From Anaerolineae bacterium (GTDB lineage Bacteria; Chloroflexota; Anaerolineae; Caldilineales; Caldilineaceae), in assembly GCA_030432295.1 (NCBI GenBank), contig JAUIHI010000047.1, positions 1-41,343 on the forward strand: a stretch of 41,343 nt of DNA, given 5' to 3'. Of this stretch, positions 1 through 41,343 are shown in pieces. The stretch's first letter is position 1. Each line of letters opens with the position of its first letter. The notes below the pieces were generated by a model. The model was not told where the DNA came from, did not search any database, and was given only the letters and a program-made list of their open reading frames with translations. A program made the position numbers and the translations under genes.

Positions 1-74
1 GGTGCGCTTTTGATCGCCTGCTCGATTTGCTTCAATTCGGTTTCGTTCAGTTGATACTTCAGTTGTTTTGGCAT
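1..74 (-). CDS. N-terminal fragment of an HTH protein, probably IS630-type transposase
   Basis: Reading leftwards from the ATG at 74, the first 24 codons give MPKQLKYQLNETELKQIEQA and then run off the window edge. A short Lys/Gln/Glu-rich helix of this type is how IS630-family transposases and related helix-turn-helix proteins begin, just before the DNA-binding domain. A purine-rich AAGGA lies directly against the ATG, which is unusually close for a ribosome binding site, so the true start could differ. The family call rests on remembered similarity of the first residues only. A chromosomal HTH regulator is the alternative. Confidence 0.4.
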   Translation of the reverse strand, partial: MPKQLKYQLNETELKQIEQAIKSA

Positions 75-138
75 TCCTTCAGTATGCCATCAACTGCCAG
101 AAATCTAAAAACTTTCTCGGCTCTACTAAGATTTCGCA

Positions 139-190
139 GATTTCATCCGTGTTTATCAGCGTTCATCAGTGGCTCAAAGGCTTTTTGCAA
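139..190. repeat. Intergenic ATCCGTGTT...TCATCAGTGGCT repeat
   Basis: The stretch containing ATCCGTGTTTATCAGCGTTC and then ATCAGTGGCT recurs almost identically at 21729-21758, and in shortened or diverged form near 5690-5713 and 28100-28125. It lies between the left-edge fragment and the end of the CoA-transferase gene. It belongs to the ACACGGAT family of intergenic repeats described in the findings. Confidence 0.75.
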
Positions 191-195
191 GAGTG

Positions 196-963
196 TCAAC
201 GATACAACCCTTGCGGGTCCAACTCTTCCCGAATCAGTCGTAGCTCTTCGGCGGACGGCGCAGGGGTTTCACCCACTATTTCCGCCATGCGTAGAGGCCA
301 GCCCACCTCTGCCTGCACATCCGCTGGGGAGATGCCGGGATAGCATTCGATCAGTTGCATCTCCCGCTGCGGGTTGGCGAAGTCGAAGAGTGCTTTGTCG
401 GTGATGACCGTTTGCGGTCCACCGCCGGGCAGCCCCAGTCGGGCACGCGCGTCGCCGCCGGTCAGATGGCCGGGGCTGGTTTGAAAGTCCAACTTTCTTA
501 CAAAAGCCCGCTTCGACAGACGCATAATCATCAAAACGCTGCGGGCGTTGGTGGCAATTTCACAGGCGCCGCCGCTGCCGGGCAGACGCACTTTGGGGCT
601 GGCGTAGTCGCCGACGACAGTTGTGTTCAGATTGCCGAAGCGGTCGATCTGCGCGCCGCCCAGCAGAGCCACATCCACCAACCCCCGCTGCAAATAGAGA
701 CCGAAGAGATCGGCCATCGAAACCGCGGCCAGCGCGCCGGTTACCAGGGACGGGTCGCCGATGGAAAGGGGCAGTCGGGCCGGGCGTGCGCCGTAGACCC
801 CGGCTTCGTAGATTAGCTCCAGTTCCGGCGCGACGGTGTAGCGGGCCAGGTTGCAGGCGCTGTTGGGCAGCCCCACGCCCACAAAGACCGTGCGCGCCCC
901 GGCCAGTTGGCGCGCGGCCACGACAATCATCATTTCTGAGGGGCTGTAGGTGTTTGGAGTCAT
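196..963 (-). CDS. CoA-transferase subunit B (family I, GctB/IpdB-like)
   Basis: This 255-residue protein is the beta subunit of a two-subunit family I CoA-transferase or related CoA-ester enzyme, a cytoplasmic enzyme that moves CoA between carboxylic acids. The start MTPNTYSPSEMM, the VFVGVGLPN motif (residues 26-34) and the LIYEAGVYGA motif (50-59) are typical. Glu53 sits where glutaconate CoA-transferase carries its catalytic glutamate, which becomes a glutamyl-CoA thioester. The partner subunit A lies 103 bp upstream on the same strand, with a perfect 21-bp hairpin between them. The length matches both GctB/CatJ-type transferases and IpdB of the steroid-ring-cleaving IpdAB pair, so the substrate cannot be named from sequence. 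It is intact, with no truncation. Confidence 0.85.
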   Translation of the reverse strand: MTPNTYSPSEMMIVVAARQLAGARTVFVGVGLPNSACNLARYTVAPELELIYEAGVYGARPARLPLSIGDPSLVTGALAAVSMADLFGLYLQRGLVDVALLGGAQIDRFGNLNTTVVGDYASPKVRLPGSGGACEIATNARSVLMIMRLSKRAFVRKLDFQTSPGHLTGGDARARLGLPGGGPQTVITDKALFDFANPQREMQLIECYPGISPADVQAEVGWPLRMAEIVGETPAPSAEELRLIREELDPQGLYR

Positions 964-1002
964 CTGGGTTATTCCCTACCTATTATCTGAACCAAGACGA
1001 TT

Positions 1003-1061
1003 GACGAAGGACGATAGACGAACGATAGGATAAACTTTTCGTTCGTCTATCGTCCTTCGTC
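1003..1061. repeat. Perfect 21-bp inverted repeat between the CoA-transferase genes
   Basis: The arms at 1003-1023 (GACGAAGGACGATAGACGAAC) and 1041-1061 are exact reverse complements with a 17-nt loop. It lies wholly in the gap between subunit A and subunit B, so the transcript would fold strongly between the two cistrons. There is no T-run, so it is not a classic terminator. It may act as a stability element or attenuator. Confidence 0.9.
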
Positions 1062-1066
1062 CGCGG

Positions 1067-1984
1067 TCATCCGTATGCGCCGTAGTCCACTGGCCCGGCC
1101 AGAGCGGGACGGGGACGCAATTTCTCCAGTCGCTCCTCGCCCAGTTTCGCCAGATATTCGGCTCGGTCTGCCACGCCGAAGACCCATTCGTCCAGCCAGG
1201 CGTCGGTGCTGGCCTGCTCTCGCGAGATGGCGTCCCATTCCAGATAGGCGTCGTTGTCCCGGTCGTGATAGCCCTGGACGTAGGATGGATGACAACCGTA
1301 GGGTTCGCAGACCACTGCGTCCACAATCAGGCCGGGGATGAGGGTGCGGTTGGGATCGGCCCGGATCACTGCCTCGTCCACAATCTCCTCGGCCACCACG
1401 ATCACCCGATCCGCGGCAAAGGCCACTTCCTTTTGCATCCCCACCAGCCCCCAGAGATGGGCATTGCCCTGGGCGTCGGCCCGCTGCACGTGGACAATCG
1501 CCACATCCGGGTGGATGGCGGGCACAACCGCAATCGGCCCGGAGCCGTAGGGGTCGTCGATGGTACGTATGCGGGGATTCACGCTGGGCAGATCGCTCCC
1601 CGCGTAGCTGCGCAGGGGATAGAAGGGCAGGTTCGACGCGCCGGCCAGATAGCGGGCCACCAGCCCGAAGTGGGAATACTCCTCCAGTTCCAGGGGACGG
1701 GGAATCCCCTTCTCCACGGCCCGGCGGATGCAATGGAGCGAACCCACGCCCGGATTGCCCAGATAGGCGAAGACCAGCCCGCGGGCCACCCCCGCCGCAA
1801 TCATCTGATCGTAGAGCAGGTCTGGCGTCATGCGAATCAGCGTCAGCTCCCGGCGGCCCTGGCGGATGATCTCGTGGCCCGCGGCGAAGCAGATGAAGGC
1901 GGTGAAGCCCTCAATGGCAACGCTCTCCCCGTCGTGGACGTGGGCGGCGATGGCGTCGTGCATGGAAAGGAGTTTGCTGGGCAT
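1067..1984 (-). CDS. CoA-transferase subunit A (family I, GctA/IpdA-like)
   Basis: This 305-residue alpha subunit pairs with the downstream subunit B. Visible family marks are the N-terminal MHDAIAAHVHDGESVAIEGF, the LVFAYLGNPGVG glycine loop around residues 90-101, and the HVQRADAQGNAHLWG segment typical of GctA/AtoD/IpdA proteins. The C-terminal extension with paired tryptophans (AWLDEWVFGV) resembles the longer GctA/IpdA group rather than the short AtoD group. The ATG at 1984 has no clear Shine-Dalgarno sequence. A good promoter (TTGCCT, 17 bp, TATACT) lies at 2048-2020, so the leader is about 29 nt. The substrate is unknown; glutaconate-like dicarboxylates, 3-oxoacids or steroid ring-degradation thioesters are all possible. 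Confidence 0.85.
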   Translation of the reverse strand: MPSKLLSMHDAIAAHVHDGESVAIEGFTAFICFAAGHEIIRQGRRELTLIRMTPDLLYDQMIAAGVARGLVFAYLGNPGVGSLHCIRRAVEKGIPRPLELEEYSHFGLVARYLAGASNLPFYPLRSYAGSDLPSVNPRIRTIDDPYGSGPIAVVPAIHPDVAIVHVQRADAQGNAHLWGLVGMQKEVAFAADRVIVVAEEIVDEAVIRADPNRTLIPGLIVDAVVCEPYGCHPSYVQGYHDRDNDAYLEWDAISREQASTDAWLDEWVFGVADRAEYLAKLGEERLEKLRPRPALAGPVDYGAYG

Positions 1985-2019
1985 TGGGCGGTGGGGGTGG
2001 TTGAACAGTTGATTGGTTG

Positions 2020-2048
2020 AGTATACATTGGCGAGCGGTGGTAGGCAA
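2020..2048 (-). promoter_or_regulatory. Sigma-70-type promoter of the CoA-transferase operon
   Basis: On the minus strand, TTGCCT (2048-2043) is followed after exactly 17 bp by TATACT (2025-2020). Transcription would begin near 2013, about 29 nt before the subunit A ATG. The MITE at 2063-2267 ends only about 15 bp upstream of the -35 box, so its insertion set the upstream boundary of this promoter. Confidence 0.6.
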
Positions 2049-2052
2049 TCTG

Positions 2053-2277
2053 TGATTGTGACCAGGGCAATCGCGAGTTGGGAAGTAAGGGAGTGAATCC
2101 GCCGATTGAGTAGGCGATAAGGCTATTTTCCCTGAGAACTCAGGTCCCATCGCCGTATCGAAATCCAGGATTTGCGACCGTTCGGCCCGACTGGGCTTCG
2201 ATACACCGCCTGAAGGCGGCACTCAGCCGGCGTCGGTCCTCACTACCACCTACTCGCGATTGCCCTGTGATTGTGAC
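2053..2277. mobile_element. MITE of 205 bp with 16-bp TIRs and 10-bp target-site duplication
   Basis: The element runs 2063-2267. Its ends are perfect inverted repeats: CAGGGCAATCGCGAGT at 2063-2078 and its reverse complement at 2252-2267. It is flanked by a perfect 10-bp direct repeat TGATTGTGAC (2053-2062 and 2268-2277), the footprint of transposition. There is no coding capacity. CAGGG ends and 8-10-bp duplications are, from memory of IS families, the marks of the ISAs1 group, so a non-autonomous ISAs1-type derivative is likely. Its interior (about 2100-2235) contains a copy of the palindromic family also seen at 30778-30908 and 34677-34806. It separates the divergent promoters of the CoA-transferase and copper operons. 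Confidence 0.8.
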
Positions 2278-2286
2278 TCTTCTTAT

Positions 2287-2350
2287 TTGACAGAGCAATG
2301 GGATCGGATGTACAATTTTTGTATACCCCCCCCAGGGGGGTGGGGATTAG
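2287..2350 (+). promoter_or_regulatory. csoR promoter with overlapping CsoR-type operator
   Basis: TTGACA at 2287-2292 and TACAAT at 2311-2316 are 18 bp apart, predicting transcription from about 2323. Directly over the start site lies a pseudo-palindrome at about 2322-2346: TATAC, a run of eight C, A, then a G-run broken by one T (GGGGGGTGGGG). C-run/G-run dyads of this kind are the known operators of CsoR-family copper repressors. Its placement indicates autorepression of csoR-copZ-copA that is relieved by Cu(I). Confidence 0.8.
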
Positions 2351-2381
2351 CACGAACGGGCAGAACCAGAAAGGACGAGCA

Positions 2382-2654
2382 TTGGACAGCGCAACCCGCA
2401 CAGCAGTCACCCGCCGCCTGGCAAGCGCGGCGGGCCACGTAAAAGGCATCGAGCGGATGGTGGAGGAAGACACCTACTGCATCGACGTCATCAAACAGAT
2501 TCAGGCTGTGCAGGCTGCGCTCAACAAAGTCAGCGCGCTTATTCTGGACAACCACCTGCGCACCTGCGTCACCGCGGCCATCCAGGGTGATGACGCAGCC
2601 GAGCGGGAAGCTGTGCTGCACGAGATTACCAGTGTGTTTGAATTGACGAACTGA
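2382..2654 (+). CDS. csoR: CsoR-family copper-sensing repressor
   Basis: This 90-residue all-helical DNA-binding repressor (DUF156/CsoR family) releases its operator on binding Cu(I). The ligand set is complete: Cys33, His58 and Cys62 (HLRTC), the C-H-C signature of copper sensors. I start it at TTG 2382 rather than ATG 2298. The ATG lies between the -35 and -10 boxes and upstream of the operator, whereas TTG 2382 has AAAGGA seven bases upstream and gives the usual family length. It is the first gene of an operon with copZ and copA. A nickel or sulfide sensor (RcnR, CstR) is disfavoured by the Cys-His-Cys set and the copper-gene context. Confidence 0.92.
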   Translation: MDSATRTAVTRRLASAAGHVKGIERMVEEDTYCIDVIKQIQAVQAALNKVSALILDNHLRTCVTAAIQGDDAAEREAVLHEITSVFELTN

Positions 2655-2659
2655 CGGCA

Positions 2660-2722
2660 GACCGCGGACGACAGACGGCGCGGTCCGGCGCTATCGCGGT
2701 CTGCGGTCCGCCGTCCGCGGTC
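2660..2722. repeat. Imperfect intergenic hairpin between csoR and copZ
   Basis: GACCGCGGACG at 2660-2670 pairs exactly with 2712-2722, and the inner arms (GACGGCGCGGTCCG-like) pair imperfectly. It fills the csoR-copZ gap and is another of the locus-specific intergenic palindromes of this window. It may tune relative expression of repressor and chaperone, but no T-run follows. Confidence 0.7.
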
Positions 2723-2758
2723 AGCACAACAACCAATTTTCACGAAAGGATCACTCCA

Positions 2759-2965
2759 ATGACCACCAAAACCTTCACCGTTCCCAACATTAGTTGCAAC
2801 CATTGCGTCCACACCGTCAAGACGGAAGTGGGCGATCTGGCTGGTGTCCAGTCTGTGGCCGCCGACGCCGAAACCAAAGAGGTCACAGTCGCCTGGGACG
2901 CGCCCGCGGATTGGGCGAAGATTGAAGCATTGCTGAAAGAGATCAACTACGCGCCAGCGGCTTAA
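2759..2965 (+). CDS. copZ: Copper chaperone, HMA domain (CopZ-like)
   Basis: This 68-residue single heavy-metal-associated domain binds Cu(I) through Cys13 and Cys16 (ISCNHC) and would hand it to CopA or CsoR in the cytoplasm. The fold residues fit the family: beta strand TFTVPNI, the metal loop, helix VHTVKTEV, and the GVQSV and EVTVAWD strands. GAAAGGA ten bases upstream of ATG 2759 supports the start. The motif has Asn-His between the cysteines, not the commoner Gly-His or Ala-Asn. It lies between csoR and copA in the copper operon. Confidence 0.9.
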   Translation: MTTKTFTVPNISCNHCVHTVKTEVGDLAGVQSVAADAETKEVTVAWDAPADWAKIEALLKEINYAPAA

Positions 2966-2976
2966 CGCCCCTATAA

Positions 2977-3042
2977 GGGTATTAGGTATTGGATATTTCG
3001 TTGGCAAGATTTTCCCAACGAAATATCCAATACCTAATACCC
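2977..3042. repeat. Perfect 28-bp inverted repeat between copZ and copA
   Basis: The arms 2977-3004 (beginning GGGTATTAGGTATTGGATAT) and 3015-3042 are exact complements with a 10-nt loop. The arm is built from near-repeats of GGTATT. The structure ends 25 bp before the copA ribosome binding site, so it would form a very stable intercistronic hairpin. The same word family (TATTGGGTATTGGATA) reappears at the 5' end of coxE near 29675-29690. Confidence 0.92.
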
Positions 3043-3078
3043 AATAACCAGACATCTCCGCATTTCAGGAGGATTTGT

Positions 3079-5550
3079 ATGTCAACAACCCGTCAACTCA
3101 CCGTTCCCGTTATCGGGATGACCTGCGCCAACTGCGTCGCGTCGGTGGAGCGCAACAGCAAAAAGGCCAGCGGCGTGGCCGATGCTGCGGTCAATTTTGC
3201 CAGCGAAAAGCTGACCATCAGCTACGACCCGGCCATCCAGAAACCCAAAGAGGTGCTGGTCGATGTGATGGCGCGGGTGGAAAAGGCGGGCTATACCATC
3301 CCCGTCGCGGAGATTGACCTGCCCATCACCGGGATGACCTGCGCCAACTGTGTGGCGACAGTCGAGCGCACCCTCAACCGGCTGGACGGGGTGGTGGAAG
3401 CGACGGTCAACTTTGCCAGCGAAAAGGCCAGCGTGCGCTACATTCCCGGCACAATCGACCGGGGCGAAATGGCCGCGGCTGTGCGCAAGGCGGGCTACGA
3501 TGTGGTGGAAGCAGCCGAGGGTGAAGAGGCCGAAGACGCGGAGGCCGCGGCTCGTGCCGCCGAAATCCGCCACCAGCAGACCCGGCTGATTGTGGGCATT
3601 ATTTTCAGCCTGCCTCTCTTCCTCTTTAGTATGTCCAGAGATTTGGGCTTTCTCGGTCACTGGGCGCACGACGCCTGGGTGAACTGGCTCTTCCTGATCC
3701 TGGCCACGCCCGTGCAATTCTACGTGGGCTGGGACTACTACACCGGGGCATACAAGAGCCTGCGCAACGGCAGCGCCAATATGGACGTGCTGGTGGCGAT
3801 GGGATCGTCGGTCGCTTATCTTTACAGTGTGGCCGTCCTCATCGCCAAAACTCTGGGAAGTAGCGCGCTGGGCGATCACGTCTACTTCGAGACTTCCGCG
3901 GTGATTATCACACTGATTGTGCTGGGCAAACTGCTGGAAGCCCAGGCCAAAGGCCAGACCAGCGCGGCCATCAAAAAACTGATGGGCTTGCAGGCCAAGA
4001 CGGCCCGGGTGGTGCGCGGCGGCGAGGAGATGGACATTCCCATCGCCAATGTAATTGTCGGCGACCGGGTGATTGTGCGCCCCGGCGAGAAGATTCCTGT
4101 GGATGGGGTCGTCGTCTCCGGTGGGTCGTCGGTGGACGAGAGTATGCTCACCGGCGAGAGTCTGCCCGTCTCCAAAGCTGAGGGCGATAAAGTCATCGGT
4201 GCCACGCTGAACAAGCAGGGGTTGCTCCAATTTGAAGCGACGGCTGTGGGGCGTCAGACCGCCCTGGCCCAGATCGTCAAACTGGTGGAGCAGGCCCAGG
4301 GTAGCAAAGCACCCATCCAGCGGGTGGTGGATCAGGTCTCTGCCTACTTTGTGCCCGCTGTGATCGGGCTGGCGGTGCTCACATTTGTCGTCTGGTACTT
4401 TGCCGGGGCTGGCTTCGTACCTGCGCTCCTGCGGCTGATTGCGGTGCTGGTCATCGCCTGCCCCTGCGCGATGGGGCTGGCGACACCAACTTCCATAATG
4501 GTGGGTGTGGGCAAAGGTGCAGAGAATGGCATCCTCTTCAAAAACAGCGCGGCCCTGGAACAGGCCCATAAGCTGCAAGTAATTGTGCTGGACAAGACGG
4601 GCACGATTACCCGGGGTGAGCCGTCGGTCACCGATGTGGTGAGCAGTGAACAGTCAGCAGTGAACGGTGAGCAGTTGCTGCGCCTGGCCGCTTCGGCTGA
4701 GCGCGGTTCGGAACATCCCCTGGGGGAGGCGATTGTGCGGGCGGCCAAAGCGCAGGGATTGGCCCTGGCCGAGCCGAGCGGATTCCAGGCCATCGCCGGT
4801 CACGGCATCGGCGCCCAGGTGGACGGCCACGCAGTGCTGTTGGGCAATCTGCGCCTGATGGAGCAGGAGAAAGTCGGGCTGAACGGTCTCGGACCCAAAG
4901 CAACGAAATTGCAGGAAGAGGCCAAGACGGTCATGTGGCTGGCGGTGGACGGTCAAGCCAGCGCGCTGATCGGCGTGGCGGATACGATTAAAGAGGGGTC
5001 GAAAGAGGCGATTGCGGCCATGCACAAATTGGGCTTGCAGGTGGCAATGGTCACCGGCGACAACCAGGCCACGGCCAACGCCATCGCCGCTGAAGTGGGT
5101 ATCGATCGGGTCTTTGCCGAAGTGCTGCCCGGCGACAAAGCCCAGCACGTGGCCGCGCTGCAGAAGGAAGGCTACCGGGTGGCGATGGTGGGTGACGGTA
5201 TCAACGACGCTCCGGCCCTGGCCCAGGCCGATGTGGGTATTGCCATCGGCACAGGCACGGACGTGGCGATGGAGACCGCCGATGTCACACTGATGCGGGG
5301 CGACCTGCGCAGCGTGTCCCAGGCCATTGCCCTCTCCAAAGCGACGATGCGCAACATCCGTCAGAATCTGGGCTGGGCCTTTGGCTACAATATCGCCCTC
5401 ATCCCCATCGCCGCGGGGATTCTGGCCCCGTTCGCCTGGGCGCCAGACTTTCTGCAGCAGTTGCATCCGATTTTGGCTGCGGGCGCGATGGCCTTCAGCA
5501 GTATCAGCGTTGTCACCAATGCCCTGCGGCTGCGGAGGGTAAAAGTTTAG
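3079..5550 (+). CDS. copA: Copper-exporting P1B-type ATPase
   Basis: This inner-membrane Cu(I) efflux pump has 823 residues. Two N-terminal HMA domains carry GMTCANC at 13-19 and 85-91. The transmembrane Cu site is CPC at 461-463, the actuator motif TGES at 358-361, the phosphorylation motif DKTGT at 505-509, the SEHPLGE nucleotide motif follows, and GDGIND is at 705-710. The late helices carry the Cu(I)-pump YN and MAFSS motifs. AGGAGG six bases before ATG 3079 fixes the start; the longer frame from 2989 begins inside the upstream hairpin and is rejected. An odd feature is that 4639-4677, just after DKTGT, consists of CAGTGAACAG-like iterations that encode a low-complexity loop ([11 protein letters not shown]). 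This matches an intergenic repeat word at 14535-14595. Confidence 0.97.
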
Positions 5551-5617
5551 TTGAACGGTTGAATAGTTGATTGGGATGAAGAGTACGCGTCCCCAATCAA
5601 CTATTCAACCGTTCAAC
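5550..5617. repeat. Perfect 26-bp inverted repeat after copA
   Basis: The arms 5550-5575 and 5592-5617 are exact complements (left arm beginning GTTGAACGGTTGAATAGTTG) around a 16-nt loop, starting on the last base of the copA stop codon. The arm consists of TTGAA-type iterations. It probably protects or ends the copper transcript, although only weak T-rich sequence follows (ATTTCCATTTTTC). Confidence 0.92.
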
Positions 5618-5649
5618 CATTTCCATTTTTCTTATATTTTTTATAATAA

Positions 5650-5679
5650 TTGACACCGTTCCGCCGCCTGTGCTATACT
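5650..5679 (+). promoter_or_regulatory. Promoter of the SufR-like regulator gene
   Basis: TTGACA at 5650-5655 and TATACT at 5674-5679 are 18 bp apart, and TGC directly before the -10 box makes it an extended -10. Transcription would start near 5686. The leader then holds a short copy of the TCATCAGTGGCT repeat (5690-5713) before ATG 5731. Confidence 0.7.
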
Positions 5680-5730
5680 GCCATCCGTAGTTATTAGTGT
5701 TCATCAGTGGCTGGTCTTAAGGCGTGACAG

Positions 5731-6396
5731 ATGGTTCGCAAGCACATTCTGGACATTCTAAAGCGGCGCAAGCAGGCGACAGTCGGTGAACTGGCGCGCC
5801 AGTTGGATATGGCCCCGGTTTCCGTGCGCTACCATTTGGACATTTTGCAGGGCGACAATCTGATCGAAGTAGGCAAAGTCCAGCGGGAAGGCAGCGTCGG
5901 ACGGCCCAAGCAGGTCTATATGCTGACCGGCGAGGCCGCCGACCATTTCCCCGATAATTTTGCCGGGTTGACCAGCGGTCTGTTGCGTCAAATGAAGGGT
6001 CTGCTGCCCGCGGAACAGGTGCAATCGGCCTTCTGTTGCATGGCCCAGGAGATGGCCCGGGAGTTGTCCGGCCCATCTGCAAACGACGAAAGCCTCTCCC
6101 GGCGTATGAACCGGGTGGTGGACTTCCTCAACGAGCGGGGCTATTTTGCCCGTTGGGAAGAGGAGCCGAGCGGCCAAAGCGCGCTGCTGCATACGTCCAA
6201 CTGCCCCTATGCAGGGGTGGCCGACCAGCACCGGGAACTCTGCGCGATGGACCTGGAACTGATGCAGAACCTGACCGGCAAGCAGTGCGAACGGGTTTTT
6301 TCTCTGGCCGAAGAGGGCAATGCCTGTACGTATCGCTTTCTAATGGGTGAAGGCGTGTTAGAGCGGGTAGGCAGTAAAATCGAATTTTCTTATTGA
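5731..6396 (+). CDS. SufR-like Fe-S-sensing winged-helix regulator
   Basis: This 221-residue transcription factor has an N-terminal winged helix (about residues 1-65; KRRKQATVGELARQLDMAPV and the wing GSVGRPKQVYMLT). Its C-terminal ligand domain has Cys158, Cys171, Cys186 and Cys199. This four-cysteine pattern (spacings 12, 14, 12) resembles the cluster-binding site of SufR, the repressor of Fe-S biogenesis genes in cyanobacteria and actinobacteria. It sits next to MoaA, an A-type carrier and Nfu, all Fe-S related, which supports the assignment. It has its own promoter at 5650. A broader ArsR/DeoR-like COG2345 regulator using the cysteines for another metal is the alternative. Target operators are not evident. 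Confidence 0.75.
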   Translation: MVRKHILDILKRRKQATVGELARQLDMAPVSVRYHLDILQGDNLIEVGKVQREGSVGRPKQVYMLTGEAADHFPDNFAGLTSGLLRQMKGLLPAEQVQSAFCCMAQEMARELSGPSANDESLSRRMNRVVDFLNERGYFARWEEEPSGQSALLHTSNCPYAGVADQHRELCAMDLELMQNLTGKQCERVFSLAEEGNACTYRFLMGEGVLERVGSKIEFSY

Positions 6397-6401
6397 GCCG
6401 A

Positions 6402-6416
6402 AGAAGTTCAACTTCT
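6402..6416. repeat. Short palindrome AGAAGTTCAACTTCT
   Basis: Two 7-bp arms around one base lie between the regulator stop and moaA. A near copy (AGAAGTTCAACTTT) lies at about 32710-32723 upstream of the cysteine desulfurase gene. It could be an operator or a small dispersed repeat; both copies precede genes linked to Fe-S or sulfur metabolism. Confidence 0.4.
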
Positions 6417-6598
6417 CACAACCGCTTCCTCTGGGGGCAACGAAAATTATGCCGACGATTGTACGGCGTTTGGACACAGAAAATAACGGGGCTGACATTC
6501 CCCTGGACACCCGCCCGGCGGTGAAGCATCGCTCCCAGCGCACGGGCTACGGCCAGGTGGATATTTCGCCCGCGCCGGCCCATTTCCCGATTGAGCAG

Positions 6599-7576
<978 letters not shown>

Positions 7577-7584
7577 AAAGCGGC

Positions 7585-7614
7585 TTGAACAAATCGACAA
7601 TCAACTGGTATAAT
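7585..7614 (+). promoter_or_regulatory. Promoter of the A-type carrier gene
   Basis: TTGAAC at 7585-7590 and TATAAT at 7609-7614 are separated by 18 bp, with TGG immediately upstream of the -10 (extended -10). It begins nine bases after the moaA stop and gives a leader of about 38 nt with GAGGAG before ATG 7659. Confidence 0.7.
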
Positions 7615-7658
7615 TTTGCCACCTATTCTTTTTCAAGTTTTTTCGAGGAGACAAAACA

Positions 7659-8069
7659 ATGGAATTGGTTATGACTGAAGTCCAGACCGGCATTACATTG
7701 ACCGAGACGGCTGCCCAAAAGTTGGGTGTGATTTTGGATCAGAAGGGCGTGAAAGATACCCACGCACTGCGTGTTTTTGTCAAGGGTGGTGGCTGCGGCG
7801 GTATGCAGTACGGCATGACCTTTGACGACAATGTGCAGGAGAGCGACGAAGTATACACCCAATTCGGGATGCGTGTGGTGGTGGACCCGACGAGTATGTT
7901 CTACATCAACGGGGCCAGCATCGACTACATCGACAACCTGATGGGTGGCGGCTTCCACATCGAGAATCCGAACGCGGTCAGCTCCTGTGGCTGCGGAAGC
8001 AGCTTCCGCACGGCAGGCGCACCCGAAGCAGCAGCCGGCGGCGGTTGTGGCAGCGGTTGTGGTCACTAA
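7659..8069 (+). CDS. A-type Fe-S carrier (ErpA/IscA/SufA family)
   Basis: This 136-residue cytoplasmic protein carries and inserts Fe-S clusters into apoproteins. The three invariant cysteines are Cys46 (KGGGCGGMQYG), Cys110 and Cys112 (SSCGCGSSF). GAGGAG nine bases before ATG 7659 supports the start; an in-frame ATG at 7671 is possible. The C-terminal tail beyond the usual end, GGGCGSGCGH, is unusually rich in Gly, Cys and His and adds two more potential metal ligands. It has its own promoter and a downstream hairpin terminator, so it is probably monocistronic. Which of ErpA, IscA or SufA it replaces cannot be told from sequence alone. Confidence 0.9.
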   Translation: MELVMTEVQTGITLTETAAQKLGVILDQKGVKDTHALRVFVKGGGCGGMQYGMTFDDNVQESDEVYTQFGMRVVVDPTSMFYINGASIDYIDNLMGGGFHIENPNAVSSCGCGSSFRTAGAPEAAAGGGCGSGCGH

Positions 8070-8100
8070 ATCGACCGGTTGAAGTAGAGAGAATACAGGA

Positions 8101-8134
8101 GGCGAGGGCCAGCGTTTGCCCTCGCCTTCCTTTT
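8101..8134 (+). terminator. Rho-independent terminator after the A-type carrier gene
   Basis: GGCGAGGGC (8101-8109) pairs with GCCCTCGCC (8118-8126) and is followed by TTCCTTTTG. The stem is GC-rich with an 8-nt loop. It ends the single-gene transcript. Confidence 0.75.
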
Positions 8135-8207
8135 GTCCCGTGAGATGAAAAACGGTATGCGGAATGGGCAGATAGCAAATCCGTGTCCGTTTTTTGCAGA
8201 GTAGTGT

Positions 8208-8606
8208 ATGCCAACACGCGTCTATACCCTAACCGAAGCACGCAAGGCACTGCCCCGGGTTCGCCGGTTGATGGGGGAAGTGCAGTCGGCGCGGGCGGAG
8301 ATATTGCGTCTGCGCCCGGAAGCCTGGCCCGCCCTGCGCAAAGCCGCGGGCAACGGGGGTAATGTGGCTGCGGGTCAACTGCTGGCCCATTTTGCCCGGC
8401 TGGAAGCGGGTGTCAAAGGCATCGGTCAATTGGGTGTGCTGGTGAAAGACCCCGACTCCGGTCTGGTCGATTTTCTGGCCCGACGCAGGGGCAAAGAAGT
8501 CTACATCTGCTGGCGGTATGGCGAGGATGAACTGGCCTGGTGGCACGACATTCAGGCCGGTTTTGCCGGACGGCAGCGGATTCGGGATGATGATTTTGAC
8601 GCGTGA
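8208..8606 (+). CDS. DUF2203 family protein
   Basis: This 132-residue protein of unknown function matches the DUF2203 (COG4911) pattern. It has an N-terminal YTLTEARKALPRVRRLM segment with helical coiled-coil character, a middle G-L-V-D-F motif (SGLVDFLARRRGKEVYICWR), and the ending GEDELAWWHDIQAGFAGRQ, the family's most recognisable stretch. There are no transmembrane segments. It sits between Fe-S carrier genes and may be transcribed separately. Proteins of this family are often found near iron or sulfur genes in my recollection, but no biochemical role is established. Confidence 0.85.
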   Translation: MPTRVYTLTEARKALPRVRRLMGEVQSARAEILRLRPEAWPALRKAAGNGGNVAAGQLLAHFARLEAGVKGIGQLGVLVKDPDSGLVDFLARRRGKEVYICWRYGEDELAWWHDIQAGFAGRQRIRDDDFDA

Positions 8607-8637
8607 AATGTGTAATTGCCCCAAGTTGAGTGAGACA

Positions 8638-8684
8638 TAAGACGTGAGATCGCCGACCTTTTTCACGTTTCACACCTCACGTTT
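8638..8684. repeat. Imperfect hairpin with GTGAGATCGCCG core
   Basis: ACGTGAGATCGCCGACC (from about 8644) is followed by CACGTTTCACACCTCACGTTTC. The arms GACGTGAG and CTCACGTTTC pair imperfectly. The core GTGAGATCGCCG is shared with the perfect hairpins at 16114-16162 and, on the other strand, 22405-22461, so this is a mobile-looking hairpin family with a conserved centre. Confidence 0.6.
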
Positions 8685-8708
8685 CTTCGGGGATAAAGGA
8701 CTGTTCTG

Positions 8709-8996
8709 ATGACTATTTCTGCGCCTCTCAACGAGCGCATCCAGCAGGTATTGGACGACTATCGCCCGACCCTTTATCGGGACGGGGGCGATGTGCAACT
8801 GCTGAAGGTGGATGAAAATGGCGTGGCTCACGTCAAAATGCTGGGCGCGTGTATCGATTGCCCCATCAGCCTGCTCACAATGAAGCTGGGCATTCAGCGC
8901 CTGCTCAAAGAAAATTTTGCCGAAATTACCGGTGTCAACGCCATCACCGATCTGGATATTTCGGCGCTCTATAACCGACCCGCACCCGTTGCATAA
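8709..8996 (+). CDS. Nfu-type Fe-S scaffold/carrier (NifU C-terminal domain)
   Basis: This 95-residue NifU-like C-terminal domain protein delivers Fe-S clusters, typically 4Fe-4S bound between two subunits. The family marks are the N-terminal RIQQVLDDYRPTLYRDGGDV with its invariant DGGDV, and the cluster motif Cys48-X2-Cys51 (GACIDCPIS). The typical C-terminal I-x-E-V segment appears as FAEITGVNAI. It is followed after 14 bp by the rhodanese gene and is likely co-transcribed with it. Confidence 0.93.
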   Translation: MTISAPLNERIQQVLDDYRPTLYRDGGDVQLLKVDENGVAHVKMLGACIDCPISLLTMKLGIQRLLKENFAEITGVNAITDLDISALYNRPAPVA

Positions 8997-9010
8997 TTTG
9001 AGGTTCACTT

Positions 9011-9370
9011 ATGCCTAATCCCTACGGCGCGCCGGAGATCAGCGCGCAAGAAGTCTCCGATAAACTCGACAAGGGCGAAAAGTTTGTTCTGCTCGATGTG
9101 CGCGAACGCCAGGAGTTGGCCCAGGCATCCTTTGCCGATGGCACATTTGAGATCGTCCCTCTGAGTGAACTGGCCCAGAAAAGGCTGGACGCGCTCACGC
9201 CTGCGCTGCTGGACAAAGACGCGGAGATCGTCGCCTTTTGTCACAGAGGCGTGCGCAGCGCCCAGGTAACAATGTGGCTGAAGGACCAGGGCTGGACGAA
9301 TGTGCTGAGTATGGCCGGGGGCATCGACGCCTGGGCCAAGCAGATCGACCCGGGCGTGGGGATGTATTGA
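9011..9370 (+). CDS. Single-domain rhodanese-like sulfurtransferase
   Basis: This 119-residue single rhodanese domain has an N-terminal ISAQEVSDKL, the LLDVRERQEL CH2 signature, and the active-site loop CHRGVR with catalytic Cys77. It ends with the standard MAGGIDAW helix. Such proteins carry sulfane sulfur as a cysteine persulfide and can act in Fe-S, thiamin or molybdopterin sulfur supply, or in detoxification. Its place 14 bp downstream of nfu suggests a sulfur-delivery partner for Fe-S work. The substrate is unknown. Confidence 0.9.
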   Translation: MPNPYGAPEISAQEVSDKLDKGEKFVLLDVRERQELAQASFADGTFEIVPLSELAQKRLDALTPALLDKDAEIVAFCHRGVRSAQVTMWLKDQGWTNVLSMAGGIDAWAKQIDPGVGMY

Positions 9371-9425
9371 GCGAATTGTGAGGGGCGAATTGCGAATTAT
9401 GCGTTCAATTCGCAATTCATCCCTC
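9371..9425. repeat. Near-perfect hairpin after the rhodanese gene
   Basis: TTGTGAGGGGCGAATTGCGA and following bases pair with the downstream AATTCGCAATTCATCCCTCG, about 20 of 23 positions matching. The loop is short (around ATGCGTTC). It begins at the rhodanese stop codon and probably protects or ends that transcript. Confidence 0.75.
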
Positions 9426-9496
9426 GCAACTTTTGCTCCGTATGACAAGCGTCCGAAACCAGACCAGCTAATTTTTATCAAAAGTCTTAGAATAAT

Positions 9497-9525
9497 TTGG
9501 GCGCTCTTGCCCGCTATGATACACT
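9497..9525 (+). promoter_or_regulatory. Promoter of the radical SAM operon
   Basis: TTGGGC (9497-9502) and TACACT (9520-9525) are 17 bp apart, with TGA directly before the -10. The predicted start is near 9532, leaving an 80-nt leader to ATG 9613. The leader shows no recognisable cobalamin riboswitch. Confidence 0.5.
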
Positions 9526-9612
9526 GAAATTCGTTTTGGGTCCGCGGGCAACCGTCCGATCCGTCCTATTCTCGTGAATAGTTCCATTCTTCTGCAAGAG
9601 GAGGAGACAACT

Positions 9613-11100
9613 ATGCGTGTAGCTCTCATCAATCCACGCTTTCGTCTACCCATTGACACCCGCACCACACCCCATCTGGGCTTGGCCTATCTCGCCGCGG
9701 TCAGCGAGAAGCGGGGCGACGAGGTGATTATTTTTGACGCGGATGTGGAACGCAAATCCGTGGCAGAGTTCGTGCAGGAGTTTCGTCCGCATATTGTGGG
9801 CATTACGGCTAACACCCCACAGGTGAAGCAGGCCTGGCGCACAGCCCGGGACATCAAAGAAGTCTACGACTGCCCAATTGTGCTGGGTGGTCCTCACGTC
9901 TCTGTGCTGCCTGAAGAGAGCTGCGAGAAGCCCTACGTGGATATTGTCGTGCGTGGCGAGGGCGAGGATGCCTGGATTGACATCAGCAACCGGCTGGAGG
10001 CGTTTCTAAAAGATCAGCCCTACAGTACAGAAGCCTTTATGCACTCGGAAAATGAAATTTTCGTCGACTGCGAGGGGCTGACCTACAAGACCACCGACGG
10101 GCAGATTCACAACAACCCGGACCGCACTCCTATCGCTGACCTGGACGGCCTGCCCTGGCCCGCCTACCATCTCTTTCGGATGGAAAAGTACACAAATCTC
10201 CAGCCCGCCACGGATCACGTGGATGGGGCGCGCAGCTTCAGTATTATGACCAGCCGGGGCTGCCCCTATCGCTGTACTTTCTGCTCCCAATCGATTATGC
10301 CCATCAAATGGCGCAGCCGCAGCCCGGAAAATGTGCTGCTGGAATGGCGGCATCTGGTGGAGGATATGGGCGCGCAGGAGATCGGTATTCTGGACGACAG
10401 TGCCAACATCCGTGTCAAGCGGCTGGAAGAATTGGCCCATCTGCTCATCGAGAATAAGCTGAATCACGTGCCCTGGATTTTTGTCAACGGTATTCGGGCC
10501 AATCTGGCCAGTTTGGAACTGCTCACGCTGCTCAAGCAGGCGGGTCTGCGCCGGGTAGCCTTTGGCGTGGAGACCGGCGACGAGGACATTCTGCTCACCA
10601 TCGACAAGAAAGTCGATCACGACACCATCCGCCAGGCTTTCAAGAACGCCAAGGCCATCGATCTAGAAACCATCGCCTTTATGATTATCGGGCTGCCCGG
10701 CGAAACCCGGGAGACGATGCAGAAGACGATTGATTTTGCCATCGAACTCGACCCGATTATCGCCAACTTCTCGATGATGACGCCCTATCCGGGCACAAAA
10801 GTCTATGAGATTGTCAAGCGCCAGGGCCGTTTCCTGATCAACGACTGGGAAGATTACGTCTTTTTTGATCAGCAGGCCCGCTACGAACTGGGCGATATGA
10901 CCGCCGAACTGGTGGAGGAGATGTACCGCAAGGCCTATCGTCAGTATTATCTGCGACCTTCCCCCATCATCCGCCGTTTGAAGACCAAAGATTTTTGGTT
11001 CAATCTGCCCCGCAATGTGCGCATTGCCATGCGTACATTCCTGCCCAGCAAGGAAAAGACCGGGCTGCGCAAACAGATGGAAGCCGAGGGAGCAATTTAA
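9613..11100 (+). CDS. B12-binding-domain radical SAM protein 1
   Basis: This 495-residue class B (BchE-like layout) radical SAM enzyme has an N-terminal Rossmann-like B12-binding domain (about 1-140; [32 protein letters not shown]) that lacks the DxHxxG motif, as is usual for this class. A radical SAM barrel follows with Cys217, Cys221 and Cys224 ([11 protein letters not shown]) and the substrate-side motifs GVETGDED and IIGLPGE. The C-terminal part is helical. GAGGAGG ahead of ATG 9613 decides the start. The stop overlaps the next start (TAATG), so it is translationally coupled to a close paralogue. The chemistry could be B12-dependent methylation of an unreactive carbon or a non-methylating rearrangement; the substrate is unknown. 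Confidence 0.85.
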
Positions 11101-12581
11101 TGCGGATTATTCTAGCCAGCCCGGAAGCCAAAGTCTGGAGCGCACGCAAGCACATCCCTCTGGGACTGGGCTATCTGGCCGCTGTCCTGCGCGAGGGTGG
11201 CCACGATGTGATGCTCTACGACGCGGCCATCGAAGATGTGACCGTCGAATACTACATCGACCTGGCTGAGGAGCAGGGCAAGCCCTACAATCTGATCGGG
11301 GTTACGGCTACAACACCCCTGATTCAGGATGCCTGGGAGATGGCGGAAGTCTGCAAGCGGCGGGGACTGATTACCGTCCTGGGCGGGCCGCACCTGACAA
11401 TTATGCCCGAAGAGTCCTTTCAGGTTCCCCACGACGCCTACGTGGACTACGCGTTCAAAGGCGAGGCCGAGTACAGCTTTCTGGAACTGGTCAACACCTT
11501 GGAAGCGGGCAAAGAGCCGGGTGTGATTCCGGGTATTCATTTCAAGCGGGGCAACGAATTTATCGTCAGCCCGGAAAGCCCGATGATCCCGGACCTGGAC
11601 TCACTGCCCTTCCCGGCCCACGATCTGTTCAAAATTGACAGGTACACGAATCTTCAGCCCCTCACCGACGGGCTGGATACTCAGGCCCGCAGCTTCACCA
11701 TTCTGACTAGCCGGGGCTGCCCCTACAAATGTACCTTCTGCTCCAAGCCGGTCACTGGCGACACCTGGCGTGCCCGCTCGGTGGAGAGTGTGGTGCAGGA
11801 GTGGAAGTGGCTGGTCAACGGCCTGGGCGCGACGGAAATCGGCGTTACCGACGACATCTGGAATCTGAAATTGCCCCGGGCCAAAGAACTCTGCCGCCGT
11901 CTGGTGGAAGAGGGGCTGAATCACGTGCCCTGGGTGACAGTCCACGGCATGAAAGTCAACCATTCGGACCTGGAACTCTTCCAGTTGATGAAAGCCGCTG
12001 GTTGCCTGCGCGTCGGCTTCGGCGTGGAAAATGGCGACGAGCAGATGCTGCGCAACGTCATCCGCAAGGGGCAGACCGTGGATATGGTGCGGGAAGCCTT
12101 CAAAAATGCCAAAGCAGCGGGCTTGCAGACAATGGGCTTCTTCATCTTTGGGATGCCCGGCGACAACGAAGAGACGATGGAAAAGACGATTCAACTGGCC
12201 CTGGACCTGGACCCGAAGCTGGCGAACTTCTTGCTGGCGGCGCCTTTCCCCGGCACGGCCATGTACGATATGATCAAAGATGGCGGAGAGATTTTCGCCG
12301 ACAATTGGGGCGACTACGCCATCCACGAGCAGAAGGCCCGCTTCAAGATGAACGAGAATTACGATTCGGACTTGGTGCTGAAAAAGTGGCGGGAAGCCTA
12401 CCGGCGTTTCTATCTCTACCGGCCCGAACGGGTGATGGAAAAGATGCTGATGAAAGAGAATTGGACGAATCTGCCCAATACCTTCGCCCAGGTCAAGCGC
12501 TTCTTTATCGGCAATAAAGACCAGCACGCGGTGGCCGAAGATGCCATCGGCGGCTCGACCAAAAAGGCGGTATTGGCGTAG
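11100..12581 (+). CDS. B12-binding-domain radical SAM protein 2 (paralogue of the previous gene)
   Basis: This 493-residue protein has the same architecture as its upstream neighbour: a B12-type N-terminal domain (about 1-150; [33 protein letters not shown]) and a radical SAM barrel with Cys207, Cys211 and Cys214. The two share long stretches, for example YTNLQP..D, SRGCPYxCTFCS, NHVPW and YRxYYL/YRRFYL, so they arose by tandem duplication. The ATG at 11100 overlaps the previous TAA by one base. A clear terminator follows at 12611. Paralogues coupled in this way often act on successive positions of one substrate or form a heterodimer; both ideas are inference. Confidence 0.85.
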
Positions 12582-12610
12582 TTTTGTCGCTGAAATGCAA
12601 TGCCATCGAG

Positions 12611-12650
12611 ACGGCCCGCCTGCGCTGGTAGCGGGTGGGCCGTTTTTATT
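12611..12650 (+). terminator. Rho-independent terminator after radical SAM gene 2
   Basis: A 13-bp stem (12611-12623 with 12631-12643, two G-T pairs) with a 7-nt loop is followed by TTTTTATT. It ends only about 18 bp before the antitoxin ATG, leaving no room for a normal promoter between. The toxin-antitoxin and radical SAM 3 genes must therefore depend on readthrough or on a promoter inside the stem. Confidence 0.85.
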
Positions 12651-12667
12651 CTAAGTAGGAGACTCTA

Positions 12668-13000
12668 ATGACAACACTGACAATCGAAGTCCCCGATGCT
12701 TTGATGGCAAAACTGGCGAGGCAGGAACGACCGGTCCAAGAGGTGATAGTTGCTGTTTTGGAGGATATGTTCGGGGAGAAGGCCCGAAACCAGGCATCTC
12801 CTCAGCCGACGCGTGAGCAGGTGATCAGCGATCTGGTGCAGGCTGGATTGATCTGTGAACCGGGTACGCTGGATAGCCCGGCGGCCAAAGCTTGGCGAGA
12901 CCTTCCGCAGACAGAGAAACGCCGACATCTGGCGGAACGAAAAGCGCTGCGGTTTGTTGGATCACCAGGAGCTACAGCCGTTCTTAAGGGACGACGCTGA
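12668..13000 (+). CDS. Putative antitoxin of a PIN-toxin pair
   Basis: This 110-residue protein has an N-terminal beta strand-helix segment TLTIEVPDALMAKLARQ, typical of small ribbon-helix-helix or VapB-like antitoxins. Its basic C-terminal tail would wrap the toxin. AGGAG seven bases before ATG 12668 supports the start. The stop overlaps the toxin start (TGATG), the usual coupling for such pairs. The protein is longer than many VapB proteins, and the middle section (AGLICEPGTLDSP..AWRDLPQTEKR) resembles a widespread group of PIN-associated antitoxin-like proteins. The exact antitoxin family is not identified. Confidence 0.65.
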   Translation: MTTLTIEVPDALMAKLARQERPVQEVIVAVLEDMFGEKARNQASPQPTREQVISDLVQAGLICEPGTLDSPAAKAWRDLPQTEKRRHLAERKALRFVGSPGATAVLKGRR

Positions 13001-13464
13001 TGTTGATTTTTCTGGACAGCAGCGCACTGGTCAAATACTATGTGACCGAGCAGGGTTCTGTGTGGATTCGTTCATTGGTAGACGATTCCCAAAACGTTAC
13101 TCTCGTCTCTGCGATTGCACTGCCCGAAGTGACTTCAGCGCTGGCTCGAAGACAGCGGGAAGGTCTCTTTGGCAAGCGATTCTTACGCCAGAGCTATCAG
13201 AGTTTCCAGGAAGATTTGCGTGTCACTTTTCAACGAATTCCGGTCGAGGATGCGATGTTGACTGATGCCGCGGAATTGGCGCTCCGTCGTCCTGTAAAAG
13301 GGTATGACGCGGTCCAGATTGCCACCGCTATTGCTGTCCAGCAAATGTTTGTCGCATTGACCTTTATCAGCGCCGATAAGCAGATGCTGCGCGCAGCCCA
13401 AGCTGAAGGTATGCAGACAGACAATCCAGAGAGTCATCCAAACGAAGCAGAGCAACCCGAATGA
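13000..13464 (+). CDS. PIN-domain ribonuclease toxin (VapC-like)
   Basis: This 154-residue PIN-domain protein is a Mg-dependent endoribonuclease of the VapC type. The four acidic active-site residues are in place: Asp6 ([11 protein letters not shown]), Glu43 ([10 protein letters not shown]), Asp103 ([11 protein letters not shown]) and Asp126 (ISADKQML). The start overlaps the antitoxin stop, and its own stop (TGA 13462-13464) overlaps the ATG of radical SAM gene 3 at 13461, so it is translationally locked into that operon on both sides. It has an acidic, Glu/Pro-rich C-terminal tail. The target RNA is unknown. Confidence 0.85.
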
Positions 13465-14540
13465 TCGGACTCATCCCGAAGCTCCCCCTCTACTGGGCTT
13501 TTCGCAAATTCGGCTGGCCCGCGGTCAAGCCCTTTTCGGTTGTGGTCAGCATCAGCTATCGCTGCAACAGCAAGTGCCGCACCTGCGATGTCTGGCGCAA
13601 GCCTAACGACGATATGACTGTGGAGGAGTGGGATAAAACTTTCCAGCACCTGGGCACAAGCCCCTTTTACATCACATTCACTGGCGGCGAACCCTTTCTG
13701 CGCAAGGACCTGGACGAGATGGTCATCAGCGCCTACCGCCACTGCAAGCCGGAGGTGATTACGATTCCCACCAACGGGATGCTCACCGACCGGGTGCTGG
13801 CTATGACCGAGCGCATGTGCCGGGAATGTCCCACTAGCAGCATCGGCATCAACCTGAGCCTGGACGGGATCGGCGACGAGCACGACGACATCCGGGGGGT
13901 GGAGGGCAACTGGGACCTGTCGATGGAGACCTGGCGACAGTTGAAGGAACTCCAGAAGCAGCACAGCAATCTGGTGCTGACCGTTCACACAGTCATCAGC
14001 CGCTTCAACGCCCACCGCTTCCGGGCCATCCAGGAAGGACTGAAGTTTCTGGAGCCGGACAGTTACATCACCGAAGTGGCCGAAGAGCGGGTAGAGCTGG
14101 ACACAATGGGCTGGGGCATCACCCCCCGCCCAGACGACTACGACGAGATCGCCGACTTTCTCAGCCAGCAGGCCCGGCAGACACCGGCCAAAGGCATCGC
14201 CAAATTCACCCAGGCTTTTCGCGCCCAGTATTACCAGATGGCGAAACGGGTGCTCCACGAGCGGGACCAGATTATCCCCTGCTATGCAGGCTGGGCCAGC
14301 GCTCACATTGCGCCCAACGGCGACCTGTGGAGTTGCTGCATCCGGGCCGAGCCGGTGGGCAACCTGCGCGAACACAACTACGACATCACCCCCATCTGGC
14401 GCAGCGCCGCGATGGAGGAACTGCGGGGCAGTATCAAGCGCAAAGAGTGTGCCTGCCCTATGGCGAATGCAAATTATGCGAATATGCTGCTCCATCCGCC
14501 CACAGTGGCGAAGGTGGCGCTAGACGTAGTGAGACAGTGA
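13461..14540 (+). CDS. Radical SAM protein 3 with SPASM-like C-terminal cysteines
   Basis: This 359-residue radical SAM enzyme has no B12 domain. Cys35, Cys39 and Cys42 ([11 protein letters not shown]) hold the SAM cluster, and TGGEPF is the conserved GGE motif. The C-terminal part ([20 protein letters not shown], then [11 protein letters not shown]) has the cysteine pattern of SPASM/twitch auxiliary-cluster domains. Such enzymes modify peptides, sugars or lipid head groups. The start ATGA overlaps the toxin stop. The stop codon lies inside the hairpin at 14535-14595. No precursor peptide gene is visible nearby, which makes a RiPP role less likely. Confidence 0.8.
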
Positions 14541-14595
14541 ACAGTAATCAGTTACCAGTCTAGACTCCGTACTGGCAACTGATTACTGTTCACTG
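14535..14595. repeat. Near-perfect 25-bp inverted repeat between radical SAM genes 3 and 4
   Basis: CAGTGAACAGTAATCAGTTA with its next bases (14535-14559) pairs 24 of 25 with 14571-14595 across an 11-nt loop. It overlaps the stop codon of the upstream gene. The arm word CAGTGAACAG is the same one that appears inside copA at 4639-4677. Confidence 0.9.
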
Positions 14596-14623
14596 ATTAC
14601 TTCTGTAAACGGAGGAGTAGACA

Positions 14624-16081
14624 GTGAACTTCAACTGGCCCTGGAATCACAAACGAACCAGCGATATTGTGTGGATCGATCTGGGCGATCTGGGCGATCT
14701 GGTCCACCCGAACGGCCCCCACGAGCAGTGGCAGGACCACGGACTGGGGCTGCTGCGCACGATTCTGGACAACAACGGCATCAAAACTGATGTCGTCTCC
14801 ACCCGGGCTGTGACCAGTTGGGAGCAGTTGGCGAAGCAACTGAGCGGCTACCGGATGGCGCTGATGAATGTGCGTAGCTACACCTTCCCTGCTGGGCTGA
14901 AGGCCGCGCAGGTCTTCAAATCAGTCAACCCGGACGGGCTGGTGATGGCCGGTGGGATGCACGCTACCGTCGCGCCCGACGAGATGCTGGAAGTGCCGGA
15001 GTTCGACAAAGTCTGCCAGGGACCGGGCGAAGAGACAATCGTCGATCTGGTGCGCAACCCGGACAATTACCCCCGTCTTTTCCAGGGGAAGGGCGCGCGC
15101 TCGATGGCCGACTGGCCTGCCATCAACCGGGAGATGTGGCCGAAACCGGGTGGTTGGCTGCGACCAGCCCTCAAAGGCAAGCCGCGCACAACCCTCAACG
15201 CCTGGAAGACCGCCCGCAAATTCAACTGGCCTATGGAGCCGGAATGCGGCTGGGGTCCTCCGCCGGTGGCGACGATTATCACCAGTCGGGTCTGTCCCTG
15301 GCAATGCGTCTTCTGCAACGAAGCGTCGTACATCCCCAATATGGGCCGCCGCCCGGTGGATATGGTCATCGACGAACTCAACGCGCTGGACGAGAAGTAC
15401 GGCGTCGGCTCGGTGGTCATCCACGACTCGATGTTTTTCCAGAATCCCACCTGGCTGAAGGAGTGGATCGAAAAGTATCCCAAGCGGGCTAACAAAGTCT
15501 GGCCCTACTGGGCTGCGGGCCGGGCGGACACTGTGCGCCAGTGGCCGGAGCTATTTGAGGCGCTGATCCGAGAGACCAACTGGAATCTGATTTCGATTGG
15601 CTTTGAGTCGGGTAGCGACCGCATTTTGCGCCTGCTCAACAAAGAGTGCAGCGAAGAGGACAACTATTTCGCCATCGATCTGCTCAACCGCATCGGGGAC
15701 GAAATGGTGGCCGAAGGCAAAGAGCCACCCAAGTTCTGGTCGAATATTATGCTGGGCATCCCCGGCGAGTTGCCGGAAGACGCATTCAAGACAATGCGTA
15801 TGCTCAAACGGATGAAGCGGGTCTTCCCGTCGATTTCCTACTACGCGCCCTATCCCGGCTCCGCGCTGGGCAACCAGCTCATCGCTGAAGGCAAGAGCCG
15901 GATGAGCAAGGACAACTACCACCGCTTCCCGGACGACGAGAAGGTGATGGGCGTGGATTACGGCTTCTATCGGGAACTGCTGGCCGGAAGGTATGACGAG
16001 GAAGTCAACGCTGAACTGAGCGAGAGCGAGCGGCAGCGAGGCTATCAGGGGCTGTACGCCGAGGCGCTGGTAAAGGCGTAG
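14624..16081 (+). CDS. B12-binding-domain radical SAM protein 4
   Basis: This 485-residue class B-type radical SAM protein is divergent from proteins 1 and 2. Its B12-like N-terminal domain (about 14-145; GLGLLRTILDNNGIKTDVVS, MAGGMHATVAPDEMLE) is followed by an insert with two GGW/WGPPP stretches. The SAM motif is Cys224, Cys228 and Cys231 (SRVCPWQCVFC). GTG 14624 with GGAGGA eight bases upstream is the start. A 9-bp tandem repeat near 14681-14702 encodes DLGDLGDL. The substrate is unknown. It is the last gene of the radical SAM group, followed by a strong bidirectional hairpin. Confidence 0.82.
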   Translation: MNFNWPWNHKRTSDIVWIDLGDLGDLVHPNGPHEQWQDHGLGLLRTILDNNGIKTDVVSTRAVTSWEQLAKQLSGYRMALMNVRSYTFPAGLKAAQVFKSVNPDGLVMAGGMHATVAPDEMLEVPEFDKVCQGPGEETIVDLVRNPDNYPRLFQGKGARSMADWPAINREMWPKPGGWLRPALKGKPRTTLNAWKTARKFNWPMEPECGWGPPPVATIITSRVCPWQCVFCNEASYIPNMGRRPVDMVIDELNALDEKYGVGSVVIHDSMFFQNPTWLKEWIEKYPKRANKVWPYWAAGRADTVRQWPELFEALIRETNWNLISIGFESGSDRILRLLNKECSEEDNYFAIDLLNRIGDEMVAEGKEPPKFWSNIMLGIPGELPEDAFKTMRMLKRMKRVFPSISYYAPYPGSALGNQLIAEGKSRMSKDNYHRFPDDEKVMGVDYGFYRELLAGRYDEEVNAELSESERQRGYQGLYAEALVKA

Positions 16082-16113
16082 ACACGCGAAACCGCGAGAC
16101 AAAACTTCTCTGC

Positions 16114-16167
16114 AGAAAGGTGAAACGTGAGATCGCCGTCCGATCTCACGTTTCACCTTTCTTTTTT
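16114..16167. terminator. Perfect 22-bp hairpin, bidirectional terminator between convergent genes
   Basis: The arms 16114-16135 and 16141-16162 are exact complements with a 5-nt loop, followed by TTTTTAAT on the plus strand. The core is GTGAGATCGCCG, shared with 8645 and, inverted, with 22433. It separates the convergent radical SAM 4 and URO-D genes. Confidence 0.9.
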
Positions 16168-16169
16168 AA

Positions 16170-17297
16170 TCAACCCATCGGCTTCAGATCGATCCCCTGC
16201 CCCCAGACCTCCCGTACGGTCTCCAAATAGAAGAGATAGTTGTCCAGGGGCACGTCGGGCGGAACCCGGTGATCGCAGAAGCCGACGTAGCCGCCTTCTT
16301 CCGCCAGCGGCAGCAGCCGGTGTACTTCCTGCGCGATCTCCTCTTTTGTCCGGGCCAGGATGTGCTTGTCAAAGCCGCCCATCATCAGCAACTCCTTGCC
16401 GAATTTGTCCCGGTAGGCGATGGGGTCGGTCCCCCACGTGCCCACTTCCAGAGGAAACATACAGTTCACCCCCGCGTCCAGCCAGTGGGGGACGAGGAGA
16501 TCGATCTTGCCGTCGCAGTCCACCCAGACCACATCCACGCCGTAGCGGTGGAGCAGATCGGTGATGCGCCGGTAGTGGGGAACCATATATTGCTTGAAGT
16601 GTTGGGGGCTGAGGAGCGGACCCGCGTTGTAGGCCATATCCTCCCACATCCCGCAGGCATCGAAGTGGCCGCCGGTCTCCAGAATGCGGGTCAGCGTGCC
16701 GACGATACAGTCGGCGACGGTCTCGATCATCTCCCCAAACCAGGCCGGATCGTCGTAGACCACCAGGGACAGATTTTCCACCCCCATCCAATTGCGCAGC
16801 CAGCCGTAGAGACTGCCGCCGGGCAGCACGGCCAGGGTTTCCCGGTTGGGATCTGTCCACGCCTGCACCCGTTCGTCCCAATCCGCGGGATAGCGTGCAG
16901 GATTGTCCGGGTCGAGCCGGGGCGCGAAGTGCTCTTTCCAACTGGCCCGGTCGGTCAGTTTGTGGCTGACGGGCAGGGGAATGGAACTGAGAAACTTGCG
17001 GCGCAGGACCTGGACCCCGTCGGCCTGCTGGCGCAGTTCATATTCGCCCCGATCTTCCAGTACCTTTTCTTCAAAGCCGGGGGCCAGACCGCTGCTCACC
17101 CCAACGGCCCGTCCGCCAGCTTCAATGCCCGAATCCATCCCAAAAAAGTCGTCGCTGGTCAGCCGGTTGACCGACGCGGGCAGGCCCTGCTCGTGCCAGA
17201 TGGGCAGGGTTTCGTCCCAGAAGCCGAAGTCCATCAGCGGGGAGCGGTCCCGGGGCTGATAGTGCATTGTGGCGTAGAATCGTTGCCGATCATTCAT
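16170..17297 (-). CDS. URO-D-family methyltransferase 1
   Basis: This 375-residue protein has the uroporphyrinogen-decarboxylase fold used by corrinoid methyltransferases (MtaA, CmuA and O-demethylase subunits). Recognisable parts are MNDRQRFYATMHYQPRDR at the N-terminus, the LLSPQHFKQYMVPHYRRI helix, and two cysteine sites (WVDCDGKID and GFCDHRVPPD) that may bind the zinc used to activate the thiol or methyl acceptor. The start is ATG 17297 with GGAGG upstream; a longer frame to 17786 only reads the corrinoid gene out of frame. It lies 23 bp downstream of the corrinoid gene. True heme-pathway HemE is unlikely, given the context and the missing HemE N-terminal arginine motif. Confidence 0.82.
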   Translation of the reverse strand: MNDRQRFYATMHYQPRDRSPLMDFGFWDETLPIWHEQGLPASVNRLTSDDFFGMDSGIEAGGRAVGVSSGLAPGFEEKVLEDRGEYELRQQADGVQVLRRKFLSSIPLPVSHKLTDRASWKEHFAPRLDPDNPARYPADWDERVQAWTDPNRETLAVLPGGSLYGWLRNWMGVENLSLVVYDDPAWFGEMIETVADCIVGTLTRILETGGHFDACGMWEDMAYNAGPLLSPQHFKQYMVPHYRRITDLLHRYGVDVVWVDCDGKIDLLVPHWLDAGVNCMFPLEVGTWGTDPIAYRDKFGKELLMMGGFDKHILARTKEEIAQEVHRLLPLAEEGGYVGFCDHRVPPDVPLDNYLFYLETVREVWGQGIDLKPMG

Positions 17298-17320
17298 CGG
17301 GGAACCTCCAGAGTGGGAAA

Positions 17321-17962
17321 TCAGGCGGCCAGCACTTTGACAACCTCCGTGGCGGCTGCCGCGTCCAGCGCGTAGAGGTCCGCCCCGATCTGCTGGGAAT
17401 AGGCCTGGGTGACCGGCGCACCGCCCACCATCACCTTCACCTGATCTCGCACGCCCGCGTCTTGCAGTGCATCGACAATCAGCTTCATATTGGGCATTGT
17501 GGTTGTAAGCAGCGCGCTCATCCCCACAATCCGGGGCTGGTGTTCCTTCACCGCGGCCACATAGCGCTCCGGGGATACATCCACGCCCAGATCGATCACT
17601 TCCCAGCCGGAGCTTTCCATCATAATCCGCACCAGATTTTTGCCGATGTCGTGGACATCGCCGCGCACGGTCCCGATGATGACTTTGCCCAGAGATTTGA
17701 CGCCCGCCTCGATCAGATGGGGCGAGAGTACGGTCACCCCCTCTTTCATCGCGCGCGCAGCGATGAGCATCTCTGGCACAAAGCATTCGTTGTTCTCAAA
17801 GCGGTGGCCGATCTCCTCCATCGCCTCCACCATTGCGTCGTCTAGCAGTTCCTGGGGGTTGAGACCCGCGGCCAGACCCGCCTGGACACCGGCCACCACC
17901 GCCTTTGTGTCACCGCGCAATACGCCGTCATAAATGCTGTCCAAAATTTCTTCGGTTGTCAT
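17321..17962 (-). CDS. Corrinoid (cobalamin-binding) methyl carrier protein
   Basis: This 213-residue MtaC/MtbC-type carrier shuttles a methyl group on cobalt between two methyltransferases. The N-terminal four-helix cap (about 1-90) is followed by a Rossmann B12 domain with Asp102-X-His104-X2-Gly107 (GDVHDIGKN), where His104 is the lower cobalt ligand, then SALLTTTMPNM and VGGAPV. The full-length cap argues for a true carrier and not a sensor. It lies between two URO-D-family genes on the same strand and should form the core of a three-protein methyl-transfer unit. The methyl donor (methoxy-aromatic, methylamine or other) cannot be read from sequence. Confidence 0.92.
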   Translation of the reverse strand: MTTEEILDSIYDGVLRGDTKAVVAGVQAGLAAGLNPQELLDDAMVEAMEEIGHRFENNECFVPEMLIAARAMKEGVTVLSPHLIEAGVKSLGKVIIGTVRGDVHDIGKNLVRIMMESSGWEVIDLGVDVSPERYVAAVKEHQPRIVGMSALLTTTMPNMKLIVDALQDAGVRDQVKVMVGGAPVTQAYSQQIGADLYALDAAAATEVVKVLAA

Positions 17963-18073
17963 AGCTCTCCCTCTCTGGTGTGGGTGGGTGAAAAATCAGT
18001 AGATCGCTATGCTCTGGGCGTAGTCCGTGCCCCGACCACCGGTCACGGATCGGCGAAGAGCATCGGTTGGGGT

Positions 18074-19030
18074 TTACGCAGGATAGTTGCCTTCACGCCG
18101 CCAGACGTCCAGCATCAGCTCGTAGCGGGCCAGACGCATACCGGTGTAAATGCAGTTGCTTGTGGAAAAGATATAGCCGCCGCCGGGCATGCCGTGGGTG
18201 AGGGCGTAGCGGACCGACTCGACCACCTGTTCATCTGTCCCGGTGTCGAGCAGCCCGCAGTTGACGTTGCCGATCAGGCAGACCCGGTTGCCGCAGAGCC
18301 GCTTGACTTCGGCGATATCCACGCCGCCCTGTGGGTCCAGAGAGTGGAGTGCGTGGGGGTTGGCCTCCAGCAACTGGTCGAGGATGGGCATGATATTGCC
18401 GTCGGTGTGTTTGATCACATAGAAGCCCAGAGCGCGGTAGCCTGCGATCAGTTGGACCAGATACGGGGTGATGAACTCGGAAAACTGGGCGGGACTGAGG
18501 AAGGGGCCGGAATTGAAGCAGTAGTCGGCGCAGAGAGCGAAGCCATCCAGCCCGCCGTGACGGGCCAGCGTCTGCGCCCGTTCCAGGGCCTCATCCACCC
18601 GCTGCTGGGCCTCGGCCTTCACTTTCTCCGGTTCGTCGTAGAGCCGGTAGACAAAATCGGTCATCTGTGTGCCGTCGGGGATGCTGAAGGTGGCGTCGCC
18701 GTGGCGCATGAGAAAGTAGCGATCCCCGGTGCGCTCCCGGATGCGGTCGATGAGGTGAATGTCCTCCTCGACGGTATTCGGGTTGGGGTGCATGAAAATC
18801 GCACTCTGCTCGAAACGCTCTGCCGTGCGGATGAAGATGTCGGCCATCTCGTCCCGGTGCAGATTGCGCTCCTGCTCCTCCATCTGCATCCACTGGCCGT
18901 AGTTGCGGTGGCTGGGATGGACTTTGCCAAAGGCTTCCATTGTGAGAAAAAAGACCAACTCGAAGTGGGGCACGCGTCCGGTCAGCGGACGGCGTTCAAG
19001 CGCGGCGATAAAGCGTTCTCTCGGTTGCAT
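18074..19030 (-). CDS. URO-D-family methyltransferase 2
   Basis: This 318-residue protein is a second, shorter URO-D-family member. Motifs include MQPRERFIAALERRP, LSPAQFSEFITPYLVQLI, HTDGN (the site occupied by Zn or substrate ligands in relatives) and STSNCIYTGM near the C-terminus. With protein 1 it flanks the corrinoid gene, so one may be the substrate-side transferase and the other the acceptor-side transferase. ATG 19030 follows GGAGG. It begins 41 bp after the DUF3037 stop, consistent with one long minus-strand operon from the promoter at 20319. No reductive activator of the corrinoid protein is encoded in the window. Confidence 0.82.
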   Translation of the reverse strand: MQPRERFIAALERRPLTGRVPHFELVFFLTMEAFGKVHPSHRNYGQWMQMEEQERNLHRDEMADIFIRTAERFEQSAIFMHPNPNTVEEDIHLIDRIRERTGDRYFLMRHGDATFSIPDGTQMTDFVYRLYDEPEKVKAEAQQRVDEALERAQTLARHGGLDGFALCADYCFNSGPFLSPAQFSEFITPYLVQLIAGYRALGFYVIKHTDGNIMPILDQLLEANPHALHSLDPQGGVDIAEVKRLCGNRVCLIGNVNCGLLDTGTDEQVVESVRYALTHGMPGGGYIFSTSNCIYTGMRLARYELMLDVWRREGNYPA

Positions 19031-19071
19031 AGATTTCCCTCCCGCTGGTGAGAAGGTAGCGTACCGTCTTT

Positions 19072-19455
19072 CTACCTCCTGACCAGCATAGCCAGCAGAT
19101 GTTCCAGCGCGGCTGCGGGGTCGATGCAGCGCCCGCAGTGGACCGGCGACGCCTGGATGATTGTGCTGTGGGGCGCTACAATCCAGTGAAAGCGCTCGGC
19201 CTGGGGTAACGTGCCGATGGGGCCTTCCCCCGCGCAGATGGCGGGAATCGTCGCCAGGGCTTCCTCGGCGTCGTCAATGGCAAAGCCAGGGGGGGCAAGA
19301 GCCGCCAGCCGCGCCCGGTCCAGTTCGACGGCAGCGGCCAGAAAGCGTTTGGTGCGGCAGAAAAGGATGACGCCCCCGTTGAGAAACTCGCCGCGTTCTA
19401 CTCTGGGCACTACCCGCAGCATTGCATAATCGTAGGTGGCGATGCCGTCAGCCAT
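19072..19455 (-). CDS. DUF3037 protein, partner of the HipA-like kinase
   Basis: This 127-residue protein matches DUF3037: YDYAMLRVVPRVERGEFLNG at the N-terminus, GVILFCR, and the late FHWIVAPHSTIIQASPVHCG with DPAAALEHLL. The function is unknown. Its ATG at 19455 lies inside the last codons of the kinase gene (8-bp overlap), so the two are translationally coupled. In my recollection the same kinase-DUF3037 pair recurs in many bacteria, suggesting a conserved two-component unit. It has no toxin or DNA-binding signature. Confidence 0.8.
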   Translation of the reverse strand: MADGIATYDYAMLRVVPRVERGEFLNGGVILFCRTKRFLAAAVELDRARLAALAPPGFAIDDAEEALATIPAICAGEGPIGTLPQAERFHWIVAPHSTIIQASPVHCGRCIDPAAALEHLLAMLVRR

Positions 19456-20242
19456 TGCCTGTCCGGCCCTTCTCCGCCTCCTGCACAAAGACAGCCGACG
19501 CGTCCAACCGGGCAGTCAGATAGTCCACATAGCCCTGGCGCTGGGCTGCCACATCCGGGAAAATCTCTTCGCCTCCCAGCCATTCGTCAGGGATGGCTGC
19601 CACTAATCCCGCCCAATCCATCCCCGCCAGCCGCGCTTTGGACTGGCTGTCGGCCTCGGCCAGTTTGCCAGAGCGGGCCAACAGCACGTGCTGACGGCTC
19701 ATCGGAAAGGCGCTGGCGGCCCGCTCGACGTAGCCCGGCCAACTGTGATGAAAGTAGAGGGATGCGCCGTGATCGATAAGCCAGAGCTTCTCCTGCCAGA
19801 TGAGCATATTCACATTGCGGGGGGTGCGGTCTACATTTGTCACCAGCGCGTCGAACCAGACGATGCGCGCGGCGTCCTCCCGTTCCACAGGAAACTTGAG
19901 CATCGGGCTGTACTCCACCGCGCCGGAGAGATAGGCCATGCCCAGATTCAGCCCTACACTGCCCCGCAGCAAATCCTGAATCTCCGGGTCCGGCTCGGAG
20001 CGGCCAAAGTTCTCGTCCATGCGCATCAGGACGATCTCCGGGACGGTCAGGCCCAGGGCGCGGCCGATCTCGCCGGAGAGCAGTTCGGCGATGAGGGCCT
20101 TGCGCCCCTGGCCTGCGCCGGCAAATTTCATCACATACTGTTGGCCGTCGTCGGCTTCGACCACCGCGGGCAGGGAGCCGCCCTGGCGCAGGGGTGTGAC
20201 GTAGCGTTCAGCCTGGACGGTGCGAATGGGAAAGGGGGACAT
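19448..20242 (-). CDS. HipA-like kinase family protein
   Basis: This 264-residue protein has a compact HipA-type kinase fold. Lys39 (YVMKF) would hold ATP, Asp138 and Asn143 (NVDRTPRN) form the catalytic loop, and Asp157 (LIDHGASL) is the Mg-binding DFG-like residue, so all key residues are present. Unlike true HipA (about 440 residues), it lacks the N-terminal HipB-docking subdomain. It is coupled to a DUF3037 gene and not to a HipB antitoxin. It has a well-formed promoter at 20319-20291. Whether it phosphorylates a protein, tRNA synthetase or small molecule is unknown. Confidence 0.78.
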   Translation of the reverse strand: MSPFPIRTVQAERYVTPLRQGGSLPAVVEADDGQQYVMKFAGAGQGRKALIAELLSGEIGRALGLTVPEIVLMRMDENFGRSEPDPEIQDLLRGSVGLNLGMAYLSGAVEYSPMLKFPVEREDAARIVWFDALVTNVDRTPRNVNMLIWQEKLWLIDHGASLYFHHSWPGYVERAASAFPMSRQHVLLARSGKLAEADSQSKARLAGMDWAGLVAAIPDEWLGGEEIFPDVAAQRQGYVDYLTARLDASAVFVQEAEKGRTGNG

Positions 20243-20290
20243 AAGTGCTTGGCTCCAAAAACAGAGGGAATGGATACAGATTCTAGGGGT

Positions 20291-20319
20291 ATGATAGACC
20301 TGTCGAGGAGGGAAGTCAA
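20291..20319 (-). promoter_or_regulatory. Promoter of the kinase/DUF3037/methyl-transfer operon
   Basis: On the minus strand, TTGACT (20319-20314) and TATCAT (20296-20291) are exactly 17 bp apart. Transcription would start near 20284, 42 nt before the kinase ATG. No separate promoter is obvious between the five downstream genes. Confidence 0.65.
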
Positions 20320-20409
20320 TCGGGGCATATCACGCGGTTTCCCGGCCCTCTATTTTTCGGGTAGAATGGACAAACTGTGCCGTGAATGAATTGGATGAAA
20401 GAAGCAAAT

Positions 20410-20808
20410 ATGAGTGAAGCATTGCAGCCGGACCGCCTGATGGAATCGTTGAAACAGGTGATCGACCCGGAGATTTTTGAGAATATCGTCGATCTGGGAT
20501 TGGTCTATGGCGTGGAGGTGCTGCCCGAAGATCAGGCCCGGGTGACGATGACCCTCACCACCCCCCACTGTCCGATGGGACCGGAAATCATCGAGAATGT
20601 GCAGAAAGTCATCACAGCCGAGGGCGCGGCCTCAGTCGATGTGAATATCGTCTGGGAACCCATGTGGACGCCGGAGATGATGACACCGGAACTGAAGGCT
20701 CAACTGGGCATCGGCGAGGAGGAGCCGGAACTGAAGATTGAACTGCCGCCCCCGCCCCCGCCGGTCAAGAAGAAAAAAGGGCTGTTGTCCCGCATCTTTG
20801 GGGGATGA
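20410..20808 (+). CDS. DUF59 (MIP18/PaaD-like) Fe-S assembly protein with Pro/Lys tail
   Basis: This 132-residue protein has a DUF59 domain (about 8-95): VIDPEIFENIVDLGLVYGVEV, TLTTPHCPMG with the conserved Cys54, and VNIVWEPMWTPEMM. Members of this family (SufT, PaaD, the N-terminus of ApbC) help mature Fe-S proteins. The unusual part is the tail: an acidic linker, then six prolines, VKKKK and GLLSRIFGG. This looks like an extended arm ending in a short amphipathic basic helix that could touch the membrane or a partner. The start is ATG 20410, with ATG 20386 and 20395 possible upstream. Confidence 0.85.
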   Translation: MSEALQPDRLMESLKQVIDPEIFENIVDLGLVYGVEVLPEDQARVTMTLTTPHCPMGPEIIENVQKVITAEGAASVDVNIVWEPMWTPEMMTPELKAQLGIGEEEPELKIELPPPPPPVKKKKGLLSRIFGG

Positions 20809-20822
20809 TGGCAAAGGAGATG

Positions 20823-20896
20823 TGTATACACGGATAGGAAAGAACACGGATAGTTTTGTATCTTATCAGTGTTTCTTCTCATCCGTGTGTACACAA
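20823..20896. repeat. ACACGGAT-family imperfect hairpin
   Basis: GTATACACGGATAGGAAAGA and ACACGGATA are mirrored by CATCCGTGTGTACAC at the right end. It is closely related in wording to the perfect hairpin at 38701-38773, with about the same length and spacing but with mismatches. It lies between the DUF59 and glycerophosphodiesterase genes. Confidence 0.7.
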
Positions 20897-20942
20897 TAAT
20901 ATCACCGGTCACATACTTTGGGAGGCTGAAAAGAACTACCCT

Positions 20943-21683
20943 ATGCCACACCGCACACAGGTCTACGCCCACCGGGGGGCCAAAGCAGTCGCGCCGGAAA
21001 ATACCCTGCCCGCCTTTGAAAAAGCCATCGAACTGGGCGCGGCTGGCATCGAACTGGACACCCAGGCCACCGCCGACGGCCATTTGATTGTCCTCCACGA
21101 CTTCAATCTGGAACGGACCACCACTGGCAACGGCCCCCTGCGGGAGCACACCCTGGCCCAGTTGCAGGGGGTGGACGCGGGTATCCACTTCCACGAGTCC
21201 TTTGCGGGGACGCCCATCCCGACACTGGAACAGGTCTTCGATACGGTCGGCGACCGCTGCCGGGTCAATGTGGAGATCAAAAATGCGGACTGGGACGGCG
21301 GTCCAGAGGTGGATCTGCTGGTGGCGATGATCCAGCGGCGCAAGCTCCACGATCAGGTGATCGTCTCCAGTTTCAACCCCATTGCCCTGATGAAAGTGCG
21401 CTGGGCCGATCCGTCCATTGCGCTCGGTTTGCTCTATTCTAAAGAACTCCCCATCTTTTTGCGCCGGGCCTGGCTGGGGCCGCTGATTGCGCCGGAAGCC
21501 CTGCACCCCCACTACACACAGATCGACGAGGCATATATGGCCTGGGCACGCAGCCAGGGCCACTACGTCAACACCTGGACAGTCAACGACCCGGACGAGG
21601 CCCGGCGGCTGGCTGGGCTGGGCGTGGATGTGATTATCTCCGACGTGCCGGATGTAGTGATGGCGGCGATTGGGAACGGGTAG
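20943..21683 (+). CDS. Glycerophosphodiester phosphodiesterase
   Basis: This 246-residue cytoplasmic GDPD-fold enzyme hydrolyses glycerophosphodiesters to glycerol-3-phosphate and an alcohol. The catalytic set is complete: His10 (AHRG), Glu37 and Asp39 (IELD) for the metal, and His52 (LHD). The N-A-P-E-N-T-type loop (VAPENTLPAF) and the C-terminal NTWTVND and GVDVIISDVPD are family standards. No signal peptide. I start at ATG 20943, since the upstream part of the frame runs through the intergenic repeat. It fits phospholipid turnover or phosphate scavenging. Confidence 0.93.
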   Translation: MPHRTQVYAHRGAKAVAPENTLPAFEKAIELGAAGIELDTQATADGHLIVLHDFNLERTTTGNGPLREHTLAQLQGVDAGIHFHESFAGTPIPTLEQVFDTVGDRCRVNVEIKNADWDGGPEVDLLVAMIQRRKLHDQVIVSSFNPIALMKVRWADPSIALGLLYSKELPIFLRRAWLGPLIAPEALHPHYTQIDEAYMAWARSQGHYVNTWTVNDPDEARRLAGLGVDVIISDVPDVVMAAIGNG

Positions 21684-21762
21684 CCGCGAGCCAGAACTGA
21701 AAAGAGGGGCGCAGAAGACACAGATTTTATCCGTGTTTATCAGCGTTCATCAGTGGCTATTG

Positions 21763-22332
21763 TCAAGGCAGCTTTTCGCCGCGCTTCAGCATCGCCACAA
21801 AATTAGCGATTCGCCTGCTGCGGGTTTCGGCCTTTTTTGCAGTGGTGATACGGAAGAAAAAGCCGTAGCGTTGGCTTTTGGTGAGGGTTGCGAAGAACGC
21901 TTCGGCGTCGGGTTCTTGGGCCAGCGCGGTGAGAAAATCCTCCGGCATTTCCGCTGTGCTGGAACTGTGATAGGCGGCTTCCCAGCGGCCATCGGCTTTG
22001 GCGGCATCGACAGCGGCAAGTCCGGCGGGTGTCATGCGCCCTTCTTTTTCAAGGCGTGCCACGTGGCCGACATTGATCTTTGACCAGATACTGCGTTTGC
22101 CGCGCCGGGTGAACTTTTGCAGGAAGGCCGTTGCATCGAAGGATTTCTTCTGGCCGTCGATCCAGCCAAAACAGATCGCCTCGTCCAGTGCTTCCGCATA
22201 GGTCACTGAGGCAATGCCGCTGGCTTTCTTGGCAATCTTGAGCCAGATGCCCGGATGGTCGGCGTGATGCTGGGCGAGCCAGTGGCGAAACTCCTCGGCG
22301 GTGGCGAAGGCGATGATGGGTTGTTCGGGCAT
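21763..22332 (-). CDS. YdeI/OmpD-associated family protein
   Basis: This 189-residue protein resembles the YdeI/COG4430 family (bacteriocin-protection-like): the N-terminal EEFRHWLAQHHADHPGIWLK, ALDEAICFGWIDGQKKSFD in the middle with its hallmark CFGWIDG, and FTRRGKRSIWSKIN. The C-terminal lysine/arginine-rich helix with TAKKAETRSRRI is also typical. It is probably cytoplasmic with no enzyme motif. ATG 22332 gives the family start MPEQPIIAFATAEEFR. The biochemical role is unknown. Confidence 0.88.
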   Translation of the reverse strand: MPEQPIIAFATAEEFRHWLAQHHADHPGIWLKIAKKASGIASVTYAEALDEAICFGWIDGQKKSFDATAFLQKFTRRGKRSIWSKINVGHVARLEKEGRMTPAGLAAVDAAKADGRWEAAYHSSSTAEMPEDFLTALAQEPDAEAFFATLTKSQRYGFFFRITTAKKAETRSRRIANFVAMLKRGEKLP

Positions 22333-22404
22333 TTTTGGGACTTTCACTGTGTGTATAGTCGTCGGGAGGTATCCAACTGGGAAAACCATTTGATGTACGA
22401 TAAG

Positions 22405-22461
22405 AATGTGCTGCGTGCTGCGTGAGAAGATACGGCGATCTCACGCAGCACGCAGCACATT
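22405..22461. repeat. Perfect 23-bp inverted repeat
   Basis: The arms 22405-22427 (starting AATGTGCTGCGTGCTGCGTG) and 22439-22461 are exact complements with an 11-nt loop. Read on the minus strand, its centre contains GTGAGATCGCCG, the core also found at 8645 and 16128. It lies between the quinone oxidoreductase gene and the downstream YdeI-like gene. Confidence 0.92.
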
Positions 22462-22492
22462 TCGTAGAGACAGATGGATTGTTCCTGTCGCT

Positions 22493-23461
22493 TTACGGAA
22501 TCAGCAACACTTTCCCCTTCGTCTGCCGTCCTTCCAGATATTCGTGGGCGGCCTGGGCCTGGGAGAGCGGGAAGGTCTGGTCCTGACGAATTTTTAGGCG
22601 GCCATCCGCGATCCATCCGAAGACATCCGACGCCCGACCCAGCAATTCCTCGCGAGTGAGAGTGTACGCGCCCAGCACAGGCCGGGTCAGGAAGAGGGAA
22701 CCCTTCTGATTGAGGGTCTGGGGATCGACCGGGGGCACAATGCCGCTGGCCTGGCCGAAGAGAACCATATAGCCCCGGGGGCGCAGACAGTTCAGGCTCT
22801 TGTCAAAGGTCGTCAGCCCCACCGAATCGTAGACGACGTTTACCCCTTTGCCGTCGGTCAGCCGCTTGACCTCCTCCTCGAAATCTTTTTCCGTATAGCG
22901 GATCACCTCATCCGCGCCGGATTCCCGCGCGATGGCCTCTTTCTCGGCGGTGGAGACGGTGCCGATGACCCGCGCCCCGCGGATTTTGGCAATCTGCACC
23001 AGAATGGCGCCGGTTCCGCCCGCAGCGGCGTGGATCAGACAGGTGTCGTCGGGTTGCAGGGGATAGGTGGAGCAGGCCAGATAGTGGGCGGTCATGCCCT
23101 GGATCATTGCGGCCGCGCCCTCTTCAAAGCTCACGCCGTCGGGCAGGGGGACAACGACGTCCACCGAGACCAGCGCGTATTCGGCGTAGGAACCAGTCGT
23201 CAGCCCGTAGGCCACCCGGTCGCCCACGGCGATGCCCGTGACATCCGGGCCGAGGGCATCGACGACACCTGCGGCTTCCACGCCGGGGGTAAAGGGTGTG
23301 GCGAGGGGATACCAGCCCCGGCGGTGGTAGGTGTCGATGAAGTTGACGCCCGCGGCCTTCACTTTCACTCGCACCTGGCCTGGGCCGGGTTCGGGCATCG
23401 CTGTGTCTTCATACTTCAGAACGTCCGGGTCGCCGGTTTCGTGGATTCTGATTGCTTTCAT
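22493..23461 (-). CDS. qor: NADPH:quinone oxidoreductase (zinc-free MDR family)
   Basis: This 322-residue medium-chain dehydrogenase/reductase of the quinone oxidoreductase type has the start [19 protein letters not shown], a [15 protein letters not shown] substrate segment without the zinc ligands of alcohol dehydrogenases, and [15 protein letters not shown] as the nucleotide-binding motif. NVVYDSVG and [19 protein letters not shown] complete the Qor pattern. It would reduce quinones or enones with NADPH in the cytoplasm. Spacing to neighbours on both sides (160-185 bp, with repeats) leaves operon membership open. Confidence 0.92.
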
Positions 23462-23518
23462 TGGGTTACCTCCGCTAGATTGAGAAATTGAGAGTAGAGA
23501 TTTGCGAGCGGTTTGTGG

Positions 23519-23634
23519 CTGCGTACTGCGTGCTGTGCAAGCAGCGGTTTTTATGACTCGTCTGGATAATTACGGGGCAGTGAGGGCAGGGTTTTCAGAC
23601 ACCGCGGCAACGCCACTACCTACGCAGTACGCAG
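23519..23634. repeat. Widely spaced inverted repeat in the qor-glcE gap
   Basis: GCTGCGTACTGCGT near 23519-23532 is the reverse complement of ACGCAGTACGCAGC near 23621-23634. The word resembles the arms of the 22405 hairpin (GCTGCGTGCTGCGTG). The 185-bp gap holds no gene that I can support. Confidence 0.6.
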
Positions 23635-23646
23635 CAAGCAGCAAAT

Positions 23647-24747
23647 TCAAATCGTTCCGAACTTTCCGTCCGGGTCCAGCGCATTTTTGACCCGGTCCAG
23701 GAACGCGCCGCCGGGACGCTTGCCCAGCCAGGGGGAATCTGATGTGCCGCGCAGGCGCAGCCCGCTGAGTCCGTGGCTGGTGAGGAGAGCGTCCAACTCG
23801 GCGACAGGACGGTCCCAGCCCAGCCAGAGCAGATTGCCGCCTACGCTGTAGCGGCGGGCGATCTCAGACGGCAGCGCCTTTTCCAGTCCTGCGATACGCC
23901 CTGGCGTGACCGGCACTTTGACCAGCCCGGCATCGGCAGACAGCCAATCGAAATTGTTGGCGCCCTGCCAGAAGGTGGCGTCGGCGTCGCCGGTCAGAAT
24001 TTCACCGCCGCCTATCTGGCCGCTCACCTGCGCCTGAAGCGCGGCCATCCGTTCATCGAGCGCGGCTGCGAAACCGCCCAGGCGCACCCAGACCGTCCAG
24101 CCGTTCTGGGTCAGCCCGCAGTCCAGCCCGTTGATGTCGAATTTGCTGCGGTTCAGGCCGGTGATGTAGCCCAGCGCAGCAGAGAGGTCCGTGCAGGCGA
24201 TGGCGAGGGTGGCGTAGGCGGGCGGCTCCGGGAAGACTTTGAAGGTGACTTCGGTCAGCACCCCCAGCCGTCCCAGACTACCCACCAGCAATTTGGGATA
24301 GTCAAAACCCGCCGCGTTTTTGACGACTTTGCCGCCCCCGCGCAGGAATTCGCCCCGACCATCCACAAAGCGGGTTCCGATCAGAAAGTCCCGCACGCCG
24401 CCGTAGCGCACCCGGCCCGCTCCGCTCGTCCCCGCCGCGACGATTCCGCCCAGCGTTGCGCCCGCTTTGGCCAGTGGCGGGTCGAAGGGCAGGTATTGTC
24501 CTTCCTTCGCCAGCACGGCCTGGATGTCGGCCACGGGCGTGCCAGCCTGGGCGGTGAAGGTGTACTCGGCAGGCTCGTATTCCACCAGCCCAGACAGCCC
24601 GGAAAGGTCGAGCAGCAGGCTGTCGGCGGGTGGGGTGGAAAGGGCCGGTTTGCTGCCGCCGCCGCGCACGTGCAGGCGCGGCTCTTGGCGCACAATTTCC
24701 TGGATGTCGGCGGCTGTGGATGGTGAAGCTGTCAGGTTAGGGGTCAT
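23647..24747 (-). CDS. glcE: FAD-binding glycolate oxidase subunit GlcE-like
   Basis: This 366-residue FAD-binding (PCMH-type) protein resembles GlcE, the second flavin-fold subunit of glycolate oxidase. Marks are RGGGSKPAL, DLSGLSGLVEYEP, GTPVADIQAVL, GGIVAAGTSGAGRVRYGGVRD, the KNAAGFDYPKLLVGSLG stretch and the C-terminal FLDRVKNALDPDGKFG. It is 83 bp downstream of glcD and would work with it. GlcF, the 4Fe-4S electron-transfer subunit usually third in the operon, is not next to it: the neighbour is qor. Other D-2-hydroxyacid substrates (lactate, 2-hydroxyglutarate) are possible. Confidence 0.88.
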   Translation of the reverse strand: MTPNLTASPSTAADIQEIVRQEPRLHVRGGGSKPALSTPPADSLLLDLSGLSGLVEYEPAEYTFTAQAGTPVADIQAVLAKEGQYLPFDPPLAKAGATLGGIVAAGTSGAGRVRYGGVRDFLIGTRFVDGRGEFLRGGGKVVKNAAGFDYPKLLVGSLGRLGVLTEVTFKVFPEPPAYATLAIACTDLSAALGYITGLNRSKFDINGLDCGLTQNGWTVWVRLGGFAAALDERMAALQAQVSGQIGGGEILTGDADATFWQGANNFDWLSADAGLVKVPVTPGRIAGLEKALPSEIARRYSVGGNLLWLGWDRPVAELDALLTSHGLSGLRLRGTSDSPWLGKRPGGAFLDRVKNALDPDGKFGTI

Positions 24748-24830
24748 TGCCGGTTTCGCTGGGAGTGGTTACTGGGGTTTCAAACGGACAAGGAACTGTA
24801 CGAAAAGAATTATACCAGCCGGTCAGACAT

Positions 24831-26216
24831 TTAACCAGCGCCTTCGACCACCAGCATTTTGCCCCGGTTGCCCAACTCTTTGCCGTCCACCGTGCGACGC
24901 ATACGCTCCATCTGCTGCATATCCACTGGGCTGAAGAGATGGGGCAGATAGGCCCGCTTCTCCACGCCCACCCCGTGCTCACCGGTGATGGAGCCGCCCA
25001 GGGCGATGCAGAGTTCGAGGATTTCGCCGGCCAGTTCCTCGGCCTTTTCCAGCGCACCCTCCTCCCGCCCGTCAAAAAGAATCAGCGGGTGCAGATTGCC
25101 GTCCCCCGCGTGGAAGACGTTCGCCACGTCGATGCTGTACTTACGGCTCAGCGCTCCGATGGCGGCCAACGCCTCGCCCAGTTTGCTGCGGGGCACAACC
25201 CCATCCTGCACAATATAGTCCGGGGCCAGCCGCCCCACCGCGGAGAAGGCGGACTTGCGCCCCTTCCAGATACGGGCACGCTCGTCCGCGTTCTGGGCGA
25301 TGCGCACTTCCGTCGCGCCGGTTCCGTCCATAATTTGCAGCAGGTGGGCAAATTCGGCTTCGACAGCCACACTCTCGCCCTCCAACTCCACAATCAGCAG
25401 CGCGGCCGCGTCCTGGGGATAGCCCGCCTTCGCGCCCACTTCAGCGGCTTTGATGGCGAGTTTGTCCATAATCTCCATCGCTCCGGGCAGCAGACCCGAC
25501 GCGACCACCGCCGAGACCGCATCCCCCGCGGCTTGCAGACTGTCGTAGGCGGCCAGGACTGTGCGGTAGAGTTGGGGAATGGGCAGCAGGCGCAGGGTAA
25601 TCTCCACAGCCACACCGAAAAGCCCTTCGCTGCCCACAAAGAAGCCGCCCACATCCGGGCCGACCCCTTCCAGACTCTCGCCGCCCATCTCCACCACCTC
25701 GCCGTCGGGCAGCACGACGGTCATCCCCAGGACGTGATTGCTTGTCATCCCATATTTTAGGCAGTGTGCGCCGCCGGAGTTGAAGGCCACATTGCCGCCG
25801 ATTGTGCAGATGGCCTGGCTGGACGGGTCCGGCGCGTAGTAGAGGCCGAAGGGCGCTGCGGCCTGGGAGACGGCCAGATTGATTACCCCCGGCTCCACAA
25901 CGGCGATGCGTTCGTCCGGGTCCAGGCGCAGGATGCGGTTCATCCGGTTGAGGGCGATGACAATGCCATCTTCAATGGGAAGAGAGCCGCCGGAGAGGCT
26001 GGTCCCGCTGCCCCGGGCCACAAAGGGAACGCCGTGCTGGTGGCAGAGGCGCACGGCTGCGATCACTTCCTCCCGGTTGTGGGGGATGACGACACCCGCG
26101 GCCTTTGCCTTAAATGCGGTCAGTGCGTCGGATTCATAGGCCTTCAATTGGGCCGGTTGGGTGAGCAGACGCTCCGGTGGGAAGATGTGGGAAAGTTCAG
26201 TCAGAAGCGGGTGCAT
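24831..26216 (-). CDS. glcD: FAD-linked oxidase, glycolate oxidase subunit GlcD-like
   Basis: This 461-residue vanillyl-alcohol-oxidase/GlcD-family flavoprotein oxidises glycolate or another 2-hydroxyacid. The FAD-binding region carries [36 protein letters not shown] and [18 protein letters not shown]. The cap domain has [16 protein letters not shown] with the metal/substrate histidines, and [13 protein letters not shown] is the C-terminal family signature. It has full length. It lies 49 bp downstream of xdhC across a perfect hairpin, in a minus-strand run that may start as far up as coxD. Confidence 0.93.
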
Positions 26217-26242
26217 TGGGTCAATCCTATCAATTGGGATGG

Positions 26243-26278
26243 GATGGTGGGATGATGGATTGCCATCATCCCACCATC
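26243..26278. repeat. Perfect 16-bp hairpin between xdhC and glcD
   Basis: GATGGTGGGATGATGG (26243-26258) pairs exactly with 26263-26278 around a 4-nt loop. It fills the 49-bp gap between two minus-strand genes. It carries a short T-rich flank only on the other strand and is more likely an intercistronic stabiliser than a terminator. Confidence 0.85.
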
Positions 26279-27021
26279 AATTTCTCATTCGTAACCTGCA
26301 CAATTTGGGCAATAATCGCCACCGCGATCTCCTCCGGTCTGCGCCCGCCCAGGTCCAGGCCGATGGGTGCGTGGATGCGGGCGATCTGGGCGTCGGTGGC
26401 TCCTTCCGCTTGCAACGCCGCCACCCGCGCCGTGTGGGTTCTTCTCGATCCCAGCGCGCCGATGTAGCGGACCGGGCTGTTCAGCGCTACGAGCAGGGCC
26501 GGATTGTCCAACTTCTCGTCGTGGGTCAGTGTCACCAGACAGGTGGACTCGTTGAGATTGAGGGTGGGCAGGATGTCGCCCGGCCAGCCGATCAGCAACT
26601 GGTCGGCGTGGGCAAAGCGTTCGGTTGTGGCAAAGGCCCGCCGGGCATCCACCACAATCGTGCGGAAGCCCAGGGCCTTGGCAAATGTCACCAGCGGGAT
26701 GGCGATGTGTACTGCGCCCACAATCACCAGTTGGGGCGGCGGCGGAAAGACATCCACAAAGACATCCCATTCGCTCTCGCCCTGACGAAAGACGAAGCGT
26801 TCGGATTGCTGGTTGGTTAACGCACCCGCGGCTACCCGCAACACTTCCCCGTCCAGTTCGCGATTGCCCAGACTGCCCGCGTGTCGCTCCGGCCAGACGA
26901 GCATCTTTGCGCCGCTTCGCACTTTCGCGCCAATGCCCGGCCCGGCCAGCAGTGTAGCCGTCGCTACCAGCCGTTCGGCCTGAATTTCTGCCATCAGAAG
27001 CGCGTGCAGGGTCGGGGTCAT
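26266..27021 (-). CDS. xdhC: XdhC-family molybdenum-enzyme maturation protein
   Basis: This 251-residue XdhC/CoxI-type protein assists sulfuration and insertion of the molybdenum cofactor into xanthine dehydrogenase/CO dehydrogenase-type enzymes. The C-terminal Rossmann domain is clear: [20 protein letters not shown], then [39 protein letters not shown] and [20 protein letters not shown]. The first glycine loop reads GAVHIA where XdhC normally has GxGHVA-like residues. The N-terminal part is a diverged companion domain. It begins six bases after the TPR gene stop, so it is co-transcribed with it. A separate short XdhC-type protein is encoded at 28137-28448. Confidence 0.88.
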
Positions 27022-27027
27022 CTCAGC

Positions 27028-28023
27028 CTACTCGGCGTGTTCGTTCAGCCAATATTGCGCGCCGGGGGTGGCCGCCCACAGAGGGAACGCTCCAAAAACG
27101 TAGGAGATCGCCTCCGATTCATCCCCAAAGGAAATAAACTCCGGCATATCGTCGGGATCGGGCATGGGCGCATAGCCGAGGAGATAGTCGGGGACAAACT
27201 CATTGACTTCCAGAGCAGTTTCCAGGGCTTCGATGGCGTTCTCGCTGCGCCCTTCTGTGCGGAAAAGGAGCAGCGCTTCGTTGTAAGCCCAGTGGGCCAT
27301 GCCGTCGTCAAACTGATCCAACAGTTCGGTGGCCTCGTCGTGGCGGCGCAGGAGCAGAAGCGCATCCAGCAGCGCGTAGCGTACGCCCTGGTTGTCCCCC
27401 GGGTTCAACGCCAGCATCGCCTGATAGAGTTCGACAGCCTCATCCACTTCGCCGTAGTTCCAGAGAGAGGATGCCAGATTTTGGACGGCACGCATATAGG
27501 GCCGGGTCTCGATCAGCCCCCAGAAATGTCCCTGGTTCTCATCGAACATATCGTTACCCAGGCTGCGCGCGCCCGCGGTCACGGCCTTGCGGAATTGGTC
27601 GATGGCGTCGGGCAGATTGTTGGCCATTTCGCCCAGCAGAATATAGGCATCCACGCAGTCGGGGTCCAGCTTCAGCGCATCTTTGATCAGCTTGCGTGCC
27701 CGGCGTTCGGGGGCGTCGATGGCCTGGAAGATCAACGCCTGGGCCTTTTCGGCAGGCGTTTCCGGCTCCCGGTGGGGAATCTGGCCGCCGCTGCCTTCCA
27801 GCAGACTGCGCAAGAAGTCGTTGGCTTCGTCGATATTCTCAAAATCCTGTTCGGCCATCAGTTTGCCCAGATCGGCCATCTGCTGTTCCATCTCCAGGCG
27901 GCTGAAACCGATGGGAGGCAATTCGTCCGGCTCTTCTGCCTGCTTGCGAGGGGAGACGGGACGCCCGGCTCGGCGGTGGCCTGCCGTGGGTTTTTCGTCA
28001 TTGTCCTTCTTGCGTGCACTCAT
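27028..28023 (-). CDS. TPR/ST7-like repeat protein
   Basis: This 331-residue cytoplasmic protein has a charged, disordered N-terminus (about 1-45, Lys/Arg/Pro-rich) and then helical repeats of the tetratricopeptide type. It contains ETRPYMRAVQNLASSLWNYG and EAVELYQAMLALNPGDNQGVRYALL, which resemble the ST7-type TPR segment. It would act as a protein-binding adaptor. AAGGAG upstream of ATG 28023 marks the start, and xdhC follows after six bases. In this context it may organise cofactor-insertion proteins, which is inference only. No enzymatic motif is seen. Confidence 0.75.
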   Translation of the reverse strand: MSARKKDNDEKPTAGHRRAGRPVSPRKQAEEPDELPPIGFSRLEMEQQMADLGKLMAEQDFENIDEANDFLRSLLEGSGGQIPHREPETPAEKAQALIFQAIDAPERRARKLIKDALKLDPDCVDAYILLGEMANNLPDAIDQFRKAVTAGARSLGNDMFDENQGHFWGLIETRPYMRAVQNLASSLWNYGEVDEAVELYQAMLALNPGDNQGVRYALLDALLLLRRHDEATELLDQFDDGMAHWAYNEALLLFRTEGRSENAIEALETALEVNEFVPDYLLGYAPMPDPDDMPEFISFGDESEAISYVFGAFPLWAATPGAQYWLNEHAE

Positions 28024-28136
28024 CCTTCGTCACTCCTTTCCTGGCCTTGCCAGTGGATGACTCAACTGCCGAAAGCCCTTTGAACCGAGAAAAACATCAG
28101 AGTTTATCAGTGTTCATCGGTGGCTCAAAAAACCGT

Positions 28137-28448
28137 TCAGCTAATGGGTTCAATGTAGACTTCAATGTTGCCGCCACAGGCCAGTCCCACATCCCAGGCG
28201 CTTTCGTTGCTGATGCCAAAGGCGACCAGCTTCGGCGCTCGGCTCTTGAGGATGTCCAGGGCCTCCTGCACGACAGCCCCTTCCACACAGCCGCCGCTGA
28301 CCGAGCCGCTCATCTCCCCGGCAGAGGAGACGGCCATCTTTGCGCCCAGGGGCCGGGGCGCGGAGCCGTAGACTTTGACGACCGTCGCCAGGGCCACACT
28401 CTTGCCCTCGCCGGTCCAGCGTTGGATGTCGGGTAGTATTTCGCGCAT
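28137..28448 (-). CDS. Short XdhC/CoxF-type protein (XdhC_CoxI N-terminal domain only)
   Basis: This 103-residue protein is the N-terminal XdhC_CoxI domain alone: LPDIQRWTGEGKSVALATVV, KVYGSAPRPLGAKMAVSSAG and GSVSGGCVEGAVVQEAL with the conserved Cys, ending GLACGGNIEVYIEPI. The CGG motif of Mo-cofactor chaperones is present. AGGAGACA directly before ATG 28448 supports this start. The Rossmann half is in a separate protein at 26266-27021, so the function appears split between two proteins of one gene run. It follows coxE by 56 bp, the usual cox order (D-E-F). Confidence 0.88.
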   Translation of the reverse strand: MREILPDIQRWTGEGKSVALATVVKVYGSAPRPLGAKMAVSSAGEMSGSVSGGCVEGAVVQEALDILKSRAPKLVAFGISNESAWDVGLACGGNIEVYIEPIS

Positions 28449-28465
28449 TGTCTCCTGCCTAAAAA

Positions 28466-28510
28466 AGTACACGGATGGACACGGATGTCAAAGATTCACA
28501 CGGATTAAAT
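28466..28510. repeat. ACACGGAT-family repeat between coxE and the short XdhC gene
   Basis: GTACACGGATGGACACGGAT and a third unit CACACGGATT are spaced about 12-20 bp apart. The mirror words ATCTGTGGCAATCTGTGTTCC extend into the 3' end of coxE, so the repeat reaches coding sequence. Confidence 0.65.
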
Positions 28511-29710
28511 CTGTGGCAATCTGTGTTCCCTCCCTGCTTTTCCTGCCAGTATCTGTGCCAACTGCTCCAGGCTGACCAGATTGTGGACGGGCAGAAAATC
28601 GTCCACGTGGGGCAGCGCGGCCTGAATGCCCCGGGTCAACGGCTGGTAGGTGGGCGAGCCGAGCAGGGGGTTCAGCCAGATCAGCCGGTGGCAACTTCGA
28701 TGCAGCCGCGCCATCTCCCCGTCCAGTTGGTCCGGATCGCCCCGGTCCCAGCCGTCGCTGATAACGAGCACCACCGCGCCCTGTCCCAGCACCCGCCGTC
28801 CCCAGTCGTAGTTGAAGGCGCGGATGGCCTCGCCGATGCGGGTTCCGCCCGCCCAGTCGTGGACGGTTTTGGCCGCCTGCTCCACAGCTTCGTCAATACT
28901 GCGCCGCTGCAACGGGCGGGTGATCCGGGTTAGCCGAGTGCTGAAGACAAAGGCTTCTACCTGATCCAGGGAATGGCTCAACCCGTAGAGGAATTGTAAC
29001 AGAACACGGGCATATCGGTCCATCGAGCCGCTGATGTCGCAGATGACGACCAGCCGCCGCCGTTTGGTCGTGCGCTGGCGGCGGGCCAGGTGCAGCGCTT
29101 CCCCGCCGTAGCGCAGATTGTGGCGGAAAGTGCGGCGCAGGTCCAGCTGATCCCCCCGGCCATTGGGACGGCGGCGATGGCTGCGGCGCAGAGGTGGCTG
29201 CCAGGGGATTTCCTGCATAAATTCCTTGACTTGGGCCAGTTCGTATTCGCTCATCTGGGCAAAGTCTTTGTGGCGCAGCACTTCCCGATCAGTGGCCGTG
29301 AAGAGTTTGTCCACAAACGGCTCGTCGTCTTCGGATCCGGGCTGGCTCTCCGCCGCGCTGCGGGAGATCAGTCGGTACTGCTCCTGCGCGTTCGGTCGCT
29401 TTTTGAGGAGATTGCCCAGGTCGATGCGGGGCATCTGACTGGTGGGTCTGGCCCGCCAGAAGAGGGCGAAGGCTTGGTCAAAGAGGGCCAGATGCTCGTG
29501 GCGGCTGACAAAAATCGCTCGTGCGCTCTCCTGCACATCCTCCCGGCGACGCAGATCGACAATTTCGAGTGCGGCCACAAAGTCGAGCATCTGAGCCGGT
29601 GTCACGGGAATGCCCAGGGCGCGCAGCAGGCGGCCAAAGTGGACGATATTGGGGAGGATGTGGCCGGAGGGAGATATTGGGTATTGGATAGTGGGCAGTG
29701 GCGCTGTCAC
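28505..29710 (-). CDS. coxE: CoxE-like VWA-domain protein
   Basis: This 401-residue protein is the von Willebrand factor A partner of a MoxR/CoxD ATPase, needed in known systems to complete the Mo-Cu site of CO dehydrogenase. The N-terminal helical part (ILPNIVHFGRLLRALGIPVTPAQ) and the arginine-rich linker (RRSHRRRPNGRGD) precede the VWA fold. Its metal site DxSGS is DISGSMDRY and GGTRIGEAI supplies the later threonine. The GTG start at 29710 makes the first dozen codons coincide with a TATTGGGTATTGGATA repeat word, so the true start could be later, but no better in-frame start is visible. The ATPase gene lies 96 bp upstream. Confidence 0.9.
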   Translation of the reverse strand: MTAPLPTIQYPISPSGHILPNIVHFGRLLRALGIPVTPAQMLDFVAALEIVDLRRREDVQESARAIFVSRHEHLALFDQAFALFWRARPTSQMPRIDLGNLLKKRPNAQEQYRLISRSAAESQPGSEDDEPFVDKLFTATDREVLRHKDFAQMSEYELAQVKEFMQEIPWQPPLRRSHRRRPNGRGDQLDLRRTFRHNLRYGGEALHLARRQRTTKRRRLVVICDISGSMDRYARVLLQFLYGLSHSLDQVEAFVFSTRLTRITRPLQRRSIDEAVEQAAKTVHDWAGGTRIGEAIRAFNYDWGRRVLGQGAVVLVISDGWDRGDPDQLDGEMARLHRSCHRLIWLNPLLGSPTYQPLTRGIQAALPHVDDFLPVHNLVSLEQLAQILAGKAGREHRLPQI

Positions 29711-29737
29711 GTTTTATATCACTGGTCTGATAGGGGA

Positions 29738-29805
29738 CTGTATACACGGATGAAAGGGAACACGGATTTTATCTGCGGAAATCTGCGGTTTGTGCAATCT
29801 GCGTT
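29738..29805. repeat. ACACGGAT-family repeat between coxD and coxE
   Basis: GTATACACGGATGAAAGGGA and AACACGGATT are followed by ATCTGCGGAAATCTGCGGTT and a degenerate mirror half (CAATCTGCGTTCC). It fills most of the 96-bp gap between two genes that normally act together. The left half matches the 38701 hairpin almost exactly. Confidence 0.7.
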
Positions 29806-29806
29806 C

Positions 29807-30721
29807 CTATCTTTCCGACTGATATTCCTTACGCAGCCGGTCAATAATCTGGCGCACGCTCTCACCCTGGACCTTCTGAATGTCGTCCCGGTATTTGAGC
29901 AGAACGCCGAGGGTTTCGTTGACCACTTCCTCGTGCAATTCCTCCTGATCCAGCGCCACCAGCGCGTTGATCCAATCCAGTGTTTCGGCCACGCCAGGCA
30001 GTTTGTAGAGTTCGGATGCGCGCAGTTCCTGGACAAAAGCCACCACCTGCCAGGCCAACTGTTCCGGCGCACCGGGCACTTTCGCCAGGACAATTCCGTA
30101 CTCTTTCTCGAAGCTGGGATAGTCGATCCAGTGGTAGAGACAGCGCCGTTTGAGCGCGTCGTGGACCTCCCGTGTGCGGTTGGAGGTGACGATCACCACC
30201 GGCGGCTCGTCAGCCCGGATTGTCCCGATCTCCGGAACAGTAATCTGAAAGTCGGAGAGGACTTCCAACAGAAATGCCTCAAACTCCTCGTCGGCCCGGT
30301 CCAGTTCGTCGATGAGCAAAACCGGCGGCGTACCGTTGCGGCTATCGATGGCTTGCAGCAGAGGGCGGCGCAGCAGAAATTCGTCGCTGAAGAGTTCCTG
30401 CACTGCGTTGTGATCCCTGGCTGTGCCCGCTGCCTCCATCAGGCGAATCTGCAACATCTGCCGGGTATAATTCCATTCGTAGACCGCCGTGCTCACGTCC
30501 AGCCCCTCGTAGCATTGCAGGCGAATCAGCGGACGATCCAACAGGCGGCTGAGTACCTTCGCCACTTCGGTCTTGCCCACGCCCGCTTCCCCTTCCAGAA
30601 AGAGGGGGCGCTGCAATTTCAGGGCCAGAAAGATGGCCGTCGCCAGACTGCGGTCGGCGATGTAACTGTTTTCGGACAGGGCCGCGGATAGGGCGTCGAT
30701 GGAACGGATGAGGGAAGGCAA
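29807..30721 (-). CDS. coxD: MoxR-family AAA+ ATPase (CoxD-like)
   Basis: This 304-residue AAA+ chaperone-like ATPase of the MoxR/CoxD group has Walker A GEAGVGKT at 44-51, Walker B VLLIDELDRAD, the sensor TSNRTREV and the arginine-rich lid. CoxD unfolds or remodels apo-CO dehydrogenase to build the Mo-S-Cu site together with CoxE; MoxR proteins as a group mature metal enzymes. The frame opens after a stop with TTG 30721 as the only early start, with GGAG nine bases before it. coxE, a coxF-like gene and xdhC follow. A generic MoxR serving another enzyme is possible, but coxG next door favours CoxD. Confidence 0.88.
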   Translation of the reverse strand: MPSLIRSIDALSAALSENSYIADRSLATAIFLALKLQRPLFLEGEAGVGKTEVAKVLSRLLDRPLIRLQCYEGLDVSTAVYEWNYTRQMLQIRLMEAAGTARDHNAVQELFSDEFLLRRPLLQAIDSRNGTPPVLLIDELDRADEEFEAFLLEVLSDFQITVPEIGTIRADEPPVVIVTSNRTREVHDALKRRCLYHWIDYPSFEKEYGIVLAKVPGAPEQLAWQVVAFVQELRASELYKLPGVAETLDWINALVALDQEELHEEVVNETLGVLLKYRDDIQKVQGESVRQIIDRLRKEYQSER

Positions 30722-30777
30722 GTGTCAATGCTCCGAACAGGCGGGTTTGTAGACTTACGACTTTGGTTAACGACGCA

Positions 30778-30908
30778 AGACCAGCGCCGGTTGAGTAGGC
30801 GGGTGCTGTTTCCCGCCGTATCGAAACCAAGCGGGTGGAAAGATTAGTCGTTTCACCTGTTCGCTTGATTTCGATACGCCTCGAAGACTCGGTTACTCAA
30901 TCAGCGCT
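30778..30908. repeat. Palindromic repeat family copy B
   Basis: AGACCAGCGCCGGTTGAGTA starts the copy and a degenerate complement (GGTTACTCAATCAGCGCT) ends it. An inner pair CGTATCGAAA and TTTCGATACG also mirrors. Copies lie at 34677-34806 and, more diverged, within the MITE at about 2100-2235. The stretch 30722-30949 holds no gene apart from this. Confidence 0.85.
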
Positions 30909-30949
30909 CACTGATCCAATCTACACACAAGATTTGTGGCTTCGTCACC

Positions 30950-31477
30950 CTATGCATTACCCAATCCACCCAGCCACCGCTCCGCCTCCTTCGGCGTGCG
31001 GAAACGGAAGACCGTCAGGTGGCTATACTCCGGTCGAGCGAGCAGTTCCGGGTATTCGCGTCTGCGCCGGTGATAGGTCGATACCGCCCACCACAGAATG
31101 CCATCCCGCCGAAACATTTTGCGGGGATTTTCCCGGTTGCCGTTCCACAGTTCTTCCCGCAGAATCGCCCGGCGCAGGGTTCGGGAAAATACGCGCCAGA
31201 AGACCAGCGGAAAGGAGTAGTCCAGCCAGATCAGATGGGTGGCCCGTGACCAGGCGACATCCCGGGATTTGCTGTAGTTGCCGTCCAGCGCCCAGGTGGG
31301 ACCGGCTGTGGCAGCGGCCACCCGTTCTCGCATCACCTCCCGCGTGGCACCGGCCCAGTTCGGCCCCCAATGCAGCGCGTCCAGTTCGATATGGGGAATC
31401 GCCAGTCGCTCGGCGATCTGCCGGGCCAGTGTCGTCTTGCCAGAGCCGCTGGTGCCAATCACAACGTAGCGTGTCAT
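30950..31477 (-). CDS. Small P-loop nucleoside/adenylate-kinase-like protein
   Basis: This 175-residue protein begins with a perfect Walker A (VIGTSGSGKTTLARQIAERL) and continues HIELDALHWGPNW, as in the FlaR/topology-modulation and adenylate-kinase-like P-loop group. The conserved WALDGNYSKSRD and ATHLIWLDYSF segments are typical of that group, as is the C-terminal LTVFRFRTPKEAERWL. It probably phosphorylates a nucleotide or other small molecule. The real substrate of this subfamily is not established. It stands alone between two repeat-filled gaps. Confidence 0.82.
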   Translation of the reverse strand: MTRYVVIGTSGSGKTTLARQIAERLAIPHIELDALHWGPNWAGATREVMRERVAAATAGPTWALDGNYSKSRDVAWSRATHLIWLDYSFPLVFWRVFSRTLRRAILREELWNGNRENPRKMFRRDGILWWAVSTYHRRRREYPELLARPEYSHLTVFRFRTPKEAERWLGGLGNA

Positions 31478-31519
31478 ACAGCCATTATATCTTTCCCAGA
31501 CAGCCAGAGCAACCGACGC

Positions 31520-31783
31520 ACAAAAAGAGGGTGTAAATCAGCTTTTAGGGCGAGGTGGAATCGTCCGTGCCGCCCGGCGCTAAAGACACCGGCTACTCTG
31601 AAGTAGCCCGGCTACCGAACTACGCCCCCTGAACGGGGCTTTCGCAGAAATGAGCAGACCGTTTCTAAGCCGGATTTATCCGGCGTTGCCCTGTAGCTGT
31701 GGGCTACAGCCATTGGTCTTTAGCCCGGTGCGGTCATCCCAACCGCCGATTTTTCCTAAAACTGAAATGCACCCACAAAAAGA
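31520..31783. mobile_element. MITE family 1, copy 1 (246 bp, 9-bp target duplication)
   Basis: The element runs 31529-31774, with ends GGGTGTAAATCAG and, reversed, GGGTGCATTTCAG. It is flanked by a perfect 9-bp direct repeat ACAAAAAGA (31520-31528 and 31775-31783). The interior matches the reverse complement of 39560-39786 at most positions, including ACGCCCCCTGAACGGGGCTT and GCCCTGTAGCTGTGGGCTAC. It has several internal hairpins and no coding capacity. It has one extra segment of about 20 bp (GGCTACTCTGAAGTAGCC) relative to the other copy. Confidence 0.85.
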
Positions 31784-31885
31784 GGATATAATTCAGATTG
31801 GGGGCAGATAGGAAACGCCGGGGCCACCCAGCGCTAGAGGCACTCTTCCCTGTGCCGAGACGAAATGAACAGACGGAGACGGGCA
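31784..31885. repeat. Degenerate partial copy of MITE family 1
   Basis: Directly after the target duplication of copy 1 come GGATATAATTCAGATTGGGG and then recognisable but eroded family sequence (CACCCAGCGCTAGAGGCACT, GAAATGAACAGACGG). The right end is missing. This is an older, truncated member next to which copy 1 inserted. With copy 1 it fills the gene-free stretch 31478-31889. Confidence 0.6.
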
Positions 31886-31889
31886 TTGG

Positions 31890-32600
31890 TTATTTCTTGC
31901 TGTGACCGAAGAGCATTCGCCACATCCAGACAATCGCAGCGAAACCGGCCAGGAGGATCATCACATCCCGGCTACCATACTTTTTCTCGAAATCGGACAG
32001 CAGATCGGTCGCCACATCTTTGGCGACGGTCAAGCCGACTTCTGTAGTAGATGGGGGCGCTGGTGCGGCGGGCGACGGTGCAGCGGGCGCTGTTGCTGCT
32101 TTGGCTTCGGGTGCGGCGACGGTTTGTGCCGCCCCAGGCGCGGGGACCGGTTGCAGCCGGGCCTGAATCTGCTTGTCCAGGGATTCCAGCCCCTGGCGGG
32201 TAATGGAGCGGGCCGAACTGTCCATCAGCCGCTGGCCCACACTGGCGATGCGCCCGCTCAGTTGGGCTTCGCCGGTATACGTTAATGTCGTTTTGCCGTC
32301 GTCGCTACTTTCCAGACGCAAACTGCCTGCACCCTTCACATAGCCGGGGCGGCCCTGACCCTCCAATTCCAGCGTGTAGCTGTTGGGCGGCTGGATGTCG
32401 CTCAGGCGCACAGTTCCGGCAAAATTGCCCTGCACGGGACCGATGCGGATGTTGATTTCGCCTTCGTATTCGTTCTCACCCACCTGCTCCAGCCGCTCGC
32501 AGCTGGGCAACACCTGGGAAAGTACGTGTGGGTCCTGGACGGCTTCCCAGACCACATCCTGGGGAGCGTCAAAAGAATAGGTGCCTTCAAGAGTAACCAT
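31890..32600 (-). CDS. coxG: CoxG-like SRPBCC protein with C-terminal membrane anchor
   Basis: This 236-residue protein has an N-terminal SRPBCC/CoxG domain (about 1-145: MVTLEGTYSFDAPQDVVWEA, LPSCERLEQVGENEYEGEI, GPVQGNFAGTVRLSDI, GEAQLSGRIASVGQRLMD). An Ala/Pro-rich linker (about 150-190) leads to a C-terminal hydrophobic helix (VMILLAGFAAIVWMWRMLF). Known CoxG proteins recruit CO dehydrogenase to the membrane and carry quinone, and the anchor fits that. GAGG ahead of ATG 32600 decides the start over an upstream in-frame ATG. It has its own promoter at 32700. No coxL, coxM or coxS structural genes are adjacent. Confidence 0.92.
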   Translation of the reverse strand: MVTLEGTYSFDAPQDVVWEAVQDPHVLSQVLPSCERLEQVGENEYEGEINIRIGPVQGNFAGTVRLSDIQPPNSYTLELEGQGRPGYVKGAGSLRLESSDDGKTTLTYTGEAQLSGRIASVGQRLMDSSARSITRQGLESLDKQIQARLQPVPAPGAAQTVAAPEAKAATAPAAPSPAAPAPPSTTEVGLTVAKDVATDLLSDFEKKYGSRDVMILLAGFAAIVWMWRMLFGHSKK

Positions 32601-32664
32601 CAAATACCTCAATTGTAGGAAAAAAGCGTTGAACTGAGCTTTGCAGAGAGTGTACGACCGGGGT

Positions 32665-32700
32665 GACGCTAAGTATAGCGTCCTCGCAGAATAACGTCAA
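32665..32700 (-). promoter_or_regulatory. coxG promoter with inverted repeat over the -10 box
   Basis: On the minus strand, TTGACG (32700-32695) and TATACT (32677-32672) are 17 bp apart. An inverted repeat of 7-bp arms, GACGCTA and TAGCGTC with 4 bp between (32665-32682), lies across the -10 box, a typical place for a repressor operator. Transcription would start near 32665. Confidence 0.65.
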
Positions 32701-32757
32701 TGCTGTTCGAGAAGTTCAACTTTCCCCAAAAAATCGAACTTCTATTTCCCACTTGCG

Positions 32758-32786
32758 TTGACGAACACCCGCCCCAGTGCTACAAT
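32758..32786 (+). promoter_or_regulatory. Promoter of the cysteine desulfurase gene
   Basis: TTGACG at 32758-32763 and TACAAT at 32781-32786 with 17 bp between predict transcription from about 32793. Since the upstream ATGs at 32758-region and 32785 lie inside the promoter, they cannot be the translation start, which supports GTG 32827. Confidence 0.7.
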
Positions 32787-32826
32787 GCGGCTATCTGTGA
32801 TGCAAGCCATTCCCAAGGAAACTAGC

Positions 32827-34005
32827 GTGACCCGTACCCGACCGGCCATCTATCTGGACCATTCGGCCACCACACCCCTGGCTGACGAAGCCCTGGCCGC
32901 GATGCAGCCCTATTTCGCCGAATTCTATGGCAACCCGTCCAGCATTCACTGGGCAGGCCGCCGCAGCCGCACGGGGCTGGACCAGGCCCGGCGCACCGTG
33001 GCGGGGATTCTGGGCGCAAAGCCCGGCGAAATTGTCTTCACCGCCAGCGGCACAGAGAGCGACAATGCAGCTCTGCGCGGGATTGCCCTGGCCAGGCGCA
33101 AACAGAGCGGGACCAACCGCATCGTCGTCAGCCCGGTGGAGCACGCGGCCATCCAACGCACGGCCGAGGATTTGCGCGACAACTACGGCTTTGAACTCAC
33201 ACTTTTGCCAGTGGATGGGGACGGACTGGTCGCCCCGGCGGATGTGGCCGCTGCCCTGGGCGAGAACCCGGCGGCAGATGTGGCGGTGGTCAGCGTTCTC
33301 TACGCCAACAACGAAGTGGGGACGATCCAGCCCATCGCCCAAATCGGCGCTGTGTGCAAAGCCGCGGGTGTGCCCTTCCACACCGACGCGGTGCAGGCAG
33401 CGGGCAAACTGTCGCTGAATGTCAACGCCCTGGGGGTGGACAGCCTAAGTCTGAGCGGGCACAAATTTTACGGGCCAAAGGGCGCGGGGATTCTCTATCT
33501 GCGCCAGGGCACGCCCTATCAGCCGACAATCACCGGGGGCAGCCAGGAAGGGAGCCGCCGGGCCGCCACAGAGAATGTGCCGTCGATTGTGGGGCTGGCC
33601 GCCGCGCTGGCACTGGCCGACGCCGAGCGGGAAAGTGAGATGGACCGGCTGCAACTCCTGCGCGACCGGCTCATCGGCGGGATTCTGGAAAATGTGGAAG
33701 GCATCCGATTGACCGGATCACCCGTTCAGCGGTTGCCCAGTCACGCCAGTTTTGTGCTGGAAGGGCTGGAAGCCGAGGGTGTTCTTATCGGGCTGGATAT
33801 GGCGGGGATCGCGGCCAGCAGCGGCAGCGCCTGCTCCAACGCATCCCAGCGGCCCAGCCACGTGCTGGAAGCGATGGGTGTCTCCCCAGCCGATCTCTAC
33901 GGCGGCCTGCGCCTGACGCTGGGCCGCAGCAATACGCCGGAACAGATGGATTTTGTCGTGGAACAACTGGCCCGCATTGTCGCCAATATCCGCAGGGCAG
34001 GATAG
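32827..34005 (+). CDS. Cysteine desulfurase (IscS/NifS family)
   Basis: This 392-residue PLP enzyme removes sulfur from cysteine to supply Fe-S clusters, thiolated tRNA or the molybdenum-cofactor sulfur. The N-terminal AIYLDHSATTPL, the HAAIQRTAE stretch, the PLP lysine Lys213 (SGHKFYGPKGAG) and the persulfide loop with Cys336 (SSGSACSNAS) are all present. It is a class I (IscS/NifS-type) enzyme by the long loop and SGSAC motif. GTG 32827 is preceded by AAGGAA six bases away and follows the promoter correctly. It stands apart from the Nfu and A-type genes, so it may serve several pathways. IscS and NifS cannot be separated here. Confidence 0.94.
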   Translation: MTRTRPAIYLDHSATTPLADEALAAMQPYFAEFYGNPSSIHWAGRRSRTGLDQARRTVAGILGAKPGEIVFTASGTESDNAALRGIALARRKQSGTNRIVVSPVEHAAIQRTAEDLRDNYGFELTLLPVDGDGLVAPADVAAALGENPAADVAVVSVLYANNEVGTIQPIAQIGAVCKAAGVPFHTDAVQAAGKLSLNVNALGVDSLSLSGHKFYGPKGAGILYLRQGTPYQPTITGGSQEGSRRAATENVPSIVGLAAALALADAERESEMDRLQLLRDRLIGGILENVEGIRLTGSPVQRLPSHASFVLEGLEAEGVLIGLDMAGIAASSGSACSNASQRPSHVLEAMGVSPADLYGGLRLTLGRSNTPEQMDFVVEQLARIVANIRRAG

Positions 34006-34011
34006 AAAAAA

Positions 34012-34125
34012 TGGACACGGATTTCCACAGATTGAAAGGGTTTACACGGATTCAATCTCTGAAATTTGCACTCTACTAATCCGTATAAATCCAAAAAATC
34101 CGTGCCGATCCGTTTCCTTCTTTTG
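34012..34125. repeat. ACACGGAT-family repeat after the cysteine desulfurase gene
   Basis: TGGACACGGATTTCCACAGA and GTTTACACGGATTC on the left are mirrored by AATCCGTATAAATCC, AATCCGTGCCGATCCG and TTTCC on the right. The mirror is imperfect. It fills the gap to the membrane protein gene. Confidence 0.7.
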
Positions 34126-34144
34126 CATCAGTTAAGGCAGCCCG

Positions 34145-34657
34145 ATGTCCGTTGTCAAACCGTCGCTCAACACAGACGAATATCCGCTTTCCTTGCCCCG
34201 GCTGCTCTCTCTGGACTTGCCGGTGGTGGTGGGTAGTCTGCTGCTGGCAGGTGCCTGGCTGGTCGGTTTGCCCACACTGCTGCTGGGTTATCTGCCCATC
34301 GGTTTTGGGCGTATCGTCTTTTCTGGCCCAGAAGTAATTACAATTTTGGCTGTTGTCCTGCTGATAACGCTTCTGGCTGGGCCGCTGATTGCCCTGCGTG
34401 TGATCCACTTCCGGTCCATCCTGGCCCAGGGCGTTCTCCTCCACGGCCAGGTGATCCGGCGCTTTGTCACCTTTGCCGAGTATCGGGTCGATTACGTCTT
34501 TCAGCACCACTACCAGCCCTTCCAGCAGCGCAACGCCATCCGTCGCCAGCGTCACATCGAAGCCCGTCGGGGGCTGGAGCCGGGTAGCGTGGTAGTCGTT
34601 CTCGTCCACCCCTATCTGCCCGAACGCTCTCTGCTGGTTGAGTTGTATCGGCCGTAG
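34145..34657 (+). CDS. Small membrane protein, two predicted TM helices
   Basis: This 170-residue protein has two strong hydrophobic segments (about 25-48, LPVVVGSLLLAGAWLVGL..LLLGYL, and about 64-86, ITILAVVLLITLLAGPLIAL). A C-terminal soluble part of about 80 residues follows, with beta-rich, arginine-rich sequence (VLLHGQVIRRFVTFAEYRVDYVF, SVVVVLVHPYLPERS). The layout of membrane helices followed by a small sandwich with a terminal P-xR-xxL-VEL recalls DUF3592-type proteins, but I cannot confirm the family. The function is unknown. Confidence 0.7.
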   Translation: MSVVKPSLNTDEYPLSLPRLLSLDLPVVVGSLLLAGAWLVGLPTLLLGYLPIGFGRIVFSGPEVITILAVVLLITLLAGPLIALRVIHFRSILAQGVLLHGQVIRRFVTFAEYRVDYVFQHHYQPFQQRNAIRRQRHIEARRGLEPGSVVVVLVHPYLPERSLLVELYRP

Positions 34658-34676
34658 TGGGTGGACTAAAACAGAA

Positions 34677-34806
34677 GACCAGCGCCGGTTGAGCAGAAAT
34701 CGCTTCAGAAAGCGGGGGCTTTTCCCCGCTCCTTTGTTTCGATACGCCGCCAGCCCCTGGTTGGAAGGACGAGTAATCTCTGGGCGGCTACTCAACCGGC
34801 GTCGCT
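34677..34806. repeat. Palindromic repeat family copy C
   Basis: AGACCAGCGCCGGTTGAGCA opens and GGCTACTCAACCGGCGTCGC closes, with an inner pair GAAAGCGGGGGCTTTTCCCC and the word TTTCGATACGCC shared with copy B. It is the least diverged of the three at its ends. No target duplication is obvious. It fills the gap between the membrane protein and MEMO-family genes. Confidence 0.85.
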
Positions 34807-34834
34807 TATTTTCCTATCCCGTCGAGCCTACACT

Positions 34835-36106
34835 ATGACCCTTCTCTCCCAGTCCGCTTCTCTGCGTTTCCCCAAGCTGCGGGGCGTGGATGTGCAAACC
34901 CGCCGCCAGAACGGCCACCTTTACTATCTGCTGGCGGATCCCCTGGAACTGATCGACGATTCGCTGCTTGTGCCCCAGCCATTTGGCCCGGTGTTGGCCC
35001 TGTGTGATGGAACCCAAGCCGACGCCGCGGCCATTCGTCACACGCTGGCCCAGCGCTATCAGATGACGGTGGATGTGGAGACGGTCGGAGACCTGCTGGC
35101 CGCGCTGGACGAGGCCTGCCTGCTGGAAAACGAACGCTCTGCCGAGGCTATCCAGCGCAAAATTGATGGCTATCGCGGCCTGGCCGCCCGCCCCACATCC
35201 CACGCGGGGTTAGCCTATCCCGAGGACCCGGCAGCGTTGACAAGCCTGCTGGACAGCTATCTGCACCAGCCCATCGGCCCGCGGGGAGTGGACGATTCGC
35301 TGCACCGCAACGGCTCCGGGCGGGTGGGGGAGGTACGGGGCATCTTCAGCCCCCACATCGACTACGCCCGGGGTGGGCCAGTCTATGCCCGCACGTGGCA
35401 GGCCGCGGCAGAGGCGGTCAATGACGCAGAACTGGTCATCCTCATCGGCACGGACCACTACGGCAGCGATCTCTTCACCCTCACCCGCCAGAGCTACGCC
35501 ACCCCGCTCGGCGTGCTGCCCACGGCCACGGCAGTGGTGGATGATCTGGCCCAGGCTGTCGGCGTGGAAGCCGCCTTCGCCGGGGAGCTACGCCACCTGC
35601 GCGAGCATTCGCTGGAATTGGTGGCGGTCTGGCTGCAACATGCGCGGCGGGGGAGGCCCGTGGAGACGATTCCGGTGCTGGTGGGCGGGTTGCACCGCTT
35701 CTTTGGCAACGGCAGCAGCCCGGCCGCGGATAGCCGCATTCGCGCTTTTGTAGAGACCGCCCAACGCCACGCAGCCCACAAGAAAACGCTGATTGTGGCA
35801 TCCGGCGATCTGGCCCACGTAGGCCCGGCCTTTGGCGGACAGCCCTTGACTGACACAGCCCGCGCCCGTCTGCGTTCGACGGATGACGGGCTGGTGGCGC
35901 GGATGACAGCCGGGGACGGTGAGGGATTCTATCAGTCCATCCGCGGGGTGCAGGACAGGAACAATGTGTGCGGAGTGACGCCGGGCTATCTGACGTTGAA
36001 AATTCTGGGTGAGGGGGTGCGGGGCGAGCGGTTGGCCTACGATTCCTGTCCTGCCGACGAAGCGAATACATCTACAGTGACGATTGGTGGGGTTGTTTTT
36101 GGCTGA
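34835..36106 (+). CDS. MEMO1-family protein (AmmeMemoRadiSam system protein B type)
   Basis: This 423-residue protein has an N-terminal region of about 125 residues (LRGVDVQTRRQNGHLYYLLADP.., helical, PqqD-like in flavour) followed by the MEMO domain. That domain shows VRGIFSPHIDYARGGPVYAR, VILIGTDHYGSDLF, IVASGDLAHVGPAF and NNVCGVTPGYLTLKIL. The histidines and the Cys in CGVTPG match the metal/active-site triad positions of MEMO proteins. In prokaryotes MEMO often occurs with AMMECR1 and a radical SAM protein; neither partner is adjacent here. The biochemical role is unsettled (copper or dioxygenase-like proposals exist). Confidence 0.88.
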   Translation: MTLLSQSASLRFPKLRGVDVQTRRQNGHLYYLLADPLELIDDSLLVPQPFGPVLALCDGTQADAAAIRHTLAQRYQMTVDVETVGDLLAALDEACLLENERSAEAIQRKIDGYRGLAARPTSHAGLAYPEDPAALTSLLDSYLHQPIGPRGVDDSLHRNGSGRVGEVRGIFSPHIDYARGGPVYARTWQAAAEAVNDAELVILIGTDHYGSDLFTLTRQSYATPLGVLPTATAVVDDLAQAVGVEAAFAGELRHLREHSLELVAVWLQHARRGRPVETIPVLVGGLHRFFGNGSSPAADSRIRAFVETAQRHAAHKKTLIVASGDLAHVGPAFGGQPLTDTARARLRSTDDGLVARMTAGDGEGFYQSIRGVQDRNNVCGVTPGYLTLKILGEGVRGERLAYDSCPADEANTSTVTIGGVVFG

Positions 36107-36119
36107 GGCGTGCAGAGGT

Positions 36120-36173
36120 TTTCAGGTCCTTCTGGTAGTGGGTAGTGCGTATACCAGAAGGACCTGAAATTTT
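36120..36173 (+). terminator. Hairpin terminator between the MEMO and peroxiredoxin genes
   Basis: TTTCAGGTCCTTCTGGTA (36120-36137) pairs perfectly with 36152-36169 over an 18-bp stem and 14-nt loop, followed by TTTT. It separates two convergent genes and ends the MEMO-family transcript. Confidence 0.85.
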
Positions 36174-36195
36174 CCGCCAATCTGCCCAATTGTCT

Positions 36196-36654
36196 TTACA
36201 GAGCGGCCAGGGCAGCCTCTGGGCTGGCATCGGCTTTTACGTTATACGATACATCTACCAGCACACCCTTTTCGTCGATTACAAAGTGGCTGCGGACGAT
36301 GCCCATATAGGTCTTGCCAAAGTTGGTCTTTTCCTGCCACGTCCCATACATCTCGGAAATCGTGTGGTCTGCATCCACCAGCAGTGTGAAGGGCAGGTCG
36401 TACTTTTCGCGGAACTTCTGGTGGCTTTCTTGCCCGTCTGGACTGACGCCGAGGACAATGGCATTCTTTTCGGTGATCGCAGCGTAGCTCTCGCGGAACC
36501 CGCGAGCCTGGATCGTTCAGCCAGGGGTGTCATCTTTCGGATAGAAATAGAGGACGACTTTCTGGCCCTGATAGTCGGACAACTTCACGCTGTCACCGCT
36601 ATCAGTCATTGCTGCAAAGTCAGGCGCGGCTACGCCAGTTGTTAACTGTGCCAT
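36196..36654 (-). CDS. Selenocysteine-containing PrxQ/BCP peroxiredoxin
   Basis: This thioredoxin-fold peroxidase has 152 residues if the in-frame TGA at 36519-36517 is read as selenocysteine (residue 46). The frame is open on both sides of it with no indel: MAQLTTGVAAPDF... YFYPKDDTPG, then U, then TIQARGFRESYAAITEKNAI and GVSPDGQESHQKFREKYDLP to the stop at 36196. The TGA falls exactly where PrxQ has its peroxidatic cysteine (TPGCT). The usual resolving cysteine five residues on is Arg, so it would be a 1-Sec type enzyme. A hairpin CTCGCGG-GTT-CCGCGAG begins 10 nt after the TGA, with the apical G 18 nt downstream, as expected of a bacterial SECIS. AAGGAG precedes ATG 36654. Confidence 0.9.
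36487..36519 (-). promoter_or_regulatory. UGA codon and SECIS-like hairpin of the selenoprotein
   Basis: On the minus strand TGA (36519-36517) is followed by 10 nt and a perfect 7-bp stem CTCGCGG/CCGCGAG with loop GTT. Bacterial SECIS elements have a stem-loop directly after the UGA, with a G at the start of a small apical loop about 16-37 nt away; this one fits at 18 nt. Confidence 0.8.
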
Positions 36655-36706
36655 GCAAAACTCCTTGAAACTGTGGTTCTGATAAATGAACTGCCAATCA
36701 GCCAGT

Positions 36707-36715
36707 AGTATACCA
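36707..36715 (-). promoter_or_regulatory. Extended -10 promoter of the peroxiredoxin gene
   Basis: On the minus strand TGGTATACT (36715-36707) is an extended -10 box with no good -35. Transcription would start near 36700, about 46 nt before the ATG at 36654. Confidence 0.45.
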
Positions 36716-36833
36716 CCCCTCACTCTATAGCGGGATTTGTAGACAATCTGCGCAAGTTTGATAATAGACAGCAAGTCGTATTACGAAGTATGCTGTTCGG
36801 CACGTGTTTATCTTCAAGAAACGAGTAGCCCTA

Positions 36834-38675
36834 ATGTATTTTCGAAATCTTCGTCCGCTCCGGCTTTTGCTTGTGGCGCTTCCGCTGCTGATTCTCTTTT
36901 GGTGGATAGGGGAATTGGCGACGCAAGCCCAGGAAGAAGCACCAAATGCCGCCGTCCATCTGGCCGCCATTGCGCCTGGGCTGGAGGAACAGTTGGCAGA
37001 AAGCGACGCTCCGGTCTCCTTCCTCGTCGTTCTGACCGAACAGCCCGACCCAGAGGGCTATCTTTCCCGGCAGGGGTTGCGAGCCGCCAGCCGCACGGCC
37101 AAAGCCGAGGCTATCTATCGCTATCTCAGCGGCTTTGCCCGCAGCCAACAGGCTCCGTTGCGGGCCTGGCTGGACAAGCAGGGGATTGCCTACCGCGCCT
37201 TTTATATCGTCAATGCGATTGAAGTGCAGGGCGATGCGTCTTTGGCTCTGGCTCTGCGAGCCCGGACCGATGTGGGGCGGCTGACGGCCAACCCTGCGGT
37301 GATTCTCTCCCAGGTAGAAACACTTGCCCCGGCCAATCTGGACACGGCCAATCCACCACCCGATCCGCCCTATGGCATCCGCCAGGCCAACGCGCCTGTG
37401 GCGTGGGGACTGGGCTATACCGGCCAGGGGATTGTCGTGGCCAGCCAGGACACCGGCGTGGACTGGACCCATCCGGCCTTGCACGATCAATACCGGGGAT
37501 GGATCACCAGTACTCAGACTGTCAGCCATCCATACAATTGGTATGATTATTGGGGTGCTGTTAACCGCTGGAACTGTGACCCAGACCCGCAAGTCCCTTG
37601 CGATGACTACGGACACGGAACCCATACGGTGGGTACAATGCTGGGCACGAATCCTACAGACGGCCAGATTATCGGGATGGCTCCGGACGCCCAATGGATC
37701 GGCTGTCGCAATATGAATGGGGGCAATGGCACGCCCGCCAGCTATATGGCCTGCTTCGAGTTTTTTCTGGCCCCTTTCCCCCAGAACGGCGACCCCCAGA
37801 CTGACGGCGTCCCATCCAAAGCGCCCCACATCATCAACAATTCCTGGTATTGTCCACCTGAAGAGGGCTGCGACTTGGAATCGCTGCATCAGGTGGTCAA
37901 GACAGTGCGGGCCGCAGGCCAACTGATTGTCGTCTCTGGCGGCAACGAAGGGCCAGCGTGTAGCTCGGCCAAATTCCCCATCACCATCTACCCGGAGGTC
38001 TTTAGCGTGGGCGCGCACAACGGCGCGGGTAACATCACCGGTTTCAGCAGCCGGGGGCCAGTGACGGCGGATGGCAGTGGGCGGCTGAAACCCCAGATTA
38101 CCGCGGCAGGAGATACTGTGTTCTCCACCATTCCCGGCGGCGGTTATGGCAACAAAAGCGGCACCAGTATGGCTTCGCCCCACATGGCTGGCGCGGCCGC
38201 GCTGCTCTGGTCAGCTGCGCCCCAACTCATCGGCCAATTGGACGAAACCGAGCAGATTTTTCTGAAGAGTGCGACGCCTGTGCTGCACAACGGCTGTGGA
38301 GAAGGGCCGGAGCCAGTGTCGCCCAACAACACCTATGGCTACGGACGGTTGAATGTGGCCGCCGCGCTGGGGTTGGCGCTACATCCTGGGGTGATTACAA
38401 CGACAGTCAAGACGGTTTTGGGGCCACTGGTGGGCATATCAGTCACGCTGACCGACAGTCGGACCAATGGGCAACAGGTTGGCCTGACAGACGCGGCCGG
38501 GCAGGTCACTTTTCAGCGGGTCTATTCGGGGACGTATGGAATTATGGCCACCGGCAATTGGGCCAGCGGAGGATTGGATGTCGCTCTGATGGCTGATGAG
38601 GCGAAATCAGTGGAGATCGAACTGCCAGCGATATACTATTTCCCGCTCATTCATTCGGATGGCGGGGTGCGTTAG
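36834..38675 (+). CDS. Secreted subtilisin-like serine protease (S8)
   Basis: This 613-residue extracellular protease has a signal peptide (FRNLRPLRLLLVALPLLILF), an I9-like propeptide (about 30-170), and the S8 catalytic domain with Asp206 (SQDTGVDW), His261 (GHGTHTVG) and Ser445 (GTSMASPH). NNSW holds the oxyanion asparagine. A C-terminal domain (about 510-600: GVITTTVKTVLGPLVGISVT, TDAAGQVTFQRVYSGTY) looks like a carboxypeptidase-regulatory or PEGA-like beta sandwich. The last residues (IYYFPLIHSDG) recall the YLPLI C-terminal tail common in secreted Chloroflexota proteins. Start ATG 36834 or, ten codons earlier, ATG 36804. Confidence 0.9.
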   Translation: MYFRNLRPLRLLLVALPLLILFWWIGELATQAQEEAPNAAVHLAAIAPGLEEQLAESDAPVSFLVVLTEQPDPEGYLSRQGLRAASRTAKAEAIYRYLSGFARSQQAPLRAWLDKQGIAYRAFYIVNAIEVQGDASLALALRARTDVGRLTANPAVILSQVETLAPANLDTANPPPDPPYGIRQANAPVAWGLGYTGQGIVVASQDTGVDWTHPALHDQYRGWITSTQTVSHPYNWYDYWGAVNRWNCDPDPQVPCDDYGHGTHTVGTMLGTNPTDGQIIGMAPDAQWIGCRNMNGGNGTPASYMACFEFFLAPFPQNGDPQTDGVPSKAPHIINNSWYCPPEEGCDLESLHQVVKTVRAAGQLIVVSGGNEGPACSSAKFPITIYPEVFSVGAHNGAGNITGFSSRGPVTADGSGRLKPQITAAGDTVFSTIPGGGYGNKSGTSMASPHMAGAAALLWSAAPQLIGQLDETEQIFLKSATPVLHNGCGEGPEPVSPNNTYGYGRLNVAAALGLALHPGVITTTVKTVLGPLVGISVTLTDSRTNGQQVGLTDAAGQVTFQRVYSGTYGIMATGNWASGGLDVALMADEAKSVEIELPAIYYFPLIHSDGGVR

Positions 38676-38700
38676 TGGCTGATCGGTGAAGTTCTAGTTT

Positions 38701-38773
38701 TTGTAAACACGGATGAAAAGGAACACGGATAGCTTTGTACCCTATCCGTGTTCCTTTTCATCCGTGTTTACAA
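38701..38773. repeat. Perfect 32-bp inverted repeat, ACACGGAT family
   Basis: The arms 38701-38732 (TTGTAAACACGGATGAAAAG and on) and 38742-38773 are exact complements with a 9-nt loop. It lies between the convergent protease and stress-protein genes and is the most perfect member of the ACACGGAT family in the window. It probably ends or protects both transcripts, though no T-run follows. Confidence 0.95.
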
Positions 38774-38790
38774 GTTCTTCTTCGGATACC

Positions 38791-39303
38791 TCAGCGCTTG
38801 AACGGGCGCAGAAGCAGCACCGGAACATTGGCCTGACGAACCAGCGCTTCGGCCACATTGCCAAAGAGCAGTTTGCTGAGACCTGTGCGCCCGTGGGTGG
38901 TCATTGCAACCATATCCACGTCGGTAAGTGTGACAAAATTGATGATCTCTGCGGCTGGATCGCCAAAAGTCACTTCCACCTCTACATCGTAGCCCAACGT
39001 TTTTAACCCCCCGATTGTCTCGGACAGTTCAGTCAAAACCTCGGCCCGCTGGCTCTCCTGAATTTGCGATGCATAGAGCGGGTGATGGGCATAGAGCGCA
39101 TCTCTGTGTGACCCATAGATGGGCGAATTGATTTCGGTGGCAGCCGGAGATTGGGGGATGCCAACCATTCCTCTGCTATCTTTGCAAACTCGTAGCAGAA
39201 TCAGCCGGTTTTCTGTGGGCGGAAGATGCTTGTGCACAATGGGTAGGATACGCGCGCTATATTCGGATCCATCCAAAGGTATGACTACAGAATTCTTGGT
39301 CAC
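38791..39303 (-). CDS. Universal stress protein (UspA family)
   Basis: This 170-residue single UspA domain protein begins SVVIPLDGSEYSARILPIV and ends THGRTGLSKLLFGNVAEALV..VPVLLLRP, with the ATP-binding G-2X-G-9X-G pattern. It probably binds ATP and acts in stress survival. GTG 39303 is preferred because homologues start at this point (MTKNSVVIPLDGS). The longer frame to 39486 reads through a structured leader and has no conserved residues. An extended -10 box lies at 39456. Confidence 0.9.
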   Translation of the reverse strand: MTKNSVVIPLDGSEYSARILPIVHKHLPPTENRLILLRVCKDSRGMVGIPQSPAATEINSPIYGSHRDALYAHHPLYASQIQESQRAEVLTELSETIGGLKTLGYDVEVEVTFGDPAAEIINFVTLTDVDMVAMTTHGRTGLSKLLFGNVAEALVRQANVPVLLLRPFKR

Positions 39304-39320
39304 AAAATTTTCTCTCTTTC

Positions 39321-39459
39321 TGCAACTGTGCCCCGCCGTCTGACGGCATCGCCGGAGAAGATGGGTAGTTGCATAAACTGTTTCAACGGTGAAACAGTGC
39401 TGCCGGGATTGGGCGTCTCGCCGTTGAGCCGCGTGAGCAGCAGCACCTACAGTATAGCA
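39321..39459 (-). promoter_or_regulatory. Promoter and structured leader RNA of the universal stress gene
   Basis: On the minus strand TGC-TATACT (39459-39451) is an extended -10. The leader to the GTG at 39303 is about 140 nt and holds four base-paired elements: GGCGAGACGCC (39422-39412), an 8-bp stem with loop CCGT (39397-39378), a long-range pair TGCAACT/AGTTGCA (39373-39367 with 39327-39321), and GCCGTCAGACGGC (39347-39335) nested inside it. This matches no riboswitch that I recognise. 39304-39550 holds no convincing gene otherwise. Confidence 0.45.
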
Positions 39460-39550
39460 ATTCTTAGGGTCTCTGTCGCTGGTCAAGAGGACGGGATTTT
39501 CCCGAAAATGCGAGAAGCGATGAAACGGCTATGTGCGTAAGGGTTGGCTA

Positions 39551-39796
39551 CACAGACTTGGGTGTAATTCAAGTTGGGGGCAGGGGTGGGTTTGCGACGA
39601 CCGCACCGGGCTAAAGACCAATGGCTGTAGCCCACAGCTACAGGGCGACGCTGGATAAATCCAGCTTAGAAACGGTCTGTCCGTTTCGGCGAAAGCCCCG
39701 TTCAGGGGGCGTAGCTCGGTAGCCCGGTGTCTTTAGCACCGGGCGGCACAGACGATTCCATTTCGCCTCAAATCTGAATTACACCCCACAGACTTG
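39551..39796. mobile_element. MITE family 1, copy 2 (227 bp, 9-bp target duplication)
   Basis: The element runs 39560-39786 with termini GGGTGTAATTCA and its complement TGAATTACACCC (12 bp exact, about 18 of 22 over a longer stretch). It is flanked by a perfect direct repeat CACAGACTT (39551-39559 and 39787-39795). It is inverted relative to copy 1 at 31529. It ends just upstream of the putative promoter of the lipase-like gene. Confidence 0.88.
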
Positions 39797-39802
39797 ACGG
39801 AC

Positions 39803-39831
39803 TTGACAGAAGCAGGGGTAACAATTACAGT
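39803..39831 (+). promoter_or_regulatory. Possible promoter of the lipase-like gene
   Basis: TTGACA at 39803-39808 and TACAGT at 39826-39831 are 17 bp apart. Transcription would start near 39838, just ahead of the TTG/GTG start codons. The -10 is weak. The target duplication of the MITE ends eight bases upstream of the -35. Confidence 0.4.
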
Positions 39832-39851
39832 CAAGGGACCAGAAAATACTA

Positions 39852-40496
39852 TTGCGTTTTCGATCAACTGTGACAGTTCAACACGCGAACAATCAGCCAA
39901 CTACAGCGAATCCAGTCATCCTGGTTCCCGGCTATCGGGATGATGCGTCTGTCCTCACCCACCTCACCACTTTTCTCGCAGAGCAGAATTTTCCGCCCTA
40001 TCCCATCACGCTTGTGCCCAGCGATGGGCAGGTGAGGCTGGAAGTATTGGCCCATCAAGTCGCTGATTTTGTCAACAGAACCTTTGCTGGGGACCAACTG
40101 CTGGATTTTGTGGGTTTTAGTATGGGCGGGGTTGTGTTGCGCTACTATCTGCAACGGCTGGGCGGTCTGGAGCGAACCCGCCATTTTGTTACATTGGGGA
40201 CACCACACCGGGGATCGTGGACATCCTATGGAAGCAACCGACCGGGAATACGCCAGATGCGGCCGGGGAGCGCGTTTCTGCGCGATTTGAGTTCAGACGC
40301 AGAGCGTTTGGGTACAATCGGTTTTACATCGATCTGGACACCCTTTGATCTGATGATCATTCCGGCTTGCAGTTCTGCCATCGCAGAAGCCCACGACGAA
40401 CCTGTGTTTGCGCTCCACCACCGGGCGTTGATCACAAGCCGTCGCTCATTGGCCCGGGTGGCCGAAGCCCTGGGCCGACCATTTCATCCGTCTTGA
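39852..40496 (+). CDS. Alpha/beta hydrolase, lipase-like
   Basis: This 214-residue esterase/lipase-type hydrolase has VILVPGYRDDASVL (oxyanion loop region), the nucleophile elbow GFSMGG with Ser90, and TLGTPHRGS, a block typical of triacylglycerol lipases and PGAP1-like proteins. The probable acid is Asp in WTPFDLMI and the base His in FALHHRALI. It is short, with no signal peptide, so likely cytoplasmic. The start is TTG 39852 or GTG 39870; neither has a good ribosome site. Its 3' end overlaps the convergent cyclase gene by 13 bp. Confidence 0.82.
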   Translation: MRFRSTVTVQHANNQPTTANPVILVPGYRDDASVLTHLTTFLAEQNFPPYPITLVPSDGQVRLEVLAHQVADFVNRTFAGDQLLDFVGFSMGGVVLRYYLQRLGGLERTRHFVTLGTPHRGSWTSYGSNRPGIRQMRPGSAFLRDLSSDAERLGTIGFTSIWTPFDLMIIPACSSAIAEAHDEPVFALHHRALITSRRSLARVAEALGRPFHPS

Positions 40497-41227
40497 CCTG
40501 GGTATAGACGATCCAATTGGTAGACACCAACGGATGTTGATATTCCCTTCACCTTCTGCTGGCCGACAGAGATCAGGCGGACTGCTTCTGGCGGAAGTAG
40601 ATCGACCGTCTTTTCGCTCAGATTGATTGTGTTATCGCTGCCCGATTCCTGCAACCGTTTGGCCAGATTCACGGTGTCACCGATGGCTGTGTAGTTCATC
40701 AGTTCCGGGGTGCCGATATTCCCGACCACTGTTTCGCCTGTGTGAATACCTATTCTTACATCGAGAGCAGGTTGATGAGTTTTCCCCCAGGCCACCACAC
40801 GATCCCGAATGGCCGCGGCGGCGCGGACAGCACGCAGGGCGTGATCCGGCTGCGCCACAGGTGCATTGAACAGCGCCATTACCCCATCCCCCACATATTT
40901 GTCAATCGTTCCGTCTTCGGCTTGAATCGCTGTCGTCACCAGGGCCAGATGATCGTTGAGAATATCAACCACCCGATCCGGTTCCAGTTTGTGGGAAAGG
41001 GGGGTGAAATTACAAAAATCCATAAAAAGCACAGTTGCAATTTGGCGTTCTCCGCCTAAACTAGGAAGTGTGGGACTGGTCAACAGGCGTTCGACTACAG
41101 TCGCTGCCATATAGCGCCCCAGAATCGTGCGGATTTTGTCGTGGGCCATCTGCAGCTCGTGCTGGAGGCGCAGATTTTCCCGGCGCAGTCGGCTTTTTTC
41201 CAGGGTTTGTCGGATGCGGGTGCTCAT
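40484..41227 (-). CDS. Class III adenylyl cyclase (subclass IIIb)
   Basis: This 247-residue protein has an N-terminal coiled-coil helix (about 1-50, LRRENLRLQHELQMAHDK) and a cyclase homology domain. Metal residues Asp70 (FMDFCNF) and Asp114 (YVGDGVM), substrate Lys110, and the transition-state pair Asn187/Arg191 (VNLAKRL) are intact, so it should be active. The second adenine-selecting position is Thr180 (NYTAIGD) instead of Asp, the mark of subclass IIIb, several members of which respond to bicarbonate. It makes cAMP, or could make cGMP. The start is ATG 41227. It may be a stand-alone catalytic unit, as no sensor domain precedes it in the same frame. Confidence 0.9.
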   Translation of the reverse strand: MSTRIRQTLEKSRLRRENLRLQHELQMAHDKIRTILGRYMAATVVERLLTSPTLPSLGGERQIATVLFMDFCNFTPLSHKLEPDRVVDILNDHLALVTTAIQAEDGTIDKYVGDGVMALFNAPVAQPDHALRAVRAAAAIRDRVVAWGKTHQPALDVRIGIHTGETVVGNIGTPELMNYTAIGDTVNLAKRLQESGSDNTINLSEKTVDLLPPEAVRLISVGQQKVKGISTSVGVYQLDRLYPGQDG

Positions 41228-41252
41228 CCGCTAATACTTTGAAATAGACATG

Positions 41253-41343
41253 GGGTCACCTTTTTGCTAAATTTTTGGCTTCGAGACCAAACGTAGCGAA
41301 AGGCAACCCCATGAGAAAGGCGAAAGACTGGGGACAACCGTGC
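41253..41343 (+). mobile_element. Possible left end of an insertion sequence
   Basis: From about 41253, GGGGTCACCTTT begins a stretch that ends in AAAGGCAACCCC just before an ATG at 41311; the two words are imperfect complements. The frame from 41311 reads MRKAKDWGQPC before the window stops, which recalls the first residues of a transposase group with a C-P-N-P zinc knuckle. The evidence is thin, because only 11 codons are visible. Confidence 0.35.

Follow-up and report, generated by a model that had tools for sequence, protein, structure and literature searches.

The 41,343-nucleotide stretch of DNA analysed here (the window), from a member of the Caldilineaceae, contains a gene that almost certainly encodes a peroxiredoxin Q (PrxQ) with a single selenocysteine (Sec), in which UGA codon 46 would be decoded by SelB and Sec-tRNA by way of a hairpin downstream of the codon. 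The frame is full-length and has one internal stop, a TGA (Table 1). A first-pass annotation had described it as a peroxiredoxin frame split by one TGA exactly at the catalytic cysteine and had expected automated callers to break it up. Both points hold: the TGA lies in the context DDTPG-U-T at the column of the peroxidatic cysteine of PrxQ homologues, and a mechanical ORF caller fragments the gene, the pieces in the same frame including 36774-36517 and 36378-36196.

With the TGA read as a residue, the product matched AhpC-TSA with 138.3 bits and PRK09437, the model for thioredoxin-dependent thiol peroxidase, with 147.5 bits (cut-off 140). The curated cut-offs of NF053650 (PerredPrxQDein; 137.7 bits, cut-off 260), NF040737 (PrxU model; 55.8 bits, cut-off 270) and NF045827 (Thiol peroxidase Prx-SUH; 22.6 bits, cut-off 298) were not reached. 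The TxxU motif, T43-P-G-U46, was read directly from the sequence. P39, T43, G45 and R121 are invariant in 14 aligned rows, and both the PrxQ/BCP motif and the match to the family model were found; Arg121 is presumably the active-site Arg. The solved structures closest in sequence are PDB 5enu, 3drn and 5iph, all PrxQ/BCP-type cysteine enzymes, and an AlphaFold2 model built from 14 relatives with Cys at position 46 had a mean pLDDT of 96.2. Glycine before the peroxidatic cysteine is given as a mark of PrxQ in PMC5302317. The source genome contained no second PrxQ match at E <= 1e-10, and the enzyme therefore probably holds the PrxQ role in this genome alone. A perfect 18-bp inverted repeat (36120-36137 / 36152-36169, 14-nt spacer) occurs just downstream, between prxQ and a convergent Memo-like gene, and was not flagged by a terminator scan. 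A cysteine desulfurase-like aminotransferase class-V protein is encoded nearby at 32758-34005 (+).

Table 1. Positions of prxQ and its sequence features within the window.
Feature	Positions	Strand	Description	Support
Shine-Dalgarno-like AAGGAG	36661..36666	-	6 nt before ATG	AGGAG kept upstream in 7/7 genus genomes
prxQ, predicted selenoprotein gene	36196..36654	-	152 codons + TAA, one in-frame TGA	AhpC-TSA and PRK09437 matches
Codon 43	36526..36528	-	Active-site Thr of PxxxTxxU	T43 invariant, 14/14 rows (6 from genus)
TGA codon 46	36517..36519	-	Peroxidatic position (PxxxTxxU), predicted to be read as Sec	7/7 genus genomes
Bacterial SECIS-type hairpin	36490..36506	-	Arms 36506-36500 and 36496-36490, loop GTT 36499-36497	
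Codon 51 (CGC, Arg)	36502..36504	-	Replaces the resolving cysteine at +5	Inside the hairpin 5' arm
Codon 121	36292..36294	-	Conserved Arg	R121 invariant, 14/14 rows

A PrxQ match was obtained in 45 of 46 genomes of the family. In all seven genus genomes searched, the best match carried one TGA. Among the 39 genomes of other genera, the best match was free of stops in 38, and the 39th gave no PrxQ match. The TGA occupies the identical codon in all seven genus genes (L028 has Ala for Pro44). The 38 family homologues outside the genus carry Cys at the TGA column, and Cys occupies this column in all 87 stop-free homologues that were classified. Three named records hold the same gene: Caldilineaceae bacterium Ww71 (L091) and Chloroflexi bacterium NC_groundwater_1080 (L097), on the same contigs as the genus members L027 and L029, respectively, and Caldilineaceae bacterium ACE_CHL8 (L140), which is near L025. 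Four family genomes also contain a distant second peroxiredoxin-like frame (32-33% identical) with one in-frame TGA (G037:C2:176043-176372, G036:C143:4940-5248, G028:C651:4586-4921 and G033:C226:11745-12101), possibly a further selenoprotein.

A scan of genome_contigs for YPxDxTPG-TGA-T returned at least 117 stretches. Among the matches listed, 114 of 117 were PrxQ-like in the TGA frame and 111 stayed open for at least 60 codons past the TGA; the three stretches without similarity and three more with fewer than 60 codons open after the TGA were left out before counting. The 111 frames, again among the matches listed, spanned 16 named phyla, with 12 rows lacking a phylum assignment and three belonging to the genus itself. 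When genomes were taken from 40 of the 117 listed loci, all 40 gave a PrxQ match. Together with the seven genus sequences and L214 and L216, these 111 frames constitute a set of 120 Sec sequences, in which L091 and L097 duplicate contigs of two of the seven and L140 is near a third; L215 (G061, one TGA in the match), unclassified by motif, was omitted. The baseline of Cys sequences comprised 87 from the Chloroflexota, namely 38 from the family and 49 from matches in 158 genomes of the phylum (the 29 best-scoring and 20 hand-picked further down). This baseline is biased and confined to one phylum, whereas the Sec sequences come from many phyla among the matches listed.

The perfect 7-bp hairpin with a GTT loop that had been proposed to start 10 nt after the TGA was found there (CTCGCGG-GTT-CCGCGAG; 17 nt from TGA to loop). 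According to PMC13188914, the bSECIS model specifies a loop of 3-9 nt that has G at one of its first two positions, and 16-37 nt between UGA and loop; the hairpin agrees with it in its 3-nt loop, its leading G and its 17-nt distance. Folding energy was not exceptional relative to dinucleotide shuffles, 41 of 200 being as good or better for a 45-nt stretch (z -0.83) and 50 of 200 for a 63-nt stretch (z -0.59). Folding of a single sequence against shuffles does not single out the hairpin, and it is comparison across genomes that sets it beyond chance. Rfam SECIS_1 had no match in the source genome and none in 14 control genomes either, and is thus uninformative. The hairpin codons GCT CGC GGG TTC CGC GAG (50-55) are identical across the seven genus genomes. 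The genus has 93 degenerate codons with an invariant amino acid, 24 of which are invariant as codons; these include all six hairpin codons, compared to 18 of the 87 others (hypergeometric P = 1.8e-4). No other stretch of the gene has more than 2 consecutive invariant codons, and synonymous divergence within the genus is 0 in codons 50-55 versus 0.53 in codons 1-45 and 0.61 in codons 56-151. Because the hairpin is invariant within the genus, there is no covariation to examine.

All seven stem pairs are kept in 7/7 Sec genes of the genus, and between 3 and 6 are kept in the 38 family Cys homologues, none of which retains all seven. Seven pairs in the same register occurred in 5 of 110 Sec sequences outside the genus. 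Hairpins were scored by rules built on the published bSECIS model, with codon-resampled sequences encoding the same protein as controls; such resampling attained the genus score in 0.9-3.3% of trials per sequence. The mean score was 14.0 for the 120 Sec sequences versus 10.1 for their controls, and 9.6 versus 9.5 for the 87 Cys sequences, with stems of at least 6 pairs in 55% and 9%, respectively. As a detector the score is weak: 41/120 Sec and 2/87 Cys sequences beat their own controls at <5%. Judged from the codons of the genus, the constraint on the hairpin indicates selection at the RNA level.

The source contig (C53 of genome G000) belongs to an assembly of 6.72 Mb in 61 contigs that is listed as 100% complete. 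The full Sec system that had been expected elsewhere in the genome was searched for and is present, each component scoring over its curated cut-off: selA at C16:235442-236788 (577.9 bits), selB at C16:89399-91312 (main match 311.4 bits, rising to 333.3 bits with the neighbouring match in frame), selD at C47:64444-65436 (334.9 bits) and tRNA-Sec at C47:11617-11711 (66.9 bits; anticodon TCA by ARAGORN). These genes are located on contigs C16 and C47 and prxQ on C53, in an assembly with an estimated contamination of 2.3%. Within the family, tRNA-Sec was found in 41/46 genomes (7/7 in the genus) and selA in 43/46 (6/7 in the genus), the exception in the genus being G028, which is 86% complete. Judging by these genes, most of the family decodes Sec, even in genera with a Cys PrxQ. 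The selD gene of the source genome (L020) has an in-frame TGA of its own, in the context CAG-TGA-ASK, and SelD is a second candidate selenoprotein, independent of PrxQ.

The codon-level constraint shows that the RNA matters but not which residue enters, and would also suit a UGA that is read through as another amino acid, by a suppressor or a changed code, or that acts as a regulated stop, the hairpin then being a readthrough signal without Sec. However, a tRNA-Sec with anticodon TCA is present along with selA, selB and selD, and mechanically called ORFs of at least 300 codons in the window end in TGA (11/28) as well as in TAG and TAA. Moreover, with Cys in every one of the stop-free classified homologues, only Sec would be expected to keep the chemistry. 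We regard readthrough without Sec as very unlikely and favour decoding of codon 46 as Sec.

The frame carries a stop codon and a plain ORF caller yields fragments, which would also be expected of a pseudogene, a prxQ inactivated by a nonsense mutation with its remainder decaying. In contrast, the identical TGA stands in all seven genus genomes, at a pairwise DNA identity of 75-86%, the frame has no further stop, and the Sec machinery in the genome is complete. Conservation continues past the TGA, as the first-pass annotation had stated: dN/dS across the seven genus sequences (Nei-Gojobori) was 0.13 for residues 1-45 and 0.087 for residues 56-151, indicating purifying selection after the TGA. 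By this measure the part following the TGA is at least as constrained as the part preceding it. Decayed copies in sister strains had been named as evidence that would speak against a selenoprotein; the genus genomes keep an intact frame, the same TGA and the same hairpin. Inactivation is accordingly rated as even less probable than readthrough without Sec. An error of sequencing or assembly, with TGC or TGT read as TGA, is the least credible explanation. The seven genomes of the genus, draft assemblies with contig numbers from 61 to about 970, agree with one another and with the named record L140 (L091 and L097, from the same contigs as L027 and L029, add nothing), and a change at +5 and the hairpin accompany the TGA.

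In a midpoint-rooted FastTree of 207 sequences, the genus formed one clade (99) within a 27-row clade containing 17 Cys rows (86). A quick IQ-TREE of 63 chosen rows (the 7 genus sequences, 19/38 family Cys, 12 phylum Cys and 25/108 other Sec) likewise recovered the genus clade (99); the starred group that contains it (97) has 39 rows, namely 31 Cys rows, the 7 genus rows and the Sec protein L110 of a KSB1 bacterium. The 63-row tree has long rows and weak deep forks, and nothing beyond the genus clade and its position among Cys rows is taken from it here. The simplest reading of these trees, whose root was not inferred, would be a switch from Cys to Sec near the base of the genus; an old Sec form that was lost many times appears less likely. 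L110 is 57.9% identical to the PrxQ described here and has Sec at the same place, but it retains Cys at +5 and stands apart from the genus clade in the 63-row tree. The KSB1 genome (G320) encodes this Sec-PrxQ on C329 and has another PrxQ match on C776, whose frame contains no stop.

The first-pass annotation had also noted Arg in place of the usual resolving cysteine and had proposed a 1-Sec peroxidase. The +5 residue is Arg in 7/7 genus proteins and Cys in 87/87 classified Cys homologues. The seven genus proteins contain no cysteine at all and therefore have no resolving cysteine elsewhere, which strengthens the proposed 1-Sec reading. A +5 Cys is common but not required in PrxQ; according to PMC5302317, four PrxQ structures differ in where the resolving Cys lies. 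In the alignment, the cysteine enzyme PDB 5enu shows Leu at this position, so that lack of the Cys is no peculiarity of Sec forms. Codon 51 is TGC in 26 and TGT in 12 of the 38 family Cys relatives and CGC in the Sec gene, where CGC provides a C-G pair in the stem and TGC would give U-G. Residue 55, Asp in the relatives shown, is Glu (GAG) in the Sec protein, and the last G of this codon pairs with the C of codon 50 and closes the stem.

Across the wider set, +5 Cys was present in 47/111 Sec frames among the matches listed, 20/111 having Arg (3 of these 20 from the genus), compared to 87/87 Cys frames from a narrower range of phyla. A paired test of Sec against loss of +5 Cys on the 207-row FastTree, with only four pairs on starred branches, was not significant (median p 0.25); on average 3.1 pairs went in the same direction, 0 in the opposite direction and 0.9 showed no difference. 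Among 66 Sec sequences whose best stem had at least 6 pairs, the +5 codon overlapped the 5' arm in 31/45 without Cys and 9/21 with Cys, a trend uncorrected for relatedness. We tentatively suggest that acquisition of the SECIS element rewrote the neighbourhood of the active site and so contributed to the conversion of a two-cysteine peroxidase to one with a single Sec and no cysteine, and that loss of the resolving Cys may accompany Cys-to-Sec switches of PrxQ generally. The needs of the hairpin might thus have helped to cause the change in the protein, although we rate this as somewhat less likely than not.

A Sec-containing peroxiredoxin of Eubacterium acidaminophilum was reportedly described by Sohling and colleagues in 2001, and we take it to be the protein named PrxU. 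Like the protein studied here, it is a peroxiredoxin with Sec. The NCBIfam model named PrxU, NF040737, which may describe the 2001 protein, gave our protein 55.8 bits against 270. Sec peroxiredoxins with TxxU are an established family, known for two decades, and the present gene is less new than first supposed. Published surveys list 43 Sec peroxiredoxins from the Sargasso Sea, assigned to COG1225 and carrying TxxU (PMC1088965), 12 Prx selenoproteins with apparently five Cys-to-Sec conversions in 2006 (PMC1794560) and 91 Prx selenoproteins in 78 organisms in 2016 (PMC5029168). The family also appears in review tables (PMC9312934, PMC13188914), the former citing Sohling et al. 2001 (Eubacterium acidaminophilum) for it. 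The gene described here shares with the COG1225/Bcp selenoproteins the family, the TxxU motif, the peroxidatic Sec and an in-frame UGA with a SECIS hairpin, but differs, by comparison with published descriptions rather than sequences, in its Caldilineaceae-type genus, the Arg at the resolving position and the lack of cysteine. Compared to Cys-type PrxQ/BCP (5enu, 3drn, 5iph; PRK09437), which comprise its closest solved relatives and the family model that it matched over the cut-off, the present protein has Sec for the peroxidatic Cys and has lost the Cys that its family relatives carry at +5. Caldilinea and Chloroflexi are not mentioned in the main texts of PMC5029168 and PMC5330540, nor Chloroflexota or PrxQ in PMC13188914, and a search closed to most subscription papers returned no publication joining Caldilineaceae with a selenoprotein. 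New are this member of the family, the switch at the level of a genus and the loss of the resolving cysteine that goes with it.

We propose that SelB and Sec-tRNA would decode UGA codon 46 under the direction of the coding-sequence hairpin that starts 10 nt downstream, with selA, selD and tRNA-Sec providing the charged tRNA. The selenolate of Sec46, positioned by Thr43 and Arg121, would then attack the peroxide and yield a selenenic acid. Because the protein has neither a resolving nor any other cysteine, its reduction would fall to an outside thiol, which may be thioredoxin, a glutaredoxin-like protein or a small thiol. The ancestor would have been an ordinary two-cysteine PrxQ. Near the base of the genus, its peroxidatic TGC or TGT would have changed to TGA and its +5 cysteine codon to CGC, a fit to the SECIS stem.

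The Sec reading corrects a gene that automated pipelines would break up or miss. The genus provides a Cys-to-Sec switch for which close Cys relatives are available for comparison, and the Sec and stop-free PrxQ of the KSB1 genome are a natural pair for comparing both forms. With the resolving Cys lost as well, the genus also offers a way to examine whether the protein was shaped by the chemistry of selenium or by what the RNA signal requires.
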